Assembly (NCBI RefSeq): GCF_019510245.1
Contig: NZ_JAEKKT010000132.1
Coordinates: 19,483 to 83,482 of the forward strand
Length of the DNA: 64,000 bases
Direction of reading: 5' to 3'
DNA from: Streptomyces sp.
Lineage (GTDB): Bacteria; Actinomycetota; Actinomycetes; Streptomycetales; Streptomycetaceae
The notes under the pieces were generated by a model, which was not told the DNA's origin, made no database searches, and was given only the letters and a program-made list of their open reading frames with translations. Position 1 is the stretch's first letter. The number at the start of each line of letters is the position of its first letter. The position numbers were made by a program, and so were the translations under genes. Shown one piece after another: positions 1 through 64,000 of this stretch.

Positions 1-28
1 GCCCGGTGGGGGCTGGTCGCGCGGTTCC

Positions 29-60
29 TCCCCCAGCCTTCGGCCGGGGGTACCCCCAGC
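29..60. repeat. GC-rich extragenic inverted repeat next to the tricorn gene
   Basis: The sequence CCCCCAGCC-TTCG-GCCGGGGG followed by TACCCCCAG folds as a hairpin with a TTCG loop and a second overlapping arm. It lies just past the stop codon of the tricorn gene on the minus strand, so it may terminate that transcript. From general knowledge, this motif is a frequently repeated extragenic element in Streptomyces genomes; I see only this copy in the window. Confidence 0.6.
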
Positions 61-65
61 GCCCC

Positions 66-3000
66 TTAGGTCGGCAACACCGGCGGCGTTTTCGCGGGAC
101 TGTTCTCCAATGCCTCCAGTGCAAGTCGGATGGCCTCGTCCAGCTGGGGATCCCTCTCCGCGCCCCAGTCCTGCGGGGTCTGTACGACCTCCACGTCCGG
201 GTCGACGCCGTGGTTCTCCACGTCCCAGCCGTAGCCCTCCAGCCAGAACGCGTACTTCGGCTGGGTGACCAGCGTGTCGTCGACCAGGCGGTAGCGGCTG
301 TCGATGCCGATCACGCCGCCCCAGGTGCGGGTGCCGACCACCGGGCCGATGCCGAGTGCCTTGATCGCCGCGTTGACGATGTCGCCGTCCGAGCCGGAGA
401 ACTCGTTGGCGACGACCACGACCGGTCCGCGGGGCGCGTCCCGCGGGTAGCTCTGCGGGCGCATGCCGCGCGGCAGGTCCCAGCCGACGATCCGCCGGGC
501 CAGCTTCTCCACCACGAGCTGGGAGGTGTGCCCGCCGCGGTTCTCGCGGACGTCCACGACGATACCCTCGCGGGCCATCTCCACGTTCAGGTCGCGGTGG
601 ATCTGGGCCCAGCCGGGCGCCTGCATGTCGGGGACGTGGAGGTAGCCGAGGCGGCCGCCGGACAGCTCGTGGACGTGGGCCCGGCGGTCGGCCACCCACG
701 CGTGGTAACGCAGCGGCTCCTCGTCGGCGACCGGGACGACGACCGGGTGCCGCAACTCACCGCCGCCCGCCGGGGACACGGTCAGTTCGACGGCCTTGCC
801 GGCCGTGCCGACGAGCAGCGGGCCGGGGCCCGTCACCGGGTCGACGGGGCGGCCGGCGACCGCCACGATCGCGTCGCCGGGGCGTATCGCGGCGCCGGGT
901 GCGGCGAGCGGGGAGCGGGCGCCGGGGTCGGAGGTCTCGGCGGGCAGGATCCGGTCGATGCGCCAGCTGCCGTCGTCGTGCCGGGAGACGTCGGCGCCGA
1001 GCAGGCCCTGCCGGGCGCCGTGGCCGTGGCCGCCGCGCGGGGTGACGTAGGCGTGCGAGGTGCCGAGTTCGCCCTGGACCTCCCAGAGCAGGTCGACGAG
1101 GTCGTCGTGGGTGGCGCAGCGGTCGACGAGCGGGCGGTAGCGGTCCAGGACGCCGTCCCAGTCGACGCCGCCGAGGTCGGGCCGCCAGAACTGGTCGCGC
1201 ATGATGCGGCCGGTCTCGTCGAACATCTGCCGCCACTCGGCGGCCGGGTCGACGGTCTGCCGGACCCGGGAGAGGTCGACGGTGATGTTGGTGTCGCTGT
1301 CGTCGTCGTTCGAGGCGCGGCGGTCGCTGGGTACCACCTTGAGCTTGCCGTCGGCCCAGAGCAGGACGCGTTTGCCGTCGCCGCTGACCTCGAAGTGGTC
1401 GGCGTCGGAGGCGAGGTACTCGATGCGCTGCTGGGCGAGGTCGTAGCGCTCCAGCTCGGTCTTGGGCGCCGGGTCCTCGGGGTGGGCGCGGGAGGCGCCG
1501 AGGACGCCGCGCACCGGGTGGCGCAGCCAGAGGACGCCGTCCTTGGCGGCGCGCAGCGTGGAGTAGCGGCCGGCCTCGACGGGGAAGGGCACGATCCGGT
1601 CGGCGAGGCCCTCCAGGTCGATGCGGGTGGCGGGGGTGCCCTCGGCGTCCGGGGTCTCGTCCTTGTCGGGGGTCTCGAAGGGGCGGCCGTGCCGCTGCGG
1701 GCCGAACGGCGAGGGGGTGGTGGCCGCCAGGGTGATCAGGTGCGGGCGGTCGCCGACCACGAAGGCGAGGTCGAAGACGTGCTCGTCGTAGACCGGGTCG
1801 AAGGAGCGGGTGGAGAGGAAGGCGAGGTGTTTGCCGTCGCGGGTGAAGGCGGGGTCGTAGTCCCGGAACCGCAGCGGGGTGGCCTCGGTGACGGTGAGGT
1901 CGGTGGTGTGGGCGATGCGGAGCTGGCAGAGGCCGCCGGCGCCGGGGTGGGACCAGGCGAGCCAGCCGGAGTCGGGTGAGAAGGCGAGTCCGGAGACGTC
2001 GCCGTCCTCGCTGCGGTCGACCTCGCGGACCTCGCCCGTCTCGCGTTCGACGAGGAGGAGGCGTCCGTCGTGGGCGGCGACGGCGACCCGGCCGCCGTCG
2101 GGGGCGACGGCGAGGTCGAGGACCCGGCCGAGCTGTCCGGCGGCGATCCGGCGCGGGGTGGCGCCGGGCACGAGTCCGGTGGCGGGGGCGAACTCCAGGG
2201 CGTCGTCGCCCTCGGCGTCCGTCACCCACACCACCCATTCCTCGGCGTCCACGCGGAAGGTGACGGGCAGCCGGGCCCGCACCCCCGGCTGGGCGACGAG
2301 CGCACGCGCCGGACCGGAGCGGTGGGTCACCCAGTGCACGCCGCCGCGCACCAGGACGGCGCTGCCGCGCGCGGTGTGGTCGGGCGAGGCGGAGCTGAAC
2401 CAGCGGGTCGCGTTGACCGGGTACGGCTGCCGGTCCACCCGCTGCCCGCCGAGCCGGATGTCCAGACGGCGCGGCTCGGCGCCCTCCAGGTCGTCGAGGA
2501 GCCAGAGTTCACCGGCCGAGGCGTAGACGACGCGGGTGCCGTCGCCGGACGCGTGCCGGGCGTAGAAGCCGTCGAGTGCGGTGTGCCGGCGCAGGTCGGA
2601 GCCGTCGGCGAGGGAGGAGTACAGGGCGCCCGTGTCCTCGTGGTCGGAGAGGAACGCGATCCGGTCGCCGGCCCACACGGGGTACTCCAGGTTCCCGTCC
2701 AGCTCCGCGTGCAGCCGTACGAACTCGCCGGCGCCTTCCCGGTCGATCCACAGCTTGCCCGCCGTACCGCCCCGGTACCGCTTCCACCAGGCCGCCTCCC
2801 GCCCCATCGGCGCGGACAGCAGCACGGTGTGCGGGCCGGCGGCGACATGGCCGACGGGGCCGTACGGCAGGACGGTGGAGGGGCCGCCGTCGAGCGGGAC
2901 GGTGTGGGCCCAGCTGCGCCGCAGGCTGGCCTGGCCGTGGGTGGTGATCGCGAGGACCTGGCCGTCGGCGGTCCAGCCGCGTACCTGGGTACGGGGACTC

Positions 3001-3275
3001 CCCCAGTGCGTCAGGCGGGTGGACGGGCCGCCGTCGACGGGGGCGAGGTGGATCTCGGGGGCGCCGTCGCGGGTGGAGGTCCAGGCGACCGTGGTCCCGT
3101 CGGGCGAGATGCGCGGCAGCGTCACGGGGACGTTGTCGGCGCTGACCCGCCAGGCCCGGCCGCCGTCCAGGGGCGCGAGCCACACGTCGTCCTCGGCGGT
3201 GAAGGCGACCAGATCGCCGTGGACGTGCGGAAATCGGAGGTAGGACTGCGGTCCTGTCGCTGCACCCTGAGTCAC
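66..3275 (-). CDS. Tricorn-type protease (S41 family)
   Basis: This 1069-residue protein matches the domain order of tricorn core protease, a large cytoplasmic assembly that degrades peptides released by the proteasome. The N-terminal two thirds (about 1-650) is made of beta-propeller repeats of the 'SPDG...' type, such as RISPDGTTVAW and AVAPDGGRVAV. A helical domain, a PDZ-like domain (about 760-850) and an S41 C-terminal hydrolase domain follow. Candidate catalytic residues are the His in LGTSHAYV and the Ser in NEFSGSDGD. The start is a GTG preceded by TAGGCT-N6 and no Shine-Dalgarno, so the mRNA may be leaderless. Length and domain order are normal for the family, and the gene appears intact. 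Confidence 0.93.
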   Translation of the reverse strand: MTQGAATGPQSYLRFPHVHGDLVAFTAEDDVWLAPLDGGRAWRVSADNVPVTLPRISPDGTTVAWTSTRDGAPEIHLAPVDGGPSTRLTHWGSPRTQVRGWTADGQVLAITTHGQASLRRSWAHTVPLDGGPSTVLPYGPVGHVAAGPHTVLLSAPMGREAAWWKRYRGGTAGKLWIDREGAGEFVRLHAELDGNLEYPVWAGDRIAFLSDHEDTGALYSSLADGSDLRRHTALDGFYARHASGDGTRVVYASAGELWLLDDLEGAEPRRLDIRLGGQRVDRQPYPVNATRWFSSASPDHTARGSAVLVRGGVHWVTHRSGPARALVAQPGVRARLPVTFRVDAEEWVVWVTDAEGDDALEFAPATGLVPGATPRRIAAGQLGRVLDLAVAPDGGRVAVAAHDGRLLLVERETGEVREVDRSEDGDVSGLAFSPDSGWLAWSHPGAGGLCQLRIAHTTDLTVTEATPLRFRDYDPAFTRDGKHLAFLSTRSFDPVYDEHVFDLAFVVGDRPHLITLAATTPSPFGPQRHGRPFETPDKDETPDAEGTPATRIDLEGLADRIVPFPVEAGRYSTLRAAKDGVLWLRHPVRGVLGASRAHPEDPAPKTELERYDLAQQRIEYLASDADHFEVSGDGKRVLLWADGKLKVVPSDRRASNDDDSDTNITVDLSRVRQTVDPAAEWRQMFDETGRIMRDQFWRPDLGGVDWDGVLDRYRPLVDRCATHDDLVDLLWEVQGELGTSHAYVTPRGGHGHGARQGLLGADVSRHDDGSWRIDRILPAETSDPGARSPLAAPGAAIRPGDAIVAVAGRPVDPVTGPGPLLVGTAGKAVELTVSPAGGGELRHPVVVPVADEEPLRYHAWVADRRAHVHELSGGRLGYLHVPDMQAPGWAQIHRDLNVEMAREGIVVDVRENRGGHTSQLVVEKLARRIVGWDLPRGMRPQSYPRDAPRGPVVVVANEFSGSDGDIVNAAIKALGIGPVVGTRTWGGVIGIDSRYRLVDDTLVTQPKYAFWLEGYGWDVENHGVDPDVEVVQTPQDWGAERDPQLDEAIRLALEALENSPAKTPPVLPT

Positions 3276-3281
3276 TCGCTC

Positions 3282-3287
3282 AGCCTA
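3282..3287 (-). promoter_or_regulatory. Candidate -10 element of the tricorn gene (leaderless)
   Basis: TAGGCT lies six bases upstream of the GTG start, which would put transcription initiation at or next to the start codon. No ribosome binding site is visible. Confidence 0.45.
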
Positions 3288-3321
3288 TGCACCGCGGCGT
3301 GTTCCCGGTGGCCGATTTCGA

Positions 3322-3894
3322 TCACTTGCCCTGCACCGGCCGGCACTTGGGGTCGCCCTGGCACCAGACGGTCTTCGTGACGGTCACGGTGGGGCCCGGC
3401 TGCTGCCCGTAGGTGGGCGGCCGGTAGGTGCTGTACACCGGCCCGGGTGTGGCGTCGCAGTCGCCCAGCCCGTTCACCCGGAACCACTCCTTGCCGCCCA
3501 CCTTCGCGACGAGGTTCCCGCGCACGCAGGCGCCGCTGACGGCCTTGGTGACCCGGCCGGTGACGGTGATGTCCCGGCCGTCCTTGGTCCGGCCCCGGCA
3601 GTCGACGGACACGACGGTGGTCGCGGTGGCCGAAGGCGTCTTCGAACTCTTCGCGGTCCCGGTGCCCTTCGCCGCCGACCCGTAGTTGCCGGTGCAGGTG
3701 AGCCAGTCGACGTCGACGTGCTGGCGTTTCAGCTCGGCGGTGGCGGTCCGGTCGGTGGTGTAGGCGACCGTCGCGGTGTTCAGGTCGCTCGGCCGGCACG
3801 CCACCGCACCGCCCACGGCGAGCACCACCAGCCCTGCCACGGCCGCCGCCCTGGTCCCGCGCGGCCGGCCCCAAATCCGCCTCAATACCCCCAT
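3322..3894 (-). CDS. Small secreted lipoprotein, function unknown
   Basis: A 190-residue protein with a basic N-terminus, a hydrophobic stretch (AAAVAGLVVLAVGGAVAC) and a Cys at about residue 33 in a lipobox-like context, which suggests a lipoprotein signal peptide. The exported part is Thr/Lys-rich and holds four further Cys residues (TCTG, DCRG, ACVRG, DCDAT) that could form two disulfides. The C-terminus has CQGDPKCRP. I do not recognise a catalytic domain. It lies downstream of the VOC gene on the same strand and ends 46 bases before the tricorn start. Secretion is inferred from the signal peptide. Confidence 0.75.
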   Translation of the reverse strand: MGVLRRIWGRPRGTRAAAVAGLVVLAVGGAVACRPSDLNTATVAYTTDRTATAELKRQHVDVDWLTCTGNYGSAAKGTGTAKSSKTPSATATTVVSVDCRGRTKDGRDITVTGRVTKAVSGACVRGNLVAKVGGKEWFRVNGLGDCDATPGPVYSTYRPPTYGQQPGPTVTVTKTVWCQGDPKCRPVQGK

Positions 3895-3994
3895 GGAGGG
3901 CAGCCTGCCACCGTCCCGCCGGTGGCGGTAGGGGACATACGGCCACTCACGTGTTCGGAGAGGTCACCCGTGCCGGTGTGCCGGGGTGCCGTCC

Positions 3995-4387
3995 TCAGGT
4001 GCGCAGCAGCAGCCACTCCTGCAGTTCCACCACATTGCCCTCGGGGTCCTTGAGATGGGCCACCCGCATGCGTTCCGTCATCGCCGCCGGCCCGTGCAGG
4101 AGGACCGCGCCCCGATCGGCGATCTGCTCGCAGTAGGCGTCGAGGTCGTCGACGCGCAGCACCACCAGCGAACGGTGCCCGGTCGCCGCGTCCGCCAGCT
4201 CGCCCAGTATCGCGGCCATCATCGTCCGGTCCTGGAGGGCGATCCCCGCCGAACCCGCGTGCGGGCTGAACTTCTCGTACGGCCCCTCGCTCGCCCCGGA
4301 CTGCGGCCTCAGCCCGAGCACCTCGGCGTAGAAGCGGTAGCAGGCGGCGAAGTCGGTGACCAGGAGCCGGACTTGGGCGAGTTCCAC
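3995..4387 (-). CDS. VOC/glyoxalase-fold family protein
   Basis: A 130-residue single-module vicinal oxygen chelate fold protein. It has the typical opening VRLLVTDFAACYRFYAEVLGL and closing DPEGNVVELQEW, whose Glu is a usual metal ligand position. An ordinary glyoxalase-type His at the N-terminus is not evident, so metal chemistry is uncertain and substrate cannot be assigned. The start is GTG. It follows rsmE by 31 bases on the same strand and may be co-transcribed with it. Alternatives within the superfamily include bleomycin-resistance-like or dioxygenase-like proteins. Confidence 0.85.
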   Translation of the reverse strand: MELAQVRLLVTDFAACYRFYAEVLGLRPQSGASEGPYEKFSPHAGSAGIALQDRTMMAAILGELADAATGHRSLVVLRVDDLDAYCEQIADRGAVLLHGPAAMTERMRVAHLKDPEGNVVELQEWLLLRT

Positions 4388-4418
4388 GGCGTGTCCCCCA
4401 GGGTGTGGTGCGGTCGGT

Positions 4419-5168
4419 TCAGGACCACCGGCCGGTGCGGCCCAGCAGCAGGGCCGTGGCCGCCGTCCCGGCGGTCGACGTGCGCATCACGGTAGGCCCC
4501 AGCGTGTACGTCCTCGCACCCGCCTCCTCGAACAGCGCCACCTCGTCCCGGGCGACGCCCCCTTCGGGCCCGACGACCAGCACGATCTCGCCGTCGGCGG
4601 GCAGTTCGGCCGCGGCGAGCGGCGCGCTGCCGTGCTCGAAGTCGGAGTGCAGGACGGCGGCGAGGTCGGCCCTGGCCAGAAGTGCCGCGACCTGCTTGGT
4701 CGTCGCCGCGTCGGCGACCTCCGGGAACCGCACCCGGCGGGACTGTTTGCCGGCCTCGCGGGCGGCGCCCCGCCACTTCGCCAGCGACTTCAGGCCCCGC
4801 TCGCCCTTCCACTGGGTGATGCAGCGGGCGGCCTGCCAGGGCACGATCACGTCGACGCCGACCTCGGTCATGGTCTCCACGGCGACCTCGCCGCGGTCGC
4901 CCTTGGGGAGGGCCTGGACGACGGTGATCCGGGGCGACGGCTCCGGCTCCTCCGAGACCGACGTCATGTGGACGACCAGCCGGTCCTTGCCCTCGACGGC
5001 GACCACGTCGCAGACCGCGTAGCGGCCGGCGCCGTCGGTGAGGACGACCTGCTCGCCGGGCTGGAGCCGCTTCACGGAGACCGCGTGCCGCCCCTCGGGC
5101 CCGTCGAGGACGTACTGTCCGCCGGTGTCCGTACGGAAGTGCTCGACGACGAAGACGGGGGCGGTCAT
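4419..5168 (-). CDS. rsmE: 16S rRNA m3U1498 methyltransferase RsmE
   Basis: A 249-residue SPOUT-class methyltransferase that modifies U1498 of 16S rRNA. Family signatures are the N-terminal PUA-like part (YVLDGPEGRHAVSVKRLQPGE), VVQALPKGDRGE in the middle, and the knotted SAM-binding end with LVVGPEGGVARDE and LGPTVMRTSTAGTAA. The ATG at 5168 was chosen because it overlaps the upstream stop as ATGA and gives a standard N-terminus; the longer ORF in the track adds 41 unrelated residues. Translational coupling with the upstream nitronate monooxygenase gene is likely. Confidence 0.95.
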   Translation of the reverse strand: MTAPVFVVEHFRTDTGGQYVLDGPEGRHAVSVKRLQPGEQVVLTDGAGRYAVCDVVAVEGKDRLVVHMTSVSEEPEPSPRITVVQALPKGDRGEVAVETMTEVGVDVIVPWQAARCITQWKGERGLKSLAKWRGAAREAGKQSRRVRFPEVADAATTKQVAALLARADLAAVLHSDFEHGSAPLAAAELPADGEIVLVVGPEGGVARDEVALFEEAGARTYTLGPTVMRTSTAGTAATALLLGRTGRWS

Positions 5169-6247
5169 CGCTTCTCCCCCTCCGGGCCGGTGGACAACGC
5201 TGTCGACGCGGCGGCGAGTTCGGCCGCGAGGGTCTCCACCAGCTGTCCGGCGGGCAGCTCGCGGGCCATCCGGTGCCCCTGCCCGGCCCACAGGGCCATG
5301 CCCTGCGCGTCCCCGGACCGGGTCGCGGCCTTGCGCAGCGGGGAGGTGAGGTGGTGGACCTCCGGGTAGGCGGCGGGTGCGTACGGGCCGTGCTCGCGCA
5401 TGAACCGGTTGACCAGGCCGCGGGCGGGCCGCCCGGAGAACGCCCGGGTCAGCGCGGTCCGCGTGAAGAGCGGGTCGGTGAGGGCCTGCTTGTGCAGGGC
5501 GGCGGCGCCGGACTCCGGGGTGGCGAGGAAGGCCGTTCCCAGCTGCGCGGCGCTCGCCCCCGCCGCCAGTACGGCCGCGATCTGGGCGCCGCGCATGATC
5601 CCGCCCGCGGCGACGACCGGAATCCCCACGGTCTCGCGTACCTGCGTGACCAGCGACAGCAGCCCGATCCCGGACCCGTCGTTCTCCGGCACGTCCCGGT
5701 GGGTGCCCTGGTGCCCGCCGGCCTCCACGCCCTGGGCGATCACCGCGTCCGCCCCGGCCCGCTGCACGGCGAGGGCCTCCTCCGCGGTGGTGGCGGTGAC
5801 CAGCGTGACCGTCCCGGCCCGCCGCAGCGCGTCCAGCACCTCCGGCGTCGGCACACCGAAGTGGAAGGAGACGGCGGCGACCGGGTTGTCCAGCAGCACG
5901 GCCAGCTTGGCGTCGTACCCGTCGTCCCGGCCGCTGTCCGGGTCGCCGAGCTCGGTCTCGTACCAGGCGGCCTCACCGGCCAGCTGATGCGCGTAGACCT
6001 CCACGGCGCCGGACTCGGCGTGTTCGGGCTGCGGCACGAAGACGTTCACACCGAAGGGCCGGCCGGTCAGCCCGCGCAGCTGCTTGATCTCCTGGTACAT
6101 CCCGTCGGCGGTCTTGTACCCGGCGGCGAGGAACCCCAGCCCACCCGCCTCGGACACGGCGGCGGCGAGCTGCGGGACGGAGACCCCGCCCGCCATGGGG
6201 GCCTGCACGATCGGAAGAGGGAAGAGATCGGTCAGTGCGGAGGACAT
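5165..6247 (-). CDS. Nitronate monooxygenase family flavoprotein
   Basis: A 360-residue TIM-barrel FMN enzyme of the nitronate monooxygenase / 2-nitropropane dioxygenase family. These enzymes oxidise alkyl nitronates or, in related members, act as enoyl reductases. Visible signatures are PIVQAPMAGGVSVPQLAAAV at the N-terminus, GVNVFVPQ, the FMN-phosphate region AAGGIMRGAQIAAVLAAGA with QLGTAFLAT, and QGVEAGGHQGT carrying the candidate catalytic His. It is the first gene of a pair with rsmE (4-base overlap). Its promoter would lie in the repeat-bearing region at 6248-6663. Specific substrate unknown. Confidence 0.9.
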   Translation of the reverse strand: MSSALTDLFPLPIVQAPMAGGVSVPQLAAAVSEAGGLGFLAAGYKTADGMYQEIKQLRGLTGRPFGVNVFVPQPEHAESGAVEVYAHQLAGEAAWYETELGDPDSGRDDGYDAKLAVLLDNPVAAVSFHFGVPTPEVLDALRRAGTVTLVTATTAEEALAVQRAGADAVIAQGVEAGGHQGTHRDVPENDGSGIGLLSLVTQVRETVGIPVVAAGGIMRGAQIAAVLAAGASAAQLGTAFLATPESGAAALHKQALTDPLFTRTALTRAFSGRPARGLVNRFMREHGPYAPAAYPEVHHLTSPLRKAATRSGDAQGMALWAGQGHRMARELPAGQLVETLAAELAAASTALSTGPEGEKR

Positions 6248-6353
6248 GACGGCATGTTGTCACGTCCTCCGAACAAGACCGAATCGGGCCGCCCCTTTGG
6301 CACATGCCAGAAATCTCCCCCCACCGCGCCCCTCACCGAGCCGGGCGCCCGCG

Positions 6354-6557
6354 CCTCTCCACCGGCCGAACCGGGCGATCGACCTCGCCTCTCCACCGGC
6401 CGGGCCGGACGATCGACCTCGCCTCTCCACCGGCCGAACCGGGCGATCGACCTCGCTTCTCCACCTGCCGAGCCGGACGATCGACCTCGCCTCTCCACCG
6501 GCCGGCCGGGCGATCGGCCTGGCCTCTTTCTGCCGGCCGAGCCGAGGGGCGACCGCG
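6354..6557. repeat. 34-bp imperfect tandem repeat, about six units
   Basis: Units begin at 6354, 6388, 6422, 6456 and 6490 with exact 34-base spacing; a sixth, degenerate unit begins at 6523. Each contains CTCTCCACC and CCGGRCGATCGACCTCG or a close variant. The units touch with no spacers, so this is not a CRISPR array. It occupies most of the 416-base gene-free gap between the dnaJ2 terminators and the nitronate monooxygenase start. Each well-conserved unit carries the palindrome CGATCG. Confidence 0.85.
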
Positions 6558-6606
6558 CCTTTCGACGGACCGAGTCGGGTGGTGGGTGGGCATGGCTCCC
6601 GGGGGT

Positions 6607-6627
6607 CCAGGGGGCGGAGCCCCCTGG
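6607..6627 (-). terminator. Hairpin terminator downstream of dnaJ2 (distal)
   Basis: CCAGGGGGC-GGA-GCCCCCTGG is a perfect 9-bp stem with a 3-base loop, the common Streptomyces terminator type. It lies 37 bases past the dnaJ2 stop. Confidence 0.8.
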
Positions 6628-6634
6628 CGGGGTC

Positions 6635-6653
6635 GAAGGGGCGGAGCCCCTTC
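6635..6653 (-). terminator. Hairpin terminator downstream of dnaJ2 (proximal)
   Basis: GAAGGGGC-GGA-GCCCCTTC is a perfect 8-bp stem, 11 bases past the dnaJ2 stop. With the distal hairpin it forms a tandem terminator. Confidence 0.8.
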
Positions 6654-6663
6654 ACGGCACCCG

Positions 6664-7800
6664 TCAACGCCCGTTGAACGCGTCCTTCAGCCGGCTGAAC
6701 AGCCCTTGCTGACCGGGCTGGAACTGCCCCTGCGGCCGCTCCTCCCCGCGCAGCTTCGCCAGCTCCCGCAGCAACCGCTCCTGCTCGGGATCGAGCTTGG
6801 TCGGCGTCGTCACCTCGACGTGGACGATGAGGTCGCCGCGCCCCCCGCCCCGCAGATGCGTGACCCCACGCCCGTGCAGCGGAATCGACTGCCCGGACTG
6901 CGTGCCCGGCCGGATGTCGACCTCCTCGAGACCGTCCAGCGTCTCCAGCGGCACCTTCGTACCGAGCGACGCCGCCGTCATCGGGATCGTCACCGTGCAG
7001 TGCAGGTCGTCCCCGCGCCGCTGGAACGTCGAGTGCGGCAGCTCGTGGATCTCGACGTACAGGTCACCGGCGGGACCGCCGCCGGGCCCGACCTCGCCCT
7101 CACCGGCGAGCTGGATCCGCGTGCCGTTGTCGACACCGGCCGGGATCTTCACGGTCAGCGTCCGCCGCGACCGCACCCGCCCGTCGCCCGCGCACTCGGG
7201 GCACGGCGTCGGCACGACGGTCCCGAACCCCTGGCACTGCGGGCAGGGCCGCGAGGTCATGACCTGGCCCAGGAAGGACCGCGTCACCTGCGAGACCTCG
7301 CCACGGCCACGGCACATGTCACACGTCTGGGCGGAGGTGCCCGGCGCCGCGCCCTCACCGTTGCAGGTGTTGCAGACGACCGCCGTGTCGACCTGGATGT
7401 CCTTGGTCGTGCCGAAGGCCGCCTCGTCGAGCTCGACCTCGATCCGGATCATCGCGTCCTGGCCGCGCCGGGTCCGCGACCGCGGCCCGCGCTGGGACGC
7501 CGTACCGAAGAACGCGTCCATGATGTCCGAGAAGTTCCCGAAGCCACCGGCCCCGAAGCCGCCCGCGCCCGCGCCGCCGCTCTGCGAGAGCGGATCCCCG
7601 CCAAGGTCGTAGACCTGCTTCTTCTGCGGGTCGGAGAGCACCTCGTAGGCGGCGTTGATCTCCTTGAACCGCTCCTGGGTCTTCGGGTCCGGGTTGACGT
7701 CCGGGTGCAGCTCGCGCGCGAGCCGACGGAAGGCCTTCTTGATCTCTTCCTGCGACGCGTCGCGGCGCACGCCGAGAACGGCGTAGTAGTCCGTGGCCAC
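6664..7800 (-). CDS. dnaJ2: Molecular chaperone DnaJ (second paralog, dnaJ2 type)
   Basis: A 378-residue full-length type I J-protein that stimulates DnaK ATPase and binds unfolded clients. It has an N-terminal J domain with HPD in LHPDVNPDP, a Gly/Phe-rich linker ([15 protein letters not shown]), four CxxCxGxG zinc-binding repeats ([32 protein letters not shown]) and the C-terminal substrate-binding domain. It directly abuts hrcA (start at 7800, hrcA ends at 7801), so the two form one operon under the CIRCE element. The name dnaJ2 rests on linkage to hrcA rather than dnaK. Confidence 0.95.
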
Positions 7801-8817
7801 TTACGACTCCGCCAGGATCTGTCCGACGTACCGTGCCACCGCTCGTACCGCTCCCATCGTTCCCGGGTAATCCATGCGGGTCGGTCCGACCACGCCGAGT
7901 TTGGCGACTGCCTCGCCGCCCGAACCGTAGCCGACCGACACCACGGACGTTGAGTTGAGTCCCTCGTAGGCGTTCTCGTGACCGATGCGTACGGTCATGC
8001 CCGAATCCCCCGCCTCGCCCATGAGCTTGAGGAGCACGACATGCTCCTCCAGCGCCTCCAGGACGGGCCGGATCGTGAGGGGAAAGTCATGTCCGAAGCG
8101 GGTGAGATTGGCGGTGCCGCCGATCATCAGCCGCTCCTCGTTCTCCTCGACGAGCGTCTCCAGCAAAGTGGAGAGCACCGCCGAGACCGTGCCGCGGTCC
8201 TCGGCCTCGAAGGCTTCCGGCAGGTCCTCCACCAGCCGGGGCACGTCCGAGAACCGGCGTCCCGCGACCCGGCTGTTCAGCCGCGCCCGCAGGTCCGCCA
8301 GAGACGTCTCCCCGAAGGGCGCCGGGCAGTCGACCATCCGCTGCTCGACCCGTCCGGTGTCGGTGATCAGCACCAGCATCAGCCGGGCCGGCGCGAGGGA
8401 GAGCAGCTCCACGTGCCGCACGGTCGACCGCGTCAGCGACGGGTACTGCACGACCGCCACCTGCCGGGTCAGCTGGGCCAGCAGCCGGACGGTCCGCGCC
8501 ACCACGTCGTCGAGGTCGACGGCCCCGTCGAGGAAGTTCTGGATGGCCCGCCGCTCGGGCGCGCTCATCGGCTTGACGCCGGCCAGCTTGTCGACGAACA
8601 GCCGGTACCCCTTGTCGGTGGGGATCCGCCCCGCGCTGGTGTGCGGCTGGGCGATGAACCCCTCGTCCTCCAGGGCGGCCATGTCGTTGCGCACGGTCGC
8701 CGGGGAGACCCCGAGGTTGTGCCGTTCGGTCAGCGCCTTGGAGCCGACCGGTTCCTCGGTGCCGACATAGTCCTGGACGATGGCGCGCAATACCTGAAGC
8801 CTGCGTTCACTCAGCAT
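7801..8817 (-). CDS. hrcA: Heat-inducible transcription repressor HrcA
   Basis: A 338-residue repressor that binds CIRCE operators and controls groE-type and its own heat-shock genes. The N-terminal winged helix is clear ([53 protein letters not shown]). The C-terminal GAF-like and insertion domains follow, ending in [16 protein letters not shown]-like sequence ([13 protein letters not shown]). The ATG at 8817 was chosen because the track's 49-residue upstream extension reads through the CIRCE element and lacks family sequence. It is first in the operon with dnaJ2. Confidence 0.96.
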
Positions 8818-8877
8818 CCAGCGCCACACCTCCAGAAAGTCGTCCCCGCGGCCTTTCGGTCCCTTCGGGCGTTTCGT

Positions 8878-8904
8878 CTGGCACTCTGCGAACGCGAGTG
8901 CCAG
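8878..8904. promoter_or_regulatory. CIRCE operator upstream of hrcA-dnaJ2
   Basis: CTGGCACTC-N9-GAGTGCCAG is a perfect 9-bp inverted repeat with a 9-base spacer. It differs from the CIRCE consensus TTAGCACTC-N9-GAGTGCTAA only at two symmetric positions in each arm. It lies 60 bases before the hrcA start and just downstream of a candidate -10 on the minus strand, the expected place for autorepression by HrcA. Confidence 0.9.
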
Positions 8905-8916
8905 CATCCCCGGCCC

Positions 8917-8947
8917 AGTGTACGGCCGTGGGGTACTGACTGGGCAA
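8917..8947 (-). promoter_or_regulatory. Candidate promoter of hrcA-dnaJ2
   Basis: On the minus strand TTGCCC (8942-8947) and TACACT (8917-8922) are separated by 19 bases. The predicted start site falls immediately before the CIRCE element. The spacing is slightly long, so this is a moderate call. Confidence 0.5.
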
Positions 8948-8977
8948 GGTCGGTCGGGACCCATGGCGTTCTACGGC

Positions 8978-8983
8978 TAGCGT
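8978..8983 (+). promoter_or_regulatory. Candidate -10 of the MBL hydrolase gene (leaderless)
   Basis: TAGCGT is followed by six bases and the ATG of the next gene, and there is no Shine-Dalgarno. Confidence 0.4.
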
Positions 8984-8989
8984 CGCGGC

Positions 8990-9712
8990 ATGACGGTGAC
9001 TTGGGAAGAGCTGGGCTGGGAGCGGGTGGCCGAAGGGGTCGGCCGGTGCCGGCTGCCGGGCTGGGACTGCACGGCGGGTCTGGTTCTGGGCGCGGGCACG
9101 GCCCTGATGGTGGACGCCGGGTCTAGCCTTGCGGAGGGCGCACGGTTGCGTACGGAGGCGCAGGCGCTGGCCGACCGCCGTGTGACCCATCTCGCGCTCA
9201 CCCATCCCCACTTCGACCACGTCCTCGGCGCGGCCGCCTTCGCGGGCGCCGACCTGTACGCGGCGGTGGGCACGGATGCCGTCCTCGCCCACGACCGCGA
9301 GGAACTCCGCCTGGACGCGGTCCGCAACGGCCTGCCGGCCGCGGAGGCCGAGGAGGCGGCCGACGCGCTCCCGCTCCCGCGCCACCTGGTCTCCGGCGAG
9401 TGGACCCTCGACCTGGGCGACGGCCGCCAGGCCCTGCTGGCCAACGTGGGCCCCGGCCACACCCCCCACGATCTCGCCGTCCTGGTCCCCGGCGACCCGG
9501 AGGTGGTGTTCTGCGGCGACCTGGTGGAGGAGTCCGGCGATCCGCAGGCCGGCCCCGACGCCGTACCCTCCCGCTGGCCCGCGGCCCTGGACCGCCTGCT
9601 CTCGCTCGGTGGTGATCGCGCCCTGTACGTCCCCGGTCACGGAGCGGTGGTCGACGCGGCATTCGTACGGGCGCAGCGCGACGCCCTGGCCGCCCGTTTC
9701 GGCGTGTCGTAG
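8990..9712 (+). CDS. MBL-fold metallo-hydrolase
   Basis: A 240-residue metallo-beta-lactamase fold hydrolase. The metal-binding motif is THPHFDHVLG (HxHxDH); further ligands are likely the His in PGHTPHDLAV, the Asp in VVFCGDLVEE and the His in YVPGHGAVVD. This pattern is typical of the glyoxalase II-like / general hydrolase branch, and the substrate cannot be read from sequence. It is transcribed divergently from hrcA and may share a regulatory gap with it. The ATG is preceded by TAGCGT-N6, suggesting a leaderless transcript. DUF3097 follows 34 bases downstream. Confidence 0.88.
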   Translation: MTVTWEELGWERVAEGVGRCRLPGWDCTAGLVLGAGTALMVDAGSSLAEGARLRTEAQALADRRVTHLALTHPHFDHVLGAAAFAGADLYAAVGTDAVLAHDREELRLDAVRNGLPAAEAEEAADALPLPRHLVSGEWTLDLGDGRQALLANVGPGHTPHDLAVLVPGDPEVVFCGDLVEESGDPQAGPDAVPSRWPAALDRLLSLGGDRALYVPGHGAVVDAAFVRAQRDALAARFGVS

Positions 9713-9746
9713 GCGCACCCGTTCCGCTTCTCCTATCGTCATCCGA

Positions 9747-10562
9747 ATGCGCCAGTACTCCGCCGACCTGACCCCGCCGTGGAAGAAGCCGAAGCCGGTG
9801 CCCGAGGTGGCCGCCGAGCCCGGTCTGGTGGTCGAGGAGCCGGGTACGGGTTTCTGCGGCGCGGTGATCCGCTGCGAGGCGGGCACGGTCACCCTGGAGG
9901 ACCGCTTCGGCAAGCACCGCGTCTTCCCGCTGGAGCCGCGCGGCTTCCTCCTGGAGGGCCGGGTCGTCACCCTCGTACGCCCCGTGTCCGGAGGGCCGGT
10001 GCGTCCCTCCCGTACCGCCTCCGGCTCGGTCGCCGTCCCCGGCGCACGCGCGCGTGTCGCCCGCGCGGGCCGCATCTACGTGGAGGGCCGCCACGACGCG
10101 GAACTGGTCGAGAAGGTCTGGGGCGACGACCTGCGCATCGAGGGCGTGGTGGTGGAGTACCTGGAGGGCGTCGACGACCTCCCCGCCGTCGTCGCCGAGT
10201 TCGCCCCCGGCCCCGACGCCCGACTCGGCGTCCTCGTCGACCACCTGCTCCCCGGCACCAAGGAGTGGCGCATCGCCCAGTCGGTCACCGGAGACCACGC
10301 CCTGGTCGTCGGCCACCCCTACATCGACATCTGGGAGGCGGTGAAGCCGTCCTCCCTGGGCATCGATTCCTGGCCCCGCGTCCCGCACGGCCAGGACTGG
10401 AAGACGGGCGTGTGCCGGGCCCTGGGCTGGCCCACGGACAACACGGGCGCGGTATGGCAGGCGATCCTCGCGCGCGTGGGCTCCTACAAGGACCTGGAGC
10501 CGGAGCTGCTGGGCCGGGTGGAGGAACTGATCGACTTCGTCACGGGCAGCGGCGGGGCCTGA
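9747..10562 (+). CDS. DUF3097 family protein
   Basis: A 271-residue actinobacterial protein of unknown function, recognised as DUF3097 from its opening MRQYSADLTPPWKKPKPVPE and overall layout. The N-terminal part (about 25-90) looks like a small beta-barrel. From about residue 108 there is a Toprim-like pattern: IYVEGRHDAELVEKVWGDD with a conserved Glu, then GVLVDHLLPGTKEW with an acidic residue. Toprim folds coordinate Mg2+ in primases, topoisomerases and OLD nucleases; the match here is my inference. The start was placed at the ATG at 9747, seven bases after TATCGT. The track's N-terminal extension is the MBL gene in another frame. Confidence 0.8.
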   Translation: MRQYSADLTPPWKKPKPVPEVAAEPGLVVEEPGTGFCGAVIRCEAGTVTLEDRFGKHRVFPLEPRGFLLEGRVVTLVRPVSGGPVRPSRTASGSVAVPGARARVARAGRIYVEGRHDAELVEKVWGDDLRIEGVVVEYLEGVDDLPAVVAEFAPGPDARLGVLVDHLLPGTKEWRIAQSVTGDHALVVGHPYIDIWEAVKPSSLGIDSWPRVPHGQDWKTGVCRALGWPTDNTGAVWQAILARVGSYKDLEPELLGRVEELIDFVTGSGGA

Positions 10563-10611
10563 CCTTTTTCGTACGGGGCGGGGAGCGGTGTGTCTCGTAC
10601 AGCCGGAGTGA

Positions 10612-11844
10612 TCAGTCGACCAGGTCCCGGACCACCGCATCCGCCAGCAGCCGCCCCCGCAGCGTCAGCACGGCCCGCCCCTCGTCGTAGGGACCCTCCT
10701 CCAGCAGGCCCTCCCCCAGCGCCCGCCGCGAGGCCTTCAGCCCGTCCTCCTTCAGCAGTGCCAGCGGGACGCCCTCCCGCAGCCGCAGCTCCAGCAGGAT
10801 CCGCTCCACCCGCCGGTCCTCGTCCGACAGGACCTCCCGCCCGGCCCCCGGCGACCGCCCGGACGCCAGCGCCGCCGCGTACGCCCCCGGGTGCTTCACG
10901 TTCCACCACCGCACGCCCCCCACGTGCGAGTGCGCCCCCGGTCCGGCGCCCCACCAGTCGGCGCCCCGCCAGTACAGCTCGTTGTGCAGGCAGCGGCCCG
11001 CGTCCGAGGTGGCCCAGTTGGACACCTCGTACCAGTCGAAGCCGGCCCCCGCCAGCACCGAGTCGGCGATCAGGTAGCGGTCGGCGTGGACGTCGTCGTC
11101 GGTCATCGGGACCTCGCCGCGGCGGATCCGGCGGGCCAGCCGGGTGCCCTCCTCGACGATCAGCGCGTACGCCGACACGTGGTCGGGCCCGGCGCCGATC
11201 GCCGCGTCCAGCGAGGCCCGCCAGTCGTCGTCGGACTCGCCCGGGGTGCCGTAGATCAGGTCGAGGTTGACGTGCTCGAAGCCGGCCGCGCGGGCCTCCG
11301 CGACGCACGCCTCGGGGCGCCCGGGGGTGTGGGTGCGGTCGAGGACCCGCAGCACGTGCTGCCGGGCGCTCTGCATGCCGAAGGAGATCCGGTTGAAGCC
11401 GCCCTCCCGCAGGGCCGCCAGATAGGCCGGGTCGACGGACTCCGGGTTCGCCTCCGTCGTGACCTCCGCGTCCGCCGCGAGCCCGAACTCGTCACGGATC
11501 GCGCCCAGCATCCGTACGAGATCGGCGGCGGCCAGCAACGTGGGCGTACCGCCGCCGACGAACACGGTCCGCACCTGGCGCGGATCGTCGCCGAGGACCT
11601 TCCTGGCCAGCCTGACCTCGTCGATCAAGGTGTCCGCGTAGTTGTCGCGGGAGGCGAGGACACCGCCGGTGCCGCGCAGCTCGGTCGCCGTGTAGGTGTT
11701 GAAGTCGCAGTAGCCGCAGCGGGTCGCGCAGTAGGGGACGTGCAGGTAGAACCCGAGGGGGCGGGCGGCGGCACCGGCGAGCGCGGACGCGGGGAGCGCG
11801 CCGTCGTCGGGGACGGGCTCGCCGTCGGGGAGTGCGGAAGGCAT
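10612..11844 (-). CDS. hemW: Radical SAM protein HemW (coproporphyrinogen III oxidase-like)
   Basis: A 410-residue radical SAM protein. The cluster motif CATRCGYCDF (CxxxCxxC) follows PLGFYLHVPY; VGGGTPTLL, EANPESVD and the C-terminal HemN-like winged domain (ELRLREGVPLALL) are present. HemW proteins bind heme and are thought to deliver it; they are not true coproporphyrinogen dehydrogenases even though they are often annotated so. The start was set at the ATG at 11844, where GGAGG sits very close upstream; an ATG at 11853 is the alternative. The 962-codon ORF in the track is this gene plus an out-of-frame reading of the neighbouring phosphatase gene. Confidence 0.93.
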   Translation of the reverse strand: MPSALPDGEPVPDDGALPASALAGAAARPLGFYLHVPYCATRCGYCDFNTYTATELRGTGGVLASRDNYADTLIDEVRLARKVLGDDPRQVRTVFVGGGTPTLLAAADLVRMLGAIRDEFGLAADAEVTTEANPESVDPAYLAALREGGFNRISFGMQSARQHVLRVLDRTHTPGRPEACVAEARAAGFEHVNLDLIYGTPGESDDDWRASLDAAIGAGPDHVSAYALIVEEGTRLARRIRRGEVPMTDDDVHADRYLIADSVLAGAGFDWYEVSNWATSDAGRCLHNELYWRGADWWGAGPGAHSHVGGVRWWNVKHPGAYAAALASGRSPGAGREVLSDEDRRVERILLELRLREGVPLALLKEDGLKASRRALGEGLLEEGPYDEGRAVLTLRGRLLADAVVRDLVD

Positions 11845-11854
11845 GTCCTCCATT

Positions 11855-11893
11855 GTCCCGTACGACAGTCCCGTACGACTGTCCCGTACGACT
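11855..11893. repeat. Three 13-bp tandem repeats, GTCCCGTACGACW
   Basis: Three consecutive copies (11855, 11868, 11881) sit directly before the hemW start on the minus strand. Each has the palindromic core GTAC. Confidence 0.85.
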
Positions 11894-11910
11894 TGCCCCC
11901 TCTGCGCACC

Positions 11911-11980
11911 TGTCCCGTGCGGCGTGTCCCGTGCGGCGTGTCCCGTGCGGCGTGTCCCGTACGACGTGTCCCGTAGGGCG
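11911..11980. repeat. Five 14-bp tandem repeats, TGTCCCGTGCGGCG
   Basis: Units at 11911, 11925, 11939, 11953 and 11967. The first three are identical; the fourth has ACGACG and the fifth AGGGCG at the end. They share TGTCCCGT with the 13-bp array 17 bases away and fill the gap between the phosphatase stop and the hemW start. Confidence 0.88.
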
Positions 11981-11984
11981 CGGG

Positions 11985-13991
11985 TCACTCCGCCTGGAGG
12001 ACGAGCAGCGCCAGGTCGTCCTCCGGCTGTCCGCCGCCGAACTCGTGGACCAGCCGTCTGATGCGTTCGGCGATCAGGTCGGCGTTCAGCCCCGCGCAGC
12101 CGGCCAGCGCCCGCGCGAGCCCGTCGCCGTCGTCGAACTGGCGGCTGCCGGAGCGCCGCTCGGTGACCACGTCGGTCACGCACAGCAGGCTGGCGCCGGG
12201 CGCGAGCTCGATGGTCTCGCTGCTGTACGTCTCGTCCTCGACGACCCCGAGCAGCGTCTGCGGGCGCGCGGCGGTGCGGACCTCGCCGTCCGGGCCGAGG
12301 AGCAGCGGCAGCGGATGCCCGGCGGAGGCGAGGGTGCAGCGGACGCCGCCGTCGTCGAGGGGGGTGAGTTCGCCGTAGAGGAGGGAGAGGAAACGGGTCT
12401 GCGGGCCGTCGCCGGGCGGCAGGCCACGGCCGCCGGCGGCGACCAGGGCGCGGGCGGCGGCATCGGCGGCCTCGGTGGCGTCGTCGAGGAGGAGCTGGTT
12501 GAGGCGGTCGAGGACGTCGGCGACCCGGTAGCCCTCGCGGGCGAGGAGCCGCAGCCAGGGCCGGGCGAGACCGATGACGACGGCGGCCTCGGGGCCCTTG
12601 CCCTGGACGTCGCCGACGGCGAAGCACCAGCGGCCGTCGCCGGCCGGGAAGAGGTCGTAGAAGTCGCCGCTCGGGCCGCCCTTGTCGCAGGGTTCGTAGA
12701 CGAGGGCGCTGCGCACGCCCGGGATCTCGGCGACCGCGCCGGGGAGCAGGCCGCGCTGCAGGACGGCGCTGATGGTGGCCTGGCGGGCGTACTGGCGGGC
12801 CGCGCCGATGGCGAGGGCGACCCGGCGCCCGAAGTCCTCCACGAGGCCGGTGATCTCGTCGGGGATGCCCTCCGGGCCGGAGCGTCCGATCACGAGCGTG
12901 CCGAGCGGGCGGCCGCCCGCGATCAGCCGGTAGGCGAGCGCCGAGCCCTGCACGCCCTGCGGGCCGAGCGCGGCGCCGGGCCAGGGATACGGCTCGGGCC
13001 CGGACCGTAAGCCGCCGCTCGGGCTCGGCGGGTCCTTCTCCAGGGCGTGGTGCAGTTCCTCGATGCGGTTCTCGCTGCCGTGCCAGACCCGGGCCAGCCG
13101 CGGGCCGCCCGCACCGCCCGCGCCGCCCGCGCCGCCCGCACCGCCGGGGGCGCCCCAGCCGCCGCCGCGTACGGTCGCCTCGTCCTCCAGCCACACCGCG
13201 CACCAGTCGGCGAGGCGCGGCACGATCAGCTGGCCGGTGAGCGCGGCCACCAGGTTCTCGTCGAGCTGCCCGGCGAGCAGGTCGGAGGCCTCGGCGAGGA
13301 AGGACAGCGCGCCCCGGTTGAGCCAGTCCCGGTCGCGCTCGGGGCGGTGGGAGCACCCTTCGCGCTCCTCCGCGGCCGCGTGTGCGTGCGCGCGCGTGTG
13401 TGCGGCCGCGTGCGGGGGCGGCTCGGGGGCGAGGATCTCGGCGACCTTCAGCTGCCGCTCGTCGGGGAGCGTGCCGCCGCGGCCGGTCAGCCGCGCCCAC
13501 ACCGACTTGGCGCCGGTGCGGTACGTCACCCCCCAGGACTCGGCGAGCGAGGCGACCAGGCGCAGCCCGCGCCCGAACTCCGGTGTCTCGTACGGCGTCT
13601 CACCCGGGTGGTCGCGCGGCGCACGGGAGGGATGGCGGTCGGTCACCTCGACCACGAACGCCGCCGTCTCCTCCCGCCCCTCCTCCAGCCACCAGTCGAC
13701 CTCGACGTCGGTACCGGCGTGCACGACGGCGTTGGTGACGAGTTCGCTGACGACGACCATGACGTCCTCGCCGACCCGCTGCTGCTCCGGGCGGAGGAGC
13801 CCGCACTCGGTCCACTCGTCGAGGGAGGCGCGCACCAGGGCGCGCGCCGAACCCGGCGCGAGGGGGCCTCCAGGCAGGGCCGCGCGCCCCTGCGCACGCG
13901 GGCCCGCGGTGTCGTGCGCGGGCGCCGCGTCGTGCGCAGGCGCCTCACGGACCCGGGAGACGGTCTCCCGTTGCGTGGGTATGGCCCCCAT
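11985..13991 (-). CDS. SpoIIE-type PP2C phosphatase with N-terminal HATPase (RsbW-like) domain
   Basis: About 668 residues with three modules. An RsbW-like ATPase domain (about 45-170) has [15 protein letters not shown] and [19 protein letters not shown]-like sensor module (about 215-400) is interrupted by a GGA repeat. A C-terminal PP2C/SpoIIE phosphatase has [22 protein letters not shown] and the terminal DDLALLVLQ, with acidic metal-binding residues in place. Such proteins dephosphorylate anti-anti-sigma factors and so tune alternative sigma factors. The start was placed at the ATG at 13991 because GGGGAG lies six bases upstream; 14024 is an alternative. It is divergent from the HAMP kinase. 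Confidence 0.88.
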
Positions 13992-14093
13992 GTCCAGCTC
14001 CCCGAGCAGTTCGGACGAATACATCCCGATCGATGCGGACAGAGTGACAGACTGACTGCGCCCATAAGCACCGAGTTACCGAAGTGGGCCGCC

Positions 14094-15254
14094 ATGAGTG
14101 AGAACAGTGCTACGCGTGTGCTCGAAGACGGACAGAAACCGGAACAACTCCGAGCATCCGCACTGCGCCCTCTGCTCGCCGCGATGACCGCCGCCCGCGA
14201 CGGCGACTTCACGAAGGTTCCGGAGACCGGGGCCGACGGGACCGCCGGCGAGGGGATCGTCGCCGAACTCACCGCGGTCTTCAACCAAATCATGGACCGC
14301 GGCATCCACTTCAACGCCGACGTACGGCGCGTGAAACGGGAACTGGTGCGGCACGGCCGGCTGGACGAACGGCTGTCGGCGAGCCCCGGCCAGGGCGCCT
14401 GGACGTCACGCGTCAACGACGTCAACCAGGTCCTCGACGCCCTGGTCGCGCCCGCGGCGAACGCCACGCGCGTGCTCGACGCGGTGGCCGGCGGCGACCT
14501 GACCCAGCGGGTCGACCTGCACGACGGCAGCCGGCAGCTCCGCGGTGACCTGCGCAGGCTCGCCCGCGCGGTGAACACGATGGTCGACCAGCTCTCCCTG
14601 TTCACCGGCGAGGTGACCCGGGTCGCGCGCGAGGTCGGCACCGAGGGGCGGCTCGGCGGCCGGGCCAAGGTGCAGGGCCTGTCGGGCAGCTGGCGGGACG
14701 TCACCGAGGCCGTCAACACCATGGCGTCCCGGCTGACCGCGCAGGTCCGTGACATCGCCCTGGTGACGACGGCGGTGGCACGCGGCGACCTGACCCGCAC
14801 GGTGACCGTCGAGGCGACCGGTGAGCTGCTGGAGCTGAAGCTCACCGTGAACACCATGGTCGACCAGCTCTCCGCGTTCGCCGACGAAGTCACCCGCATC
14901 GCCCGCGAAGTCGGCACGGAGGGCCGGCTGGGCGGCCGCGCCCAGGTACGGGGCGTCTCGGGCGTCTGGAAGGACCTGACCGACAACGTCAACTTCATGG
15001 CGTCGAACCTGACCTCCCAGGTCCGCAACATCGCCCAGGTGACGACGGCCGTCGCCAACGGCGACCTCTCGCAGAAGATCATGGTCGACGCGCAGGGCGA
15101 GATCCTCGAACTGAAATCGACGATCAACACGATGGTCGACCAGCTCTCCGCGTTCGCCGACGAAGTCACCCGCGTCGCCCGCGAAGTCGGCACCGAAGGA
15201 AACCTCGGCGGTCAGGCACGGTCAGAGGCGTCTCCGGGGTCTGGAAAGAGCTGA
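14094..15254 (+). CDS. 5' part of a multi-HAMP hybrid histidine kinase, broken by a frameshift
   Basis: The open frame starts at the ATG at 14094 (MSENSATRV) and gives about 375 authentic residues before a frame break at about 15220; the last 11 codons (to 15254) are out of register. No membrane segment is visible, so the kinase is probably cytoplasmic. From about residue 120 on it consists of HAMP-type units with a 92-residue period, each with [14 protein letters not shown]-like and [16 protein letters not shown]-like halves. The matching DNA period is 276 bases. The 3' part continues in the +2 frame from 15221. Restoring one base would give about 1281 residues. Confidence 0.85.
15216..15224 (+). 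other. Frameshift site: one base missing in a G run
   Basis: Frame 1 reads GGT CAG GCA CGG TCA; homologous repeat units predict GGT CAG GCA CGG GTC AGA GGC. A single extra G would join the upstream frame to GTC AGA GGC GTC TCC, which encodes the expected [17 protein letters not shown]. Either a real mutation or a sequencing or assembly error in a repetitive GC-rich stretch. Confidence 0.85.
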
Positions 15255-15271
15255 CGGACAACGTCAACTTC

Positions 15272-17938
15272 ATGGCACTGAACCTGACCTCCCAGGTCCG
15301 CAACATCGCCCAGGTGACGACAGCCGTCGCCAACGGCGACCTGTCCAAGAAGATCACCGTCGACGCACGCGGCGAGATCCTCGAACTCAAGGACACCGTC
15401 AACACGATGGTGGAACAACTGCGGGCCTTCGCCGACGAGGTCACCCGCGTCGCCCGCGAGGTCGGCACCGACGGCCGGCTGGGCGGCCGCGCCCAGGTGC
15501 TCGGCGTCTCCGGGGTCTGGCGGGACCTGACGGACAACGTCAACTACATGGCCGACAACCTGACCTCCCAGGTCCGCAACATCGCCCAGGTGGCAACCGC
15601 CGTCGCCCAGGGCGACCTGTCCCGGAAGATCGACGTGGACGCGCGCGGCGAGATCCTCGAACTGAAGACCACCATCAACACGATGGTCGACACCCTGTCC
15701 TCGTTCTCCTCCGAGGTGACACGGGTGGCCCGCGAGGTGGGCTCCGACGGCCGGCTGGGCGGCCAGGCCCGGGTGGAGGGCGTGTACGGCACCTGGAAGC
15801 GCCTGACGACCAACGTGAACGAGCTCGCGCTCAACCTCACCACCCAGGTCCGCGCGATCGCCGAGGTCGCCTCGGCCGTGGCACAGGGCGACATGTCCCG
15901 CTCGATCACCGTCGAGACCCGCGGCGAGGTCGCCGAACTCAAGGACAACATCAACCTGATGGTCGCCAACCTGCGCGAGACGACCCGCGCCAAGGACTGG
16001 CTGGAGTCCAACCTGGCCCGCCTCGCCTCCCTCATGCAGGGCCACCGGGACCTGATGGAGGTCGCCGACCTCATCCTGCGCGAGCTGACCCCGCTGGTGA
16101 ACGCCCAGTACGGCGCGTTCTTCCTCGCCGACCCGGACGAGGACGGCGCCGCCGTGCGCACGACCGTACCGCCCAAGGGCCTCGCGTTCATCGCCGGCTA
16201 CGGCTCCGCCCAGGGCGCGACGGTCGAGACCGGCGGCCTGCCGGTGCACGGCCTGGTCCGCCAGGCGGCCCGCGAGAAGAAGCGGATCCTCGTCGAGGAG
16301 ACCCCGCCGGACTACATCAAGATCAACAGCGGTCTCGGCGAAGCCGCGCCCACCACGATCGTCATCATCCCGATCCTCTTCGAGGACAAACTCCTCGGCA
16401 TCATCGAACTGGCCTCCTTCTCCCGCTTCTCCGACGTCCACCTCGCGTTCTTCGACCAGTTCGTCAACACCATCGGCGTGGCGATCAACACGATCATCGC
16501 CAACTCCCGCACGGAGTCCCTGCTCGGCGAGTCACAACGGCTGGCGATGCAACTCCAGGAACGCTCGGACGAACTTCAGAAACAACAGGCGGAACTACAG
16601 CGCTCGAACGCGGAACTGGAGGAGAAAGCCGCCCTCCTGGCGACCTCTTCCCAGTACAAGTCGGAGTTCCTGGCGAACATGTCCCACGAACTGCGCACCC
16701 CGCTGAACTCCCTGCTGATCCTGGCCCGGCTGCTGTCCGACAACCCGGACGGCCGCCTCTCCGACCAGGAGGTCCAGTTCGCCACCACGATCCACCGCTC
16801 CGGCTCGGACCTGCTCCAGCTCATCAACGACATCCTGGACCTGTCGAAGATCGAGGCCGGCCGGATGGACGTACGCCCCAAACGCCTCCCCCTGATCAAA
16901 CTCCTCGACTACGTCCACGCGACCTTCCGCCCGCTCACCCTGGACCGGGGCCTGGCCTTCGAGGTGACCGTCGGCGAGGACGTGCCGCGCGAGATGTACT
17001 CCGACGAGCAGCGCCTCCAGCAGATCCTGCGCAACCTGCTCTCCAACGCGATCAAGTTCACCGCAAAGGGCCGCGTGGAACTGCGCGTGCGCCGCGTGAA
17101 GGACCCCGAGCACCACTCCGTCCCCGACAGCGACGAGGTGATCGCCTTCGAGGTGTCGGACACCGGCATCGGGATCGCCGCCGAGAAACTCCCGGTCATC
17201 TTCGAGGCGTTCCAGCAGGCCGACGGCACCACGAACCGCAAGTACGGCGGCACCGGACTCGGCCTCTCCATCAGCCGGGAGATCGCCGGCCTGCTGGGCG
17301 GCCGGATCGTCGCCGCGAGCGAACCGGGCGCGGGCTCGACGTTCACGTTGTACGTCCCGGTCGTCAGCCCCGGCCACGCTGCGCCCGGGCCGGCCCCGCA
17401 GACCCACACCGCGCCGGCTCTCGGCCCGGCGACGGCCGCCGCCCCCGACCCCGACGACTCCTGGCCGGCCCCGATCCGGCTGGAGGCGTGGCAGACGGGC
17501 CGCGCGGGCCGCGTGCTCCCCGGCCGCCGCGTCCTGATCATCGACGACGACATCCGCAACGTCTTCGCCCTCACCCACGTCCTCGGCCGCGTCGGCATGC
17601 CGGTGCTGTACGCGGAGAACGGCCGGGAGGGCATCGAGACCCTCGAACGCAACCCTGACGTCGAACTCGTCCTGATGGACATCATGATGCCCGAGATGGA
17701 CGGCCACGAGACCATCGCGGCCATCCGCCGCGCCCCGCGCTGGACCGGCCTGCCGATCGTCGCCCTCACCGCGAAGGCGATGCCGGGCGACCGCGAGAAG
17801 TCCATCGCACGCGGCGCCAACGACTACGTACCCAAACCGGTGGACGTCGACCGGCTGCTCACCGTCGTCTGCGCACTCCTGGACCCCGACAGCACGCAGG
17901 ACGGCGAGACCGCCGACGACGAACGGACGGAGCAATGA
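15272..17938 (+). CDS. 3' part of the multi-HAMP hybrid histidine kinase (GAF, kinase core, receiver)
   Basis: Homology to the upstream fragment resumes at 15221; the first ATG in this frame is at 15272. The 888 residues hold three more HAMP units ([45 protein letters not shown]), then a GAF domain (about 265-410), a coiled coil rich in Gln/Glu, a HisKA H-box ([15 protein letters not shown]), and an HATPase core with N box LSNAIKFT, G1 DTGIGI and [11 protein letters not shown]-terminal receiver has DDD, the phospho-acceptor Asp in [12 protein letters not shown], and Lys in YVPKPVD. It overlaps the next gene by 4 bases. As it stands it could be made only by reinitiation or frameshifting. Confidence 0.85.
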
Positions 17939-18495
17939 CCGCTGACGACCGTGCCGGAATCCTCCTGGTCGACGACATGGAGGACAACCTGATCGCACTG
18001 GAAGCCGTTCTGGGGTCGCTGAACGAGCCGATCGTACGGGCCCGCTCCGGCGAGGAGGCGATGAAGGCCCTGCTCCGCCGCCGCTTCGCCGTCGTCCTCC
18101 TCGACATCCGCATGCCGGGCATGGACGGTTTCGAGACGGCCGCGAACATCAAACGCCTCGACCAGACGAAGGACGTCCCGATCATCTTCCTGACCGGAGC
18201 GGACGAGGGCGCGGGGTACACGTTCCGCGGCTACGCCACGGGCGCGGCGGACTACCTGACGAAACCGTTCGATCCGTGGGTGCTGCGGGCGAAGGTCAAC
18301 GTGTTCCTGGAACTGCACCCGAAGAACCAGCAGCTCCAGGAGCTGTTGAGCCGGGAAAAGGCGGACTTCGGCGAGCTGGGCAAGCGGTTGGCCGTGCTGG
18401 AGGACCGGCTGTCCGAGGACCCACTCGACGTAGCAGCGCTACGAAAAGAGACCAGGGAGCTACGGCAACTGCTGAACAGAACGAGGCCGAACTGA
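17935..18495 (+). CDS. Response regulator with C-terminal coiled coil, no DNA-binding domain
   Basis: 186 residues. The receiver domain (about 1-125) has the acidic pair in LLVDDMEDN, the phosphorylated Asp in VVLLDIRMPGMDG, Thr in FLTGAD and Lys in YLTKPFD. The remainder is a predicted helical coiled coil (QLQELLSREKADFGELGKRL and RKETRELRQLLNRT) with no helix-turn-helix, so output is probably through protein contacts. The ATG overlaps the hybrid kinase stop as ATGA, implying coupled translation. A receiver plus coiled coil next to a HAMP-rich hybrid kinase resembles OsaB of the S. coelicolor osmoadaptation system. That is inference; this may be a paralogous pair. Confidence 0.88.
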   Translation: MTADDRAGILLVDDMEDNLIALEAVLGSLNEPIVRARSGEEAMKALLRRRFAVVLLDIRMPGMDGFETAANIKRLDQTKDVPIIFLTGADEGAGYTFRGYATGAADYLTKPFDPWVLRAKVNVFLELHPKNQQLQELLSREKADFGELGKRLAVLEDRLSEDPLDVAALRKETRELRQLLNRTRPN

Positions 18496-18507
18496 CGTGA
18501 AGGGGGG

Positions 18508-18541
18508 GCGGGAGCTGCGCGACCAGCCCCCTCGCTCCCGC
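18508..18541. terminator. Terminator hairpin between convergent genes
   Basis: GCGGGAGC and GCTCCCGC form an 8-bp stem between the response regulator and the convergent acyl-CoA synthetase gene. Confidence 0.6.
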
Positions 18542-18557
18542 ACCAGCCGGCGAACCC

Positions 18558-20432
18558 CTAGGCCTCCCGTGTCCCGGCGTACATCTCGTCGATGAGGTGC
18601 TTGTACTCCCGCTCCACGACCGGCCTCTTCAGCTTCAGGCTCGGCGTGATCTCCCCGTGCTCCACATCGAGGTCACGGGGCAGCAGCCGGAACTTCTTGA
18701 TGGTCTGCCACCGCTGCAGCCCCTCGTTGAGCTCCTTGACGTACCCGTCGACCATCTCGACGGTCGCCGGTGCGGCCACCACGTCGGCGTAGGACCTGCC
18801 CTCCAGGCCGTTCTCCTTGGCCCACTCCAGGATCGCGGCCTCGTCGAGGGCGATCAGGGCGGTGCAGAAGTTCCGGTCGGCGCCGTGCACAAGGATGTTG
18901 GAGACGTACGGGCAGACCGCCTTGAACTGTCCCTCGACCTCGGCCGGCGCGATGTACTTGCCGCCGGACGTCTTGATGAGGTCCTTCTTGCGGTCGGTGA
19001 TCCGCAGGTAGCCGTCGGGGGACAGCTCGCCGATGTCACCGGTGTGGAACCAGCCGTCGCTCTCCAGGACCTCGGCGGTCTTCTCGGGCAGCCCGTGGTA
19101 GCCCTGCATGATGCCGGGGCCGCGCAGCAGGATCTCGCCGTCGTCGGCGATCCGCACCTCGCAGCCGGGCAGCGGCTTGCCGACCGTACCGGTGCGGTAG
19201 GCCTCGCCGGGGTTCACGAAGGACGCGGCGGAGGACTCGGTGAGGCCGTAGCCCTCCAGGATGTGCACGCCGGCGCCGGCGAAGAAGTAGCCGATCTCGG
19301 GCGCCAGCGCCGCCGACCCGGAGACGCAGGCGCGCAGCCGCCCGCCGAAGGCCTCGCGCAGCTTGGAGTAGACGAGGCCGTCGGCGACCTTGTGCTTGGC
19401 GGCGAGCCCGAAGGGCGCGGTCGCGGCGCCGGTGCGCCGGAAGTTGTCCTGGGTGACCTTGGCGTACTCGCGGGCGACGTCGGCCGCCCACTGGAAGATC
19501 TTGTACTTGGCGGCGCCGCCGGCGCGGGCCTTCGCGGCGACGCCGTTGTAGACCTTCTCGAAGATGCGCGGCACGGCGGCCATGTACGTCGGCTGCACGA
19601 CCGGCAGATTCTCGATGATCTTGTCGACGCGGCCGTCCACGGCGGTGACGTGACCGACCTCGATCTGCCCCGAGGTGAGCACCTTGCCGAAGACGTGCGC
19701 GAGCGGCAGCCACAGGTACTGCACGTCCTCGGCACTGATGAGGCCGGTCGCGGCGATCGCCTTCGCCATGTACGACCAGTTGTCCTGGGGCAGCCGTACG
19801 CCCTTGGGGCGGCCGGTGGTGCCGGAGGTGTAGATGAGGGTGGCGAGCTGGTCCTTGGTGATCGCGCCGACCCGCTCCTTGATGAGCTCGGGGTGCTTCT
19901 CCAGGTACCTGGCGCCGCGCTGCTCCAGTTCGGCGAGGGTGATGACCCAGTCGCCGGTCTCGACGCCGGCCGGGTCGATGACGACGACCTGGGTGAGCTC
20001 GGGCAGTTCGGCACGCTTCTCGACGGCCTTGGCGACCTGTGCCGCGTCCTCCGCGATCAGCACCCGGCTCTCGGAGTCGGAGAGGATGAACGCCGACTCC
20101 TCGGCGTTGGTCTGCGGGTAGACGGTCGTGGTGGCCGCTCCGGCGCACAGGATGCCGAGGTCGGCGAGGATCCACTCGACACGGGTGGAGGCGGCCAGGG
20201 CGACCCGCTGCTCGGGCTCGATGCCGAGTTCGATGAGACCGGCGGCGATCGCGTAGACCTGCTCGGCGGCCTGCGCCCAGCTGAGCGACTTCCAGTCGTC
20301 CGGGCCCTGGCCGGAGGCCGCGGGCACCGGGTATCGGTATGCCTCGGCGTCCGGTGTGGCCGCCACGCGATCCAGGAAGAGGGCCGCCACGGACGGCGGT
20401 CGGTTCTCGATCAGTGTCTGTGTGTCGGTCAC
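18558..20432 (-). CDS. Long-chain acyl-CoA synthetase (AMP-forming)
   Basis: A 624-residue ANL-superfamily enzyme that activates a fatty acid with ATP and CoA. The phosphate-binding motif is LIYTSGTTGRPKGV; further signatures are GYGLTESSA, WFHTGDIGEL, RITDRKKDLIKTSGGKYIAP (hinge and catalytic Lys region) and IVPKP-like C-terminal sequence. Length and layout fit FadD15-type long-chain fatty-acid CoA ligases of actinobacteria. It is monocistronic and convergent with the response regulator. The promoter region carries the palindrome ACTCGCGAGT. Exact chain-length preference is not visible. Confidence 0.92.
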   Translation of the reverse strand: MTDTQTLIENRPPSVAALFLDRVAATPDAEAYRYPVPAASGQGPDDWKSLSWAQAAEQVYAIAAGLIELGIEPEQRVALAASTRVEWILADLGILCAGAATTTVYPQTNAEESAFILSDSESRVLIAEDAAQVAKAVEKRAELPELTQVVVIDPAGVETGDWVITLAELEQRGARYLEKHPELIKERVGAITKDQLATLIYTSGTTGRPKGVRLPQDNWSYMAKAIAATGLISAEDVQYLWLPLAHVFGKVLTSGQIEVGHVTAVDGRVDKIIENLPVVQPTYMAAVPRIFEKVYNGVAAKARAGGAAKYKIFQWAADVAREYAKVTQDNFRRTGAATAPFGLAAKHKVADGLVYSKLREAFGGRLRACVSGSAALAPEIGYFFAGAGVHILEGYGLTESSAASFVNPGEAYRTGTVGKPLPGCEVRIADDGEILLRGPGIMQGYHGLPEKTAEVLESDGWFHTGDIGELSPDGYLRITDRKKDLIKTSGGKYIAPAEVEGQFKAVCPYVSNILVHGADRNFCTALIALDEAAILEWAKENGLEGRSYADVVAAPATVEMVDGYVKELNEGLQRWQTIKKFRLLPRDLDVEHGEITPSLKLKRPVVEREYKHLIDEMYAGTREA

Positions 20433-20504
20433 GACATCCTCCGGGGCCCGCGACGGTGCGGCTGGCTCAGTGCGGCTGGGGTTTACTCACGGTGGGGTTC
20501 GCGC

Positions 20505-20525
20505 TGTTTAACTCGCGAGTAACTA
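20505..20525. promoter_or_regulatory. Palindrome upstream of the acyl-CoA synthetase gene, candidate operator
   Basis: TTTAACTCGCGAGTAACT contains the perfect 10-bp palindrome ACTCGCGAGT (20511-20520) inside a locally AT-richer stretch, 79 bases upstream of the start. It is a plausible site for a fatty-acid-responsive TetR-type repressor. No regulator gene is adjacent, so assignment is open. Confidence 0.4.
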
Positions 20526-20625
20526 TCGAGCAGGGATCAGAGTAAGCCGCGACCGGCCTGTACGTAAGGGGCATCGGCCTGTCTGTTTCGCCGCATGTTC
20601 CACGCAGAGCGACGCTACGCGCGCG

Positions 20626-20659
20626 TAGGGGTCCGCCGCACTTTCGCACGGCGAACCCC
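20626..20659 (-). terminator. Terminator hairpin of lepA
   Basis: AGGGGT-C-CGCCG and CGGCG-A-ACCCCT pair with one mismatch around a 10-base loop, 43 bases past the lepA stop. The perfect palindrome CTACGCGCGCGTAG (20614-20627) overlaps its outer edge. Confidence 0.6.
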
Positions 20660-20701
20660 TGTTGTACCCGATTTGTGGCCGCGACCGATCGTTACCCGCG
20701 G

Positions 20702-22576
20702 TTACTTCTTGCTCTTGGCCGATCCCGCGCTGTCATCGCTGGAGAGCACCGCGATGAAGGCCTCCTGGGGAACCTCCACGGAACCCACCATCTTCATCCG
20801 CTTCTTGCCTTCCTTCTGCTTCTCCAGCAGCTTGCGCTTCCGGGAGATGTCACCGCCGTAGCACTTGGCGAGGACGTCCTTGCGGATGGCGCGGATAGTC
20901 TCGCGGGCGATGACCCGGGAGCCGATGGCCGCCTGGATGGGCACCTCGAAGGCCTGCCGTGGAATGAGCTCGCGCAGCTTGGCGACGAGCCGCACGCCGT
21001 ACGCGTAGGCCGCGTCCTTGTGGGTGATCGCCGAGAACGCGTCGACCTTGTCACCGTGCAGCAGGATGTCGACCTTGACCAGGCTTGAGGTCTGCTCGCC
21101 GGTGGGCTCGTAGTCCAGCGAGGCGTAACCGCGGGTCTTCGACTTCAGCTGGTCGAAGAAGTCGAAGACGATCTCCGCGAGGGGCAGCGTGTACCGGATC
21201 TCGACCCGGTCCTCGGACAGGTAGTCCATGCCGAGCAGGGTGCCGCGCCGGGTCTGGCACAGCTCCATGATCGAGCCGATGAACTCGGTCGGCGCGAGGA
21301 TCGTGGCCCGTACGACGGGCTCGTACACCTCGTTGATCTTCCCCTCGGGGAATTCGCTCGGGTTGGTGACCGTGTACTCGGTCCGGTCCTCCATGACCAC
21401 CCGGTAGACCACGTTCGGCGCGGTGGCGATCAGGTCGAGCCCGAACTCGCGCTCCAGCCGCTCCCGGATCACGTCCAGGTGCAGCAGACCGAGGAAACCG
21501 ACCCGGAAACCGAAGCCGAGGGCGGCGGAGGTCTCCGGCTCGTAGACGAGCGCGGCGTCGTTGAGCTGGAGCTTGTCGAGGGCCTCGCGCAGCTCGGGGT
21601 AGTCGGAGCCGTCCAGCGGATACAGACCGGAGAAGACCATCGGCTTGGGGTCCTTGTACCCGCCGAGGGCCTCGGTGGCACCCTTGGCCTGGCTGGTGAC
21701 GGTGTCACCGACCTTGGACTGCCGCACGTCCTTCACGCCGGTGATCAGATAACCCACCTCGCCGACGCCGAGTCCGTCGGCGGACAGCATCTCCGGCGAG
21801 TTGGTGCCGATCTCCAGCAGTTCGTGGGTGGCGCCCGTCGACATCATCTTGATCCGCTCACGCTTGTTGAGCTGGCCGTCGATGACACGGACGTACGTCA
21901 CGACACCCCGGTAGGAGTCGTAGACCGAGTCGAAGATCATGGCGCGGGCGGGCGCGTCGGCGACGCCGACGGGCGCCGGGATCTCCTGGACGACCTTGTT
22001 GAGCAGCGCGTCGACGCCCACACCGGTCTTGGCGGAGACCCGCAGCACGTCGTCCGGCTCGCAGCCGACCAGGTTCGCCAGTTCCCCGGCGAACTTCTCC
22101 GGCTGCGCGGCCGGCAGGTCGATCTTGTTGAGCACGGGGATGATCGTGAGGTCGTTCTCCATCGCCAGGTAGAGGTTGGCGAGGGTCTGCGCCTCGATGC
22201 CCTGGGCGGCGTCGACGAGGAGGATGGTCCCCTCGCAGGCCGCCAGCGACCGCGAGACCTCGTAGGTGAAGTCGACGTGCCCCGGGGTGTCGATCATGTT
22301 GAGGATGTGCGTACTGCCCTGGTCCGGGCCCTCGGTCGGGGCCCAGGGCAGACGCACCGCCTGGGACTTGATCGTGATGCCGCGCTCGCGCTCGATGTCC
22401 ATCCGGTCGAGGTACTGAGCACGCATCTGCCGCTGCTCGACCACGCCGGTCAGCTGGAGCATCCGGTCGGCGAGCGTGGACTTGCCGTGGTCGATGTGCG
22501 CGATGATGCAGAAATTGCGGATCAGAGCCGGGTCGGTACGGCTCGGCTCGGGCACATTGTTAGGGGTCGCGGGCAC
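20702..22576 (-). CDS. lepA: Translation elongation factor 4 (LepA)
   Basis: A 624-residue translational GTPase. The G domain has AHIDHGKST (G1), ERERGITI (G2), DTPGHVDF (G3), NKIDLPAA (G4) and VSAKTG (G5). Domains II, III and V are followed by the LepA-specific C-terminal domain ([25 protein letters not shown]). LepA acts on ribosomes during initiation or stalled elongation. The start is GTG with AGGA upstream. A short N-terminal extension ([15 protein letters not shown]) is usual in actinobacteria. It is divergent from rpsT. Confidence 0.97.
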
Positions 22577-22798
22577 GCAGGGTCCTGTCTCTTGAGGCGC
22601 CTTATGCCTCGGGTCGGATCAATACGTAGTCTCCATGGTCCCATGACGGGCGACCGGGGACCGGTTTGGGCCATGGTCCGGCTCGCTGGTAACGTGGGCA
22701 GCTGTGTCTCATGCCCTCTCAGCGCGAGGCACGCTTTCAAGAAATTCATCGGTACGGGAGCTTCGCGGCCCCGCACCAGAACCTGAAAAGGCTCATTC

Positions 22799-23065
22799 GT
22801 GGCGAACATCAAGTCCCAGATCAAGCGGATCAAGACCAACGAGAAGGCCCGGCTGCGCAACAAGGCCGTCAAGTCCTCCCTGAAGACCGCGATCCGCAAG
22901 GCCCGCGAGGCCGCTGCCGCGGGTGACGTCGAGAAGGCCACCGAGCTGCAGCGCGCTGCCGCGCGTGCGCTCGACAAGGCCGTCTCGAAGGGCGTCATCC
23001 ACAAGAACCAGGCCGCCAACAAGAAGTCGGCGCTCGCTTCGAAGGTCACGTCCCTCCAGGGCTGA
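22799..23065 (+). CDS. rpsT: 30S ribosomal protein S20
   Basis: An 88-residue Lys/Ala-rich helical protein that binds 16S rRNA. The opening [21 protein letters not shown] and the closing [19 protein letters not shown] are diagnostic. The start is GTG (22799) preceded by AAAAGG. It lies alone between divergent lepA and convergent holA, and is followed by a strong terminator. Confidence 0.98.
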
Positions 23066-23189
23066 ACCCCTTCTTTGATCTGATCGCCGGAAGGACCCGG
23101 GCGGGCCCTCTCTCATCCGCCCCCGACCGGCACCCGAGGATCGACGCGCGGCCTGCGTTCGCCACGCGGGCGTCGATCGACAGCTCCAA

Positions 23190-23241
23190 CCGAAGGCCCC
23201 GGTGCCTCGCCCTTCCCCAGGGCGGGCGCCGGGGCCTTCGG
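23190..23241. terminator. Bidirectional terminator between rpsT and holA
   Basis: CCGAAGGCCCCGG and CCGGGGCCTTCGG form a 13-bp outer stem, with an inner CGCCC/GGGCG pairing. It sits between the two convergent genes. Confidence 0.85.
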
Positions 23242-23275
23242 CCTGCCCGGGCGCCTCCGCACCCCTTCCGGCTCG

Positions 23276-24268
23276 CTACCCCCGGCCGCGTGACCGCGCC
23301 GCCCGCGCGATCGTCACCACGGCCTTCTCCAGGGCGTACTCGGGATCGTCGCCGGCACCCTTCACGCCCGCGTCCGCCTCGGCGACGGCCCGCAGCGCCA
23401 CCGCGACCCCGTCCGGCGTCCACCCCCGCATCTGCTGCCGTACCCGGTCGATCTTCCACGGCGGCATCCCGAGCTCCCGCGCGAGATCGGCGGGCCGCTG
23501 CCCGCCCCGCGCCCCCGCGAGCTTCCCGATCGCGCGCACGCCCTGCGCGAGCGCGCTGGTGATCAGCACCGGGGCGACCCCGGTCGCCAGGGACCAGCGC
23601 AGCGCCTCCAGCGCCTCCGCGGTGCGTCCCTCCACGGCCCGGTCGGCCACGGTGAAGCTGGACGCCTCGGCCCGCCCGGTGTAGTACCGCCCGACGACGG
23701 CCTCGTCGACGGTGCCCTCGACGTCCGCGGCGAGCTGGGTGACGGCCGACGCCAGCTCCCGCAGATCGCTGCCGATGGCGTCGACGAGCGCCTGGCATGC
23801 CTCGGGCGTGGCGGAGCGCCCGATGGCGCGGAACTCACTCCGCACGAACGCGAGCCGGTCGGCCGGCTTGGTCATCTTCGGGCAGGCGACCTCCCGGGCG
23901 CCCGCCTTGCGCGCCGCGTCGAGCAGCGCCTTGCCCTTGACCCCGCCCGCGTGCAGCAGCACGAGCGTGATCTCCTCGGCGGGCGAGCCGAGGTACGCCT
24001 TCACGTCCTTGACCATGTCGGCGGACAGGTCCTGCGCGTTGCGCACGACCACGACCTTGCGCTCCGCGAAGAGCGACGGGCTGGTCAGCTCGGCGAGCGT
24101 GCCGGGCTGCAACTGGTCGGGGTTCAGGTCCCGTACGTCCGTGTCGGCGTCGGCGGCCCGGGCCGCGGCCACCACCTGCTGCACGGCACGGTCGAGCAGC
24201 AGCTCCTCCTGCCCCACGGCCAGGGTCACCGGAGCGAGCGGATCGTCATCAGCAGTCTTCTTGGCCAT
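23276..24268 (-). CDS. holA: DNA polymerase III subunit delta
   Basis: 330 residues. This is the clamp-loader wrench subunit that opens the beta clamp. It has an AAA+-like N-terminal fold without a Walker A motif, as expected for delta, with VTLAVGQEELLLDRAVQQVV, LFAERKVVVVRNAQDL and GKALLDAARKAGA. Domain III helices follow (VGRYYTGRAEASSFTVADRAVEG, WSLATGVAPVLITSALAQGVR and the KIDRVRQQ region). The start is the ATG at 24268 (MAKKTADDDP); the track adds 10 residues. Linkage to rpsT and comEC/comEA is usual in actinobacteria. Confidence 0.93.
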   Translation of the reverse strand: MAKKTADDDPLAPVTLAVGQEELLLDRAVQQVVAAARAADADTDVRDLNPDQLQPGTLAELTSPSLFAERKVVVVRNAQDLSADMVKDVKAYLGSPAEEITLVLLHAGGVKGKALLDAARKAGAREVACPKMTKPADRLAFVRSEFRAIGRSATPEACQALVDAIGSDLRELASAVTQLAADVEGTVDEAVVGRYYTGRAEASSFTVADRAVEGRTAEALEALRWSLATGVAPVLITSALAQGVRAIGKLAGARGGQRPADLARELGMPPWKIDRVRQQMRGWTPDGVAVALRAVAEADAGVKGAGDDPEYALEKAVVTIARAARSRGRG

Positions 24269-24340
24269 CGCGCCAAGCATCCCACGGCCCACTGACAACG
24301 GGACCGGCCGCGCCCGCCCCGCCCCGGGCCGTCCGCGTTC

Positions 24341-24586
24341 CTACGGCTCCTCCCGCCAGCCGTCCCACTCGCCCGCGAACTCCTCCAGCTCCGCCGGGTC
24401 CAGCCGCCCCTGCTCGTCCCTCAGCAGGACCAGCCACTGTGCGTCCTCGGCGTCGCCCTCCCCCGCCAGCGCGTCCCGTACCAGCCGGGGCTCCTCGTCG
24501 ACCCCGAACCGCCGGCCGAGGGCCTCGGAGGCCTCCTCGGCCGCGTCCCGGTCGGGCAGCACCAGCACATGTCTCACATCGCTCAC
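24341..24586 (-). CDS. Small conserved acidic protein, unknown function
   Basis: About 81 residues, starting from a GTG (MSDVRHVLVLPDRDAAEEASEALGRRFG). GTG at 24604, as in the track, or at 24577 are possible. The composition is acidic, with a beta-alpha start (HVLVLPDRDAAEEAS) and the ending FAGEWDGWREEP. No metal or catalytic motif is visible. It looks like a small cytosolic alpha/beta protein of the type found beside holA in Streptomyces. Function unknown. Confidence 0.6.
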   Translation of the reverse strand: MSDVRHVLVLPDRDAAEEASEALGRRFGVDEEPRLVRDALAGEGDAEDAQWLVLLRDEQGRLDPAELEEFAGEWDGWREEP

Positions 24587-24656
24587 GGCCCCATTCTCGG
24601 GCACCGCCGGACCCGTGACGAGCCGCTGGTACGGGAGCGGGCCGCAAGCGGCGGGC

Positions 24657-25547
24657 TCAGCCCTTCGGGACGATCTGCACGTCCAGTTCGATGCGGATGC
24701 TCGGCCCGACCACCGCGATCCCGCGGGCCAGCATCGTCTGCCAGCTCACGGTGAAGTCGTCGCGGTGGAGTTCGGTGGTGGCCCGGCAGGCGGCCCGCAC
24801 CTCGCCCTCCATGCCGTTGCCGAGCCCGAGGTACTCGGTGTCGAGGGTGACCGTGCGGGTCACGCCGTGCAGGGACAGCGCCCCGGTGACGCCCCACCTG
24901 GTGCCGCCCCGGTGCACGAACCGGTCGCTGTAGAACTCCAGGGTCGGAAAGCGCTGCACGTCCAGGAAGTCCGCGGAGCGCAGATGGTCGTCGCGCATCC
25001 GGACGCCCGTGTCGATGGTCGCGGCGTCGATCACGACGTGCATGGCGGAGCGCTCCATCCGGTCGGCGATCCGCACCGCGCCCGCGAACGAGTTGAACCG
25101 CCCGTGGATCCGGGCCAGTCCGATGTGCCGGGCAGTGAAGCCGATCGAGGAATGCGTCGGCTCGATCTCCCAGTCACCCGGCGCCGGCAGTTCCGGCGGC
25201 TGGGCGACCTGGAGGGTCACGTCACCGAGCGAGGCGAGGCAGTTCTCGCCGACCTGCGCGGTGGCCCGGTACGGCGTGAACCCCTCGGCGGACACCGCCA
25301 GCCGGTACTCGCCGGCCGGCACGGCCGTCACGAACGAGCCGTAGGGATCCGCGCCACCGCTGACCACCGTGCGTCCCATGGTGTCGCTGACCGCGAACTC
25401 GGCGTTCGTCACGGGTTCGTTGACCGGGTCGAGCACCCGGCAGCTCAGCACCCCGGCGTCGGGCGGGGTCTGCACCGCCGCGAGGGGGCCCGTCCGCTGC
25501 ACCCGGTTCGTTCGGTTTCCCATCAAGCGGCCGAACATCCTCGCCAC
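24657..25547 (-). CDS. YceI-family lipid-binding protein fused to an N-terminal CnaB-like domain
   Basis: 296 residues. The C-terminal part (about 122-296) is a YceI lipocalin-like barrel that binds polyisoprenoid chains: WEIEPTHSSIGFTARHIGLARIHGRF, RMRDDHLRSADFLDVQRFPTLEF and GALSLHGVTRTVTL. The N-terminal part (about 32-110) resembles carboxypeptidase-regulatory or CnaB-like beta sandwiches (GVLSCRVLDPVNEPVTNAEF, YGSFVTAVPAGEYRLAVSAEGF). No signal peptide is seen, unusual for YceI proteins, so it may be cytoplasmic. Start codon is uncertain among several closely spaced Mets. Confidence 0.85.
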   Translation of the reverse strand: MARMFGRLMGNRTNRVQRTGPLAAVQTPPDAGVLSCRVLDPVNEPVTNAEFAVSDTMGRTVVSGGADPYGSFVTAVPAGEYRLAVSAEGFTPYRATAQVGENCLASLGDVTLQVAQPPELPAPGDWEIEPTHSSIGFTARHIGLARIHGRFNSFAGAVRIADRMERSAMHVVIDAATIDTGVRMRDDHLRSADFLDVQRFPTLEFYSDRFVHRGGTRWGVTGALSLHGVTRTVTLDTEYLGLGNGMEGEVRAACRATTELHRDDFTVSWQTMLARGIAVVGPSIRIELDVQIVPKG

Positions 25548-25712
25548 CCCTGTACGCCTCGCCGTCGTCCGTTACCGAAGAAACATTCGATCACTGATGC
25601 GGCTTTCGGGGCAACACGGGCCCACATCACGGGAATCCGGCGCATGCGCCGGAACTACGCACGAGTAGCATGCTACGCGCCGGTAGGGACACGTTCTCCC
25701 GCGAGACCCGAA

Positions 25713-26585
25713 TTAGCCATTCCGGTTGTCTTTCCCCGGATTTCGCACGGTCGGCACAGCGTCCAGACCGATCCCGAACCGCTCCCGGTAGACCCCGAGC
25801 ACCTCCTCGTCGTGCTCCAACTCCCGTACCGCACGCGTCCCGTCGGCCGCCGTCTCCGTCAGCGTCCGCCCGCTCAGCGTGATCCGCCCGCCGCCGCCGG
25901 TGACCCGGGAACAGACCAGCGACCGGGTGAAGTGCGACGACGGCGAGGTGCTGTGCCACCACGCCCCGGCCGTGAAGTCCCCGAGCACCCGCGGCCGCGC
26001 CTCCAGCCGGTACTGCGGCTGCCCGTCACGCAACACGTCCAGGTCCCCGCCCCCCGCGCGCTCCTCGCCACCGGCCCCCGCATCCGCCCCCGCCCCCGCC
26101 GCGTCCGGACCGGCCTGCGCGATCCGGAACATCCCGCCGGGATCGGCCTGCTCGCCCCGCTCCGCGAACGCCAGCGGGTAGTGACTGTGCGCCCCGAACC
26201 CCACGTCGGCGAGCCACTCGCCACCGTCCCCCGTCCGGACCCGCAGCGCGAGATGGTCGTACGGGATCCCGAGCCGCCCCTCCGCCCCGTACACCCGCCC
26301 CACCAGAGGTGTCACCTCGAAGCCGAGCGCGGTCAGCAACACCGCAAAGGCGCCGTTGAGTTCGTAGCAGAACCCGCCCCGGCCCGCGCCCACCACCTTC
26401 TCCAGCAACCGCTCCTCGGCCAGTACGATCTCCTCGCCGAGGTGGATCGACAGGTTCTCGAAGGGCACGGTCCGCAGGTGCCGCAGATGCAGTTCGCGCA
26501 GGGCGTCCGCGCTGGGCCGGGCCGGGCGGGCGGCTCCGAGCCGGCTGAGGTAGGCGTCGATGTGCCCCGGGTTCACCGAGTTCAT
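25713..26585 (-). CDS. Arylamine N-acetyltransferase
   Basis: A 290-residue NAT-family enzyme that transfers acetyl from acetyl-CoA to arylamines or related amines. The catalytic triad is visible: Cys in RGGFCYELNGAF, His in YDHLALRV and Asp in WLADVGFG. The opening helices with LHLRHLRTVPFENLSIHLG are typical. An insertion rich in Gly/Ala (DAAGAGADAGAGGEERAGGGD) interrupts the barrel region and is probably a flexible loop. The start is the ATG at 26585 with GAGGG upstream. It begins 4 bases after the comEC stop, suggesting one operon with comEA-comEC. Confidence 0.93.
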   Translation of the reverse strand: MNSVNPGHIDAYLSRLGAARPARPSADALRELHLRHLRTVPFENLSIHLGEEIVLAEERLLEKVVGAGRGGFCYELNGAFAVLLTALGFEVTPLVGRVYGAEGRLGIPYDHLALRVRTGDGGEWLADVGFGAHSHYPLAFAERGEQADPGGMFRIAQAGPDAAGAGADAGAGGEERAGGGDLDVLRDGQPQYRLEARPRVLGDFTAGAWWHSTSPSSHFTRSLVCSRVTGGGGRITLSGRTLTETAADGTRAVRELEHDEEVLGVYRERFGIGLDAVPTVRNPGKDNRNG

Positions 26586-26589
26586 GCCC

Positions 26590-29163
26590 TCAGTCTCGCG
26601 CCACGCGCAGCTCCCCCGCCTCCCCGCCCGGGCCACCACCGGTCACGGCGAGCGCCCCGTCCCGGTCGGTCCGCAGCACCACCGCCCCCACCGCGCGCAG
26701 TTCGGCCACCGTGCCCGGTGCCGGATGACCGTACGGGTTGTCCGCCCCGCAGGAGATGAGCGCGACCCGCGGTGCGACCAGCCGCAGCAGCTGCCGGTCC
26801 TGGTACGCGGACCCGTGGTGGGCCACCTTCAGCACGTCCACCCGGCCCAGTGCGGCCGCGTCCGGTGATCTCAGCAACTCCTGCTGGGCCGGGGGTTCGA
26901 GGTCCCCGAGCAGCAGCATCCGCAGCCCGGCCGAACGGACCAGCAAGGCGACACTGGCGTCGTTCGGCCCGTCCGGCGCCGGTGCCGGGTCCGGGGGCGG
27001 CCACAGCACCCGCCAGTCCAGCGGACCGGTCCTGCGCCGCTCACCGGCGACCGCCCGCGTGACCGGGACCCGGTGCTCGGCGGCCTCCCTTCTGACGAAC
27101 TCGGCCTGGTCCGCGGGTTCCTCGAACCCCGTCGTCTCGATCTGCGCCACCTCACGGCCACGCAGCACCCCGGGCAGCCCCGCGACGTGGTCCGCGTGGA
27201 AGTGGGTGAGGACGACGAGCGGGATCCGGGTGATGCCGAGTTCCCGCAGGCAGTGGTCGACCAGCTTCGGATCGGGTCCGGCGTCCACGACCACGCCCGT
27301 GCCCGCGCCCGCCGCGAGCACCGTCGCGTCCCCCTGCCCCACGTCGCACATCGCCAGCCGCCAGCCGGGCGGCGGCCAGCCCGTGACCACCCGGGTCAGT
27401 GGCGCCGGACGTACCACCAGCAGCACGAGCAGCACCCCCAGCACCCCGCACCACCACGGATGCCGCAGCAACCGCCGCCCCAGCAGCACGACGGCCACCG
27501 TCACCCCGGCCAGCAGCAGCGCCCCCGACCAGCTCCCCGGCCAGTCCACGCCCGCACCGGGCAGCCCGGCCCCGGTCCGGGCGATTCCCGCGATCCACCC
27601 GGCCGGCCAACTGGCGCACCACGCCAGCATTTTGGCCACCGGCATCGCCACCGGGGCCACCGCCAGCGCCCCGAACCCCAGGACCGTGGCCGGCGCGACC
27701 GCGATCTCCGCCAGCAGGTTGCAGGGCACCGCCACCAGACTCACCCGGGCCGACAGCACCGCGACCACCGGCCCGCACGCCGCCTGCGCGGCCGCGGCCG
27801 CCGCCAGCCCCTCGGCCAGTCGCTCCGGCACCCCACGCCGCCGCAGCGCCTCGCTCCACCCGGGCGCCAGCAACAGCAGCGAACCGGTGGCCAGCACCGA
27901 CAGCAGGAAGCCGTAACTGCGGGCCAGCCACGGGTCGTACAGCACGAGCAGCAGCACCGCCGTGGCCAGCGCCGGGACCAGGGACCTGCGGCGGCCGGTC
28001 GCCAGGGCGAGCAGGGCCACCGCCCCGCAGGCCGCGGCCCGCAGCACGCTGGGATCCGGCCGGCACACGACGACGAAGGCGAGGGTGAGCGCCGAGGCGA
28101 ACAGCGCGGTCGCCCGCAGCGACAGCCCCAGGCGCGGAGCGAGCCCCCGGCGCTCGGTCTGCTGGGCCAGTCCCGGCGGTCCGATGAGCAGGGCGAGCAG
28201 GATGGTGAGATTGCTGCCCGACACCGCGAGGATGTGCGCGAGGTCGGTCGCCTCGAACGCCTCGTCCAGCTCCGGGCTGATGCGTGAGGTGTCCCCCACG
28301 ACCAGCCCGGGCAGCAGAGCGCGGGCGTCCTCGGGCAGGCCGTCGGTCGCCTCCCGCAGCCCTGCCCGCAACCGCCCGGCCAGCCGCTGCGGCCCGCTCG
28401 GCTCCCCCACCACCGCGGGCGCGGGGCGGTCCCGTACCCGCAGCAGCGCCGCGACCCGGTCCCCGCCCGCCGTGGCCGGCGCCAGCCGCCCGCTCACCCG
28501 CAGCCGTGTCGAGGGCAGCAGCCCGAGCCAGCGTGCCCGGCCGCCACCGCCGGGTGCCGGTACCCCGGTGTCCACGGCCACCAGCACCGGTGAGCGCGTC
28601 GTCACCGCGGTCCCGTCGCCCTTCTCCACGCGGCGCACCTCGCCGCGCACCAGTACGGCGGCCGCAGTGGCGTGGTCCCCCCGCACGCGCGGCCGGGTGG
28701 CCCAGGGGTCGCCCGTGAGCTCCACCTCGGCGGTCACGGTGGCGTACACGCGGGCCAGACCGGGAACCGGTCCGCGGCGTACGTCCGCTCCGTGCAGGCC
28801 CGCGGAGGCGGCCGCCCCTGCGACGCAGAGGAGCAGCGCGCCGGCCGAGGCCCGCCGCCAGGCCGGCCGGGCGGACCCGACACCGGCCCTCGCCGTCCCC
28901 GGCCGGGGACCCGTCCGTCCGAGCCACAGCAGGATCACCCCGGCCACCAGGCAGACGGCGGCGGTCGCGGCCGTCCACCCCGCGGGCGCGTCCAGTGCCA
29001 GGGCCGCCGTGGCCCACACGGCCAGCGCGGGCGGCACCAGCCGCAGGTCGGCCCGCGCGTCCGGCCGGGCGTGCGCGGTGCGGCCCCGCCGTCCCGGGCC
29101 GTCGCGCACCGACCGGCTCACGGCCGCGGGTCCGGGGGCCGCTGCGTCGGTCCCGTGGCTCAT
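26590..29163 (-). CDS. comEC: ComEC/Rec2 family membrane protein
   Basis: 857 residues. An N-terminal membrane region with an OB-like DUF4131 segment precedes the competence channel domain (HILAVSGSNLTILLALLIGPPG, SYGFLLSVLATGSLLLLAP, many membrane helices). A C-terminal metallo-beta-lactamase domain has VLTHFHADHVAGLPG and KVAHHGSAYQD. In transformable bacteria ComEC forms the DNA uptake channel and the MBL domain is proposed to degrade one strand. Streptomyces are not known to be naturally competent in the usual way, so its role here is open. It overlaps comEA by 4 bases. Confidence 0.93.
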   Translation of the reverse strand: MSHGTDAAAPGPAAVSRSVRDGPGRRGRTAHARPDARADLRLVPPALAVWATAALALDAPAGWTAATAAVCLVAGVILLWLGRTGPRPGTARAGVGSARPAWRRASAGALLLCVAGAAASAGLHGADVRRGPVPGLARVYATVTAEVELTGDPWATRPRVRGDHATAAAVLVRGEVRRVEKGDGTAVTTRSPVLVAVDTGVPAPGGGGRARWLGLLPSTRLRVSGRLAPATAGGDRVAALLRVRDRPAPAVVGEPSGPQRLAGRLRAGLREATDGLPEDARALLPGLVVGDTSRISPELDEAFEATDLAHILAVSGSNLTILLALLIGPPGLAQQTERRGLAPRLGLSLRATALFASALTLAFVVVCRPDPSVLRAAACGAVALLALATGRRRSLVPALATAVLLLVLYDPWLARSYGFLLSVLATGSLLLLAPGWSEALRRRGVPERLAEGLAAAAAAQAACGPVVAVLSARVSLVAVPCNLLAEIAVAPATVLGFGALAVAPVAMPVAKMLAWCASWPAGWIAGIARTGAGLPGAGVDWPGSWSGALLLAGVTVAVVLLGRRLLRHPWWCGVLGVLLVLLVVRPAPLTRVVTGWPPPGWRLAMCDVGQGDATVLAAGAGTGVVVDAGPDPKLVDHCLRELGITRIPLVVLTHFHADHVAGLPGVLRGREVAQIETTGFEEPADQAEFVRREAAEHRVPVTRAVAGERRRTGPLDWRVLWPPPDPAPAPDGPNDASVALLVRSAGLRMLLLGDLEPPAQQELLRSPDAAALGRVDVLKVAHHGSAYQDRQLLRLVAPRVALISCGADNPYGHPAPGTVAELRAVGAVVLRTDRDGALAVTGGGPGGEAGELRVARD

Positions 29164-30302
29164 GGCCGTACCAGATCCCGCAGGTCGGAGTAGCGGCGGT
29201 CGCCGATGCCCTTGACCTGACGGAGTTCGTCGACCGAACGGAAACCGGCGTGCTGGGTGCGGAAGTCGAGGATGTGCTGGGCCAGTACCGGGCCGACGCC
29301 GGGCAGCGCGTCGAGCTGCTCGACGGTCGCGGTGTTCAGCGAGATGGGGGCGGACGGCCCCGCTCCCGTCGCGGCACCGCCCACGGCCTGGCCGGGTGCG
29401 GCCGGCGGAGCGGGGCCCCCGACGACGATCTGTTCACCGTCCGTCAGGAAGCGGGCGCGATTGAGTCCGTCGGTGTCCGTGCCGGGCCGCACCCCGCCCG
29501 CCGCCCGCAGCGCGTCGGTCACCCGGGAGCCGGCAGGCAGAGTGTGGACTCCCGGATCCCGGACCTTTCCGGTGACATCCACCACAATCTCCCGGGCGGA
29601 CCCGCCGGTTGCGGCGGTCGCGGCGGAACCGTCGAGCGCACCGGGCGCCGCGGCGGGACCTCCTCCGACGGCGGCCGCTCCGGCGGCCGCCCGCTCCCCG
29701 CTCTTCTCGTACGGCGCCTGGGCACGCACCGTCTCCGGCGCGCTCACGGACTCGGTCCGGCCCGTCCAGAAGTGCTGCACGGCCAGCGCCGCGGCCACGA
29801 CGAGGACCATCCCCAGGGCAACCGCGCCCCGGCGTTCCAGCCCGCAGCGCGTCTGGAGCCACACCGGCATCCGCTCCCGCACCGCGAGCCCGACCCGGGA
29901 GCGCAGCCCGGGCAGCGCCGGCTCGCGCCGCGCCGCGGCTTCGCCGGCCAGCGCCCGGGCCGACGACATCACGGCCGCCGCCGTGGACAGCGCCGCCGCG
30001 GCGGTGCGCACTCCGGCCGAGGCCGTGCGCACCGCGGTCGCGGCCGCGGTCAGTCCGGTCGCCGCACCGGTGCCCGTCACCGTTTCCGCGGCGGGCGGTC
30101 CTTGCCCCGGCCCCGGCCCGGCGACGGCCCGTTCACCGAAGAGGAGTTCCGCCCGGCGGCGCAGTTCGTCGGCCGGAGCGGGACGGTGGCGGATGCGGGC
30201 GCGGACCGGGGACCGCCGGTGCCGGGTGCGGCCGTCGGAGCCGGCGCCCCGGCCCGGGCCACTGGTCGCATGTGTCTCGTGTGAGCGTGATCGAAGTGCC
30301 AT
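29160..30302 (-). CDS. comEA: ComEA-like membrane-anchored helix-hairpin-helix DNA-binding protein
   Basis: 380 residues. There is a long Ala-rich N-terminal cytoplasmic part, one membrane segment (AVALGMVLVVAAALAVQHFW), then an SLBB-like domain (VVDVTGKVRDPGVHTLPAGSRVTDALRAAGG) and a C-terminal double helix-hairpin-helix (SLNTATVEQLDALPGVGPVLAQHI, VDELRQVKGIGDRRYSDL) that binds DNA non-specifically. The layout matches ComEA receptors outside the membrane. It precedes comEC with a 4-base overlap. The N-terminal extension of about 160 residues is longer than in Bacillus ComEA, so the true start could lie further in. Confidence 0.9.
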   Translation of the reverse strand: MALRSRSHETHATSGPGRGAGSDGRTRHRRSPVRARIRHRPAPADELRRRAELLFGERAVAGPGPGQGPPAAETVTGTGAATGLTAAATAVRTASAGVRTAAAALSTAAAVMSSARALAGEAAARREPALPGLRSRVGLAVRERMPVWLQTRCGLERRGAVALGMVLVVAAALAVQHFWTGRTESVSAPETVRAQAPYEKSGERAAAGAAAVGGGPAAAPGALDGSAATAATGGSAREIVVDVTGKVRDPGVHTLPAGSRVTDALRAAGGVRPGTDTDGLNRARFLTDGEQIVVGGPAPPAAPGQAVGGAATGAGPSAPISLNTATVEQLDALPGVGPVLAQHILDFRTQHAGFRSVDELRQVKGIGDRRYSDLRDLVRP

Positions 30303-30434
30303 GCGACGAGGATCGGGCTTCCCGCCGATCCGCGATGATCTTGTTTAGTTTCGGTGGACCGCGCCCGGGTTGTGGACAACTCCACCACCCGCACGAGTGA
30401 TGGCTCCAAGGCCCGCACCCCTCGCGTGGCGGGC

Positions 30435-31280
30435 TCACCGCAGGGAGACGACCGCCCCGAGCAGGCCGGGGCCGGTATGCGCCCCGATGACCGCGCCGAC
30501 CTCGCTCACATGCAGGTCGGCCAGCCCGGGCACCCGCGTCCGCAGGCGGTCGGCGAGGGCCGAGGCCCGGTCGGGAGCGGCGAGATGGTGGACGGCGACG
30601 TCGACCTCGGCGCCGCCCGCCCGCTCGGCCGCGAGCTCCTCCAGGCGGGCGATGGCCCGGGACGCCGTCCGTACCTTCTCCAGGAGCTCGATCCGGCCGC
30701 CGTCCAGCTGGAGCAGGGGCTTCACGGCCAGCGCGGAGCCGAACAGGGCCTGGGCGGTGCCGATGCGGCCGCCCCGGCGCAGGTAGTCGAGGGTGTCGAC
30801 GTAGAAGTACGCGGAGGTACCGGCGGCCCGCTTCTCCGCCGCCGTGACCGCCTCGTCGACGGTGCCGCCGGCCTCGGCGGCCTCGGCCGCGGCGAGTGCG
30901 CAGAAACCGAGGGCCATCGCGACCATCCCGGTGTCGACCACCCGCACCGGGACGGGTGCCTCACGGGCGGCGACGACGGCCGCGTCGTAGGTGCCCGACA
31001 GCTCGGCGGACAGGTGGAGCGAGACGATTCCGGTGGCCCCGGACCCGGCTACCCTGCGGTAGGTCTCGGCGAACACCTCCGGGCCGGGCCGGGACGTGGT
31101 GACGGGCCGCCGCTTCTGCAAAGCCTGGGCCAGCGAACGGGTCGAGATCTCGGTGCCCTCTTCGAGCGCCCGGTCGCCGAGGACCACGGTCAGGGGTACC
31201 GCGGTGATGCCGTGGCGCTCCACCGTCCGCGGCGGCAGGTAGGCCGTTGAATCGGTGACGATCGCGACATGGCGGGACAT
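30435..31280 (-). CDS. DegV family fatty-acid-binding protein
   Basis: 281 residues of the DegV fold, which holds a single fatty acid in the cleft between two lobes and, in Firmicutes, works as FakB with a fatty acid kinase. Signatures are VAIVTDSTAYLPP at the N-terminus, VTTSRPGPEVFAETYR with the lipid carboxylate-contacting region, IVSLHLSAELSGTYDAA, YVDTLDYLRRGGRIG, and the terminal EVGAVIGAHTGPGLLGAVV. No FakA-like kinase is present in the window. The ATG at 31280 was chosen; TAACCT lies seven bases upstream, so the mRNA may be leaderless. Confidence 0.92.
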   Translation of the reverse strand: MSRHVAIVTDSTAYLPPRTVERHGITAVPLTVVLGDRALEEGTEISTRSLAQALQKRRPVTTSRPGPEVFAETYRRVAGSGATGIVSLHLSAELSGTYDAAVVAAREAPVPVRVVDTGMVAMALGFCALAAAEAAEAGGTVDEAVTAAEKRAAGTSAYFYVDTLDYLRRGGRIGTAQALFGSALAVKPLLQLDGGRIELLEKVRTASRAIARLEELAAERAGGAEVDVAVHHLAAPDRASALADRLRTRVPGLADLHVSEVGAVIGAHTGPGLLGAVVSLR

Positions 31281-31287
31281 GAGCTGG

Positions 31288-31293
31288 AGGTTA
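31288..31293 (-). promoter_or_regulatory. Candidate -10 of degV (leaderless)
   Basis: TAACCT followed by seven bases and the ATG, with no Shine-Dalgarno. Confidence 0.4.
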
Positions 31294-31352
31294 CCTGGCG
31301 TAGCTCGGGTGCGGCAGCCCACCCCCGGCCGCCCGGACCGGGACCGGCCCTG

Positions 31353-32081
31353 TCAAGTGGTGCTCTCCGGCCGGGGCTTCTTCTGCCAGGGGTACGCACG
31401 GAGCCGGCCGGGCGGGGTGATCGCGGGCGGCACCGGCTCCTCGGCAGCGGCCGGCCGGGGTTCGCCGGGCCAGGTCTGGCGGTCGCCGTGGCCGGCGGCG
31501 GCCTGGGGCCACGGCGGGGCCTGCGCGGCCGGCTCCGGCCGCGTCCAGTGCCGCAGGGCGTCCGCCTCGACGCCGATCTGGGTGCTCAGGGTGTCCAAGT
31601 CGTCGTCGGCGAAGCGGCGGGCCCGGTCGTGGGCCGCCCAGCGCAGCGCGTCCGCGGACTCGGTGATCCGCTCGGTACGGCGGCGCAGCTCGGGCAGGCG
31701 GGTGGCGAGCGTGGCCCGGTCCGGTTCGGCCTCCAGGCGCCTGAGGTCGCCGTCCAGTTCGTAACCGTGCGCGCTGAGGCGCTGGAAGAGGCCCAGGGAC
31801 TCCCTCAGCGACTCGTCCTCGGCGGCACCCGCGTGCAACGCGTCCTGGGTGGCCCGCATCGAGGTGCGCAGAGCGAGCCGGAGCTGCGCGATCTCGCCCG
31901 CCGGGCCGACCTGGACCATGGACCTGGCGCGCAGCGTGTGCTCCTCGACGGTGCGCCGGGCCTGGGTGATCGTGCGGTCCACGCCACGCTTTGCGGCGCC
32001 GACCGCCTTGAAGGTCACGTACGCCCCACCGGCGACGAAGAGCAGGAAGAGCACGGCGAATACGGCGATCACTGTTTCCAC
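31353..32081 (-). CDS. Single-pass membrane protein with helical cytoplasmic domain
   Basis: 242 residues from a GTG at 32081, chosen because AGGAGG lies six bases upstream; the track's longer ORF lacks a signal. One N-terminal membrane segment (TVIAVFAVLFLLFVAGGAYVTF) is followed by about 150 residues of charged amphipathic helix (AQRLRLALRTSMRATQDAL-type heptads, LPELRRRTERITESADALRWA) and a Pro-rich tail. Probably a membrane-tethered helical bundle; no enzymatic motif. It is on the same strand as degV and leuS but separated from leuS by a terminator. Function unknown. Confidence 0.8.
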   Translation of the reverse strand: METVIAVFAVLFLLFVAGGAYVTFKAVGAAKRGVDRTITQARRTVEEHTLRARSMVQVGPAGEIAQLRLALRTSMRATQDALHAGAAEDESLRESLGLFQRLSAHGYELDGDLRRLEAEPDRATLATRLPELRRRTERITESADALRWAAHDRARRFADDDLDTLSTQIGVEADALRHWTRPEPAAQAPPWPQAAAGHGDRQTWPGEPRPAAAEEPVPPAITPPGRLRAYPWQKKPRPESTT

Positions 32082-32162
32082 GGTGCTCCTCCTCGCTGCC
32101 CACCGCCCCGGCCGTCTGCGGGCACGGCGTGGGTGGCCGTGCTCCCCAACGGTAAACGCAAA

Positions 32163-32201
32163 GGGCAGGCCCGGAGTTCCGGAAGAACCCCGAACCTGCC
32201 C
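32163..32201 (-). terminator. Terminator hairpin of leuS
   Basis: GGGCAGG...CCTGCCC outer stem with inner CGGAGTTC/GAACCCCG pairing, 32 bases past the leuS stop. Confidence 0.75.
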
Positions 32202-32232
32202 GTAAGGGACCACCCGGAGGTGGCCGGCAGTG

Positions 32233-35112
<2,880 letters not shown>

Positions 35113-35168
35113 GATCCTCAAAGCTCCATCGGTCGTCTCTGCCAGCGGCTGCGAACGTTCTAGAAACG

Positions 35169-35192
35169 AAAAAACCCCTCGCACAGGAGGGG
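35169..35192 (-). terminator. Intrinsic terminator in the leuS leader (attenuator)
   Basis: On the minus strand CCCCTC-CTGTGC-GAGGGG is followed by TTTTTT, a canonical intrinsic terminator with a real U-tract, unusual for this genome. It lies 48 bases after the leader peptide stop and 56 bases before the leuS ATG, so it would stop transcription before leuS unless countered. Confidence 0.85.
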
Positions 35193-35240
35193 ACGCCGCG
35201 CCGATGCCGACCAGCCGTTTCGTCCGGCGGTCGGGACTGA

Positions 35241-35279
35241 TCAGCGCGGCCCGCTAAGCAGAAGGCGTACGGCACGCAT
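35241..35279 (-). CDS. leuS leader peptide (attenuation), 12 codons
   Basis: The minus strand encodes [12 protein letters not shown] and a TGA stop, with three consecutive Leu codons CTT CTG CTT. CTT is rare in high-GC Streptomyces genes, so decoding would be sensitive to charged tRNA-Leu. Downstream are a long hairpin (CCGACCGCCG pairing with CGGCTGGTCGG) and then the U-tract terminator in front of leuS. TACCCT lies six bases before the ATG, so the leader ORF probably starts at the mRNA 5' end. Ribosome stalling at the Leu codons is expected to let transcription continue into leuS. The mechanism is inferred from position and codons; the alternative fold was not computed. It is too short for the ORF track. 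Confidence 0.85.
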
Positions 35280-35285
35280 GGCGTC

Positions 35286-35291
35286 AGGGTA
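35286..35291 (-). promoter_or_regulatory. Candidate -10 element of the leuS leader transcript
   Basis: TACCCT is six bases upstream of the leader peptide ATG, consistent with a leaderless leader ORF. No clear -35 at 17-18 bases. Confidence 0.5.
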
Positions 35292-35371
35292 CCGCAGGGC
35301 TTGAGCAAGCTGCGACGCGGTTGCGTATCAATGGTCGACACGTGCGTCTGAGGCGACCATCGGGACGAGAG

Positions 35372-35440
35372 TTGAACCAGGTTCAAGAATTACTTCGCGT
35401 AACGTCCGCTAAGGGACACCACAAGGGTTGCACCACCCTT
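35372..35440. promoter_or_regulatory. Cluster of three inverted repeats upstream of the redox operon
   Basis: Three palindromes sit within 70 bases: TTGAACC-A-GGTTCAA (35372-35386, perfect), TTAC-TTCGC-GTAA (35390-35402) and AAGGGT-TGCACC-ACCCTT (35423-35440, perfect). They lie in the 35113-35539 gene-free gap between the leuS leader and the membrane cytochrome gene, about 100-170 bases before the latter, where regulators of that operon would bind. No regulator can be named. Confidence 0.5.
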
Positions 35441-35539
35441 TGATAACAACGCAATAACTCAAACCTCGTACTGATCGGTATGGCGCCACTTAGGCTGCGG
35501 CACCGGGACCGCTTTCCCGAACTGCTCGGAGTTGCCCCC

Positions 35540-36841
35540 ATGAACCCTCGTCGTAGTAACAGCTCGCTTCCCAAGCCAGGCCGTTCGGCCTGGGGGGTGG
35601 CGTCCGCTGTCGTCCTGTTGCTCATACCCGTGGTTGTGCTGACCGGAGGCAGCCAGTTCCAATCGTTCCTGAACTTCGGCGCGGGCGTCCTCTCGCTCGT
35701 CTCGCTGAGCTGCTCGGTGATCTGGGGTCTGATCGCACAGGACCGCATCTTCCTCAACACCCGGCAGCGGATCGTCGGCCAGGCCGTGCACCGGACGACC
35801 GCGGTCGCCTCGATCGCGTTCCTGCTGGTGCACATCGTCACGAAGATCGCGCTGGATCACACCGTGGTGATCGCCGCGATCATTCCGTTCTCGCTCGGCA
35901 TCACCGGAAGCGCCGGCCTGATCGGACTCGGTTCGCTGGCCGGACTGCTGATGATCTTCGTGGGTGTCACCGGCGCCCTGCGCAGCAACTTCGCCGCCCC
36001 GGCCGTCGTCGCAGCCCGCTGGCGGGCCATGCACATGCTGGCCTACCCGGCCTGGTGCGCCGCGCTCATCCACGGCCTGTACGCGGGCCGCGCGGCGAAG
36101 CCGTTCTTCATGATCTCGTACGACCTGTGCCTGATCGGCGTGATGGCGGCGCTGGCACTGCGCGCGGCCCCGCGCCCGTTCAAGCGGAGGGTGGCCGACC
36201 GTCTCGTCTCCGTCCTGGGCAGTTCCGAGCGGCCGGAGCTGGATGATCTGGACGCCAGCCGCGCCCGGGTGAGCGAGTCCGGGCTGCCGGGCTACGACGT
36301 CCTCCGTGAGCGCGAGCCGAGGCCCTCGCGCGCGGACACGGCGACCTCGCAGTCGAACCCGCTGTTCCCGTCCGCGGCGGCCGCGGCCCCCGGACCCGAG
36401 CCGGCGTCCGGCTTCGCCGCCGCCTACCGGGCGACGTCCACGCCCGGCCAGGCCCAGTCGCCGTTCGCGGCCGGCCAGACCGCACGCATGGAACGCCTGG
36501 ACATGCAGGCCACGCAGGCCAACCCGCGCATGGACGGTCCGTCCAGCACCTCGGGCAGCTGGCCGATCCCGTCGCCGCCGCCGGTCGGTGAGGCGCCCCG
36601 GTCGGCGTACGACCCGATGCAGGACACCGGATACAACATCCCGGCCTATGGCAATCCGGGCGCCGACGGCATGGGCGGACGTGATGTGTACGACACGGGT
36701 GAGACGAATGCCCGGTACGGGACGTACAACTCGAATGACACGTACAACAGCGGTCCCGCCAACGAACCACCGCCCGGTGCGTCCTTCGACTCCCCGGGTT
36801 CGGGCGAACCTTGGAACACGCCTTCCGGAGGCTATAGGTGA
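35540..36841 (+). CDS. Di-heme ferric-reductase-like membrane protein with long disordered tail
   Basis: 433 residues from the ATG at 35540. Five to six membrane helices lie in the first 200 residues. Two helices carry the bis-histidine spacing of ferric reductase / NADPH oxidase-type b-heme proteins: H84-X13-H98 (in AVHRTTAVASIAFLLVHI) and H165-X12-H178 (in MHMLAYPAWCAALIHGLY), enough for two stacked hemes across the membrane. No FAD or NAD domain is present in this chain. The C-terminal 220 residues are low-complexity, rich in Pro, Gly, Ser and Tyr, probably cytoplasmic and disordered. It overlaps the downstream NuoF-like gene by 4 bases (GTGA), so the flavin input is likely supplied by that partner. 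Confidence 0.8.
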   Translation: MNPRRSNSSLPKPGRSAWGVASAVVLLLIPVVVLTGGSQFQSFLNFGAGVLSLVSLSCSVIWGLIAQDRIFLNTRQRIVGQAVHRTTAVASIAFLLVHIVTKIALDHTVVIAAIIPFSLGITGSAGLIGLGSLAGLLMIFVGVTGALRSNFAAPAVVAARWRAMHMLAYPAWCAALIHGLYAGRAAKPFFMISYDLCLIGVMAALALRAAPRPFKRRVADRLVSVLGSSERPELDDLDASRARVSESGLPGYDVLREREPRPSRADTATSQSNPLFPSAAAAAPGPEPASGFAAAYRATSTPGQAQSPFAAGQTARMERLDMQATQANPRMDGPSSTSGSWPIPSPPPVGEAPRSAYDPMQDTGYNIPAYGNPGADGMGGRDVYDTGETNARYGTYNSNDTYNSGPANEPPPGASFDSPGSGEPWNTPSGGYR

Positions 36842-38451
36842 ACGAGGCCCTGCCCGACGTCCCAGAAGTCCGCGTGGTCGGCCTTCCACAGCTCACGTCG
36901 GGCTTCGACCTTGTCGAAAGACTTGATCTGCCCATGCACCTCAAGGTGCACGGGCCGCTCGAACCCCTGGGCGGGGAGCAGCTCGCGCAGCTCTCCGAAC
37001 GCATCAACCTGAAGGGCCGCGGCGGCGCGGGCTTCCCCTTCCACAAGAAGCTGCGCTCGGTCGCCGAGGCCGCGATCAAGCGCGGGGTACGGCCGGTCGT
37101 CGTCGTCAACGGCAGTGAGGACGAGCCGGCCTGCCGCAAGGACACGGTTCTGATCAACCGTGCCCCGCATCTGATCCTGGACGGCGCGCTGCTGTGCGCC
37201 GAGGCGCTGGGTGCCCGCACGCTCGTGGTGGGGGTGACCCGGGAGTCCACGCAGCGCTCGATGGAGCAGGCGCTCGCCGAGCGCGGGCTGAGCAACGGCC
37301 GGCGTTCGGCACTGAAGGCGTTCGTCCAGCGCAACCCGGTCCGCATGGTCACCGGCGCCGCCGCCTCGCTGATCCGCTCGATCGACGGTGGCCCGGCGAT
37401 CCCGCCCGGCCGCAAGACCAGTGCCTCGCAGAACGGTGTCGGCGGCGCGCCGACGCTGCTGTCGAACGCGGAGACGTTCGCCCAGCTGGCGATCGCCGCC
37501 CGGATCGGCCCGGAGCGCTACGGCAACACCGGTCTGTACGACGAGCCGGGCACCGTCATGCTGACGGTCTCCGGCGCGGTCGCCCGCCCCATGGTGATCG
37601 AGGTCCCCACGGGTGTGCCGCTGCGCTACGTCCTGCAGCTGGCCGGCGCCCCGCCGGTGCCGCAGGGTGTGCTGACCGGCGGCTACCACGGCAAGTGGAT
37701 CGACGCGGCCACGGTCAACGAGGCGATCGTCTCGCGCAACTCGCTCGACGCCGTGGGCGGTGCGCTGGGCGCCGGCGCCATCCTGCCGATCACGCAGGAG
37801 ACCTGTCCGCTGGGCGAGTCGCTGCGGGTCGCCCAGTGGCTGGCGGAGGAGAGCGCGGGACAGTGCGGTCCCTGCTATCTGGGTCTGCCGGCGGCCGCGC
37901 GCGGCATGGAGGACATCCTCAACGGCGGTGGCCCGGCCGCCCTGGAGGCGCTCAAGCAGGTCGCGAAGAACGTGAAGCGGCGCGGGGCGTGCTCGCACCC
38001 GGACGGCTCCGCGATGTTCCTCGAGTCGACGATCAAGGCGTTCACCGACGACCTCGCCGCGCACGTTCTCGGAAACGGCTGCGGACGGCCCGTGGAGGGC
38101 GTGCTGCCGCTCTTCGAGGACGGCAAGATGCCTTCGGGCATTCCGGGTGGCGGGGAGCCCGAGGACAACGGCGGCGGCAGCCGGCAGAAGATCTACGTCG
38201 ACTGGACGCTGTGCCGGGGCCACGGTCTGTGCGCGGACATCCTCCCGGAGGTCTTCGAGCTGGGCGCGGACGGTTTCCCGACGGTCGCGCAGGCGAAGGT
38301 GCCCCGGTTCGCGGAGGCCAAGGCACTGCGTGCGGTGCGCCGCTGCCCGGCGCTCGCCCTGCGCCTGGAGGAGGACACGCGCTCGCAGGCGCCGGCCAAG
38401 AACCTGCCGGTTCTCTCGCAGGGCCGCGGCCGCCGGGCGCTGGGGCGCTGA
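36838..38451 (+). CDS. NuoF-like flavoprotein fused to a [3Fe-4S]-type ferredoxin
   Basis: 537 residues, GTG start overlapping the upstream stop. The N-terminal 430 residues resemble the complex I 51-kDa subunit: FMN site GRGGAGFPFHK (60-70), NGSEDEPACRKD, the SLBB domain (MLTVSGAVARPMVIEVPTGVPL), and the Fe-S region SAGQCGPCYLG...RGACSHPDG. The first of the four usual cluster Cys is replaced: the family has ESCGxCxPC, here ESAGQCGPC. From about 455 there is an added ferredoxin domain (DWTLCRGHGLCADILPEVFELG...VRRCPALAL) with the Cys spacing of single-cluster P450-type ferredoxins. It probably moves electrons between NAD(P)H and the di-heme membrane partner, direction unknown. Confidence 0.82.
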   Translation: MNEALPDVPEVRVVGLPQLTSGFDLVERLDLPMHLKVHGPLEPLGGEQLAQLSERINLKGRGGAGFPFHKKLRSVAEAAIKRGVRPVVVVNGSEDEPACRKDTVLINRAPHLILDGALLCAEALGARTLVVGVTRESTQRSMEQALAERGLSNGRRSALKAFVQRNPVRMVTGAAASLIRSIDGGPAIPPGRKTSASQNGVGGAPTLLSNAETFAQLAIAARIGPERYGNTGLYDEPGTVMLTVSGAVARPMVIEVPTGVPLRYVLQLAGAPPVPQGVLTGGYHGKWIDAATVNEAIVSRNSLDAVGGALGAGAILPITQETCPLGESLRVAQWLAEESAGQCGPCYLGLPAAARGMEDILNGGGPAALEALKQVAKNVKRRGACSHPDGSAMFLESTIKAFTDDLAAHVLGNGCGRPVEGVLPLFEDGKMPSGIPGGGEPEDNGGGSRQKIYVDWTLCRGHGLCADILPEVFELGADGFPTVAQAKVPRFAEAKALRAVRRCPALALRLEEDTRSQAPAKNLPVLSQGRGRRALGR

Positions 38452-38470
38452 TCGCGTCTCGCGGATACGT

Positions 38471-38503
38471 GGGGCGGGCCACCTGAACAAGGTGGCCCGC
38501 CCC
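38471..38503 (+). terminator. Terminator of the redox operon
   Basis: GGGGCGGGCCACCT-GAACA-AGGTGGCCCGCCCC is a perfect 14-bp stem with a 5-base loop, 20 bases past the NuoF-like stop. Confidence 0.88.
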
Positions 38504-38587
38504 GCGTGTGCGAGAGGAGTCCGCGTGCGGGGTTCCCACGGGCGAGGTTTCCGCGGGTTTTGGGGGCAGCGCCGACCGGAACAACGC

Positions 38588-38623
38588 CGAAGGCGGACCA
38601 TCCGTTCGGATGGTCCGCCTTCG
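38588..38623 (-). terminator. Terminator of the first tRNA-Ala gene
   Basis: CGAAGGCGGACCATCC-GTTC-GGATGGTCCGCCTTCG is a perfect 16-bp stem with a 4-base loop, 8 bases past the tRNA 3' end on the minus strand. It may also back up the convergent redox operon terminator. Confidence 0.85.
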
Positions 38624-38630
38624 ACTTCTG

Positions 38631-38703
38631 TGGAGCTAAGGAGAATTGAACTCCTGACCTCCTGCATGCCATGCAGGCGCTCTACCAACTGAGCTATAGC
38701 CCC
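38631..38703 (-). tRNA. tRNA-Ala (anticodon GGC), copy 1
   Basis: The minus strand gives a full cloverleaf: acceptor GGGGCTA/TAGCTCC, D arm GCTC-AGTTGGTAGA-GCGC, anticodon stem CCTGC-loop ATGGCAT-GCAGG with anticodon GGC, T arm AGGAG-TTCAATT-CTCCT and discriminator A. CCA is not encoded. It is identical over all 73 bases to the copy at 43053-43125. The gene-free stretch 38452-38816 is otherwise only the two terminators and the promoter region of the next gene. Confidence 0.97.
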
Positions 38704-38816
38704 GTGTTTTGGTCCGCCCGGCTTCCCTGGCGGCGACGCCAACATTACACGGTCGAAGGGGTGCACCACCAAATCGTTTCCGTTCTGTACGGATACGGAC
38801 GCTAGTGTCGGGCTTC

Positions 38817-40028
38817 GTGACCGTGATCGCGTTCTCCGAGACCCGGCGCCGGGTGCCGGTGGCCCTGGGGTCGTGTCTCCTGTCGTTCACGGCGTTCTGG
38901 GTGGCCCAGCGGGCCGCGCACGTGTCGATGATCGACCTGATGGTCTACCGGGCGGAGGGGGCGACCGTCCGCGCGGGCGGCGACCTCTACGCGCTGCGGA
39001 CGACGGCGGCTCATCTGCCGTCCACCTACCCGCCGTTCGCGGCGCTGCTGTTCGTCCCGCTGACACTGCTGGACGTCACGGGCATGCGCACACTGGCCAC
39101 GGCCGGGAACCTGCTCCTGCTGCTGGTGTTCGTCGGGCTGTCGATGCGGCTCGTCGGGCACACGCGCGTGGAGCACGTCCTGTGGGTCGCGGCGGCGGCG
39201 GTGTGGTGCGAGCCGGTGTGGACGACCGTGCGCTACGGGCAGGTCAACCTGCTGCTGGCCGTCCTGGTGCTGTGGGATCTGTCACGTCGTCCCGCCGAAC
39301 GCCCGGACCGCTGGGCGGGGGTGGGCGTGGGGCTCGCGGCGGCGGTCAAGCTGACCCCTGCCCTGTTCGCGGTGTTCCTGCTCGCCACCGGCCTGGCCGC
39401 GCGCCTGGCCGGACGGGACGGTGGCCCGTGGCTGCGGCACGCGCGCGGGGCGGCCGCCGTCTTCGCGGGGGCGACCCTGCTGGCGGCGGCCGTCCTCCCG
39501 GGCGACTCGTGGCGGTTCTGGACCGGGATGGTGTTCAGGACAGGACGGGTGGGGCGGGCCGAGGAGACCGCGAATCAGGCCCTGCGCGGCGTTCTGGCGC
39601 GTCTGCTGCACACTCCCGACCCGGGAGCCCTGTGGGCCGCCGCCGCGGCCCTGACGGCCGTCCTGGGGCTCGCGGTGGCGGTGACGGCGGAGTTGCGCGG
39701 CCGGCGGGCCTGGGCGGTGGCCGTCTGCGCGGTGACCGCACTGCTGATCAGCCCGGTGTCCTGGTCGCACCACTGGGTGTGGTGCGTGCCGGTGGTGCTG
39801 CTGCTGTGGACCCGCGGGCACCGGACGGCGGCCGCGGGCGCGCTGCTGGTCTTCTGCTCGTACGCCCCGTGGTGGGTGCCGCACGGGCACGGGCGGCCCG
39901 AACTGCACCAGGGCGTCCCCGCCTTGACCCTGTCGGCGCTCTACACCGTCACCGGGGTGGTGTTCCTGGCGCTCGCCCGGACATCGTTGCCGAAGCCGGG
40001 ACCCGGTCAGGCCGTGACGAACGAATAG
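38817..40028 (+). CDS. GT87-type polyprenol-dependent glycosyltransferase (membrane)
   Basis: About 403 residues from a GTG at 38817; GTG at 38805 is an alternative, and the track's ATG at 38709 falls inside the tRNA promoter region. Nine or more membrane helices. The first extracytoplasmic loop region has DLMVYRAEGATVRAGGDLYAL and STYPPFAALLFVPL, the acidic/Tyr signature of GT87 mannosyltransferases such as PimE, which use polyprenyl-phosphate-mannose. QVNLLLAVLVLWDL and GVGLAAAVKLTPALFAVFLL are typical family helices. Probably adds mannose to a membrane or secreted acceptor; the acceptor is unknown. Its 3' end overlaps the next, convergent gene by 22 bases. Confidence 0.85.
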   Translation: MTVIAFSETRRRVPVALGSCLLSFTAFWVAQRAAHVSMIDLMVYRAEGATVRAGGDLYALRTTAAHLPSTYPPFAALLFVPLTLLDVTGMRTLATAGNLLLLLVFVGLSMRLVGHTRVEHVLWVAAAAVWCEPVWTTVRYGQVNLLLAVLVLWDLSRRPAERPDRWAGVGVGLAAAVKLTPALFAVFLLATGLAARLAGRDGGPWLRHARGAAAVFAGATLLAAAVLPGDSWRFWTGMVFRTGRVGRAEETANQALRGVLARLLHTPDPGALWAAAAALTAVLGLAVAVTAELRGRRAWAVAVCAVTALLISPVSWSHHWVWCVPVVLLLWTRGHRTAAAGALLVFCSYAPWWVPHGHGRPELHQGVPALTLSALYTVTGVVFLALARTSLPKPGPGQAVTNE

Positions 40029-40240
40029 AAGCGCTTGAGCGTGCAGTGTTCCTCGAGGAGCCGGCCGTAGATCGGCTCGCCCTCCAGCTCACGGTAGGTC
40101 TCGATCGGGTCGCCTTTTATGATCAGCGCCCGCGCGCATTCCTCGCACCAGTACTGGTAGTCGGGGTTGAGCGGCTCCATGTCGCGGACGATGGGGGTGC
40201 CGCTCCCACACCAGTCGCACTTCCGCCTGTGTGCACCCAT
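40007..40240 (-). CDS. Zinc-ribbon microprotein, 77 residues
   Basis: MGAHRRKCDWCGSG...YWCEECARAL carries two CxxC pairs (CDWC, CEEC), an arrangement that would bind one zinc. The C-terminal half is a short helix (EHCTLKRFYSFVTA). No DNA-binding or enzymatic domain is evident. It begins 3 bases after the stop of another zinc-ribbon gene and the two are probably co-transcribed and perhaps co-functional. The 3' end overlaps the GT87 gene on the opposite strand. Function unknown. Confidence 0.75.
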   Translation of the reverse strand: MGAHRRKCDWCGSGTPIVRDMEPLNPDYQYWCEECARALIIKGDPIETYRELEGEPIYGRLLEEHCTLKRFYSFVTA

Positions 40241-40243
40241 CGA

Positions 40244-40417
40244 TCAGCTCCAGCTGTGGCCGCAGGCCGTGCACACGTAGGAGATCCCGCCGTTGTCGCC
40301 CAGCACCTGGGCGACATGCGCGGAACCGCAGGAAGGGCAGAGCAGCCGGGTGATCGTGTCCCGTATCAACGCCGCACCGAGGAGGTGGCCGCCCTCCTCA
40401 AGGATGCTCGCAGGCAT
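40244..40417 (-). CDS. Zinc-ribbon microprotein, 57 residues
   Basis: The start is the ATG at 40417 (MPASILEEGGHLLGA) with GGAGGAG seven bases upstream; the track's longer ORF lacks a better start. After an amphipathic N-terminal helix there is a zinc ribbon, LLCPSCGSAHVAQVLG...YVCTACGHSWS, with two CxxC pairs. The ending resembles small zinc-ribbon proteins. It is immediately upstream of the 77-residue zinc-ribbon gene. Function unknown. Confidence 0.8.
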   Translation of the reverse strand: MPASILEEGGHLLGAALIRDTITRLLCPSCGSAHVAQVLGDNGGISYVCTACGHSWS

Positions 40418-40485
40418 CGCTACTCCTCCCGTCGGGCCGCGTCCCCTTCCGGCCGTTTGATTCTGCCACGGCCGGACCAATACGG

Positions 40486-41955
40486 TCAGCGACGCCTCAG
40501 TACCAGTCCGGACACGGCCCCCGCGGCCGCTGTCGCGGCGAGCGCCCATGCGCAGGCTGTCAGCGCCTCCGCAGAGGTATACGCCTGCGGGCCCCCAACT
40601 GACTCAAGCCGGTTCAAGAACAGTGTGCCGAACGCGGCGACGCCGATGAGCTGACCGAGCTGGGTGACGGTCGCGAGCAGTCCGCTGGCGTCCGCGGCGT
40701 CCTCGGGGCGCACGGTTGCGAGCGCGCCGGTGAGCGTGGGACTGAAAGCGAGCGCGAGCCCCGCGCCCACGCCGGCGTACGCCACATAGAGCCGCGCGCC
40801 CCCGTCGCCGCCCCCGTCGAAGGCCAGCCCGACCCCGGCCACGCCCAGCGCCGTGAGCACGAACCCGGCCGGGGGCAGCGCCCGCTGCCAGACCGCCGGC
40901 CACCTGCGCCAGGTGAGGGCGACCGCGCCGAAGACGACGGCGGTCGGCGCGAAGGTGAGACCGGCCCGCTGCGCGCTGTAGCCGAGGCCGCGCTGGACGT
41001 GCAGGGTGAGGGTGAAGAGGAATCCGGCGTTGACGGCCATGACGGCGAGGATCCGCAGGACGGCCAGGCCCATGCCGGGGTGGCGCAGTACCCGGGGTGC
41101 GACGATCGGGGCGCCCCCGCGCCGGGCCAGCCTTGCCTCGTACCCGCAGAACAGCGCGAACAGGAGCACGGCGGCGGCCAGGGACAGCCAGGACCACAGC
41201 GGCCAGTCCTCCTCCTGGCCGAGGACCAGGGGGACGGTCAGCAGCGACACGGCGGCCGCCAGCAGGACCAGGCCGGGCAGGTCCAGGCCGCGTGCCCGCT
41301 CGGGACCGGATCCGGCGCCGGGCGGCAGGACACGTCGGCCGAGGACGAGAAGTACGGCGCCGACGGGCACGTTGACGAGGAAGACCGGCCGCCAGCCGGT
41401 GCCGAACAGGTCGGCGCTGACCAGGACGCCGCCGATGATCTGGCCGGCGGCGGCGCCGACCGCGAGGACCGCGGAGTAGGCGCCGAGTGCCCGTATGCGG
41501 GCCTCGCCGGTGAAGGCGTGCTGGATGATGCTGAGGACCTGCGGGATCATCACCGCCGATCCGGCGCCCTGCACCAGCCGGAACACGATCAGCTCGGTTG
41601 CTCCCTGGGCCAGGCCGCAGGCGAGCGACGCCGTGGTGAACAGGGCGAGGCCGGCGAGGTGGACCCGGCCGTGGCCGAGCCGGTCGCCGAGCCGGGCACC
41701 GGTGATCAGCAGCACCGAGTACGTGATGGCGTAGCCGGCCACGACCAGTTGCAAGTCGGCGCCCGTGGCGTTGAGTTCGGAACCCATGGTGGGGGCCGCG
41801 ACGTTCACGATGAAGACGTCCAGCACGGCCATGAACAGGGCCGCGAGGACGACCACGAGGAGCAGCCGGGGCCGGTTGTCAGTGCCGGGTGTTTCACTTC
41901 TCGCAGGGGTCGGAGCGGCTGCGGGACCTGGTCCCTTCCGGGATGTCGTCGTCAT
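40486..41955 (-). CDS. MFS transporter, DHA2 (14-helix) drug-exporter family
   Basis: 489 residues with about 14 membrane helices. Motif A-like sequence GARLGDRLGHGRVHLAGLALFT and motif C-like sequence AVLAVGAAAGQIIGGVLVSADL are present; VFIVNVAAPTMGSELNAT and GWRPVFLVNVPVGA are characteristic of the EmrB/QacA group. It is probably a proton-driven exporter of small hydrophobic compounds. It is transcribed divergently from an XRE-family regulator 123 bases away, the usual layout for a self-regulated efflux unit. The start is the ATG at 41955. Confidence 0.92.
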   Translation of the reverse strand: MTTTSRKGPGPAAAPTPARSETPGTDNRPRLLLVVVLAALFMAVLDVFIVNVAAPTMGSELNATGADLQLVVAGYAITYSVLLITGARLGDRLGHGRVHLAGLALFTTASLACGLAQGATELIVFRLVQGAGSAVMIPQVLSIIQHAFTGEARIRALGAYSAVLAVGAAAGQIIGGVLVSADLFGTGWRPVFLVNVPVGAVLLVLGRRVLPPGAGSGPERARGLDLPGLVLLAAAVSLLTVPLVLGQEEDWPLWSWLSLAAAVLLFALFCGYEARLARRGGAPIVAPRVLRHPGMGLAVLRILAVMAVNAGFLFTLTLHVQRGLGYSAQRAGLTFAPTAVVFGAVALTWRRWPAVWQRALPPAGFVLTALGVAGVGLAFDGGGDGGARLYVAYAGVGAGLALAFSPTLTGALATVRPEDAADASGLLATVTQLGQLIGVAAFGTLFLNRLESVGGPQAYTSAEALTACAWALAATAAAGAVSGLVLRRR

Positions 41956-42003
41956 GCGACCGAGCGTGGCGGCGGGCCGGTACGGGTGCCGAGAGCCCGC
42001 CGA

Positions 42004-42020
42004 TGCTGGTACTGGCAGCA
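42004..42020. promoter_or_regulatory. Inverted repeat between the MFS and XRE genes, candidate operator
   Basis: TGCTG-GTACTGG-CAGCA in the divergent intergenic region; CTGGCAG recurs just downstream. A plausible binding site for the adjacent XRE regulator. Short arms make this tentative. Confidence 0.35.
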
Positions 42021-42078
42021 CCTGGCAGGGGACGGGGGCTGCGCCCACGACGGAGACGTGACGACGGGGGACGTGACG

Positions 42079-42990
42079 ATGGCGACGACAGCACACCGCC
42101 GCAGGCCCGAGCTGGCTGCGTTCCTGCGCAGCAGGCGGGCCCGGGTGCAGCCCGCGGACGTCGGGATGCCGCCGGGGCTGCGGCGGCGTACGCCCGGGCT
42201 GCGCCGGGAGGAGGTCGCCCAGCTCCCGGGCGTGGGCGTGACCTGGTACACGTGGCTGGAGCAGGGCCGGCCGATCAACGCGTCGGCGCAGGTGCTGGAC
42301 GCGGTGGCGCGGACCCTGATGCTGGACCTGCCGGAGCGGGAGCATCTGTACCGGCTGGCGGAGGTGCCGTTCGCCCCGGTGCCGCAGAGGCTGTCCCGAA
42401 CGGTCGGCGCGGAGGTGCAGGGCATCATCGACGCGCTGGACCCGCTGATGGCGGTGGTGTACACGTCACGCTACGACGTGCTGGCCACCAACGCCGCCTA
42501 CCGGGACCTGTTCCTGGTGCCGGAGACGGTGCGGATCGGTGTGCCGAACGTGCTGTGGACGCTGTTCACGGTCCCGGTGGAGAGCAGCCCGGTGGTGCAC
42601 CTGCAGCGTGAGCTGCCGGTGATGGTGGCGACCCTGCGTTCCTCCTACGGCAGACATGTCGGCGAGCCGGCCTGGGAGGACTTCATACGGGCGCTGTCCC
42701 AGGCCAGTGGGTACTTCGCCCGGTTGTGGGAGAGCGGGGCGGTGGCGCAGCCGGGGCCGCGGGTGAAGACGTTCCGTCATGAGGCGGTGGGCGAGCTGCG
42801 GATGACGTCGCAGTCGCTGTCGATCGACGGGATGCCGGAGGCGCGGATCGTGGTGTACACGCCGGAGGACGAACGGACGCGGGAGCGGGTGGCGTTGCTG
42901 CGGGAGCGCAGGCAGCGGCTGTGGCCGGTGACGGAGGAGGAGGCCACCGAGATCCTCCGGGAGTGGGACACGAGAAATCCCGCCCTCTGA
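42079..42990 (+). CDS. XRE-family regulator with MmyB-like ligand-binding domain
   Basis: 303 residues. An N-terminal Cro/CI-type helix-turn-helix covers about 8-85 (ELAAFLRSRRARVQPADVGM, GLRREEVAQLPGVGVTWYTWLEQGR). The C-terminal domain of the MmyB type (about 105-290) has YTSRYDVLATNAAYRDLF and SLSIDGMPEARIVVYTPED; this domain is thought to bind a lipid or other ligand. It probably represses the divergent MFS exporter. The ATG at 42079 was used; GTG at 42058 is possible. A terminator hairpin overlaps the stop codon. Confidence 0.88.
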   Translation: MATTAHRRRPELAAFLRSRRARVQPADVGMPPGLRRRTPGLRREEVAQLPGVGVTWYTWLEQGRPINASAQVLDAVARTLMLDLPEREHLYRLAEVPFAPVPQRLSRTVGAEVQGIIDALDPLMAVVYTSRYDVLATNAAYRDLFLVPETVRIGVPNVLWTLFTVPVESSPVVHLQRELPVMVATLRSSYGRHVGEPAWEDFIRALSQASGYFARLWESGAVAQPGPRVKTFRHEAVGELRMTSQSLSIDGMPEARIVVYTPEDERTRERVALLRERRQRLWPVTEEEATEILREWDTRNPAL

Positions 42991-43004
42991 AAGAGGACGG
43001 GATT
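42976..43004. terminator. Terminator shared by the XRE gene and tRNA-Ala copy 2
   Basis: AATCCCG-C-CCTCT-GAA-AGAGG-A-CGGGATT, 12 bp with one mismatch. The TGA stop of the XRE gene starts the loop. It lies between convergent transcripts. Confidence 0.7.
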
Positions 43005-43052
43005 CCCATCACCGATCTTTGACAACTCGACAGTGTGTGGAGTGCCGATCTG

Positions 43053-43125
43053 TGGAGCTAAGGAGAATTGAACTCCTGACCTCCTGCATGCCATGCAGGC
43101 GCTCTACCAACTGAGCTATAGCCCC
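43053..43125 (-). tRNA. tRNA-Ala (anticodon GGC), copy 2
   Basis: Identical over 73 bases to the copy at 38631-38703: acceptor GGGGCTA/TAGCTCC, anticodon GGC in loop ATGGCAT, T loop TTCAATT. The copies also share TCTG/TTCTG-type sequence just past the 3' end (ctgtggagcta). No encoded CCA. Confidence 0.97.
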
Positions 43126-43235
43126 TTGCGCTCTTCCCGTCTTTCCGCTCGGCGGGGCGAACAAGAAGAACTTTAGCCTGCGACCTGCCGGAAAGTGAAA
43201 TCCGGGTCCCGGCGGGGCGGGGTGGCCGCCGGATC

Positions 43236-43904
43236 TCAGTCGTCGTCGCCGAGGACTGGCTCCGGGAGGGTGCCGGCGTTGTGCTCCAGGAGCCGCCAGC
43301 CGCGGGCGCCTTCGCCGAGCACGGACCAGCAGCAGTTGGTGAGGCCGCCGAGGCTCTCCCAGTGCCGGGACTCCAGGCCGAGGAGGCGGCCGATGGTGGT
43401 GCGGATGGTGCCGCCGTGGCTGACGACCACGAGGGTGCCGTCCTCGGGGAGCTTCTCGGCGTGCCGGAGCACGACGGGGGCGGCCCGGTCGGCGACCTCG
43501 GTCTCCAGTTCGCCGCCACCGCGGCGGACCGGCTCGCCGCGCTTCCAGGCGGCGTACTCGTCGCCGTGGCGGGCGATGATCTCCTCGTGGGTGAGGCCCT
43601 GCCACACGCCCGCGTAGGTCTCCCGCAGCCCCTCGTCGCGGATCACGTCGAGGGAGGTGAGGGCGGCGAGCTGGGCGGCCGTGTCGGCGGCCCGCCGCAG
43701 GTCGGAGGAGACGATCGCGTCCGGGCCGAGGGAGGCGAGCAGGCGGGCCGCGCGGCGGGCCTGGCCGATGCCGGTCTCGGTGAGCTCGACGTCGGTGGAG
43801 CCCTGGAAGCGGCGCTCCACGTTCCAGGCGGTCTGGCCGTGCCGCCACAGGATGATGCGGCGGCCGCGGCCCCTGCTGTCGGTCACCTCGCCCGTGGCGC
43901 TCAT
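43236..43904 (-). CDS. Histidine phosphatase family protein (phosphoglycerate mutase-like)
   Basis: 222 residues. The phosphohistidine motif is LWRHGQTAWN (RHG), the second His is in VSHGGTIR, and the acidic proton donor is likely Glu in LRETYAGVWQGL. The family includes cofactor-dependent phosphoglycerate mutases and many small-molecule phosphatases; this length and its position after rsfS-nadD favour a phosphatase. The start ATG at 43904 overlaps the rsfS stop by one base (TGATG), so the genes are translationally coupled. Confidence 0.9.
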   Translation of the reverse strand: MSATGEVTDSRGRGRRIILWRHGQTAWNVERRFQGSTDVELTETGIGQARRAARLLASLGPDAIVSSDLRRAADTAAQLAALTSLDVIRDEGLRETYAGVWQGLTHEEIIARHGDEYAAWKRGEPVRRGGGELETEVADRAAPVVLRHAEKLPEDGTLVVVSHGGTIRTTIGRLLGLESRHWESLGGLTNCCWSVLGEGARGWRLLEHNAGTLPEPVLGDDD

Positions 43905-44347
43905 CACCAGTTCCCGCCCGGCTCGCCGGAGTCCTCGGCGGCCTGCAGTCGGGCGTGCTCCGCGGCCTTGCCGCGGGTGGCCTTGGCGTCGGCGGGCAGT
44001 TCGATCTCGGGGCAGTCCTTCCACAGCCGTTCCAGGGCGTAGAAGACGCGCTCCTCGCTGTGCTGGACGTGGACGACGATGTCCACGTAGTCGAGCAGGA
44101 TCCAGCGGGACTCCCGGTCGCCCTCGCGGCGCACCGGCTTGGCGCCGAGTTCTTTCTGGAGGCGTTCCTCGATCTCGTCGACGATCGACTTGACCTGGCG
44201 GTCGTTGGGCGCGGAGGCCAGCAGGAAGGCGTCCGTGATCGACAGGACGTCGCTGACGTCGTAGGCGATGACGTCGTGGGCGAGCTTGTCGGCGGCCGCC
44301 TGGGCGGCGGCGGTGATGAGCTCGAGGGAACGGTCGGTTGCGGTCAC
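43904..44347 (-). CDS. rsfS: Ribosomal silencing factor RsfS
   Basis: 147 residues, GTG start at 44347. RsfS binds L14 on the 50S subunit and blocks subunit joining during nutrient stress. Typical features are AADKLAHDVIAYDVSDVLSITDAFLLASAPNDRQV and the beta strand with WILLDYVDIVVHVQHSEERVFYALERLW. The C-terminal 25 residues are a basic/acidic tail. It lies downstream of nadD and the LytR-like gene and overlaps the phosphatase gene, which suggests a single transcript. Confidence 0.96.
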   Translation of the reverse strand: MTATDRSLELITAAAQAAADKLAHDVIAYDVSDVLSITDAFLLASAPNDRQVKSIVDEIEERLQKELGAKPVRREGDRESRWILLDYVDIVVHVQHSEERVFYALERLWKDCPEIELPADAKATRGKAAEHARLQAAEDSGEPGGNW

Positions 44348-44448
44348 TGCGTGGCTTTCCGTCGGCGGTCGTTTGACCTCAAGGGTCTCACGGACCGCCG
44401 GGCGCACCCCACGTGATTACCGGGTCACGTGGGGTGCGGCCGGCCGTC

Positions 44449-46161
44449 TCAGGAGGAGGACGGCTTGTAGTCCTGGCCGAGGACGACCGAGACGTCGGCG
44501 CCCGAGCCCACGGTGCCCTTTTGGACGGCACCTGCGCCGAGGCCGAGTGTCTTGGCGACCTCGGTGGCGTTCTCCTTGTCGGCGGCGTCGGAGTACAGCA
44601 CCTTGGAGGTGGCCTGGGTGCCGGAGGCGGTGCCGCCTTCCAGGAAGGTGTAGCCGCCGTTGACGAGGACCACGCGGGCCTTGTCGGTGTCGTCCTTGAC
44701 GCCGGTGGCGTTCTGGACGGAGACGCGCACCGCGGATCCCGCCGACGGGCTCTTCGCGATGCCGCCGAGGATGTCCTTGACGACGCTGGAGCTGGTCTGG
44801 GCGCTGAGGGTGCCGTCGCTCTGGACGGGCAGCAGGGCGGTCTTGTAGGCGCCGCCCTTGGCGAGGTCGGCGAGCTTGGCGAGGAAGGTGCCGAGGTCCT
44901 TGTCGGTGAGGGAGGGGTCAAGGATCTGCGCGAGGGTCTGCACGGTGGTCGTCGCGGCGGAGGCGTCGGAGGACATCTTGCGCAGGACACCCTGCATGAC
45001 CTGCCCGAACCGCTCCAGCTGGGCGTTCTGGGCCTCGCCCGAGGCACGGTAGGTGGCGTAGGCGACGGCGGCCTTGCCCCCGAGGGTCTGGTCCTTGCCC
45101 TGGTGGACCAGGGGCTCCTCGCCCTTCTTCTTGGCGCCCGGGTCGGGGACGTCGGCGTTGGTGTCGATGTCGATGTTGCCGACGAGTTCGACGAGGTTCT
45201 GCAGGTAGGGGGTGTCGAGGCGCCAGGTGCCCTCGATGTTGGTGCCCAGGACGGTGTCGAGCTGGTCGCGGGTGCCGGAGGAGCCGTCGTCGTCGACGGA
45301 CTTGGCGAGGGTCGTGGTGGTGCCGTCGTCGTCGGTGAGGGCGAGGGAGTTGGGCAGCAGGACGGTGCTGCCCTGCTTGGTGGTGGTGTTGTCGACGAGC
45401 AGTACGGTCGAGGTGCCGCCGCCACCGGTGTTGTGCAGGTGGACGACGATCACGTCGCGTTTCTGGGCGGCCACGGAGGTCGTCGTGCCGGCCTTGGTGG
45501 CGGAGGAGGACAGGCCGGGGATCTTTCCGGCGTACCAGAGGTAGCCGACGCCGCCGACGGCGACCAGGGCGAGGACCACGACCAGGGCGGTCATCCTGCT
45601 GCGGGCGCGGCGCTTGGCCTCCTCACGGCGCTCGGTGCGGTTCTCGGTGAAGTTCAGCCAGTCGATGACGTCCTCGGAGTCGCCGTCGGGCTGTTCGACG
45701 AACGCGAACTGGCCGGTGTGGTAGTCGCGTTCGCCGTCGTCCTGCCGGGGACCGGTCTCGTGGTCGGCCGGTCCGGCCTGCTGCGGGATGTGCGCGGTCT
45801 GTTCGGCGACCCGGGGCTGCCGGCCGCCGGCGGCCGCCTGTCCGTAGGGGTCGTAGGCGGTGTGACCGCCGGTGCCGTACGGGTCGTACGCGGGCATGAC
45901 CGGCTGGCGGCCGGTGTCGTGGACAGGGGCCTGCTGCCCGGTGTCGTACGACGGCGCGGCCTGCTGCCCGCCGCCGGCGTACGGGTCGTACCCGTAGCCC
46001 TGCACCTGCCCCTGCACCTGCCCCTGCCCCTGCCCCGCGTACGGGTCGTACGTCTGCTGCTGTTGCGCAGGGATCTGGCGGTACACCGGCTGCCCGTACT
46101 CGTCGTAGCCGACGAGTTCGTACTGGTCGTTTCCGTAGCCCGCGTCGTATCGGTCGTTCAC
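44449..46161 (-). CDS. LytR-like membrane protein with LytR_C domain and degenerate LCP core
   Basis: About 570 residues from a GTG at 46161 with AGAGGGG upstream. A long N-terminal cytoplasmic tail is rich in Tyr, Gln and Gly (QQQQTYDPYAGQGQGQVQGQ); one membrane segment follows at about 192-212 (MTALVVVLALVAVGGVGYLWYAG). The extracellular part has a LytR-CpsA-Psr-like core, but the usual R/D-rich signature of the ligase site is eroded (YATYRASGEAQNAQLERFGQ). The C-terminal LytR_C domain (about 485-565) is clear (VRVSVQNATGVKDDTDKARVVLVNGGYTF). LCP proteins attach teichoic acid-like polymers to peptidoglycan; loss of key residues makes catalysis doubtful. Lies between nadD and rsfS. Confidence 0.82.
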   Translation of the reverse strand: MNDRYDAGYGNDQYELVGYDEYGQPVYRQIPAQQQQTYDPYAGQGQGQVQGQVQGYGYDPYAGGGQQAAPSYDTGQQAPVHDTGRQPVMPAYDPYGTGGHTAYDPYGQAAAGGRQPRVAEQTAHIPQQAGPADHETGPRQDDGERDYHTGQFAFVEQPDGDSEDVIDWLNFTENRTERREEAKRRARSRMTALVVVLALVAVGGVGYLWYAGKIPGLSSSATKAGTTTSVAAQKRDVIVVHLHNTGGGGTSTVLLVDNTTTKQGSTVLLPNSLALTDDDGTTTTLAKSVDDDGSSGTRDQLDTVLGTNIEGTWRLDTPYLQNLVELVGNIDIDTNADVPDPGAKKKGEEPLVHQGKDQTLGGKAAVAYATYRASGEAQNAQLERFGQVMQGVLRKMSSDASAATTTVQTLAQILDPSLTDKDLGTFLAKLADLAKGGAYKTALLPVQSDGTLSAQTSSSVVKDILGGIAKSPSAGSAVRVSVQNATGVKDDTDKARVVLVNGGYTFLEGGTASGTQATSKVLYSDAADKENATEVAKTLGLGAGAVQKGTVGSGADVSVVLGQDYKPSSS

Positions 46162-46177
46162 CGGTGCCCCTCTCGGC

Positions 46178-46846
46178 TCACTCGCCGCGGTACAGCTCGC
46201 GCTTGTCGATGTAGCGCACGACTCCGTCCGGCACCATGTACCAGATGGGGTCGCTCTTGGCGACTCTCGCACGGCAGTCTGTGGAGGAGATGGCGAGCGC
46301 GGGAACCTCCACCAGCGAGACGCCGCCCTCGGGAAGACCGCGGTCGGTCAGGTGGTGGCCGGGCCGGGTGCAGCCGATGAAGTGGGCCAGGGAGAAGAGT
46401 TCCTCCGAGTCCCGCCAGGTGAGGATCTGGCCGAGCGCGTCGGCGCCGGTGATGAAGAACAGGTCGGTGTCGGGGTTGAGGGCGCGCAGGTCGCGCAGGG
46501 TGTCGACGGTGTAGGTGGGGCCGCCGCGGTCGATGTCGATGCGGCTGACGGAGAACTGTGGGTTCTCCGCGGTCGCGATGACCGTCATCAGGTAGCGGTC
46601 CTCGGCCGGTGAGACGGCGCGGGAGGTCTTCTGCCACGGCTGCCCGGTGGGCACGAAGACCACCTCGTCGAGGTGGAACTGCGCGGCGACCTCGCTGGCC
46701 GCCACGAGGTGCCCGTGGTGGATCGGGTCGAACGTTCCGCCCATGACACCGAGGCGGCGTTTGCCGGTGTGCGCGGGGCCCGCCGGCGTGTACCGCGGCC
46801 GTGTCGCCATGTCGTCGGCCTCGTCAGCTGCCGGACCGGTAGGCAT
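46178..46846 (-). CDS. nadD: Nicotinate-nucleotide adenylyltransferase
   Basis: 222 residues. It converts NaMN and ATP to deamido-NAD. The nucleotidyltransferase motif is [31 protein letters not shown] is the family ISSTxIR-type motif. [18 protein letters not shown] at the C-terminus is standard. The ATG at 46846 was chosen because GGAGAG lies six bases upstream; 46861 is the track start and 46810 is also possible. It stands upstream of the LytR-like gene and rsfS, a common actinobacterial order. Confidence 0.95.
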
Positions 46847-46930
46847 GTCCTGCTCTCCCATGCGTGCAGACCCTACCGGCCCGGTCCGTGGGCCCCGCCC
46901 GGAGGACCGGTGCCGGGCCCGGCGTCCGGC

Positions 46931-47098
46931 TCAGCGGTCGCGGTTGAAGCGGGTGGTGATCCACAGCAGGAGCAGCAGGATGACGAGGGCGCTGCCGCCG
47001 GTGACGGCCGGGTTGAGGCTGTTGTGGTTGCCGCCGTGCTCCTCGCCCTCTGCGGCGAGGGTGACCAACTGGGCAGCGGCGCTGTGGAGATTCATCAT
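46931..47098 (-). CDS. Small single-pass membrane protein, 55 residues
   Basis: The minus strand encodes MMNLHSAAAQLVTLAAEGEE, a short polar stretch with His and Asn, one membrane segment (GGSALVILLLLLWITT) and a basic RFNRDR end, then TGA. It is too short for the ORF track. The positive end suggests the C-terminus inside. Coding bias (third positions mostly C/G) supports a real gene. Function unknown; it may belong to the nadD locus transcript. Confidence 0.65.
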   Translation of the reverse strand: MMNLHSAAAQLVTLAAEGEEHGGNHNSLNPAVTGGSALVILLLLLWITTRFNRDR

Positions 47099-47208
47099 CT
47101 GCGGCAGGACCTATCGCGTGTGGACGGGATAAAGATGTCGGCTCATCGTATGCGGGCGACCCGGCGGCGATCACGCCGACTCCTCCGTTGGGGAACGATC
47201 CCGGCGGC

Positions 47209-47370
47209 TCAGTCGTCCTTCTGTTTGTACCCGCGCAGCAGGAACCAGGCGGTCAGTGCGCAGCCGACGAACATGACGACGATGACGACCCGGAGCAGGT
47301 CGCCCGAGCCCTGATGCTGGGCGGCGCTCGCGGCCTGGGTGAGCCAGGCGGCCGGGGGGTGGTGCTCCAT
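47209..47370 (-). CDS. Small single-pass membrane protein, 53 residues
   Basis: The minus strand encodes MEHHPPAAWLTQAASAAQHQ, then a membrane segment (LLRVVIVVMFVGCALTAWFLL) and a basic RGYKQKDD end. The ATG at 47370 is preceded by AAGGAG at good distance, which supports translation. It is too short for the ORF track. It has the same architecture as the neighbouring 55-residue protein: a polar head, one helix and a basic tail. Function unknown. Confidence 0.75.
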   Translation of the reverse strand: MEHHPPAAWLTQAASAAQHQGSGDLLRVVIVVMFVGCALTAWFLLRGYKQKDD

Positions 47371-47456
47371 GAGGACTCCTTCGGCTGTACTGCCCGTCCA
47401 CGGTATCGCCGCCTAGGCTGGGCCCTGCCCCGGGGGCACGGCAGACACTCACGCAC

Positions 47457-48569
47457 ATGGGGGATGACATGTCCGACGACGGCCACGAGCGGAACGGGCA
47501 CGAGCGGGTCCCGAGCAGGCAGCGCAGGCGCTTCCCGGGGATCTCCTCGCGTGCGTACGAGCATCCGGCGGACCGTTCGGCACTGGTGGCGCTGCGCAGG
47601 CTCAGCGGATTCGACGCGGTCTTCAAGGCGCTCAGCGGGCTGCTTCCGGAGCGGAGCCTGAGGCTGCTGTTCCTGTCCGACTCGGTCCGGGTGTCCGACC
47701 AGCAGTTCGTCCACCTGAACGACATGCTGCGCGACGCCTGCTACATCCTGGACCTGGAGAAGGTCCCGCCGATGTACGTGACGCAGGATCCGCAGCCGAA
47801 CGCGATGTGCATCGGCCTGGACGAGCCGATCATCGTGGTGACCACGGGCCTGGTGGAGCTCCTCGACGAGGAGGAGATGCGCGCGGTCGTCGGCCACGAG
47901 GTGGGGCACGCGCTGTCCGGGCACTCGGTGTACCGGACGATCCTGCTGTTCCTGACCAGCCTCGCGCTCAAGGTCGCCTGGATCCCGCTGGGCAACCTGG
48001 CGATCCTGGCGATCGTGACGGCCCTGCGGGAGTGGTTCCGCAAGTCGGAGCTGTCCGCCGACCGGGCGGGGCTGCTGGTGGGCCAGGATCTGCGGGCCTC
48101 GATGCGCGGGCTGATGAAGATCGCGGGCGGCAACCACCTGCACGAGATGAACGTGGACGCGTTCCTGCAGCAGGCCGAGGAGTACGAGGCGGGCGGCGAC
48201 CTGCGCGACTCGGTCCTGAAGATCCTGAACGTGCTGCCGCGCTCGCACCCCTTCACCACGGTCCGCGCGGCCGAGCTGAAGAAGTGGGCCGCGTCCCGTG
48301 ACTACCAGCGGATCATGGACGGTCACTACCCGCGGCGCACCGAGGACAAGGACACCTCGGTCGGCGACTCGTTCAAGGAGTCCGCGGCGAGCTACGCCAG
48401 TGACGTGAAGACGTCCAAGGACCCGCTGATGAAGCTGGTCTCGGACATCGCGGGCGGGGCCGGAGGCCTGGGCGGCCGGGTGAAGCGCGGCTTCGACGGG
48501 TTCACGAGCGCGCCCCCGCCGAAGGACGCGCCGCCGCGGGACACTCCCCCGGAGGACGGCGAGGCCTAG
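47457..48569 (+). CDS. M48 family membrane zinc metalloprotease
   Basis: 370 residues. The zinc motif is VVGHEVGHALSGHS (HExxH, with His, Glu and His in place), and the third ligand Glu is likely in KSELSADRAGLLVG, as in HtpX/CAAX-type M48 enzymes. A pair of hydrophobic segments follows the HExxH helix (RTILLFLTSLALKVAWIPLGNLAILAIVTAL). The C-terminal 90 residues are charged and low complexity. Probably a membrane-associated peptidase for quality control or processing. The start is the ATG at 47457; 47469 is also possible. Confidence 0.9.
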   Translation: MGDDMSDDGHERNGHERVPSRQRRRFPGISSRAYEHPADRSALVALRRLSGFDAVFKALSGLLPERSLRLLFLSDSVRVSDQQFVHLNDMLRDACYILDLEKVPPMYVTQDPQPNAMCIGLDEPIIVVTTGLVELLDEEEMRAVVGHEVGHALSGHSVYRTILLFLTSLALKVAWIPLGNLAILAIVTALREWFRKSELSADRAGLLVGQDLRASMRGLMKIAGGNHLHEMNVDAFLQQAEEYEAGGDLRDSVLKILNVLPRSHPFTTVRAAELKKWAASRDYQRIMDGHYPRRTEDKDTSVGDSFKESAASYASDVKTSKDPLMKLVSDIAGGAGGLGGRVKRGFDGFTSAPPPKDAPPRDTPPEDGEA

Positions 48570-48606
48570 CGGGTCCGCGCGGCCCTCGTCGAGTTCCGGG
48601 TTCGCC

Positions 48607-48711
48607 CGCTCAGCGCTTCGGTCCGCCCGCTCAGCGCTTCGGTCCGGCCGCTCAGTGCTTCGGTTCGCCTGCTCAGAACTTCGGTCCGGCCGCTCAGACT
48701 GTCGGTTCGGC
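48607..48711. repeat. 21-bp tandem repeat with an in-frame stop in each unit
   Basis: Five units start at 48607, 48628, 48649, 48670 and 48691. Each contains CTCAG and TTCGG(T/C)CCG or a close variant. Because 21 is a multiple of three, the minus-strand frame of the gene at 48694 meets TGA in the first unit and then again in every following unit. The array begins inside the last codons of that gene. Confidence 0.85.
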
Positions 48712-49764
48712 CGCGGTGGACAGCGTCCCGCACAGGGCGGTGGCGCTGTCCGTGGCGAACGGATTCGTGCCCGCGGGGCCGCCCGCTTTGGCCGTCTGCC
48801 CGGCCAGCAGGGGGTGCAGGTGGTCGGCGGCGTCCTCGGCGCAGGACAGGGGGCCCGCCTGGACGTAGGAGGCGACCAGCTGGGCCTGGTGCAGGCGCAG
48901 GTCGTCGCGGTCGAAGCGGAAGGTCAGCTGGCGGCGCACGGTGAACAGGGAGGCCGGGGCACCGGCCGGGGCGCCGGTGGGGCGCAGCGCGTAGACGAAG
49001 GTGTGGTCGGCGGTGACTTCCAGGGTGGCCGGGTCGGTCTCGGCGGCCGTCAGGTTGCCCTGGACTCGGATCCTCGGGTCGGCGAGTTCGGCGCGGGTGG
49101 GGTCGAAGCGGACCAGCCATCCGGTGGGGGCGTGCCGGCCGTCCGCCGCGGGGTGGTCGACGCTCTGGTCGAACTGGTCGAGCTGAGCGGGGTCGAGCAG
49201 CGCCCGCGCGGGCCGCACCTCGCTGCTGTCGAGGACCTCGGGGTAGAGCGAGGAGCGCACCAGGTAGTCCTTGGCCGTGGTCAGGGCGGTGACGACCTGG
49301 CTGTCGGAGAAGTGCACGGTGCTCCGGGCGGCCGGCAGGGGTATCCCCTCGGCACCGACCTCGTACTGCGCGGCCGGGCTGTGCGCGAACAGCGTCTCGG
49401 CGTCGGCGGCGCCGGGCACCTTGCCCTGCGGGGAGAGCGGGACGACGGTCATCCGCAGGGGTTCGACGGGCTGCTGCGCGTCATCGGTGCCGTAGGGATG
49501 GCGGACGCCCATGTAGATCGCGGTGCCGAAGGCGACGAGAATCAGGACGACGAGGATCAGCGCCTGCCGGGTGAAGCCCCGGCGCAGGGGTGGGCGACGG
49601 CGTACGGCGGGCGCGTGGTCGGTCATGCGTTCGCGTGCGGAGGACTCCTGGAGGCGGGCAGCGCGAACGAACGATTCGTCGAAGACGACGGATCGGTATT
49701 CGTCCTCTCCACCCACGGGGCCGCCCTCGGGTGTCCCCTCAGGTGGGTCTCCTGGCCCGCCCAT
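48694..49764 (-). CDS. Single-pass membrane protein with a SVVFDESFV motif, unknown function
   Basis: 356 residues. A short cytoplasmic N-terminus carries EDEYRSVVFDESFVRAARLQE, followed by basic residues, one membrane segment (ALILVVLILVAFGTAIYMGV) and about 270 extracytoplasmic residues. The outer part has a strand-rich pattern (FRFDRDDLRLHQAQLVASYVQAG) and paired Cys (CAEDAADH, CGTLSTA). The motif SVVFDE(S/A)FV is shared with the neighbouring gene. TACTCT lies six bases before the ATG, suggesting a leaderless transcript. The C-terminal residues fall in the 21-bp repeat. Function unknown. Confidence 0.82.
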   Translation of the reverse strand: MGGPGDPPEGTPEGGPVGGEDEYRSVVFDESFVRAARLQESSARERMTDHAPAVRRRPPLRRGFTRQALILVVLILVAFGTAIYMGVRHPYGTDDAQQPVEPLRMTVVPLSPQGKVPGAADAETLFAHSPAAQYEVGAEGIPLPAARSTVHFSDSQVVTALTTAKDYLVRSSLYPEVLDSSEVRPARALLDPAQLDQFDQSVDHPAADGRHAPTGWLVRFDPTRAELADPRIRVQGNLTAAETDPATLEVTADHTFVYALRPTGAPAGAPASLFTVRRQLTFRFDRDDLRLHQAQLVASYVQAGPLSCAEDAADHLHPLLAGQTAKAGGPAGTNPFATDSATALCGTLSTAAEPTV

Positions 49765-49770
49765 ACTCTC

Positions 49771-49776
49771 AGAGTA
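49771..49776 (-). promoter_or_regulatory. Candidate -10 of the 49764 gene (leaderless)
   Basis: TACTCT then six bases and ATG; GTTTAC at a 17-base spacer is a possible -35. Confidence 0.5.
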
Positions 49777-49864
49777 GGTCTCGGGAGCCTCGGGTAAACG
49801 CCCTGCTACACGACAACTTCTGACAGGTTCTCACCAGGACTGCCACCAGGGCGGCCGCAATCGC

Positions 49865-50443
49865 TCAGGGCGTGCGCGGGACCACGGAGGCCGCCGGCTT
49901 CGCGGGCTGGGAGTAGTCGGCGGACACGGAAGGCGCCGCCGCGGTGCCCTGTTCCTGGCCGGTGGAGGGGGGCCTGGGCACCTGGTCGCGGCTGCCGCTC
50001 GAGGAGGCGCTGCGGTAGACCGCGGCGAAGGCGAGCGCGACCATGCCGATGCCCATGACGAGGGCGAGGACCCAGGCGACGGGACGGTGCCAGCGGACGT
50101 GCTTGCCGTACGTCCCGGCGGCGGCGTACCGGTCATCGAGTACGTCGGTGTCGTCCAGGTCGTCGAGTTCGCCGCCGAGGTCGGTGCCGTCCGGGCTGTA
50201 GCGGTCGTCGTAGCGTTCGCCTCTGGCGTGGGCACGGCGGGCCTCGGCCTCGGAGGCCTCGGCTCTGGCCTGGGCGGCGGCAAGGAGGCGTTCGACGGCG
50301 GTCGGCTCGTGGACCACGGCCGCCTTCACGAAGGCCTCGTCGAAGACCACGGAGTCGAATTCTTCGTCCGACATTCCGTGGTCATGGTCGTCGTCGGGCT
50401 CCCAGCCGTCAGGGAACGGCGTGCCCCCCACGTCCTCCGGCAC
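49865..50443 (-). CDS. Small single-pass membrane protein with a SVVFDEAFV motif, unknown function
   Basis: About 192 residues from a GTG at 50443; the track's TTG at 50470 is less likely. The N-terminus has DEEFDSVVFDEAFVKAAVVHEP, matching the motif of the gene at 48694, then an Ala/Arg-rich acidic helical stretch, one membrane segment (PVAWVLALVMGIGMVALAFAAVY) and a short Ser/Pro-rich outer tail. The shared motif, shared -10/start arrangement (TACTCT, six bases) and adjacency suggest paralogy or a shared partner. Function unknown. Confidence 0.8.
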   Translation of the reverse strand: MPEDVGGTPFPDGWEPDDDHDHGMSDEEFDSVVFDEAFVKAAVVHEPTAVERLLAAAQARAEASEAEARRAHARGERYDDRYSPDGTDLGGELDDLDDTDVLDDRYAAAGTYGKHVRWHRPVAWVLALVMGIGMVALAFAAVYRSASSSGSRDQVPRPPSTGQEQGTAAAPSVSADYSQPAKPAASVVPRTP

Positions 50444-50449
50444 GGTTCC

Positions 50450-50455
50450 AGAGTA
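50450..50455 (-). promoter_or_regulatory. Candidate -10 of the 50443 gene (leaderless)
   Basis: TACTCT followed by six bases and GTG, the same layout as the neighbouring paralog. Confidence 0.45.
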
Positions 50456-50533
50456 GACCTGGGGGGTCAATTTGGGCAGACGGTATGGAAATTCATAGGT
50501 CCGGTGAGACGCCTCTCACGCCGGCTACGGGTG

Positions 50534-51820
50534 TCAGCGGCGGATGTGGCCGTCGCCGGTGACGATGTACTTGGTGCTGGTCAGCTCCGGCAGGCCCATG
50601 GGGCCGCGGGCGTGCAGCTTCTGGGTGGAGATGCCGATCTCGGCGCCGAAGCCGAACTGGCCGCCGTCGGTGAAGCGGGTGGAGGCGTTCACGGCGACCG
50701 TGGTCGAGTCGACCAGCTGGGTGAAACGGCGGGCGGCCTGCTGGGAGGTGGTGACGATGGCCTCGGTGTGCCCGGAGGTCCACAGCCGGATGTGCTCGAC
50801 GGCCCGGTCGAGGGAGTCGACGACGGCGGCGGCGATGTCGTACGACAGGTACTCGGTCTCCCAGTCCTCCGGGACCGCCTCGACGACGGTCGCCTTGGAG
50901 TCCTTGGCGTAGGCGAGGACCCTTTCGTCGCCGTGCACGGTGACGCCGGCCTCGGCGAGGGCGTCGAGGGCGCGCGGCAGGAACTCGGGGGCGATGTCCT
51001 GGTGGACGAGGAGGGTCTCGGCGGCGTTGCAGACGCTGACCCGGTGTGCCTTGGAGTTGATCAGGATGTCGACGGCCATGTCGATGTCGGCGTGGGCGTC
51101 GACGTAGACGTGGCAGTTGCCGGTGCCGGTCTCGATGACCGGGACCTTGGACTCCATGACGACGGTCTGGATGAGGGAGGCGCCGCCGCGCGGGATGAGG
51201 ACGTCGACGAGGCCGCGGGCGCGCATCAGCTCGTGGACGGACTCGCGGCCCTCGCCGGGGACGAGCTGGACGGCGTCGGCGGGCAGCCCGGCGCCGCCGA
51301 CGGCGTCGCGCAGGACGCGGACGAGGGCGGTGTTGGACGCGTGGGCGGAGGCGGAACCGCGCAGCAGGACCGCGTTGCCGGACTTCAGGCAGAGGGCGGC
51401 GGCGTCGACGGTGACGTTCGGGCGGGCCTCGTAGATGATGCCGACGACGCCGAGGGGGACGCGGACCTGGCGCAGGTCGATGCCGTTGGGGAGGGTGGAG
51501 CCGCGGACGACCTCGCCGACCGGGTCGGGCAGCTTCGCCACGTCGCGGACGTCGGAGGCGATGGCACGGACCCGCTCGGGGGTGAGGGTCAGGCGGTCGA
51601 CGATCGCCTCGCTGGTGCCGTTCTCGCGGGCCTTGGCGATGTCCTTGGCGTTGGCCTCGACGATCTCGCTGGTCCGGACCTCCAGGGCGTCCGCGACGGC
51701 GAGCAGCGCGTCGTCCTTCACGGCCCGCGGCAGCGGCGCGAGGTCGGCGGCGGCGGCCTTGGCACGGTAGGCGGCCTGGGTGACCGGGGACATGGCGTCG
51801 TACGGCGAGAGCGTGGTCAT
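50534..51820 (-). CDS. proA: Glutamate-5-semialdehyde dehydrogenase
   Basis: 428 residues. It reduces gamma-glutamyl phosphate with NADPH in proline synthesis. The catalytic Cys lies in [14 protein letters not shown]; other signatures are [36 protein letters not shown], and [28 protein letters not shown]. The start is the ATG at 51820 ([12 protein letters not shown]), preceded by TACCCT-N6 and no Shine-Dalgarno. It is separated from proB by a 142-residue gene, not directly adjacent as in many bacteria. Confidence 0.97.
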
Positions 51821-51826
51821 GAAGGA

Positions 51827-51832
51827 AGGGTA
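51827..51832 (-). promoter_or_regulatory. Candidate -10 of proA (leaderless)
   Basis: TACCCT, six bases before the ATG, identical hexamer and spacing to the leuS leader. Confidence 0.45.
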
Positions 51833-51938
51833 GTGCGCCCCGGCGGGCCGTCCACGCGTCATCCCACACCGCGAGACGTGGTTCAAAACGGGCGATTACC
51901 GGCCGGCGGCGGAGGCGGCGCCGGGAGGGCCGGGAGGG

Positions 51939-52367
51939 TCAGAAGGGGTGGATGCCGACCGGAGTCGCGGGCGGCGGGCCGTAGCCCTCGGCGACGCGCT
52001 GGTGGTAGGTGGCGCGATCGATGACCTCGAGACCGACGATCTCCCAGGCGGGCAGGCCGGCAGTCTGGCGGTGCTCGCCCCACAGGCGCAGCGCGACGGC
52101 GGCGGCGTCGTGGAGGTCGCGGGCCTCTTCCCAGTAGCGGATCTCGGCGTGGTCGCAGGCGTAGCGGCTGGTGAGGAGGAAGGGGTGGTCGTGGGCCAGT
52201 TGTTCGAGTCCGCGGCGCAGTTCCGGCAGGGGGACCTCGGCACCGCAGACGCTGAGGGTGACGTGCCACAGGCGGGGCAGGTCCTTCGGCTCCTCGTAGG
52301 TGTCCCCGGCCGCGACGCTCGTCAGAGCACCGCGGGACGCCGCAGCCCCAGGGCGCACTCGTCTCAC
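51939..52367 (-). CDS. Conserved protein of unknown function between proB and proA
   Basis: About 142 residues from a GTG at 52367 with AAGGAGG five bases upstream; the longer track ORF extends into proB in another frame. After a basic N-terminus the core reads LWHVTLSVCGAEVPLPELRRGLEQLAHDHPFLLTSRYACDHAEIRYWEEARDLHDAAAVALRLWGEHR. The alternating strand and helix with HVTL hints at a 2H-phosphoesterase or ferredoxin-like fold, but a second HxT motif is not seen. Function unknown. Position suggests co-transcription with proB. Confidence 0.7.
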   Translation of the reverse strand: MRRVRPGAAASRGALTSVAAGDTYEEPKDLPRLWHVTLSVCGAEVPLPELRRGLEQLAHDHPFLLTSRYACDHAEIRYWEEARDLHDAAAVALRLWGEHRQTAGLPAWEIVGLEVIDRATYHQRVAEGYGPPPATPVGIHPF

Positions 52368-52489
52368 GACGGCCTCCTTCAGCTGTGCTCGTGCGGAACG
52401 TGGTCCTGAGAAAAGTTGAGCAGGCCGCAAGGGTTCGTGTGGCGGTTTTACGGAACGTCCCCCACCGGGGTCCGTCGTTACGCCCCGTT

Positions 52490-53617
52490 TTACGGGTGCA
52501 GGATCACCAGGTCGTCCCTGTGTACGACCTCGCGTTCGTACGCCCGTCCCAGCTCGCGTGCCAGCTCCCTGGTCGAACGCCCGATCAGCTGGGGGATCTC
52601 CTTGGCGTCGAAGCTGACGAGCCCCCGGGCCACCGCGCGGCCTTCGGTGTCGCGCAGTTCGACCGGGTCGCCCGCACTGAACTCGCCCTCCACCGCGGCG
52701 ATCCCGGCCGGCAGCAGCGACTTGCGGCCCTCGACGACGGCACGGACGGCGCCGTCGTCGAGGGTGAGCGAGCCCTGCGGGGTGGAGGCGTGCTGGAGCC
52801 ACAGGAGGCGGTCTGCGGACCGTTTGCCGGTGGGGTGGAAGTAGGTGCCGGTGTCGCCGCCCGAGAGCGCGTCGGCGGCGTGCACGGCGCTCGTGAGGAC
52901 CACCGGGATGCCTGCGGCGGCGGCGATCCGGGCGGCCTCCACCTTGGTGACCATCCCGCCGGTGCCGACGCCCGCCTTGCCGGCGCTGCCGATGTCGACG
53001 CCGGCGAGGTCCTCGGGCCCCTTCACCTCCGCTATCCGCGAGGTGCCGGGCCTGCCGGGGTCGCCGTCGTAGACGCCGTCGACGTCGGAGAGGAGGACCA
53101 GCAGGTCGGCGTGGACGAGGTGGGCGACGAGGGCGGCGAGGCGGTCGTTGTCGCCGAAGCGGATCTCGTCGGTGGCGACGGTGTCGTTCTCGTTGACGAT
53201 CGGGAAGGCACCCATCGCGAGGAGCTTGTCGAGGGTGCGGGAGGCGTTGCGGTGGTGGGCGCGGCGGCTCATGTCGTCCGAGGTGAGCAGGACCTGGCCG
53301 ACGCGGACGGCGTAGCGGGCGAAGGAGGCGGTGTAGCGGGCGACGAGCAGGCCCTGGCCGACGCTGGCGGCGGCCTGCTGGCGGGCCAGGTCCCGGGGGC
53401 GGCGACGCAGGCCGAGCGGGGCGAGTCCGGCGGCGATGGCGCCGGAGGAGACGAGGACGATCTCCTTCTCCCCGCCGCTGCGGCTCTTGGCGAGGACGTC
53501 GACGAGCGCGTCGACGCGGTCGGCGTCCAGGCCGCCGGAGGCGGTGGTCAGCGAGGAGGAGCCCACCTTGACGACGATCCTGCGGGCCTCGCCGACGGCC
53601 TGCCTAGCCCTTGCCAC
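52490..53617 (-). CDS. proB: Glutamate 5-kinase
   Basis: 375 residues with GTG start (MARARQAVGEARRIVVKVGS), AGGAC upstream. It makes gamma-glutamyl phosphate in the proline pathway and is usually feedback-inhibited by proline. The amino acid kinase domain has VVKVGSSSLT, VLVSSGAIAAG, NENDTV, FGDNDRLAALVA, LLSDVDGVY and GTGGMVTKVEAA. A C-terminal PUA domain is present (GSLTLDDGAVRAVVEG...VARGLVSFDAKEI). In related genomes proB directly follows obg; here the surface-polymer cluster separates them. The stop is TAA. Confidence 0.96.
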   Translation of the reverse strand: MARARQAVGEARRIVVKVGSSSLTTASGGLDADRVDALVDVLAKSRSGGEKEIVLVSSGAIAAGLAPLGLRRRPRDLARQQAAASVGQGLLVARYTASFARYAVRVGQVLLTSDDMSRRAHHRNASRTLDKLLAMGAFPIVNENDTVATDEIRFGDNDRLAALVAHLVHADLLVLLSDVDGVYDGDPGRPGTSRIAEVKGPEDLAGVDIGSAGKAGVGTGGMVTKVEAARIAAAAGIPVVLTSAVHAADALSGGDTGTYFHPTGKRSADRLLWLQHASTPQGSLTLDDGAVRAVVEGRKSLLPAGIAAVEGEFSAGDPVELRDTEGRAVARGLVSFDAKEIPQLIGRSTRELARELGRAYEREVVHRDDLVILHP

Positions 53618-53754
53618 GTCCTGTCCCCACTTCCTTGCGCGTGGCAGCAATCTACGCGAAGGGGACCGGCGCCAGGCCGGACCGTCCAGCCTCCGGACAG
53701 GCGGCGGAACGGTGACGACCGGAACAGCACGTGACGATTCGTGCACGTGCTGCG

Positions 53755-53830
53755 CACGGCAAAAAGGTTGTGTTGACTCTCTATAGAAATCGAAACGAAC
53801 TCAAAGTTAACTTGAAGTTTGTGTCATCTA
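53755..53830 (+). promoter_or_regulatory. Low-GC promoter region of the surface-polymer gene
   Basis: About 76 bases unusually rich in A/T for this genome (ttgactctctatagaaat, then aaagttaacttgaagttt). TTGACT and TATAGA are present but not at standard spacing. It lies just upstream of the chosen start at 53821. It may be an AT-rich promoter or UP-like element, or mark the edge of acquired DNA. Confidence 0.45.
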
Positions 53831-55242
53831 AAGATCGCCGCGTGAAGCGCATCCTCCTCAGGTCGGGAAAGAGTCCCTACGACGTCGTCACCGTCGAGGA
53901 GGCCCTGCACCGGGACGTCATCGCCACCAATTCGGGCAACCTGATCTTCAGCGACGCCGCCCACAAGATCCTCGAGGCGCCGGGCACCGAGGTCGTGTCG
54001 AACGGCATGCCCTCCGACGTCTCCGCCGCCGCCCGCATCAACGAGGAGTACGACGCCTTCGTCGTACCGCTGGCCAACGCCTTCAGGCCGTCCTTCGAAA
54101 GCGCCCTGAAGCGGATGACCCGGCTGATCTCGAAACTGAACATCCCGGTGGTCGTGCTCGGCGTCGGCGCGCAGACCGGGGTGAGTTACAACCCGGACCG
54201 CCTGAAGCGGATCGAGCCGACCGTGCGGGAGTTCTGCGCGGCCGTGCTGGAGCGCAGTGCGTCGATCGGCGTGCGGGGCGAGTTCACCGAGCAGTACCTG
54301 AAGAACATGGGCTTCAAGGACGTCGAGGTCATCGGCTGTCCTTCGCTGTTCATGTACGGTGAGCGGCTCCCGGTGCACAAGAAGGCACTGGAGTTGACGC
54401 CGCAGTCGCGGATCGCGATCAACGGCTCGCACAGTGCCGTACGCGCGCAGGGCCTGGACCGGATCATCACGCGCACCCACGAGCGCTATCCGAGGCTGCG
54501 TTTCGTCGGCCAGAACCTCAGTGACGCTCGGCAGCTGCACTGGCGCGACCTGTCGGACCCCAACGCCGCGGTGACCGGGATGCCGACCCATCCGGACCAT
54601 CCGATGTTCCGCGAGGACAAGGTGCGGGTCTACGTCGACCCGGTCACCTGGATCGACGATCTGCGCTCGTTCGACTTCTCCTTCGGATCGCGTATCCACG
54701 GCAACATCGCGGCCCTGCTGGCGGGCACGCCGGCCACCGTGCTGTGCGGCGACTCGCGGACGCTGGAACTGTGCCGGTACTTCGAGATACCGCACCGTCG
54801 GCTGGACCGGGCGGTGAAGGATCCCGAGTCGGCGGATCCGGCGAAGCTGTACGCGGAGGCCGACTTCGGCGGGCTGGTCGGCGGTCACCGGGAGCGTTTC
54901 GAGCGGTTCACCGGGTTCCTCGACAGGAACGGGCTGGAGAACACCTTCACGCACGGCGACGGCGGAGCGGCCTTCGAGGAGCGGATGCGCACACTGGCGT
55001 TCCCGCCGGGGATCCGTCCCTGGAACGACGCGGACCTCGACTCGCTGACCTCGCGGTTCGGCTGGCTGCACAGCCGTATCGACGAACTGTCGCTGGACAA
55101 CGCCCGGTTGGAGAAGGAGCTGGCGCGCGCCGGGGCCCGCGCCGCGAAGGCGAACGCCGCGCAGAAGCCGGCCTCGGTCTACCGGCGGGCCCGGCGGGCC
55201 GTCGGCAGGCCGATCCGCCGGGCGCTGGGGTCCGGCGGTTAG
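53821..55242 (+). CDS. Polysaccharide pyruvyl transferase family protein
   Basis: About 473 residues from a GTG at 53821 (MSSKDRRVKRILLRSG); GTG at 53731 or 53842 are alternatives. The fold resembles pyruvyltransferases: KLNIPVVVLGVGAQTGVS near the middle, then IGVRGEFTEQYLKNMGF, CPSLFM and the C-terminal DFSFGSRIHGNIAALLAGTPATVL, the conserved SxxRHGxxxA-type site. The last 60 residues form a coiled coil and basic tail (SRIDELSLDNARLEKELARAG). It probably transfers pyruvate, or a related group, to a sugar of the cell-surface polymer. Donor and acceptor are not visible. Convergent with the GT2 gene. Confidence 0.82.
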   Translation: MSSKDRRVKRILLRSGKSPYDVVTVEEALHRDVIATNSGNLIFSDAAHKILEAPGTEVVSNGMPSDVSAAARINEEYDAFVVPLANAFRPSFESALKRMTRLISKLNIPVVVLGVGAQTGVSYNPDRLKRIEPTVREFCAAVLERSASIGVRGEFTEQYLKNMGFKDVEVIGCPSLFMYGERLPVHKKALELTPQSRIAINGSHSAVRAQGLDRIITRTHERYPRLRFVGQNLSDARQLHWRDLSDPNAAVTGMPTHPDHPMFREDKVRVYVDPVTWIDDLRSFDFSFGSRIHGNIAALLAGTPATVLCGDSRTLELCRYFEIPHRRLDRAVKDPESADPAKLYAEADFGGLVGGHRERFERFTGFLDRNGLENTFTHGDGGAAFEERMRTLAFPPGIRPWNDADLDSLTSRFGWLHSRIDELSLDNARLEKELARAGARAAKANAAQKPASVYRRARRAVGRPIRRALGSGG

Positions 55243-55258
55243 GCGCACGGGGGCCGGG

Positions 55259-56473
55259 TCAGGCGGCCGCGGGCTTCACGTCCCGGGCGGGCAGGGACCG
55301 CCGCAGCTTGCGCAGCGCGCGCCGCAGGAGGGTGTTGGCGGCGTCCTCGCGGTAGCCCTCGACGGCGCGGGCTTCGCGGGGTTCGGCGAGGTAGATCCAG
55401 TCCGGGACGCCGGCCGCCTCGGAACGGAAGTGCGGGTAGCCGAGGTAGACGCGGGTGCCGCGCCCCTCCAGGACCGGCGTGGGCTGCTTGCCGGCCCGTA
55501 CGAACTCGAGGACGTCCGGGAGGAGTTCGGTGCGGCGGACGGCGACCAGGTGCAGCTGGAGCCGTTCGTGGACCTTGAGGCGGCGGGCCACCTCGGAGTT
55601 CCAGTGGGCGTCCATCAGCGGCTCGGCGAGTTCCCGTTTGTGCCGCCGCACCTCGTCGGTGTCCTTGAGGAACCGGGGGCCGAACTGCGGAAGCAGTGTG
55701 ACCTTGAACGGCCGGACCATCAGGCTGTCGCGCCGCGGGCCTGCCGGGACCATCTCGGCGATCAGGTTCATCAGGGCGCGCGCGGAGTCGAAGCGGAGGG
55801 TGTAGCCGCCGCTCTTGGTGACGTGTTTGCCGTCCTCGCGGCCGACGAGGTAGTAGCAGGGGTAGTCGGCGACGACCGAGACGCCGTCGGCGCGGAGATA
55901 GGCCTCCATGGTGAACAGCGCGTCCTCGCCGGTCCACAGGGACTCGTCGAAGCGCATGCCGTGGCGTTCCAGCAGGGCCCGTCGGAAGAGTTTCTGGGCG
56001 CTGAGCGTGAACTTGATGTTGGAGGAGAAGACGTCGGTCCGGTCGAGCGACGTCCCCCACATCGACTGCGGGGGTTTGCGGTTGATTCCCTCGACCTTGC
56101 CGAGGACGACGTCGGTGCCGTTCTTGTCGGCCATGGCGACCATGCGCTCCAGGGCCTGGTCACCGAGCCGGTCGTCGGCGTCCAGGAAGAACACGTAGCG
56201 GCCGGCGGCCTTGGCGAGGCCGACGTTGCGCGGGCCGCTGGGGCCGCCGGAGTTCTCCTGGCGGATCACGGTGACCGGCATGGCGGCGCGGGCCGCGAAC
56301 TCCTCCAGGTACTCCCCCGTGCCGTCGGCCGATCCGTCGTCGACGGCGATGACCTCCATGCGGGCCGGGTCGAGGGTCTGGCGCTCGACGGAGGCCAGGC
56401 ACTCGACCAGGTACGGCATCGCTTCGTACGCCCCGATGATCACGGTCACATCAGGCTGCGCAACGACGGTCAC
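55259..56473 (-). CDS. Glycosyltransferase family 2
   Basis: 404 residues, GTG start, AGGGGGAAAC just upstream. GT-A fold: VTVIIGAYEAMPYLVECL, AVDDGSADGTGEY, RNVGLAKAAGRYVFFLDADDRLG (DxD-like) and WTGEDALFTMEAYL (the ED pair of inverting enzymes). A C-terminal half of about 180 residues is less conserved and lacks membrane helices. Likely adds a sugar to the surface polymer from a nucleotide sugar in the cytoplasm. Same strand as the TagF-like gene; a terminator lies between them. Confidence 0.88.
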   Translation of the reverse strand: MTVVAQPDVTVIIGAYEAMPYLVECLASVERQTLDPARMEVIAVDDGSADGTGEYLEEFAARAAMPVTVIRQENSGGPSGPRNVGLAKAAGRYVFFLDADDRLGDQALERMVAMADKNGTDVVLGKVEGINRKPPQSMWGTSLDRTDVFSSNIKFTLSAQKLFRRALLERHGMRFDESLWTGEDALFTMEAYLRADGVSVVADYPCYYLVGREDGKHVTKSGGYTLRFDSARALMNLIAEMVPAGPRRDSLMVRPFKVTLLPQFGPRFLKDTDEVRRHKRELAEPLMDAHWNSEVARRLKVHERLQLHLVAVRRTELLPDVLEFVRAGKQPTPVLEGRGTRVYLGYPHFRSEAAGVPDWIYLAEPREARAVEGYREDAANTLLRRALRKLRRSLPARDVKPAAA

Positions 56474-56819
56474 GTTTCCCCCTAGTCAATGGTGCGTTCC
56501 CCCTGCGTCACCCCGATCGCAATGTCTTAGATGGCTGACCGGCGCGAGAGGTTGCTCAGGAGAACGGGCACAGTGGCCCAGCTCACATGAAGAACGGACT
56601 GCCGGGTGGTGTACAGCGGGTTACACGGGACAGTACGGACGCGCGGTAAGAGCTGCTCAACAAGAACGACGAAGCACGGGTAAGAAGAAGACGTCTCATT
56701 CCTAAGCAGTGGTAAGAGAACGGGGCACGAGAAGGAGAACGCGGCATGCGGAACGGGCTCGGTCCCGGGGAGGAGTCCCCGGGACCGAGCCCGTTGGCCG
56801 TTGGCCGTTGCGGCAGGCG
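56474..56819. other. Gene-free stretch with repeated GGTAAGA and a terminator
   Basis: 346 bases without a supportable gene. It holds the promoter side of the GT2 gene, a purine-rich area with three GGTAAGA copies (56645, 56679, 56711) and the terminator of the TagF-like gene at 56752-56795. Confidence 0.6.
56752..56795 (-). terminator. Strong terminator of the TagF-like gene
   Basis: AACGGGCTCGGTCCCGGGGA pairs perfectly with TCCCCGGGACCGAGCCCGTT around GGAG, a 20-bp stem. It lies 25 bases past the TagF-like stop. Confidence 0.92.
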
Positions 56820-58934
56820 TCAGCCGGCGGTCGCGCCCTCGGCCTCGCCGGGGGCCGTTCGCGGCTTGCCGCCGGGCAGCGCCTCGGCGAGTTCGGCCGC
56901 CTCGGGGTCGCCGGCCGCGATCCGGGCCTCCTGGCCCAGGTTGCGGGCCTCGGCCTTGCGGGCGAGCGCGGCCACCGCGTCGTTGAACTGCTGGATGGAG
57001 GTCGGCTCGTCCGGCCCGAGCAGGTAGTGCTTGAGCTCGGCCCGGTCCGCGGCCAGCGGATCGGCCGACGGGTCGCGTACGGCGTCCAGCAGGCCGCCGA
57101 GTTCCTTGGCGCTGTTGGAGAGGATCACGGCGGCGCGCACGGCGGTGTTCGCCCGCTTGAACTCCTCCACGCCGACGCCGGCCGAGTCGGTGACGGCGTA
57201 CGGCTTGCCGCTCGCGATGAAGTCGGAGACCACGCTGGAGATGTCGGAGACCATGGCGTCGGAGACGTTGAAGCAGTCGTACAGGCGGGGTTCGGCGCCC
57301 GTGATGACGGCGTGCTGGTAGGGCGGCAGGGCCTGCCAGTAGGAGTCGTTCCAGGCGGCGCGCAGCCGGGCGATCTCTTCGTGCTTCTTCAGGTCGACGA
57401 CGTCGTCCCGGCTGGCCTCGGCCTCGTCGCGCTTGTCGTCGCCGGTGCCGGCCAGTTCGGTCAGGCGGGTCTCGATCCGGGTGAGTTCGGCCTGTGCCGC
57501 CGCCTGGGCGGCCGGGTCGGCGGCGAAGCGGGCGTCGGCGGCGCGGGCGGTGGCGGCCTTCTGGACGAGGGCGATGACGCGGCGGTGGGCGGCGCCGGCC
57601 TCGGCGCTGACGGTGCCGGTGAAGGGGTGCGGCTTGTAGAGGACGCGGACCGGCGGGTCGGCCTTGACCAGCTTCTTCACGATGTTCTCGCCGGCGAGCA
57701 CGAGGGAGGTGTTGCCGGGGTTGCCGTCCCAGCCCTCCCAGGTGGGCGCGTAGAGGACGGTGGGGATACGGCCGTCGGGGACGCCCTGCAGGCTCTGGAT
57801 GGGGGCCAGCTGGGGGCGGCCGACCTCGACGATGTCGTCGTCGCGGACACCGACGTCGGCGATGGCGTAGCGGTCGCGGCCGGCGCGGCCCGCGGTCCAC
57901 ACCTCGTCGTACGCCTTGCTGAACGGGTTGACGCTGGCCAGCTTGTCGCTGTCGCCGTGGCCGATGAAGACGTGCTTCATCGTGGGGACGCGCAGCAGGT
58001 GGATGTTCTTGCCGACGTTGGCCGCGTAGAGGGCGACGCGGACCGTGGAGAGGTCCATGTTCATCAGGTGCACGCCGCCGGGCACGCAGATGACGGGGAC
58101 GGTGGTGGGGGCGAGGTTCTGCAGGATGACCCGCTCGCGCAGCAGGATCAGCGGGCGGGACTCCAGCTGTTCCATGGTCTCCAGCCACATGTTGACCTGG
58201 TAGGCGGAGTCCTTGGAGCCGGAGAAGTACAGCACGGTCCCGGGCCGGTAGTCGGCCAGCCAGTCGTCGACTGCGGCCAGCACGGTGTCGGCGTCCGGCG
58301 GGGTCTTGCGGCCGCGCACGTAGGGCGTCAGCACCAGTACGTACAGGCAGCCCAGGGCGAGGGTGATGCCGATGCCGACGAATCCGGCGACCACGTTGTC
58401 CGTGGCCGCCGAGATCAGCAGGCCGACGACGGCCGCGAGGTCGAGGTGGAGCATCTTCTCGGCGGAGCGGTCGAGCAGGCCGCGCGGCGGGGCGTCCGGG
58501 ATGCGGATGCGGGACTTCAGGTCGACGTTGCGGGTGGCGACCGGCATCCGGCGGCGGTTGCGGATGAGGGTGACCAGGGCGCCGTGCGGGGCCTGAAGGC
58601 CGTAGAAGGCGATGAAGCAGGCGATCGCGCCGTAGAAGACCAGGCCGTTGGAGAGGTCCATCCTGGCCAGCAGCAGGATCAGCAGCAGCTGTCGGATCAG
58701 GAAGCGGATCGACAGACCGGCCCGGACCTTGCCGAGCCGGTTGACGAGGTAGCTGCCCTTGCGGTGCAGGTAGTGGTCCGCCAGGTACGTGACGGCGGCC
58801 GCGGCCGCGAAAGCGTAGACGCTCGGGACGAGCGCGGCGACCATGAGGACCGGGAAGCCCAGCATCATGAGTGCCGCCGCGGCCAGCTCGGCCGCGCTGC
58901 CCACTCGGGCGACGCGAATAGCGGTGGATATCAC
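56820..58934 (-). CDS. Membrane-anchored CDP-glycerol/ribitol (poly)phosphotransferase, TagF-like
   Basis: About 704 residues from a GTG at 58934 with AAAGG upstream; the track's TTG start adds 16 residues. The first 240 residues contain four to six membrane helices, fused to a TagF/TarL-type catalytic domain. Signatures: GTVLYFSGSKDSAYQVNMWLE, PTVLYAPTWEGW, VLYKPHPFTGT, and the family end motif in SDAMVSDISSVVSDFIASGKPYAV. A charged helical insertion of about 70 residues (AAQAELTRIETRLTELAGTGDDKRDEA) follows the KPHP motif. The enzyme should transfer polyol-phosphate from a CDP-polyol to a polymer; the preceding IspD-SDR fusion points to CDP-ribitol as the donor, but glycerol cannot be excluded. 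Confidence 0.85.
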   Translation of the reverse strand: MISTAIRVARVGSAAELAAAALMMLGFPVLMVAALVPSVYAFAAAAAVTYLADHYLHRKGSYLVNRLGKVRAGLSIRFLIRQLLLILLLARMDLSNGLVFYGAIACFIAFYGLQAPHGALVTLIRNRRRMPVATRNVDLKSRIRIPDAPPRGLLDRSAEKMLHLDLAAVVGLLISAATDNVVAGFVGIGITLALGCLYVLVLTPYVRGRKTPPDADTVLAAVDDWLADYRPGTVLYFSGSKDSAYQVNMWLETMEQLESRPLILLRERVILQNLAPTTVPVICVPGGVHLMNMDLSTVRVALYAANVGKNIHLLRVPTMKHVFIGHGDSDKLASVNPFSKAYDEVWTAGRAGRDRYAIADVGVRDDDIVEVGRPQLAPIQSLQGVPDGRIPTVLYAPTWEGWDGNPGNTSLVLAGENIVKKLVKADPPVRVLYKPHPFTGTVSAEAGAAHRRVIALVQKAATARAADARFAADPAAQAAAQAELTRIETRLTELAGTGDDKRDEAEASRDDVVDLKKHEEIARLRAAWNDSYWQALPPYQHAVITGAEPRLYDCFNVSDAMVSDISSVVSDFIASGKPYAVTDSAGVGVEEFKRANTAVRAAVILSNSAKELGGLLDAVRDPSADPLAADRAELKHYLLGPDEPTSIQQFNDAVAALARKAEARNLGQEARIAAGDPEAAELAEALPGGKPRTAPGEAEGATAG

Positions 58935-59086
58935 GGAGAACCTTTTGCTGACAAAAAGGCCTGAATTCGACCTTGCGGACAATCTGGGAGGTGGTCGATC
59001 CGGGTTCTACGGGTTCAGGCCCCTGCGATTGCTCCGCGAACGCGCAACCACAGAGGCCTGAATTACAGATGACTAATGGCTGTCGA

Positions 59087-60586
59087 TTATGCCACGCCGT
59101 CCTGTCGGTCCAGGACACTGGCGAGGGCCTGCTCGAAGCCGGTGGCCTGGCCGGCGGCCGCCGTCGGGTCCTGCTGGCGGACGTCGATGACATGGCCGGT
59201 GAGCTCGGAGAGCAGCACGTCGAGGGAGGTGCGGGCGACGGCCTCGGAGGAGAGCAGCGAGCCCGTCGGCTCCTGGCCGAACGCCTTGGTGCGCATCGGG
59301 GTGGCGGTGCGCTCGGGGTTGATGCAGTTGACGCGGACGCCGTCGCCGGCCCACTCGTCGGACAGGGCCTGGGTGAGGTTCACCATGGCGGCCTTGGTCG
59401 AGGAGTAGAGGCTGTACTCGGCCCGGCCGCGGGTGTAGCTGCTGGAGGTGTAGAGCAGCAGCTGGCCCTGGGTCTCGGCGAGGTACTTGTAGCTGGAGCG
59501 GGCGATCTGCACCGGGGCCAGGTAGTTGACCTTCAGCGCCTCCTCGATGGTGGCGTTGTCGGTCTCGGCGAGCTTGCCGATGCGCAGCACGCCCGCGGTG
59601 TTGACGACGTAGTCGATGCGTCCGGTCTCGGCGTACGCCTTGGAGAGCGCGTCGTCGACCTCCTCCGGGTTCTCCACGTGGGTGCCGGTGGTGGAGCGGC
59701 CCAGCGCGTAGACGCTCGCGCCGTAGGACTCGGCGAGTTCGGCGATGTCCTTGCCGATGCCGTACGAGCCGCCGAAGATCACCACGGTCTTGCCGGTGAG
59801 GAGTTCGCGGTAGGCGTCCTCGCCGTTCTGCTCGGGGGCGGCGGTGGAGGCGAGCTGGAAGAGCTTGTCGGCGATGAAGACGTCGACGGGCTGGGTGACC
59901 TTCATGTTGTACTCGTCGCCGGCGACGACGTGGATCGGCACGTCCGGCAGGTACTTGAGGACTACGGAGCAGTCGTCGGTGGCCTGGAAGTTGGGGTCGC
60001 CGGCGGCGACCTCGTAGGCCCGCTTGATCGTGGACAGCTTGAACGCCTGCGGGGTCTGGCCGCGGCGCAGCCGGGAGCGGTCCGGGATCTCGGTGATGAA
60101 CTCGCCGTCCCCGCCGTGGGTCCGCGTGACGATGATGGTGTCGGCGGACGGGATGGCGACGTCGACGGCCTGGTAGCGCTCCAGCGCGGTCACGCAGTCG
60201 TCGATGACGCGCCGTGACAGCAGGGGGCGTACGGCGTCGTGGAAGAGGACGTTGAGGTCCTCGCCCTCGGCCAGGCCCTCGCCGAGTGCCTCGATGGCGC
60301 GTTCGGTGGTCTCGTTCCGCGTGTTGCCGCCCTCGATGATCTTCTTGACCTTCGCGAGCCCGGCCTTGGCGACGATCTTCTCGACGTCCGCGACGTAGCC
60401 CGGTGCCATCAGCACGATGATGTCGTCGATCGAGTCGGCCTTCTCGAAGGTGGCCAGGGTGTGCTCGATGACGGCCTTGCCGGCGATCTTCAGCAGCTGC
60501 TTGGGGATCGACAGACCCACCCGCTGACCGGTGCCACCGGCCAGGATCACTGCGGTGGTTCGGGGCTTGGCTATGTGCTGGGACAC
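59087..60586 (-). CDS. Bifunctional cytidylyltransferase (IspD/TarI-like) and SDR reductase (TarJ-like) fusion
   Basis: 499 residues, GTG start at 60586 with AAGGTAGG upstream. Residues about 1-235 form a CTP-dependent sugar-phosphate cytidylyltransferase: VILAGGTGQRVG, PKQLLKIAGK, FHDAVRPLLSRR, RGQTPQAFKL and the C-terminal DDCSVVLKY. From about 265 an SDR domain follows: VVIFGGSYGIGKDIAEL (NAD(P)-binding), NTAGV, and the catalytic Ser and YSSTK in the YSLYSSTKAAM region. The order cytidylyltransferase-reductase matches Bcs1-type proteins, which make CDP-ribitol from ribulose 5-phosphate and CTP. The MEP-pathway IspD has no such fusion, so this copy is likely for the surface polymer. Confidence 0.9.
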   Translation of the reverse strand: MSQHIAKPRTTAVILAGGTGQRVGLSIPKQLLKIAGKAVIEHTLATFEKADSIDDIIVLMAPGYVADVEKIVAKAGLAKVKKIIEGGNTRNETTERAIEALGEGLAEGEDLNVLFHDAVRPLLSRRVIDDCVTALERYQAVDVAIPSADTIIVTRTHGGDGEFITEIPDRSRLRRGQTPQAFKLSTIKRAYEVAAGDPNFQATDDCSVVLKYLPDVPIHVVAGDEYNMKVTQPVDVFIADKLFQLASTAAPEQNGEDAYRELLTGKTVVIFGGSYGIGKDIAELAESYGASVYALGRSTTGTHVENPEEVDDALSKAYAETGRIDYVVNTAGVLRIGKLAETDNATIEEALKVNYLAPVQIARSSYKYLAETQGQLLLYTSSSYTRGRAEYSLYSSTKAAMVNLTQALSDEWAGDGVRVNCINPERTATPMRTKAFGQEPTGSLLSSEAVARTSLDVLLSELTGHVIDVRQQDPTAAAGQATGFEQALASVLDRQDGVA

Positions 60587-60647
60587 AGGTGACCTACCTT
60601 GGGGCATCAGGGAACCAGGAAATGGTCCCACTTCCGGTAACCGCTGT

Positions 60648-60701
60648 GCAAGGTGAGCGCCGTTCGCTGCATATGTGCCCGCAACCTTTCATTCACCTTG
60701 C
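60648..60701. promoter_or_regulatory. 9-bp inverted repeat in the promoter region of the IspD-SDR gene
   Basis: GCAAGGTGA (60648-60656) and TCACCTTGC (60693-60701) are perfectly complementary, 36 bases apart, in the 245-base gap upstream of the fusion gene and downstream of the sulfotransferase stop. It could be an operator pair or a weak terminator. Confidence 0.4.
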
Positions 60702-60831
60702 GTCGCTGGTGATGGGTGCCGCCCGCCGGACCACCGGAAGAGTTCCGTGAATTTGCTGTGAGTAACTACACAGGCCGTTTTGATTGCGGTGCGTGACGCG
60801 ACGCACGTCTCAGCGGTGCAGCGCGGTCAGC

Positions 60832-62061
60832 TCACCGTCGTCGCAGCTTCTTCAGACATCGGTGCCCCAGGACCCGCATCAGCTCCTTCGACGAGGTCTG
60901 GTGCACGGTGCGGGACTTCGCCTCGGCGGTGTGGCGCACGGGGGCCGCGGCCGCGGCGGCGAGTGCGCCGTAGAGTGCCTGGGCGGCGACCTCGGGGGCG
61001 ATGCGGGCCTCGGCGGCGGGCGGTCCCGGCTGTGCGGGGATGGCGGGCAGGGTGCAGAGCAGGGCCGGGTCGCCGACGACGCGGACTCCCATGGCGCCGA
61101 TGCGTTCCACCATCTCGGCGCCGATGCGGCCGGCGGCCTCGACGGCCCAGGCGGGGGTGGAGATCTTCACGTCGGCGGCGGTGGGGTTGCACGAGTTCTT
61201 CATATGGATGACGGCGCCGTTGCGGACGAGCTTGGAATAGAGCTCGTCGGGGAGTCCATTGCCGCGGAATTCCACGTTGAGGTTACGCAGCATTTCGGTC
61301 TCGGCGAGGGTGAGGGAGCGGTTCGCCGTGTCCGGGACGGGCTGGAGGAGTTTTCCGGGGAGGCCGAGGAGTGCTTCGAAGGTGCGCATCAGGCCGTCGC
61401 GGTCCCGGTCGTCGACCACGACGACGGTGATCCGGTCGGCGCCGACCGCGCGGCTCCAGCGTTCGACGAGCCGGTCATGCCGGTGGCGGCGCCAGAAGCT
61501 GGGGTTGGGCTTCCCGTAGGGGGCCTTGCGGAGCATGTGGTCCAGCCAGTCCTCGTAGCCCATGCGCAGTCCGTTCTGCACGTACTGCTGCCACTGGGAG
61601 GGCATGATCCTGGCGAGCGGACGGAGGGTGACGAGGACATGGACGCGTTCGCCGCCGAGCTGCTCGACGATGCGGGTGACGGTCTCGTCGTCGGGGGCGT
61701 CGGCGAAGAACTCGCTGCTGATCACCGAGGTGCGGGTGCCGGTGGCCTCGACCTCCTTGAGCAGCCGGGTCCAGTGCTTCTCGGTGGGCGCGGTGTCGCC
61801 CATCATCGCGGGCCGGGCGCAGGCGGCCAGGGCGGCCTCCATCGGGTGCCGGGTGGCCGCCGGGAACTCCACGCCGTGTTCGGGCAGCTTGTCCTTCGCG
61901 GCGAACAGGGCGCCCTGGATGGCCGTGGTGCCCGTCTTGTGCGGGCCGATGTGCAGCAGGCGGGTGCCGGCGGGCAGGGCGGCAAGGGGACCGGTGGGGC
62001 CTGCGGGGCCTGTGGTGGGGTGGTTCACCGGGGCTTCGCCTCTCGTGCAGTCCGTCTCCAT
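60832..62061 (-). CDS. PAPS-dependent sulfotransferase
   Basis: About 409 residues from the ATG at 62061; GTG at 62028 is an alternative with a weak Shine-Dalgarno. The PAPS-binding loop is [32 protein letters not shown] and [19 protein letters not shown] contribute the 3'-phosphate-binding region. The C-terminal third is basic, ending in CLKKLRRR. Cytosolic sulfotransferases of this kind sulfate a carbohydrate or lipid hydroxyl. Next to surface-polymer genes it probably sulfates that polymer or its lipid-linked precursor. The 918-codon track ORF that joins it to obg is treated as an artefact of the obg lesion. Confidence 0.85.
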
Positions 62062-62102
62062 GGTTAACGAAAGGTAAGACGTTCGCCTGAGGTTCACCTG
62101 AG

Positions 62103-62136
62103 AGGAGCCTGGGACACAGATGAGTCCCAGGCTCCT
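62103..62136 (-). terminator. Hairpin between obg and the sulfotransferase gene
   Basis: AGGAGCCTGGGAC-ACAGATGA-GTCCCAGGCTCCT, a perfect 13-bp stem. It lies in the proper intergenic region and argues against an obg-sulfotransferase fusion protein. Confidence 0.85.
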
Positions 62137-62204
62137 GTTGCACAGTCTTGACCTTCGGCCGCCCGGTCCGCGGGCTTTACGACCCGTACCCGAGGACAAC
62201 GGAA

Positions 62205-62245
62205 AGACCCGTTGCGGCCGGAACGGGTCCCGGCGCAACGGGTCT
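62205..62245 (-). terminator. Terminator of obg
   Basis: AGACCCGTTGCG and CGCAACGGGTCT form a 12-bp stem 44 bases past the displaced obg stop codon, with inner CCGG pairing. Confidence 0.8.
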
Positions 62246-62288
62246 GACGGTGTGGACCGGGGCTCCCCGGGAACGGGGGGCCGGGGTC

Positions 62289-63543
62289 CTACTCGAACGG
62301 GTCGAAGTCGCCGTACTCCCGGAGGGACTCGTCCCGTTCCGCCTGCCGGTCGCGGCGGCGCTGCACCGGCGAGGTAGCCGACGGCTTCGTCGTTGTTGAA
62401 GTCGGTCTGGCGGACCCAGCGTTCGGGCTTCTCGCCGCGCACCCGGAAGAGGCCGTCGTCCTCCTGGCTGACGGTGAAGCCGGCGTCGTCGACGGCCTTG
62501 GGCCGGATGACGATCCGGGTCGCCTCCTCCTTCGGCTTGGCGGCGCGGGCCTTGGCGACCAGGTCGCCGAGTGCGAAGGTCAGCTCGCGCAGGCCGAGGT
62601 GGGCGACCGCGGACACCTCGAAGACGCGGTAGCCGCGGGCCTCCAGGTCGGGGCGGACCATCTCGGCGAGGTCCTTGCCGTCGGGGACGTCGATCTTGTT
62701 GAGGACGACGATCCGGGGCCGGTCGCCGAGGCCGCCGTACTGCTGGAGCTCCTCCTCGATGACGTCGAGGTCGGAGACCGGGTCGCGCTCGGACTCCAGG
62801 GTCGCGGTGTCGAGGACGTGGACGAGGACGCTGCACCGCTCGACGTGGCGCAGGAACTCCAGGCCGAGGCCGCGGCCCTGGCTGGCGCCGGGGATGAGGC
62901 CGGGCACGTCGGCGATGGTGTAGACGGTGGAACCGGCGGTCACCACGCCGAGGTTGGGGACCAGGGTGGTGAACGGGTAGTCGGCGATCTTCGGTTTGGC
63001 GGCGGACAGCACGGAGATCAGCGAGGACTTGCCGGCGCTCGGGTAGCCGACCAGCGCCACGTCGGCGACGGTCTTCAGTTCGAGGACGATGTCGTCGAGG
63101 TCGCCGGGCTCGCCGAGCAGCGCGAAGCCGGGGGCCTTGCGGCGGGCGCTGGCGAGGGCCGCGTTGCCGAGGCCGCCGCGGCCGCCCTGGGCGGCGACGT
63201 AGGAGGTGCCGTGGCCGACGAGGTCGGCGAGGACATTGCCGGCCTTGTCCAGCACCACGGTGCCGTCCGGCACCGGCAGGACCAGGTCCTGGCCGTCCTT
63301 GCCGGCCCGGTTTCCGCCCTCGCCGGGCTTGCCGCTGGTGGCCTTGCGGTGCGGGGAGTGGTGGTAGTCGAGGAGAGTGGTCACGGACTGGTCGACGGTC
63401 AGGATGACGTCGCCGCCCCGGCCGCCGTTGCCGCCGTCGGGGCCGCCGAGCGGCTTGAACTTCTCCCGGTGCACGGAGGCGCAGCCGTGGCCTCCGCTAC
63501 CCGCGGCGATGTGCAGCTCGACGCGGTCCACGAAGGTGGTCAT
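62289..63543 (-). CDS. obg: GTPase Obg with an internal deletion in the C-terminal domain
   Basis: The first 392 residues are normal: the Gly-rich N-terminal Obg fold ([37 protein letters not shown]) and the G domain ([36 protein letters not shown]). The C-terminal OCT domain starts ([26 protein letters not shown]) and stops at [11 protein letters not shown]. The usual next 60 or so residues are absent, and the family's end ([13 protein letters not shown]...FDPFE, stop at 62289) appears in a shifted frame. So about 180 bases are missing at 62366-62368. Obg controls ribosome assembly and differentiation in Streptomyces and is considered essential. The lesion is either real or an assembly error. 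Confidence 0.88.
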
Positions 63544-63593
63544 GGTGCAGTGCCTCCAGATACGTACGGGTGATACCAATGTCAACACGCGAA

Positions 63594-63633
63594 AGGCGGA
63601 CCCGCCTTCCCGATCGGGAAGTGAGGTCCGCCT
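63594..63633 (-). terminator. Hairpin between rpmA and obg
   Basis: AGGCGGACC and GGTCCGCCT form a 9-bp outer stem with an inner CTTCCCG/CGGGAAG stem. It may partly terminate the rplU-rpmA transcript before obg. Confidence 0.7.
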
Positions 63634-63680
63634 CGCGAGACGTTCGGTCTGAAGCCCCGGATCCAGGAACTGGATCAGGC

Positions 63681-63935
63681 TCAGGCGACCGGAACGATGT
63701 TCACGACCTTGCGGCCACGGTGGGTGCCGAACTCCACCGCACCGGGCAGGAGCGCGAACAGCGTGTCGTCGCCGCCGCGGCCGACGCCCGCACCCGGGTG
63801 GAAGTGGGTGCCGCGCTGACGGACCAGGATCTCGCCCGCGTTGACGACCTGACCGCCGAAGCGCTTCACGCCGAGGCGCTGAGCGTTGGAGTCACGACCG
63901 TTACGGGTGGACGATGCGCCCTTCTTGTGTGCCAT
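63681..63935 (-). CDS. rpmA: 50S ribosomal protein L27
   Basis: 84 residues. [31 protein letters not shown] is diagnostic; the short N-terminus needs no cleavage, unlike the Firmicute form. The C-terminus is [16 protein letters not shown]. It lies 14 bases after rplU in the conserved rplU-rpmA-obg order. Confidence 0.98.
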
Positions 63936-63949
63936 CTCTCCTCAGTCCC

Positions 63950-64000
63950 TTACTTCGCAGCCGCGGGGATCTCAGTGACCTTGATCGCCGTGTACTGCTG
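63950..64000 (-). CDS. rplU: 50S ribosomal protein L21, C-terminal end only
   Basis: The last 16 codons before the stop encode QQYTAIKVTEIPAAAK. This matches the L21 C-terminal pattern (...TxIKVTEI) and the position before rpmA. The rest lies outside the window. Confidence 0.9.
   Translation of the reverse strand, partial: QQYTAIKVTEIPAAAK

Follow-up and report, generated by a model that had tools for sequence, protein, structure and literature searches.

Comparative sequence analysis of a probable leucine-responsive attenuator with abutting hairpins upstream of leuS in Streptomyces

The window analysed here, a stretch of 64,000 nucleotides of Streptomyces DNA, encodes on its minus strand a leucyl-tRNA synthetase preceded by a short reading frame with three consecutive Leu codons, a long hairpin and an intrinsic terminator. 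This arrangement raises the question of whether transcription of leuS is controlled by the ribosome that translates the leader and, if so, through which RNA structures. The initial annotation, made from the sequence alone, had placed the -10 element, the leader, its regulatory codons, the terminator and leuS, and both its coordinates and its reading of these parts were found to be correct on the minus strand, including the canonical terminator composed of GAGGGG and six T at 35192-35169. With the long hairpin designated P1, the features of the locus are the following.

35286..35291, minus strand: -10 element TACCCT, read from the sequence, six bases 5' of the ATG
35241..35279, minus strand: leader ORF of 12 codons, ATG (at 35279) to TGA
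35256..35264, minus strand: regulatory codons CTT CTG CTT, corresponding to Leu6-Leu8
35240..35250, minus strand: 5' arm of P1, GCCGCGCTGAT (RNA form GCCGCGCUGAU), with the stop codon inside it, starting 5 nt past the last Leu codon
35207..35234, minus strand: inner hairpin within the P1 loop, variable and missing from many relatives
35195..35205, minus strand: 3' arm of P1, ATCGGCGCGGC (RNA form AUCGGCGCGGC)
35175..35192, minus strand: terminator hairpin CCCCTC-CTGTGC-GAGGGG, 2 nt past P1
35169..35174, minus strand: U-tract TTTTTT (six T), read from the sequence
32233..35112, minus strand: leuS, leucyl-tRNA synthetase of 959 aa, ATG at 35112, NCBIfam TIGR00396

The identity of leuS is given by its match to NCBIfam TIGR00396 (912 bits), and the leader ORF reads ATG CGT GCC GTA CGC CTT CTG CTT AGC GGG CCG CGC TGA. 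P1 is in the window a GC-rich hairpin ending two bases before the terminator, and the folding of the leader region beats that of 200 out of 200 shuffled sequences (z -2.4). A relaxed search of the host genome for the element returned no further copy. About 340 nt upstream of leuS, the stretch TTTGAGTTATTGCGTTGTTATCA (window 35440-35470, minus strand) recurs in many Streptomyces and may serve as the promoter for a divergently oriented gene.

The leuS attenuator of Streptomyces is already known. Classical attenuators, consisting of an antiterminator and a terminator, were predicted before leuS in S. coelicolor and S. avermitilis by Seliverstov et al. 2005 (PMC1262725), and the 2021 reannotation of S. 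lividans TK24 describes leuL2, a leader peptide on a leaderless transcript with a mapped start that carries a hairpin and a U stretch before leuS (PMC8079986). Ribosome-dependent control of a synthetase gene, which had been singled out as notable on first reading of the locus, is supported by the present analysis but is not a novelty, since attenuators ahead of the synthetase genes trpS and leuS had been noted before and compared with pheST (PMC1262725 and PMC8079986). Leaders of such appearance can mislead, given the mutants of Craster 1999 as they are cited in PMC1262725: mutating the ilvB leader codons of S. coelicolor had no effect, and mutations in the leuA leader codons gave results inconsistent with classical attenuation.

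The conservation of the leader was assessed first among close relatives and then across the class. Each of the 77 Streptomycetaceae sequences, among them the window, has the leader, as does Amycolatopsis jejuensis; it was absent under the same search from three distant loci of other groups (L078-L080). Codon 8 is CTT in each of these 78 sequences and codon 6 in 71 of them, and the C-terminal CCG CGC TGA is invariant. Class-wide, three successive Leu residues are encoded in 69 of 80 leuS elements, and CTT stands at the third Leu position in 71 of 80; yet CTT is a rare codon, representing 22 of the 1,673 Leu codons (1.3%) in the 33 window ORFs from which alone usage was counted. The Leu-codon leader peptide and its rare codon, both put forward in the initial annotation, were hence upheld by the very alignment of leuS leaders that it had suggested as a check, and a lack of conserved Leu codons among orthologs, which it had named as refuting its reading, was not observed. 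The annotation had further placed the 5' end of the mRNA at the leader ATG. Because the -10 element TACCCT, which occurs in 65 of the 78 relatives, lies only six bases from the ATG, the transcript is indeed expected to start at or beside that codon and hence to be leaderless, in line with the leaderless leuL2 transcript reported in the S. lividans study. A start codon in frame with the Leu codons and 5-8 nt past a TANNNT box is present in 79 of 82 elements versus 1 of 164 in shifted frames, the three exceptions being one element truncated at the end of its contig and two leaders of another gene, cimA, whose -10 boxes do not fit the TANNNT pattern. In all 80 leuS elements P1 starts 5 nt after the last regulatory codon; 58 of them use TGA at +12 as the stop codon and 11 use TAG at +3. 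With TAG, the peptide terminates after LLLT, LLLS or LLLA, so that Pro-Arg is lost from it while CCGCG stays unmoved, and this stretch is thus kept as RNA.

The distribution of the element was determined by surveying the LeuS loci of 118 class genomes, where similar leaders were found in many families, and by means of a covariance model built from 24 diverse sequences. The model matched 185 of 395 class genomes, spread over 78 of 137 genera, and detected no element in about half of the class (395 genomes). Among 60 elements fetched from selected covariance-model matches, LeuS lies directly downstream in 57, while one is truncated at the end of its contig and two precede cimA. The LeuS proteins come in two forms: over the matched stretch, one is close to the protein of the window, with about 61-88% identity, and the other is distant from it, with about 33-42%. 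One genome (G210) harbors two LeuS genes (L204 and L205), about 35% and 77% identical to the window LeuS in the matched stretch, each of which has its own attenuator copy. More species may be covered by the wider comparative study of Lopatovskaya et al. 2010 (Mol Biol 44:128-151).

Comparison of these sequences supports P1 as a helix maintained by compensatory changes. In a structure-blind MAFFT alignment, 7 of its 11 pairs are changed on both sides, a value reached by none of 500 shuffles, and pairing falls to 40-56% when partners are slid; in the alignment of 82 sequences, which was fitted to the covariance model, the number of pairs changed on both sides is 8 of 11. Examples of compensation are CCGUGC/GCACGG, CCACGU/ACGUGG and CCGCACCGG/CCGGUGCGG. 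At its base, the outermost three pairs of P1 are G-C with hardly any variation, and the loop varies widely between relatives in both length and sequence. Once the terminator stem is extended outwards, 0-1 nt separates it from P1 in 73 of 82 elements; the two hairpins overlap in 3 of 82. In 91% of elements, compared to 3.7% of shuffles, a helix of at least 8 pairs ends at most 4 nt from the terminator. The terminator loop CUGUGC (window 35186-35181) is, for its part, nearly invariant in Streptomyces, beyond what a terminator loop needs. A pairing partner for this loop was sought and none was supported: the six pairs that it could form in Streptomyces with GCGCGG of the P1 3' arm are broken, without compensation, by CUGAGC in several families. 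Two further candidates were rejected, namely pairing of the Leu codons CUCCUU with GAGGGG, which would be hidden under a stalled ribosome, and a small 5' hairpin spanning codons 2-5 (GCGU/ACGC), which is confined to Streptomyces.

The association of the scaffold with other genes bears on what its codons sense. The two covariance-model matches preceding the citramalate synthase gene cimA (TIGR00977) carry Ile codons, and among cimA leaders from the genus and from other class genomes Ile codons are present in 36 of 44 and P1 is flush with the terminator in 33 of 41. The cimA loci examined (L242-L295) present a leaderless Ile-codon ORF, a P1 helix and a flush terminator; the cimA leader of the window's own genome encodes VLSFAMIIGSRRAGPQ followed by a stop codon (L259, G000:C58, about 1220-1360), and others encode VPSQVIIIVRRAG and MLHHGIIIN, likewise terminated. 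No published description of a cimA attenuator was found in a literature search outside which most subscription journals lay. Beyond the class, weaker matches precede the acetolactate synthase gene ilvB and carry Val/Leu/Ile codons, five such loci within the phylum (L297, L298, L300, L301, L302) combining these codons with a TAG stop, and one weaker match precedes a distant LeuS and carries Leu codons. At another locus (L299, about 895-775, minus strand) the scaffold, with Leu-Leu-Ile-Thr-stop, is followed by a small ORF, and a prephenate dehydratase frame lies further downstream. The leader codons thus track the amino acid of the downstream gene, and at the level of sequence this match lends strong support to amino-acid-specific attenuation. 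The class-wide spread of the element (185 of 395 genomes), the covariation of P1 and the Ile codons before cimA are new here.

The leuS element is probably a leucine-responsive, ribosome-mediated transcription attenuator in which P1, as a helix flush with the terminator, acts as the switch; attenuation as the class of mechanism is very likely right. A short leader ORF carries cognate codons (Leu before leuS, Ile before cimA) and an intrinsic terminator stands between that ORF and the gene. For the direction of the response, the ribosome footprint and the steric blocking by P1, we infer the following sequence of events. Transcription would begin at the ATG of the leader ORF, and with scarce Leu-tRNA the ribosome would stall at Leu6-Leu8. 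At the first Leu stall its leading edge would stop beside P1, allowing P1 to fold, and P1, flush with the base of the terminator, would hinder closing of the bottom terminator pairs inside RNA polymerase, so that leuS is transcribed. With plentiful Leu-tRNA, the ribosome would reach the stop codon, which lies within the P1 5' arm or, in TAG-type relatives, at its edge, and would mask that arm, letting the terminator close. Using generally known ribosome footprint lengths, a ribosome at either the TGA or the TAG stop is predicted to cover the P1 5' arm, which would stay free when the first Leu codon occupies the A site. A terminator has to close its base far inside the channel through which RNA leaves the polymerase, and a helix joined directly to that base would either need to melt or hold it open.

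The same spacing could be read differently, with the stalled ribosome itself blocking the terminator and P1 being a mere spacer that folds away the intervening RNA. The fixed 5 nt between Leu codons and P1, together with the 0-1 nt between P1 and terminator, would set the edge of the ribosome beside the terminator base, as this explanation requires, but by itself it leaves the invariance of the outermost three P1 pairs unexplained, and we regard it as rather unlikely.

A classical trp-type attenuator, in which an antiterminator helix captures the 5' arm of the terminator by base pairing, is the form in which the element was published (PMC1262725), and the leader GGG could reach CCC over a bulge. 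The initial annotation had likewise proposed mutually exclusive terminator and antiterminator structures, with pairing of GGGCCGCGC to a segment near GCGCGGCGTCCCC. The GCGCGG of this segment does pair with CCGCGC of the leader, but the CCCC of the terminator arm stays outside that pairing and has no upstream partner in any of the structures predicted for the ribosome states. Mutual exclusion was not supported, given that the two hairpins are adjacent and non-overlapping in the window and in 79 of the 82 elements, that the predicted probability of the terminator is essentially unchanged between a stalled ribosome (0.969) and a ribosome at the stop codon (0.968), and that none of the 82 elements loses more than 0.2 of this probability between ribosome states. 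The codon beside P1 is GAG, GGG, TAG, CAG, TGG or CTG, and the terminator does not change to match; pairing of a GRG codon with the terminator arm was accordingly rejected for want of covariation. P1 shares bases with the terminator in only the 3 overlapping elements of 82, and a trp-type switch appears quite improbable. In equilibrium folding P1 and the terminator are able to form together, and base-pair competition between them was seen in none of the ribosome states; since the two are predicted to coexist, the antitermination step of the flush-helix switch depends on a steric argument. Modelled in this way, the leuS element would act like an attenuator outside the trp-type competing-hairpin form, and the flush-helix switch is put forward as a testable proposal.

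That the terminator is constitutive, insulating leuS from upstream transcription, and that the small peptide is conserved for an unrelated function, would agree with the near invariance of the peptide in Streptomyces. This is very improbable, however, as the apparent promoter lies at the leader ATG, so that the terminator would halt transcription of leuS itself, as the TAG forms shorten the peptide to LLLT and a stop while the RNA features stay, and as the regulatory codons turn to Ile before cimA. Direct sensing of uncharged tRNA by a T-box, a device controlling many synthetase genes in other phyla, or of another ligand by a riboswitch is hardly conceivable, as searching 34000-36500 against Rfam gave no match up to E=1 and the element is made up of P1 and terminator only, the P1 loop being highly variable.

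Beyond leuS, it is possible, if somewhat doubtful, that the flush-helix element represents an old, uncatalogued actinobacterial scaffold (leaderless regulatory codons, a 5-nt gap, P1 and a terminator flush with it) whose codons were exchanged to suit leuS (Leu), cimA (Ile) or ilvB (Val/Leu/Ile), and whose antitermination relies on an abutting helix preventing base closure and not on competing pairs. If so, it would constitute a natural minimal attenuator, the output of which is set by spacing. The spread across the class, the control of two LeuRS forms by one switch and the exchange of Leu for Ile codons at cimA suggest an under-annotated mode of sensing in actinomycetes, which may be a general one for branched-chain aminoacyl-tRNA and which yields no Rfam match here.

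Among known systems, the element falls within the Streptomyces leuL type, having a leaderless Leu-rich leader, a hairpin and a U-tract directly before leuS. It shares with the predicted attenuators of S. coelicolor and S. avermitilis (PMC1262725) the gene, the genus, the Leu-codon leader peptide, two hairpins and the U-tract, but the earlier prediction covered two species and a classical antiterminator, whereas the element described here is class-wide, supported by covariation and built of flush, non-overlapping hairpins. As far as the accessible part of PMC8079986 goes, leuL2 of S. lividans TK24 has a near-identical peptide, differing in a single residue (Gly/Glu), on a leaderless transcript with a hairpin and U stretch before leuS, to which comparative and structural analysis is added here. 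The Corynebacterium ilvB-II motif (PMC10272879), compared by its description, similarly places a small ORF over P1 ahead of a terminator, P2, and its reporter was expressed strongly in minimal medium and weakly in rich medium; it differs in having Val/Leu/Ile codons and preceding ilvB, and its proposed antiterminator pairs the 3' side of the terminator with the P1 loop, unlike the leuS element. The LEU element before leuA in Actinobacteria (PMC1262725) also involves a Leu-rich leader peptide in the same organisms, but it is a pseudoknot without an intrinsic terminator and is apparently regulated other than by classical attenuation. The trp and his attenuators of E. coli, finally, resemble the leuS element in their regulatory codons, their dependence on ribosome position and their intrinsic terminator, but their competing hairpins share segments, whereas the two hairpins of the leuS element share no bases.
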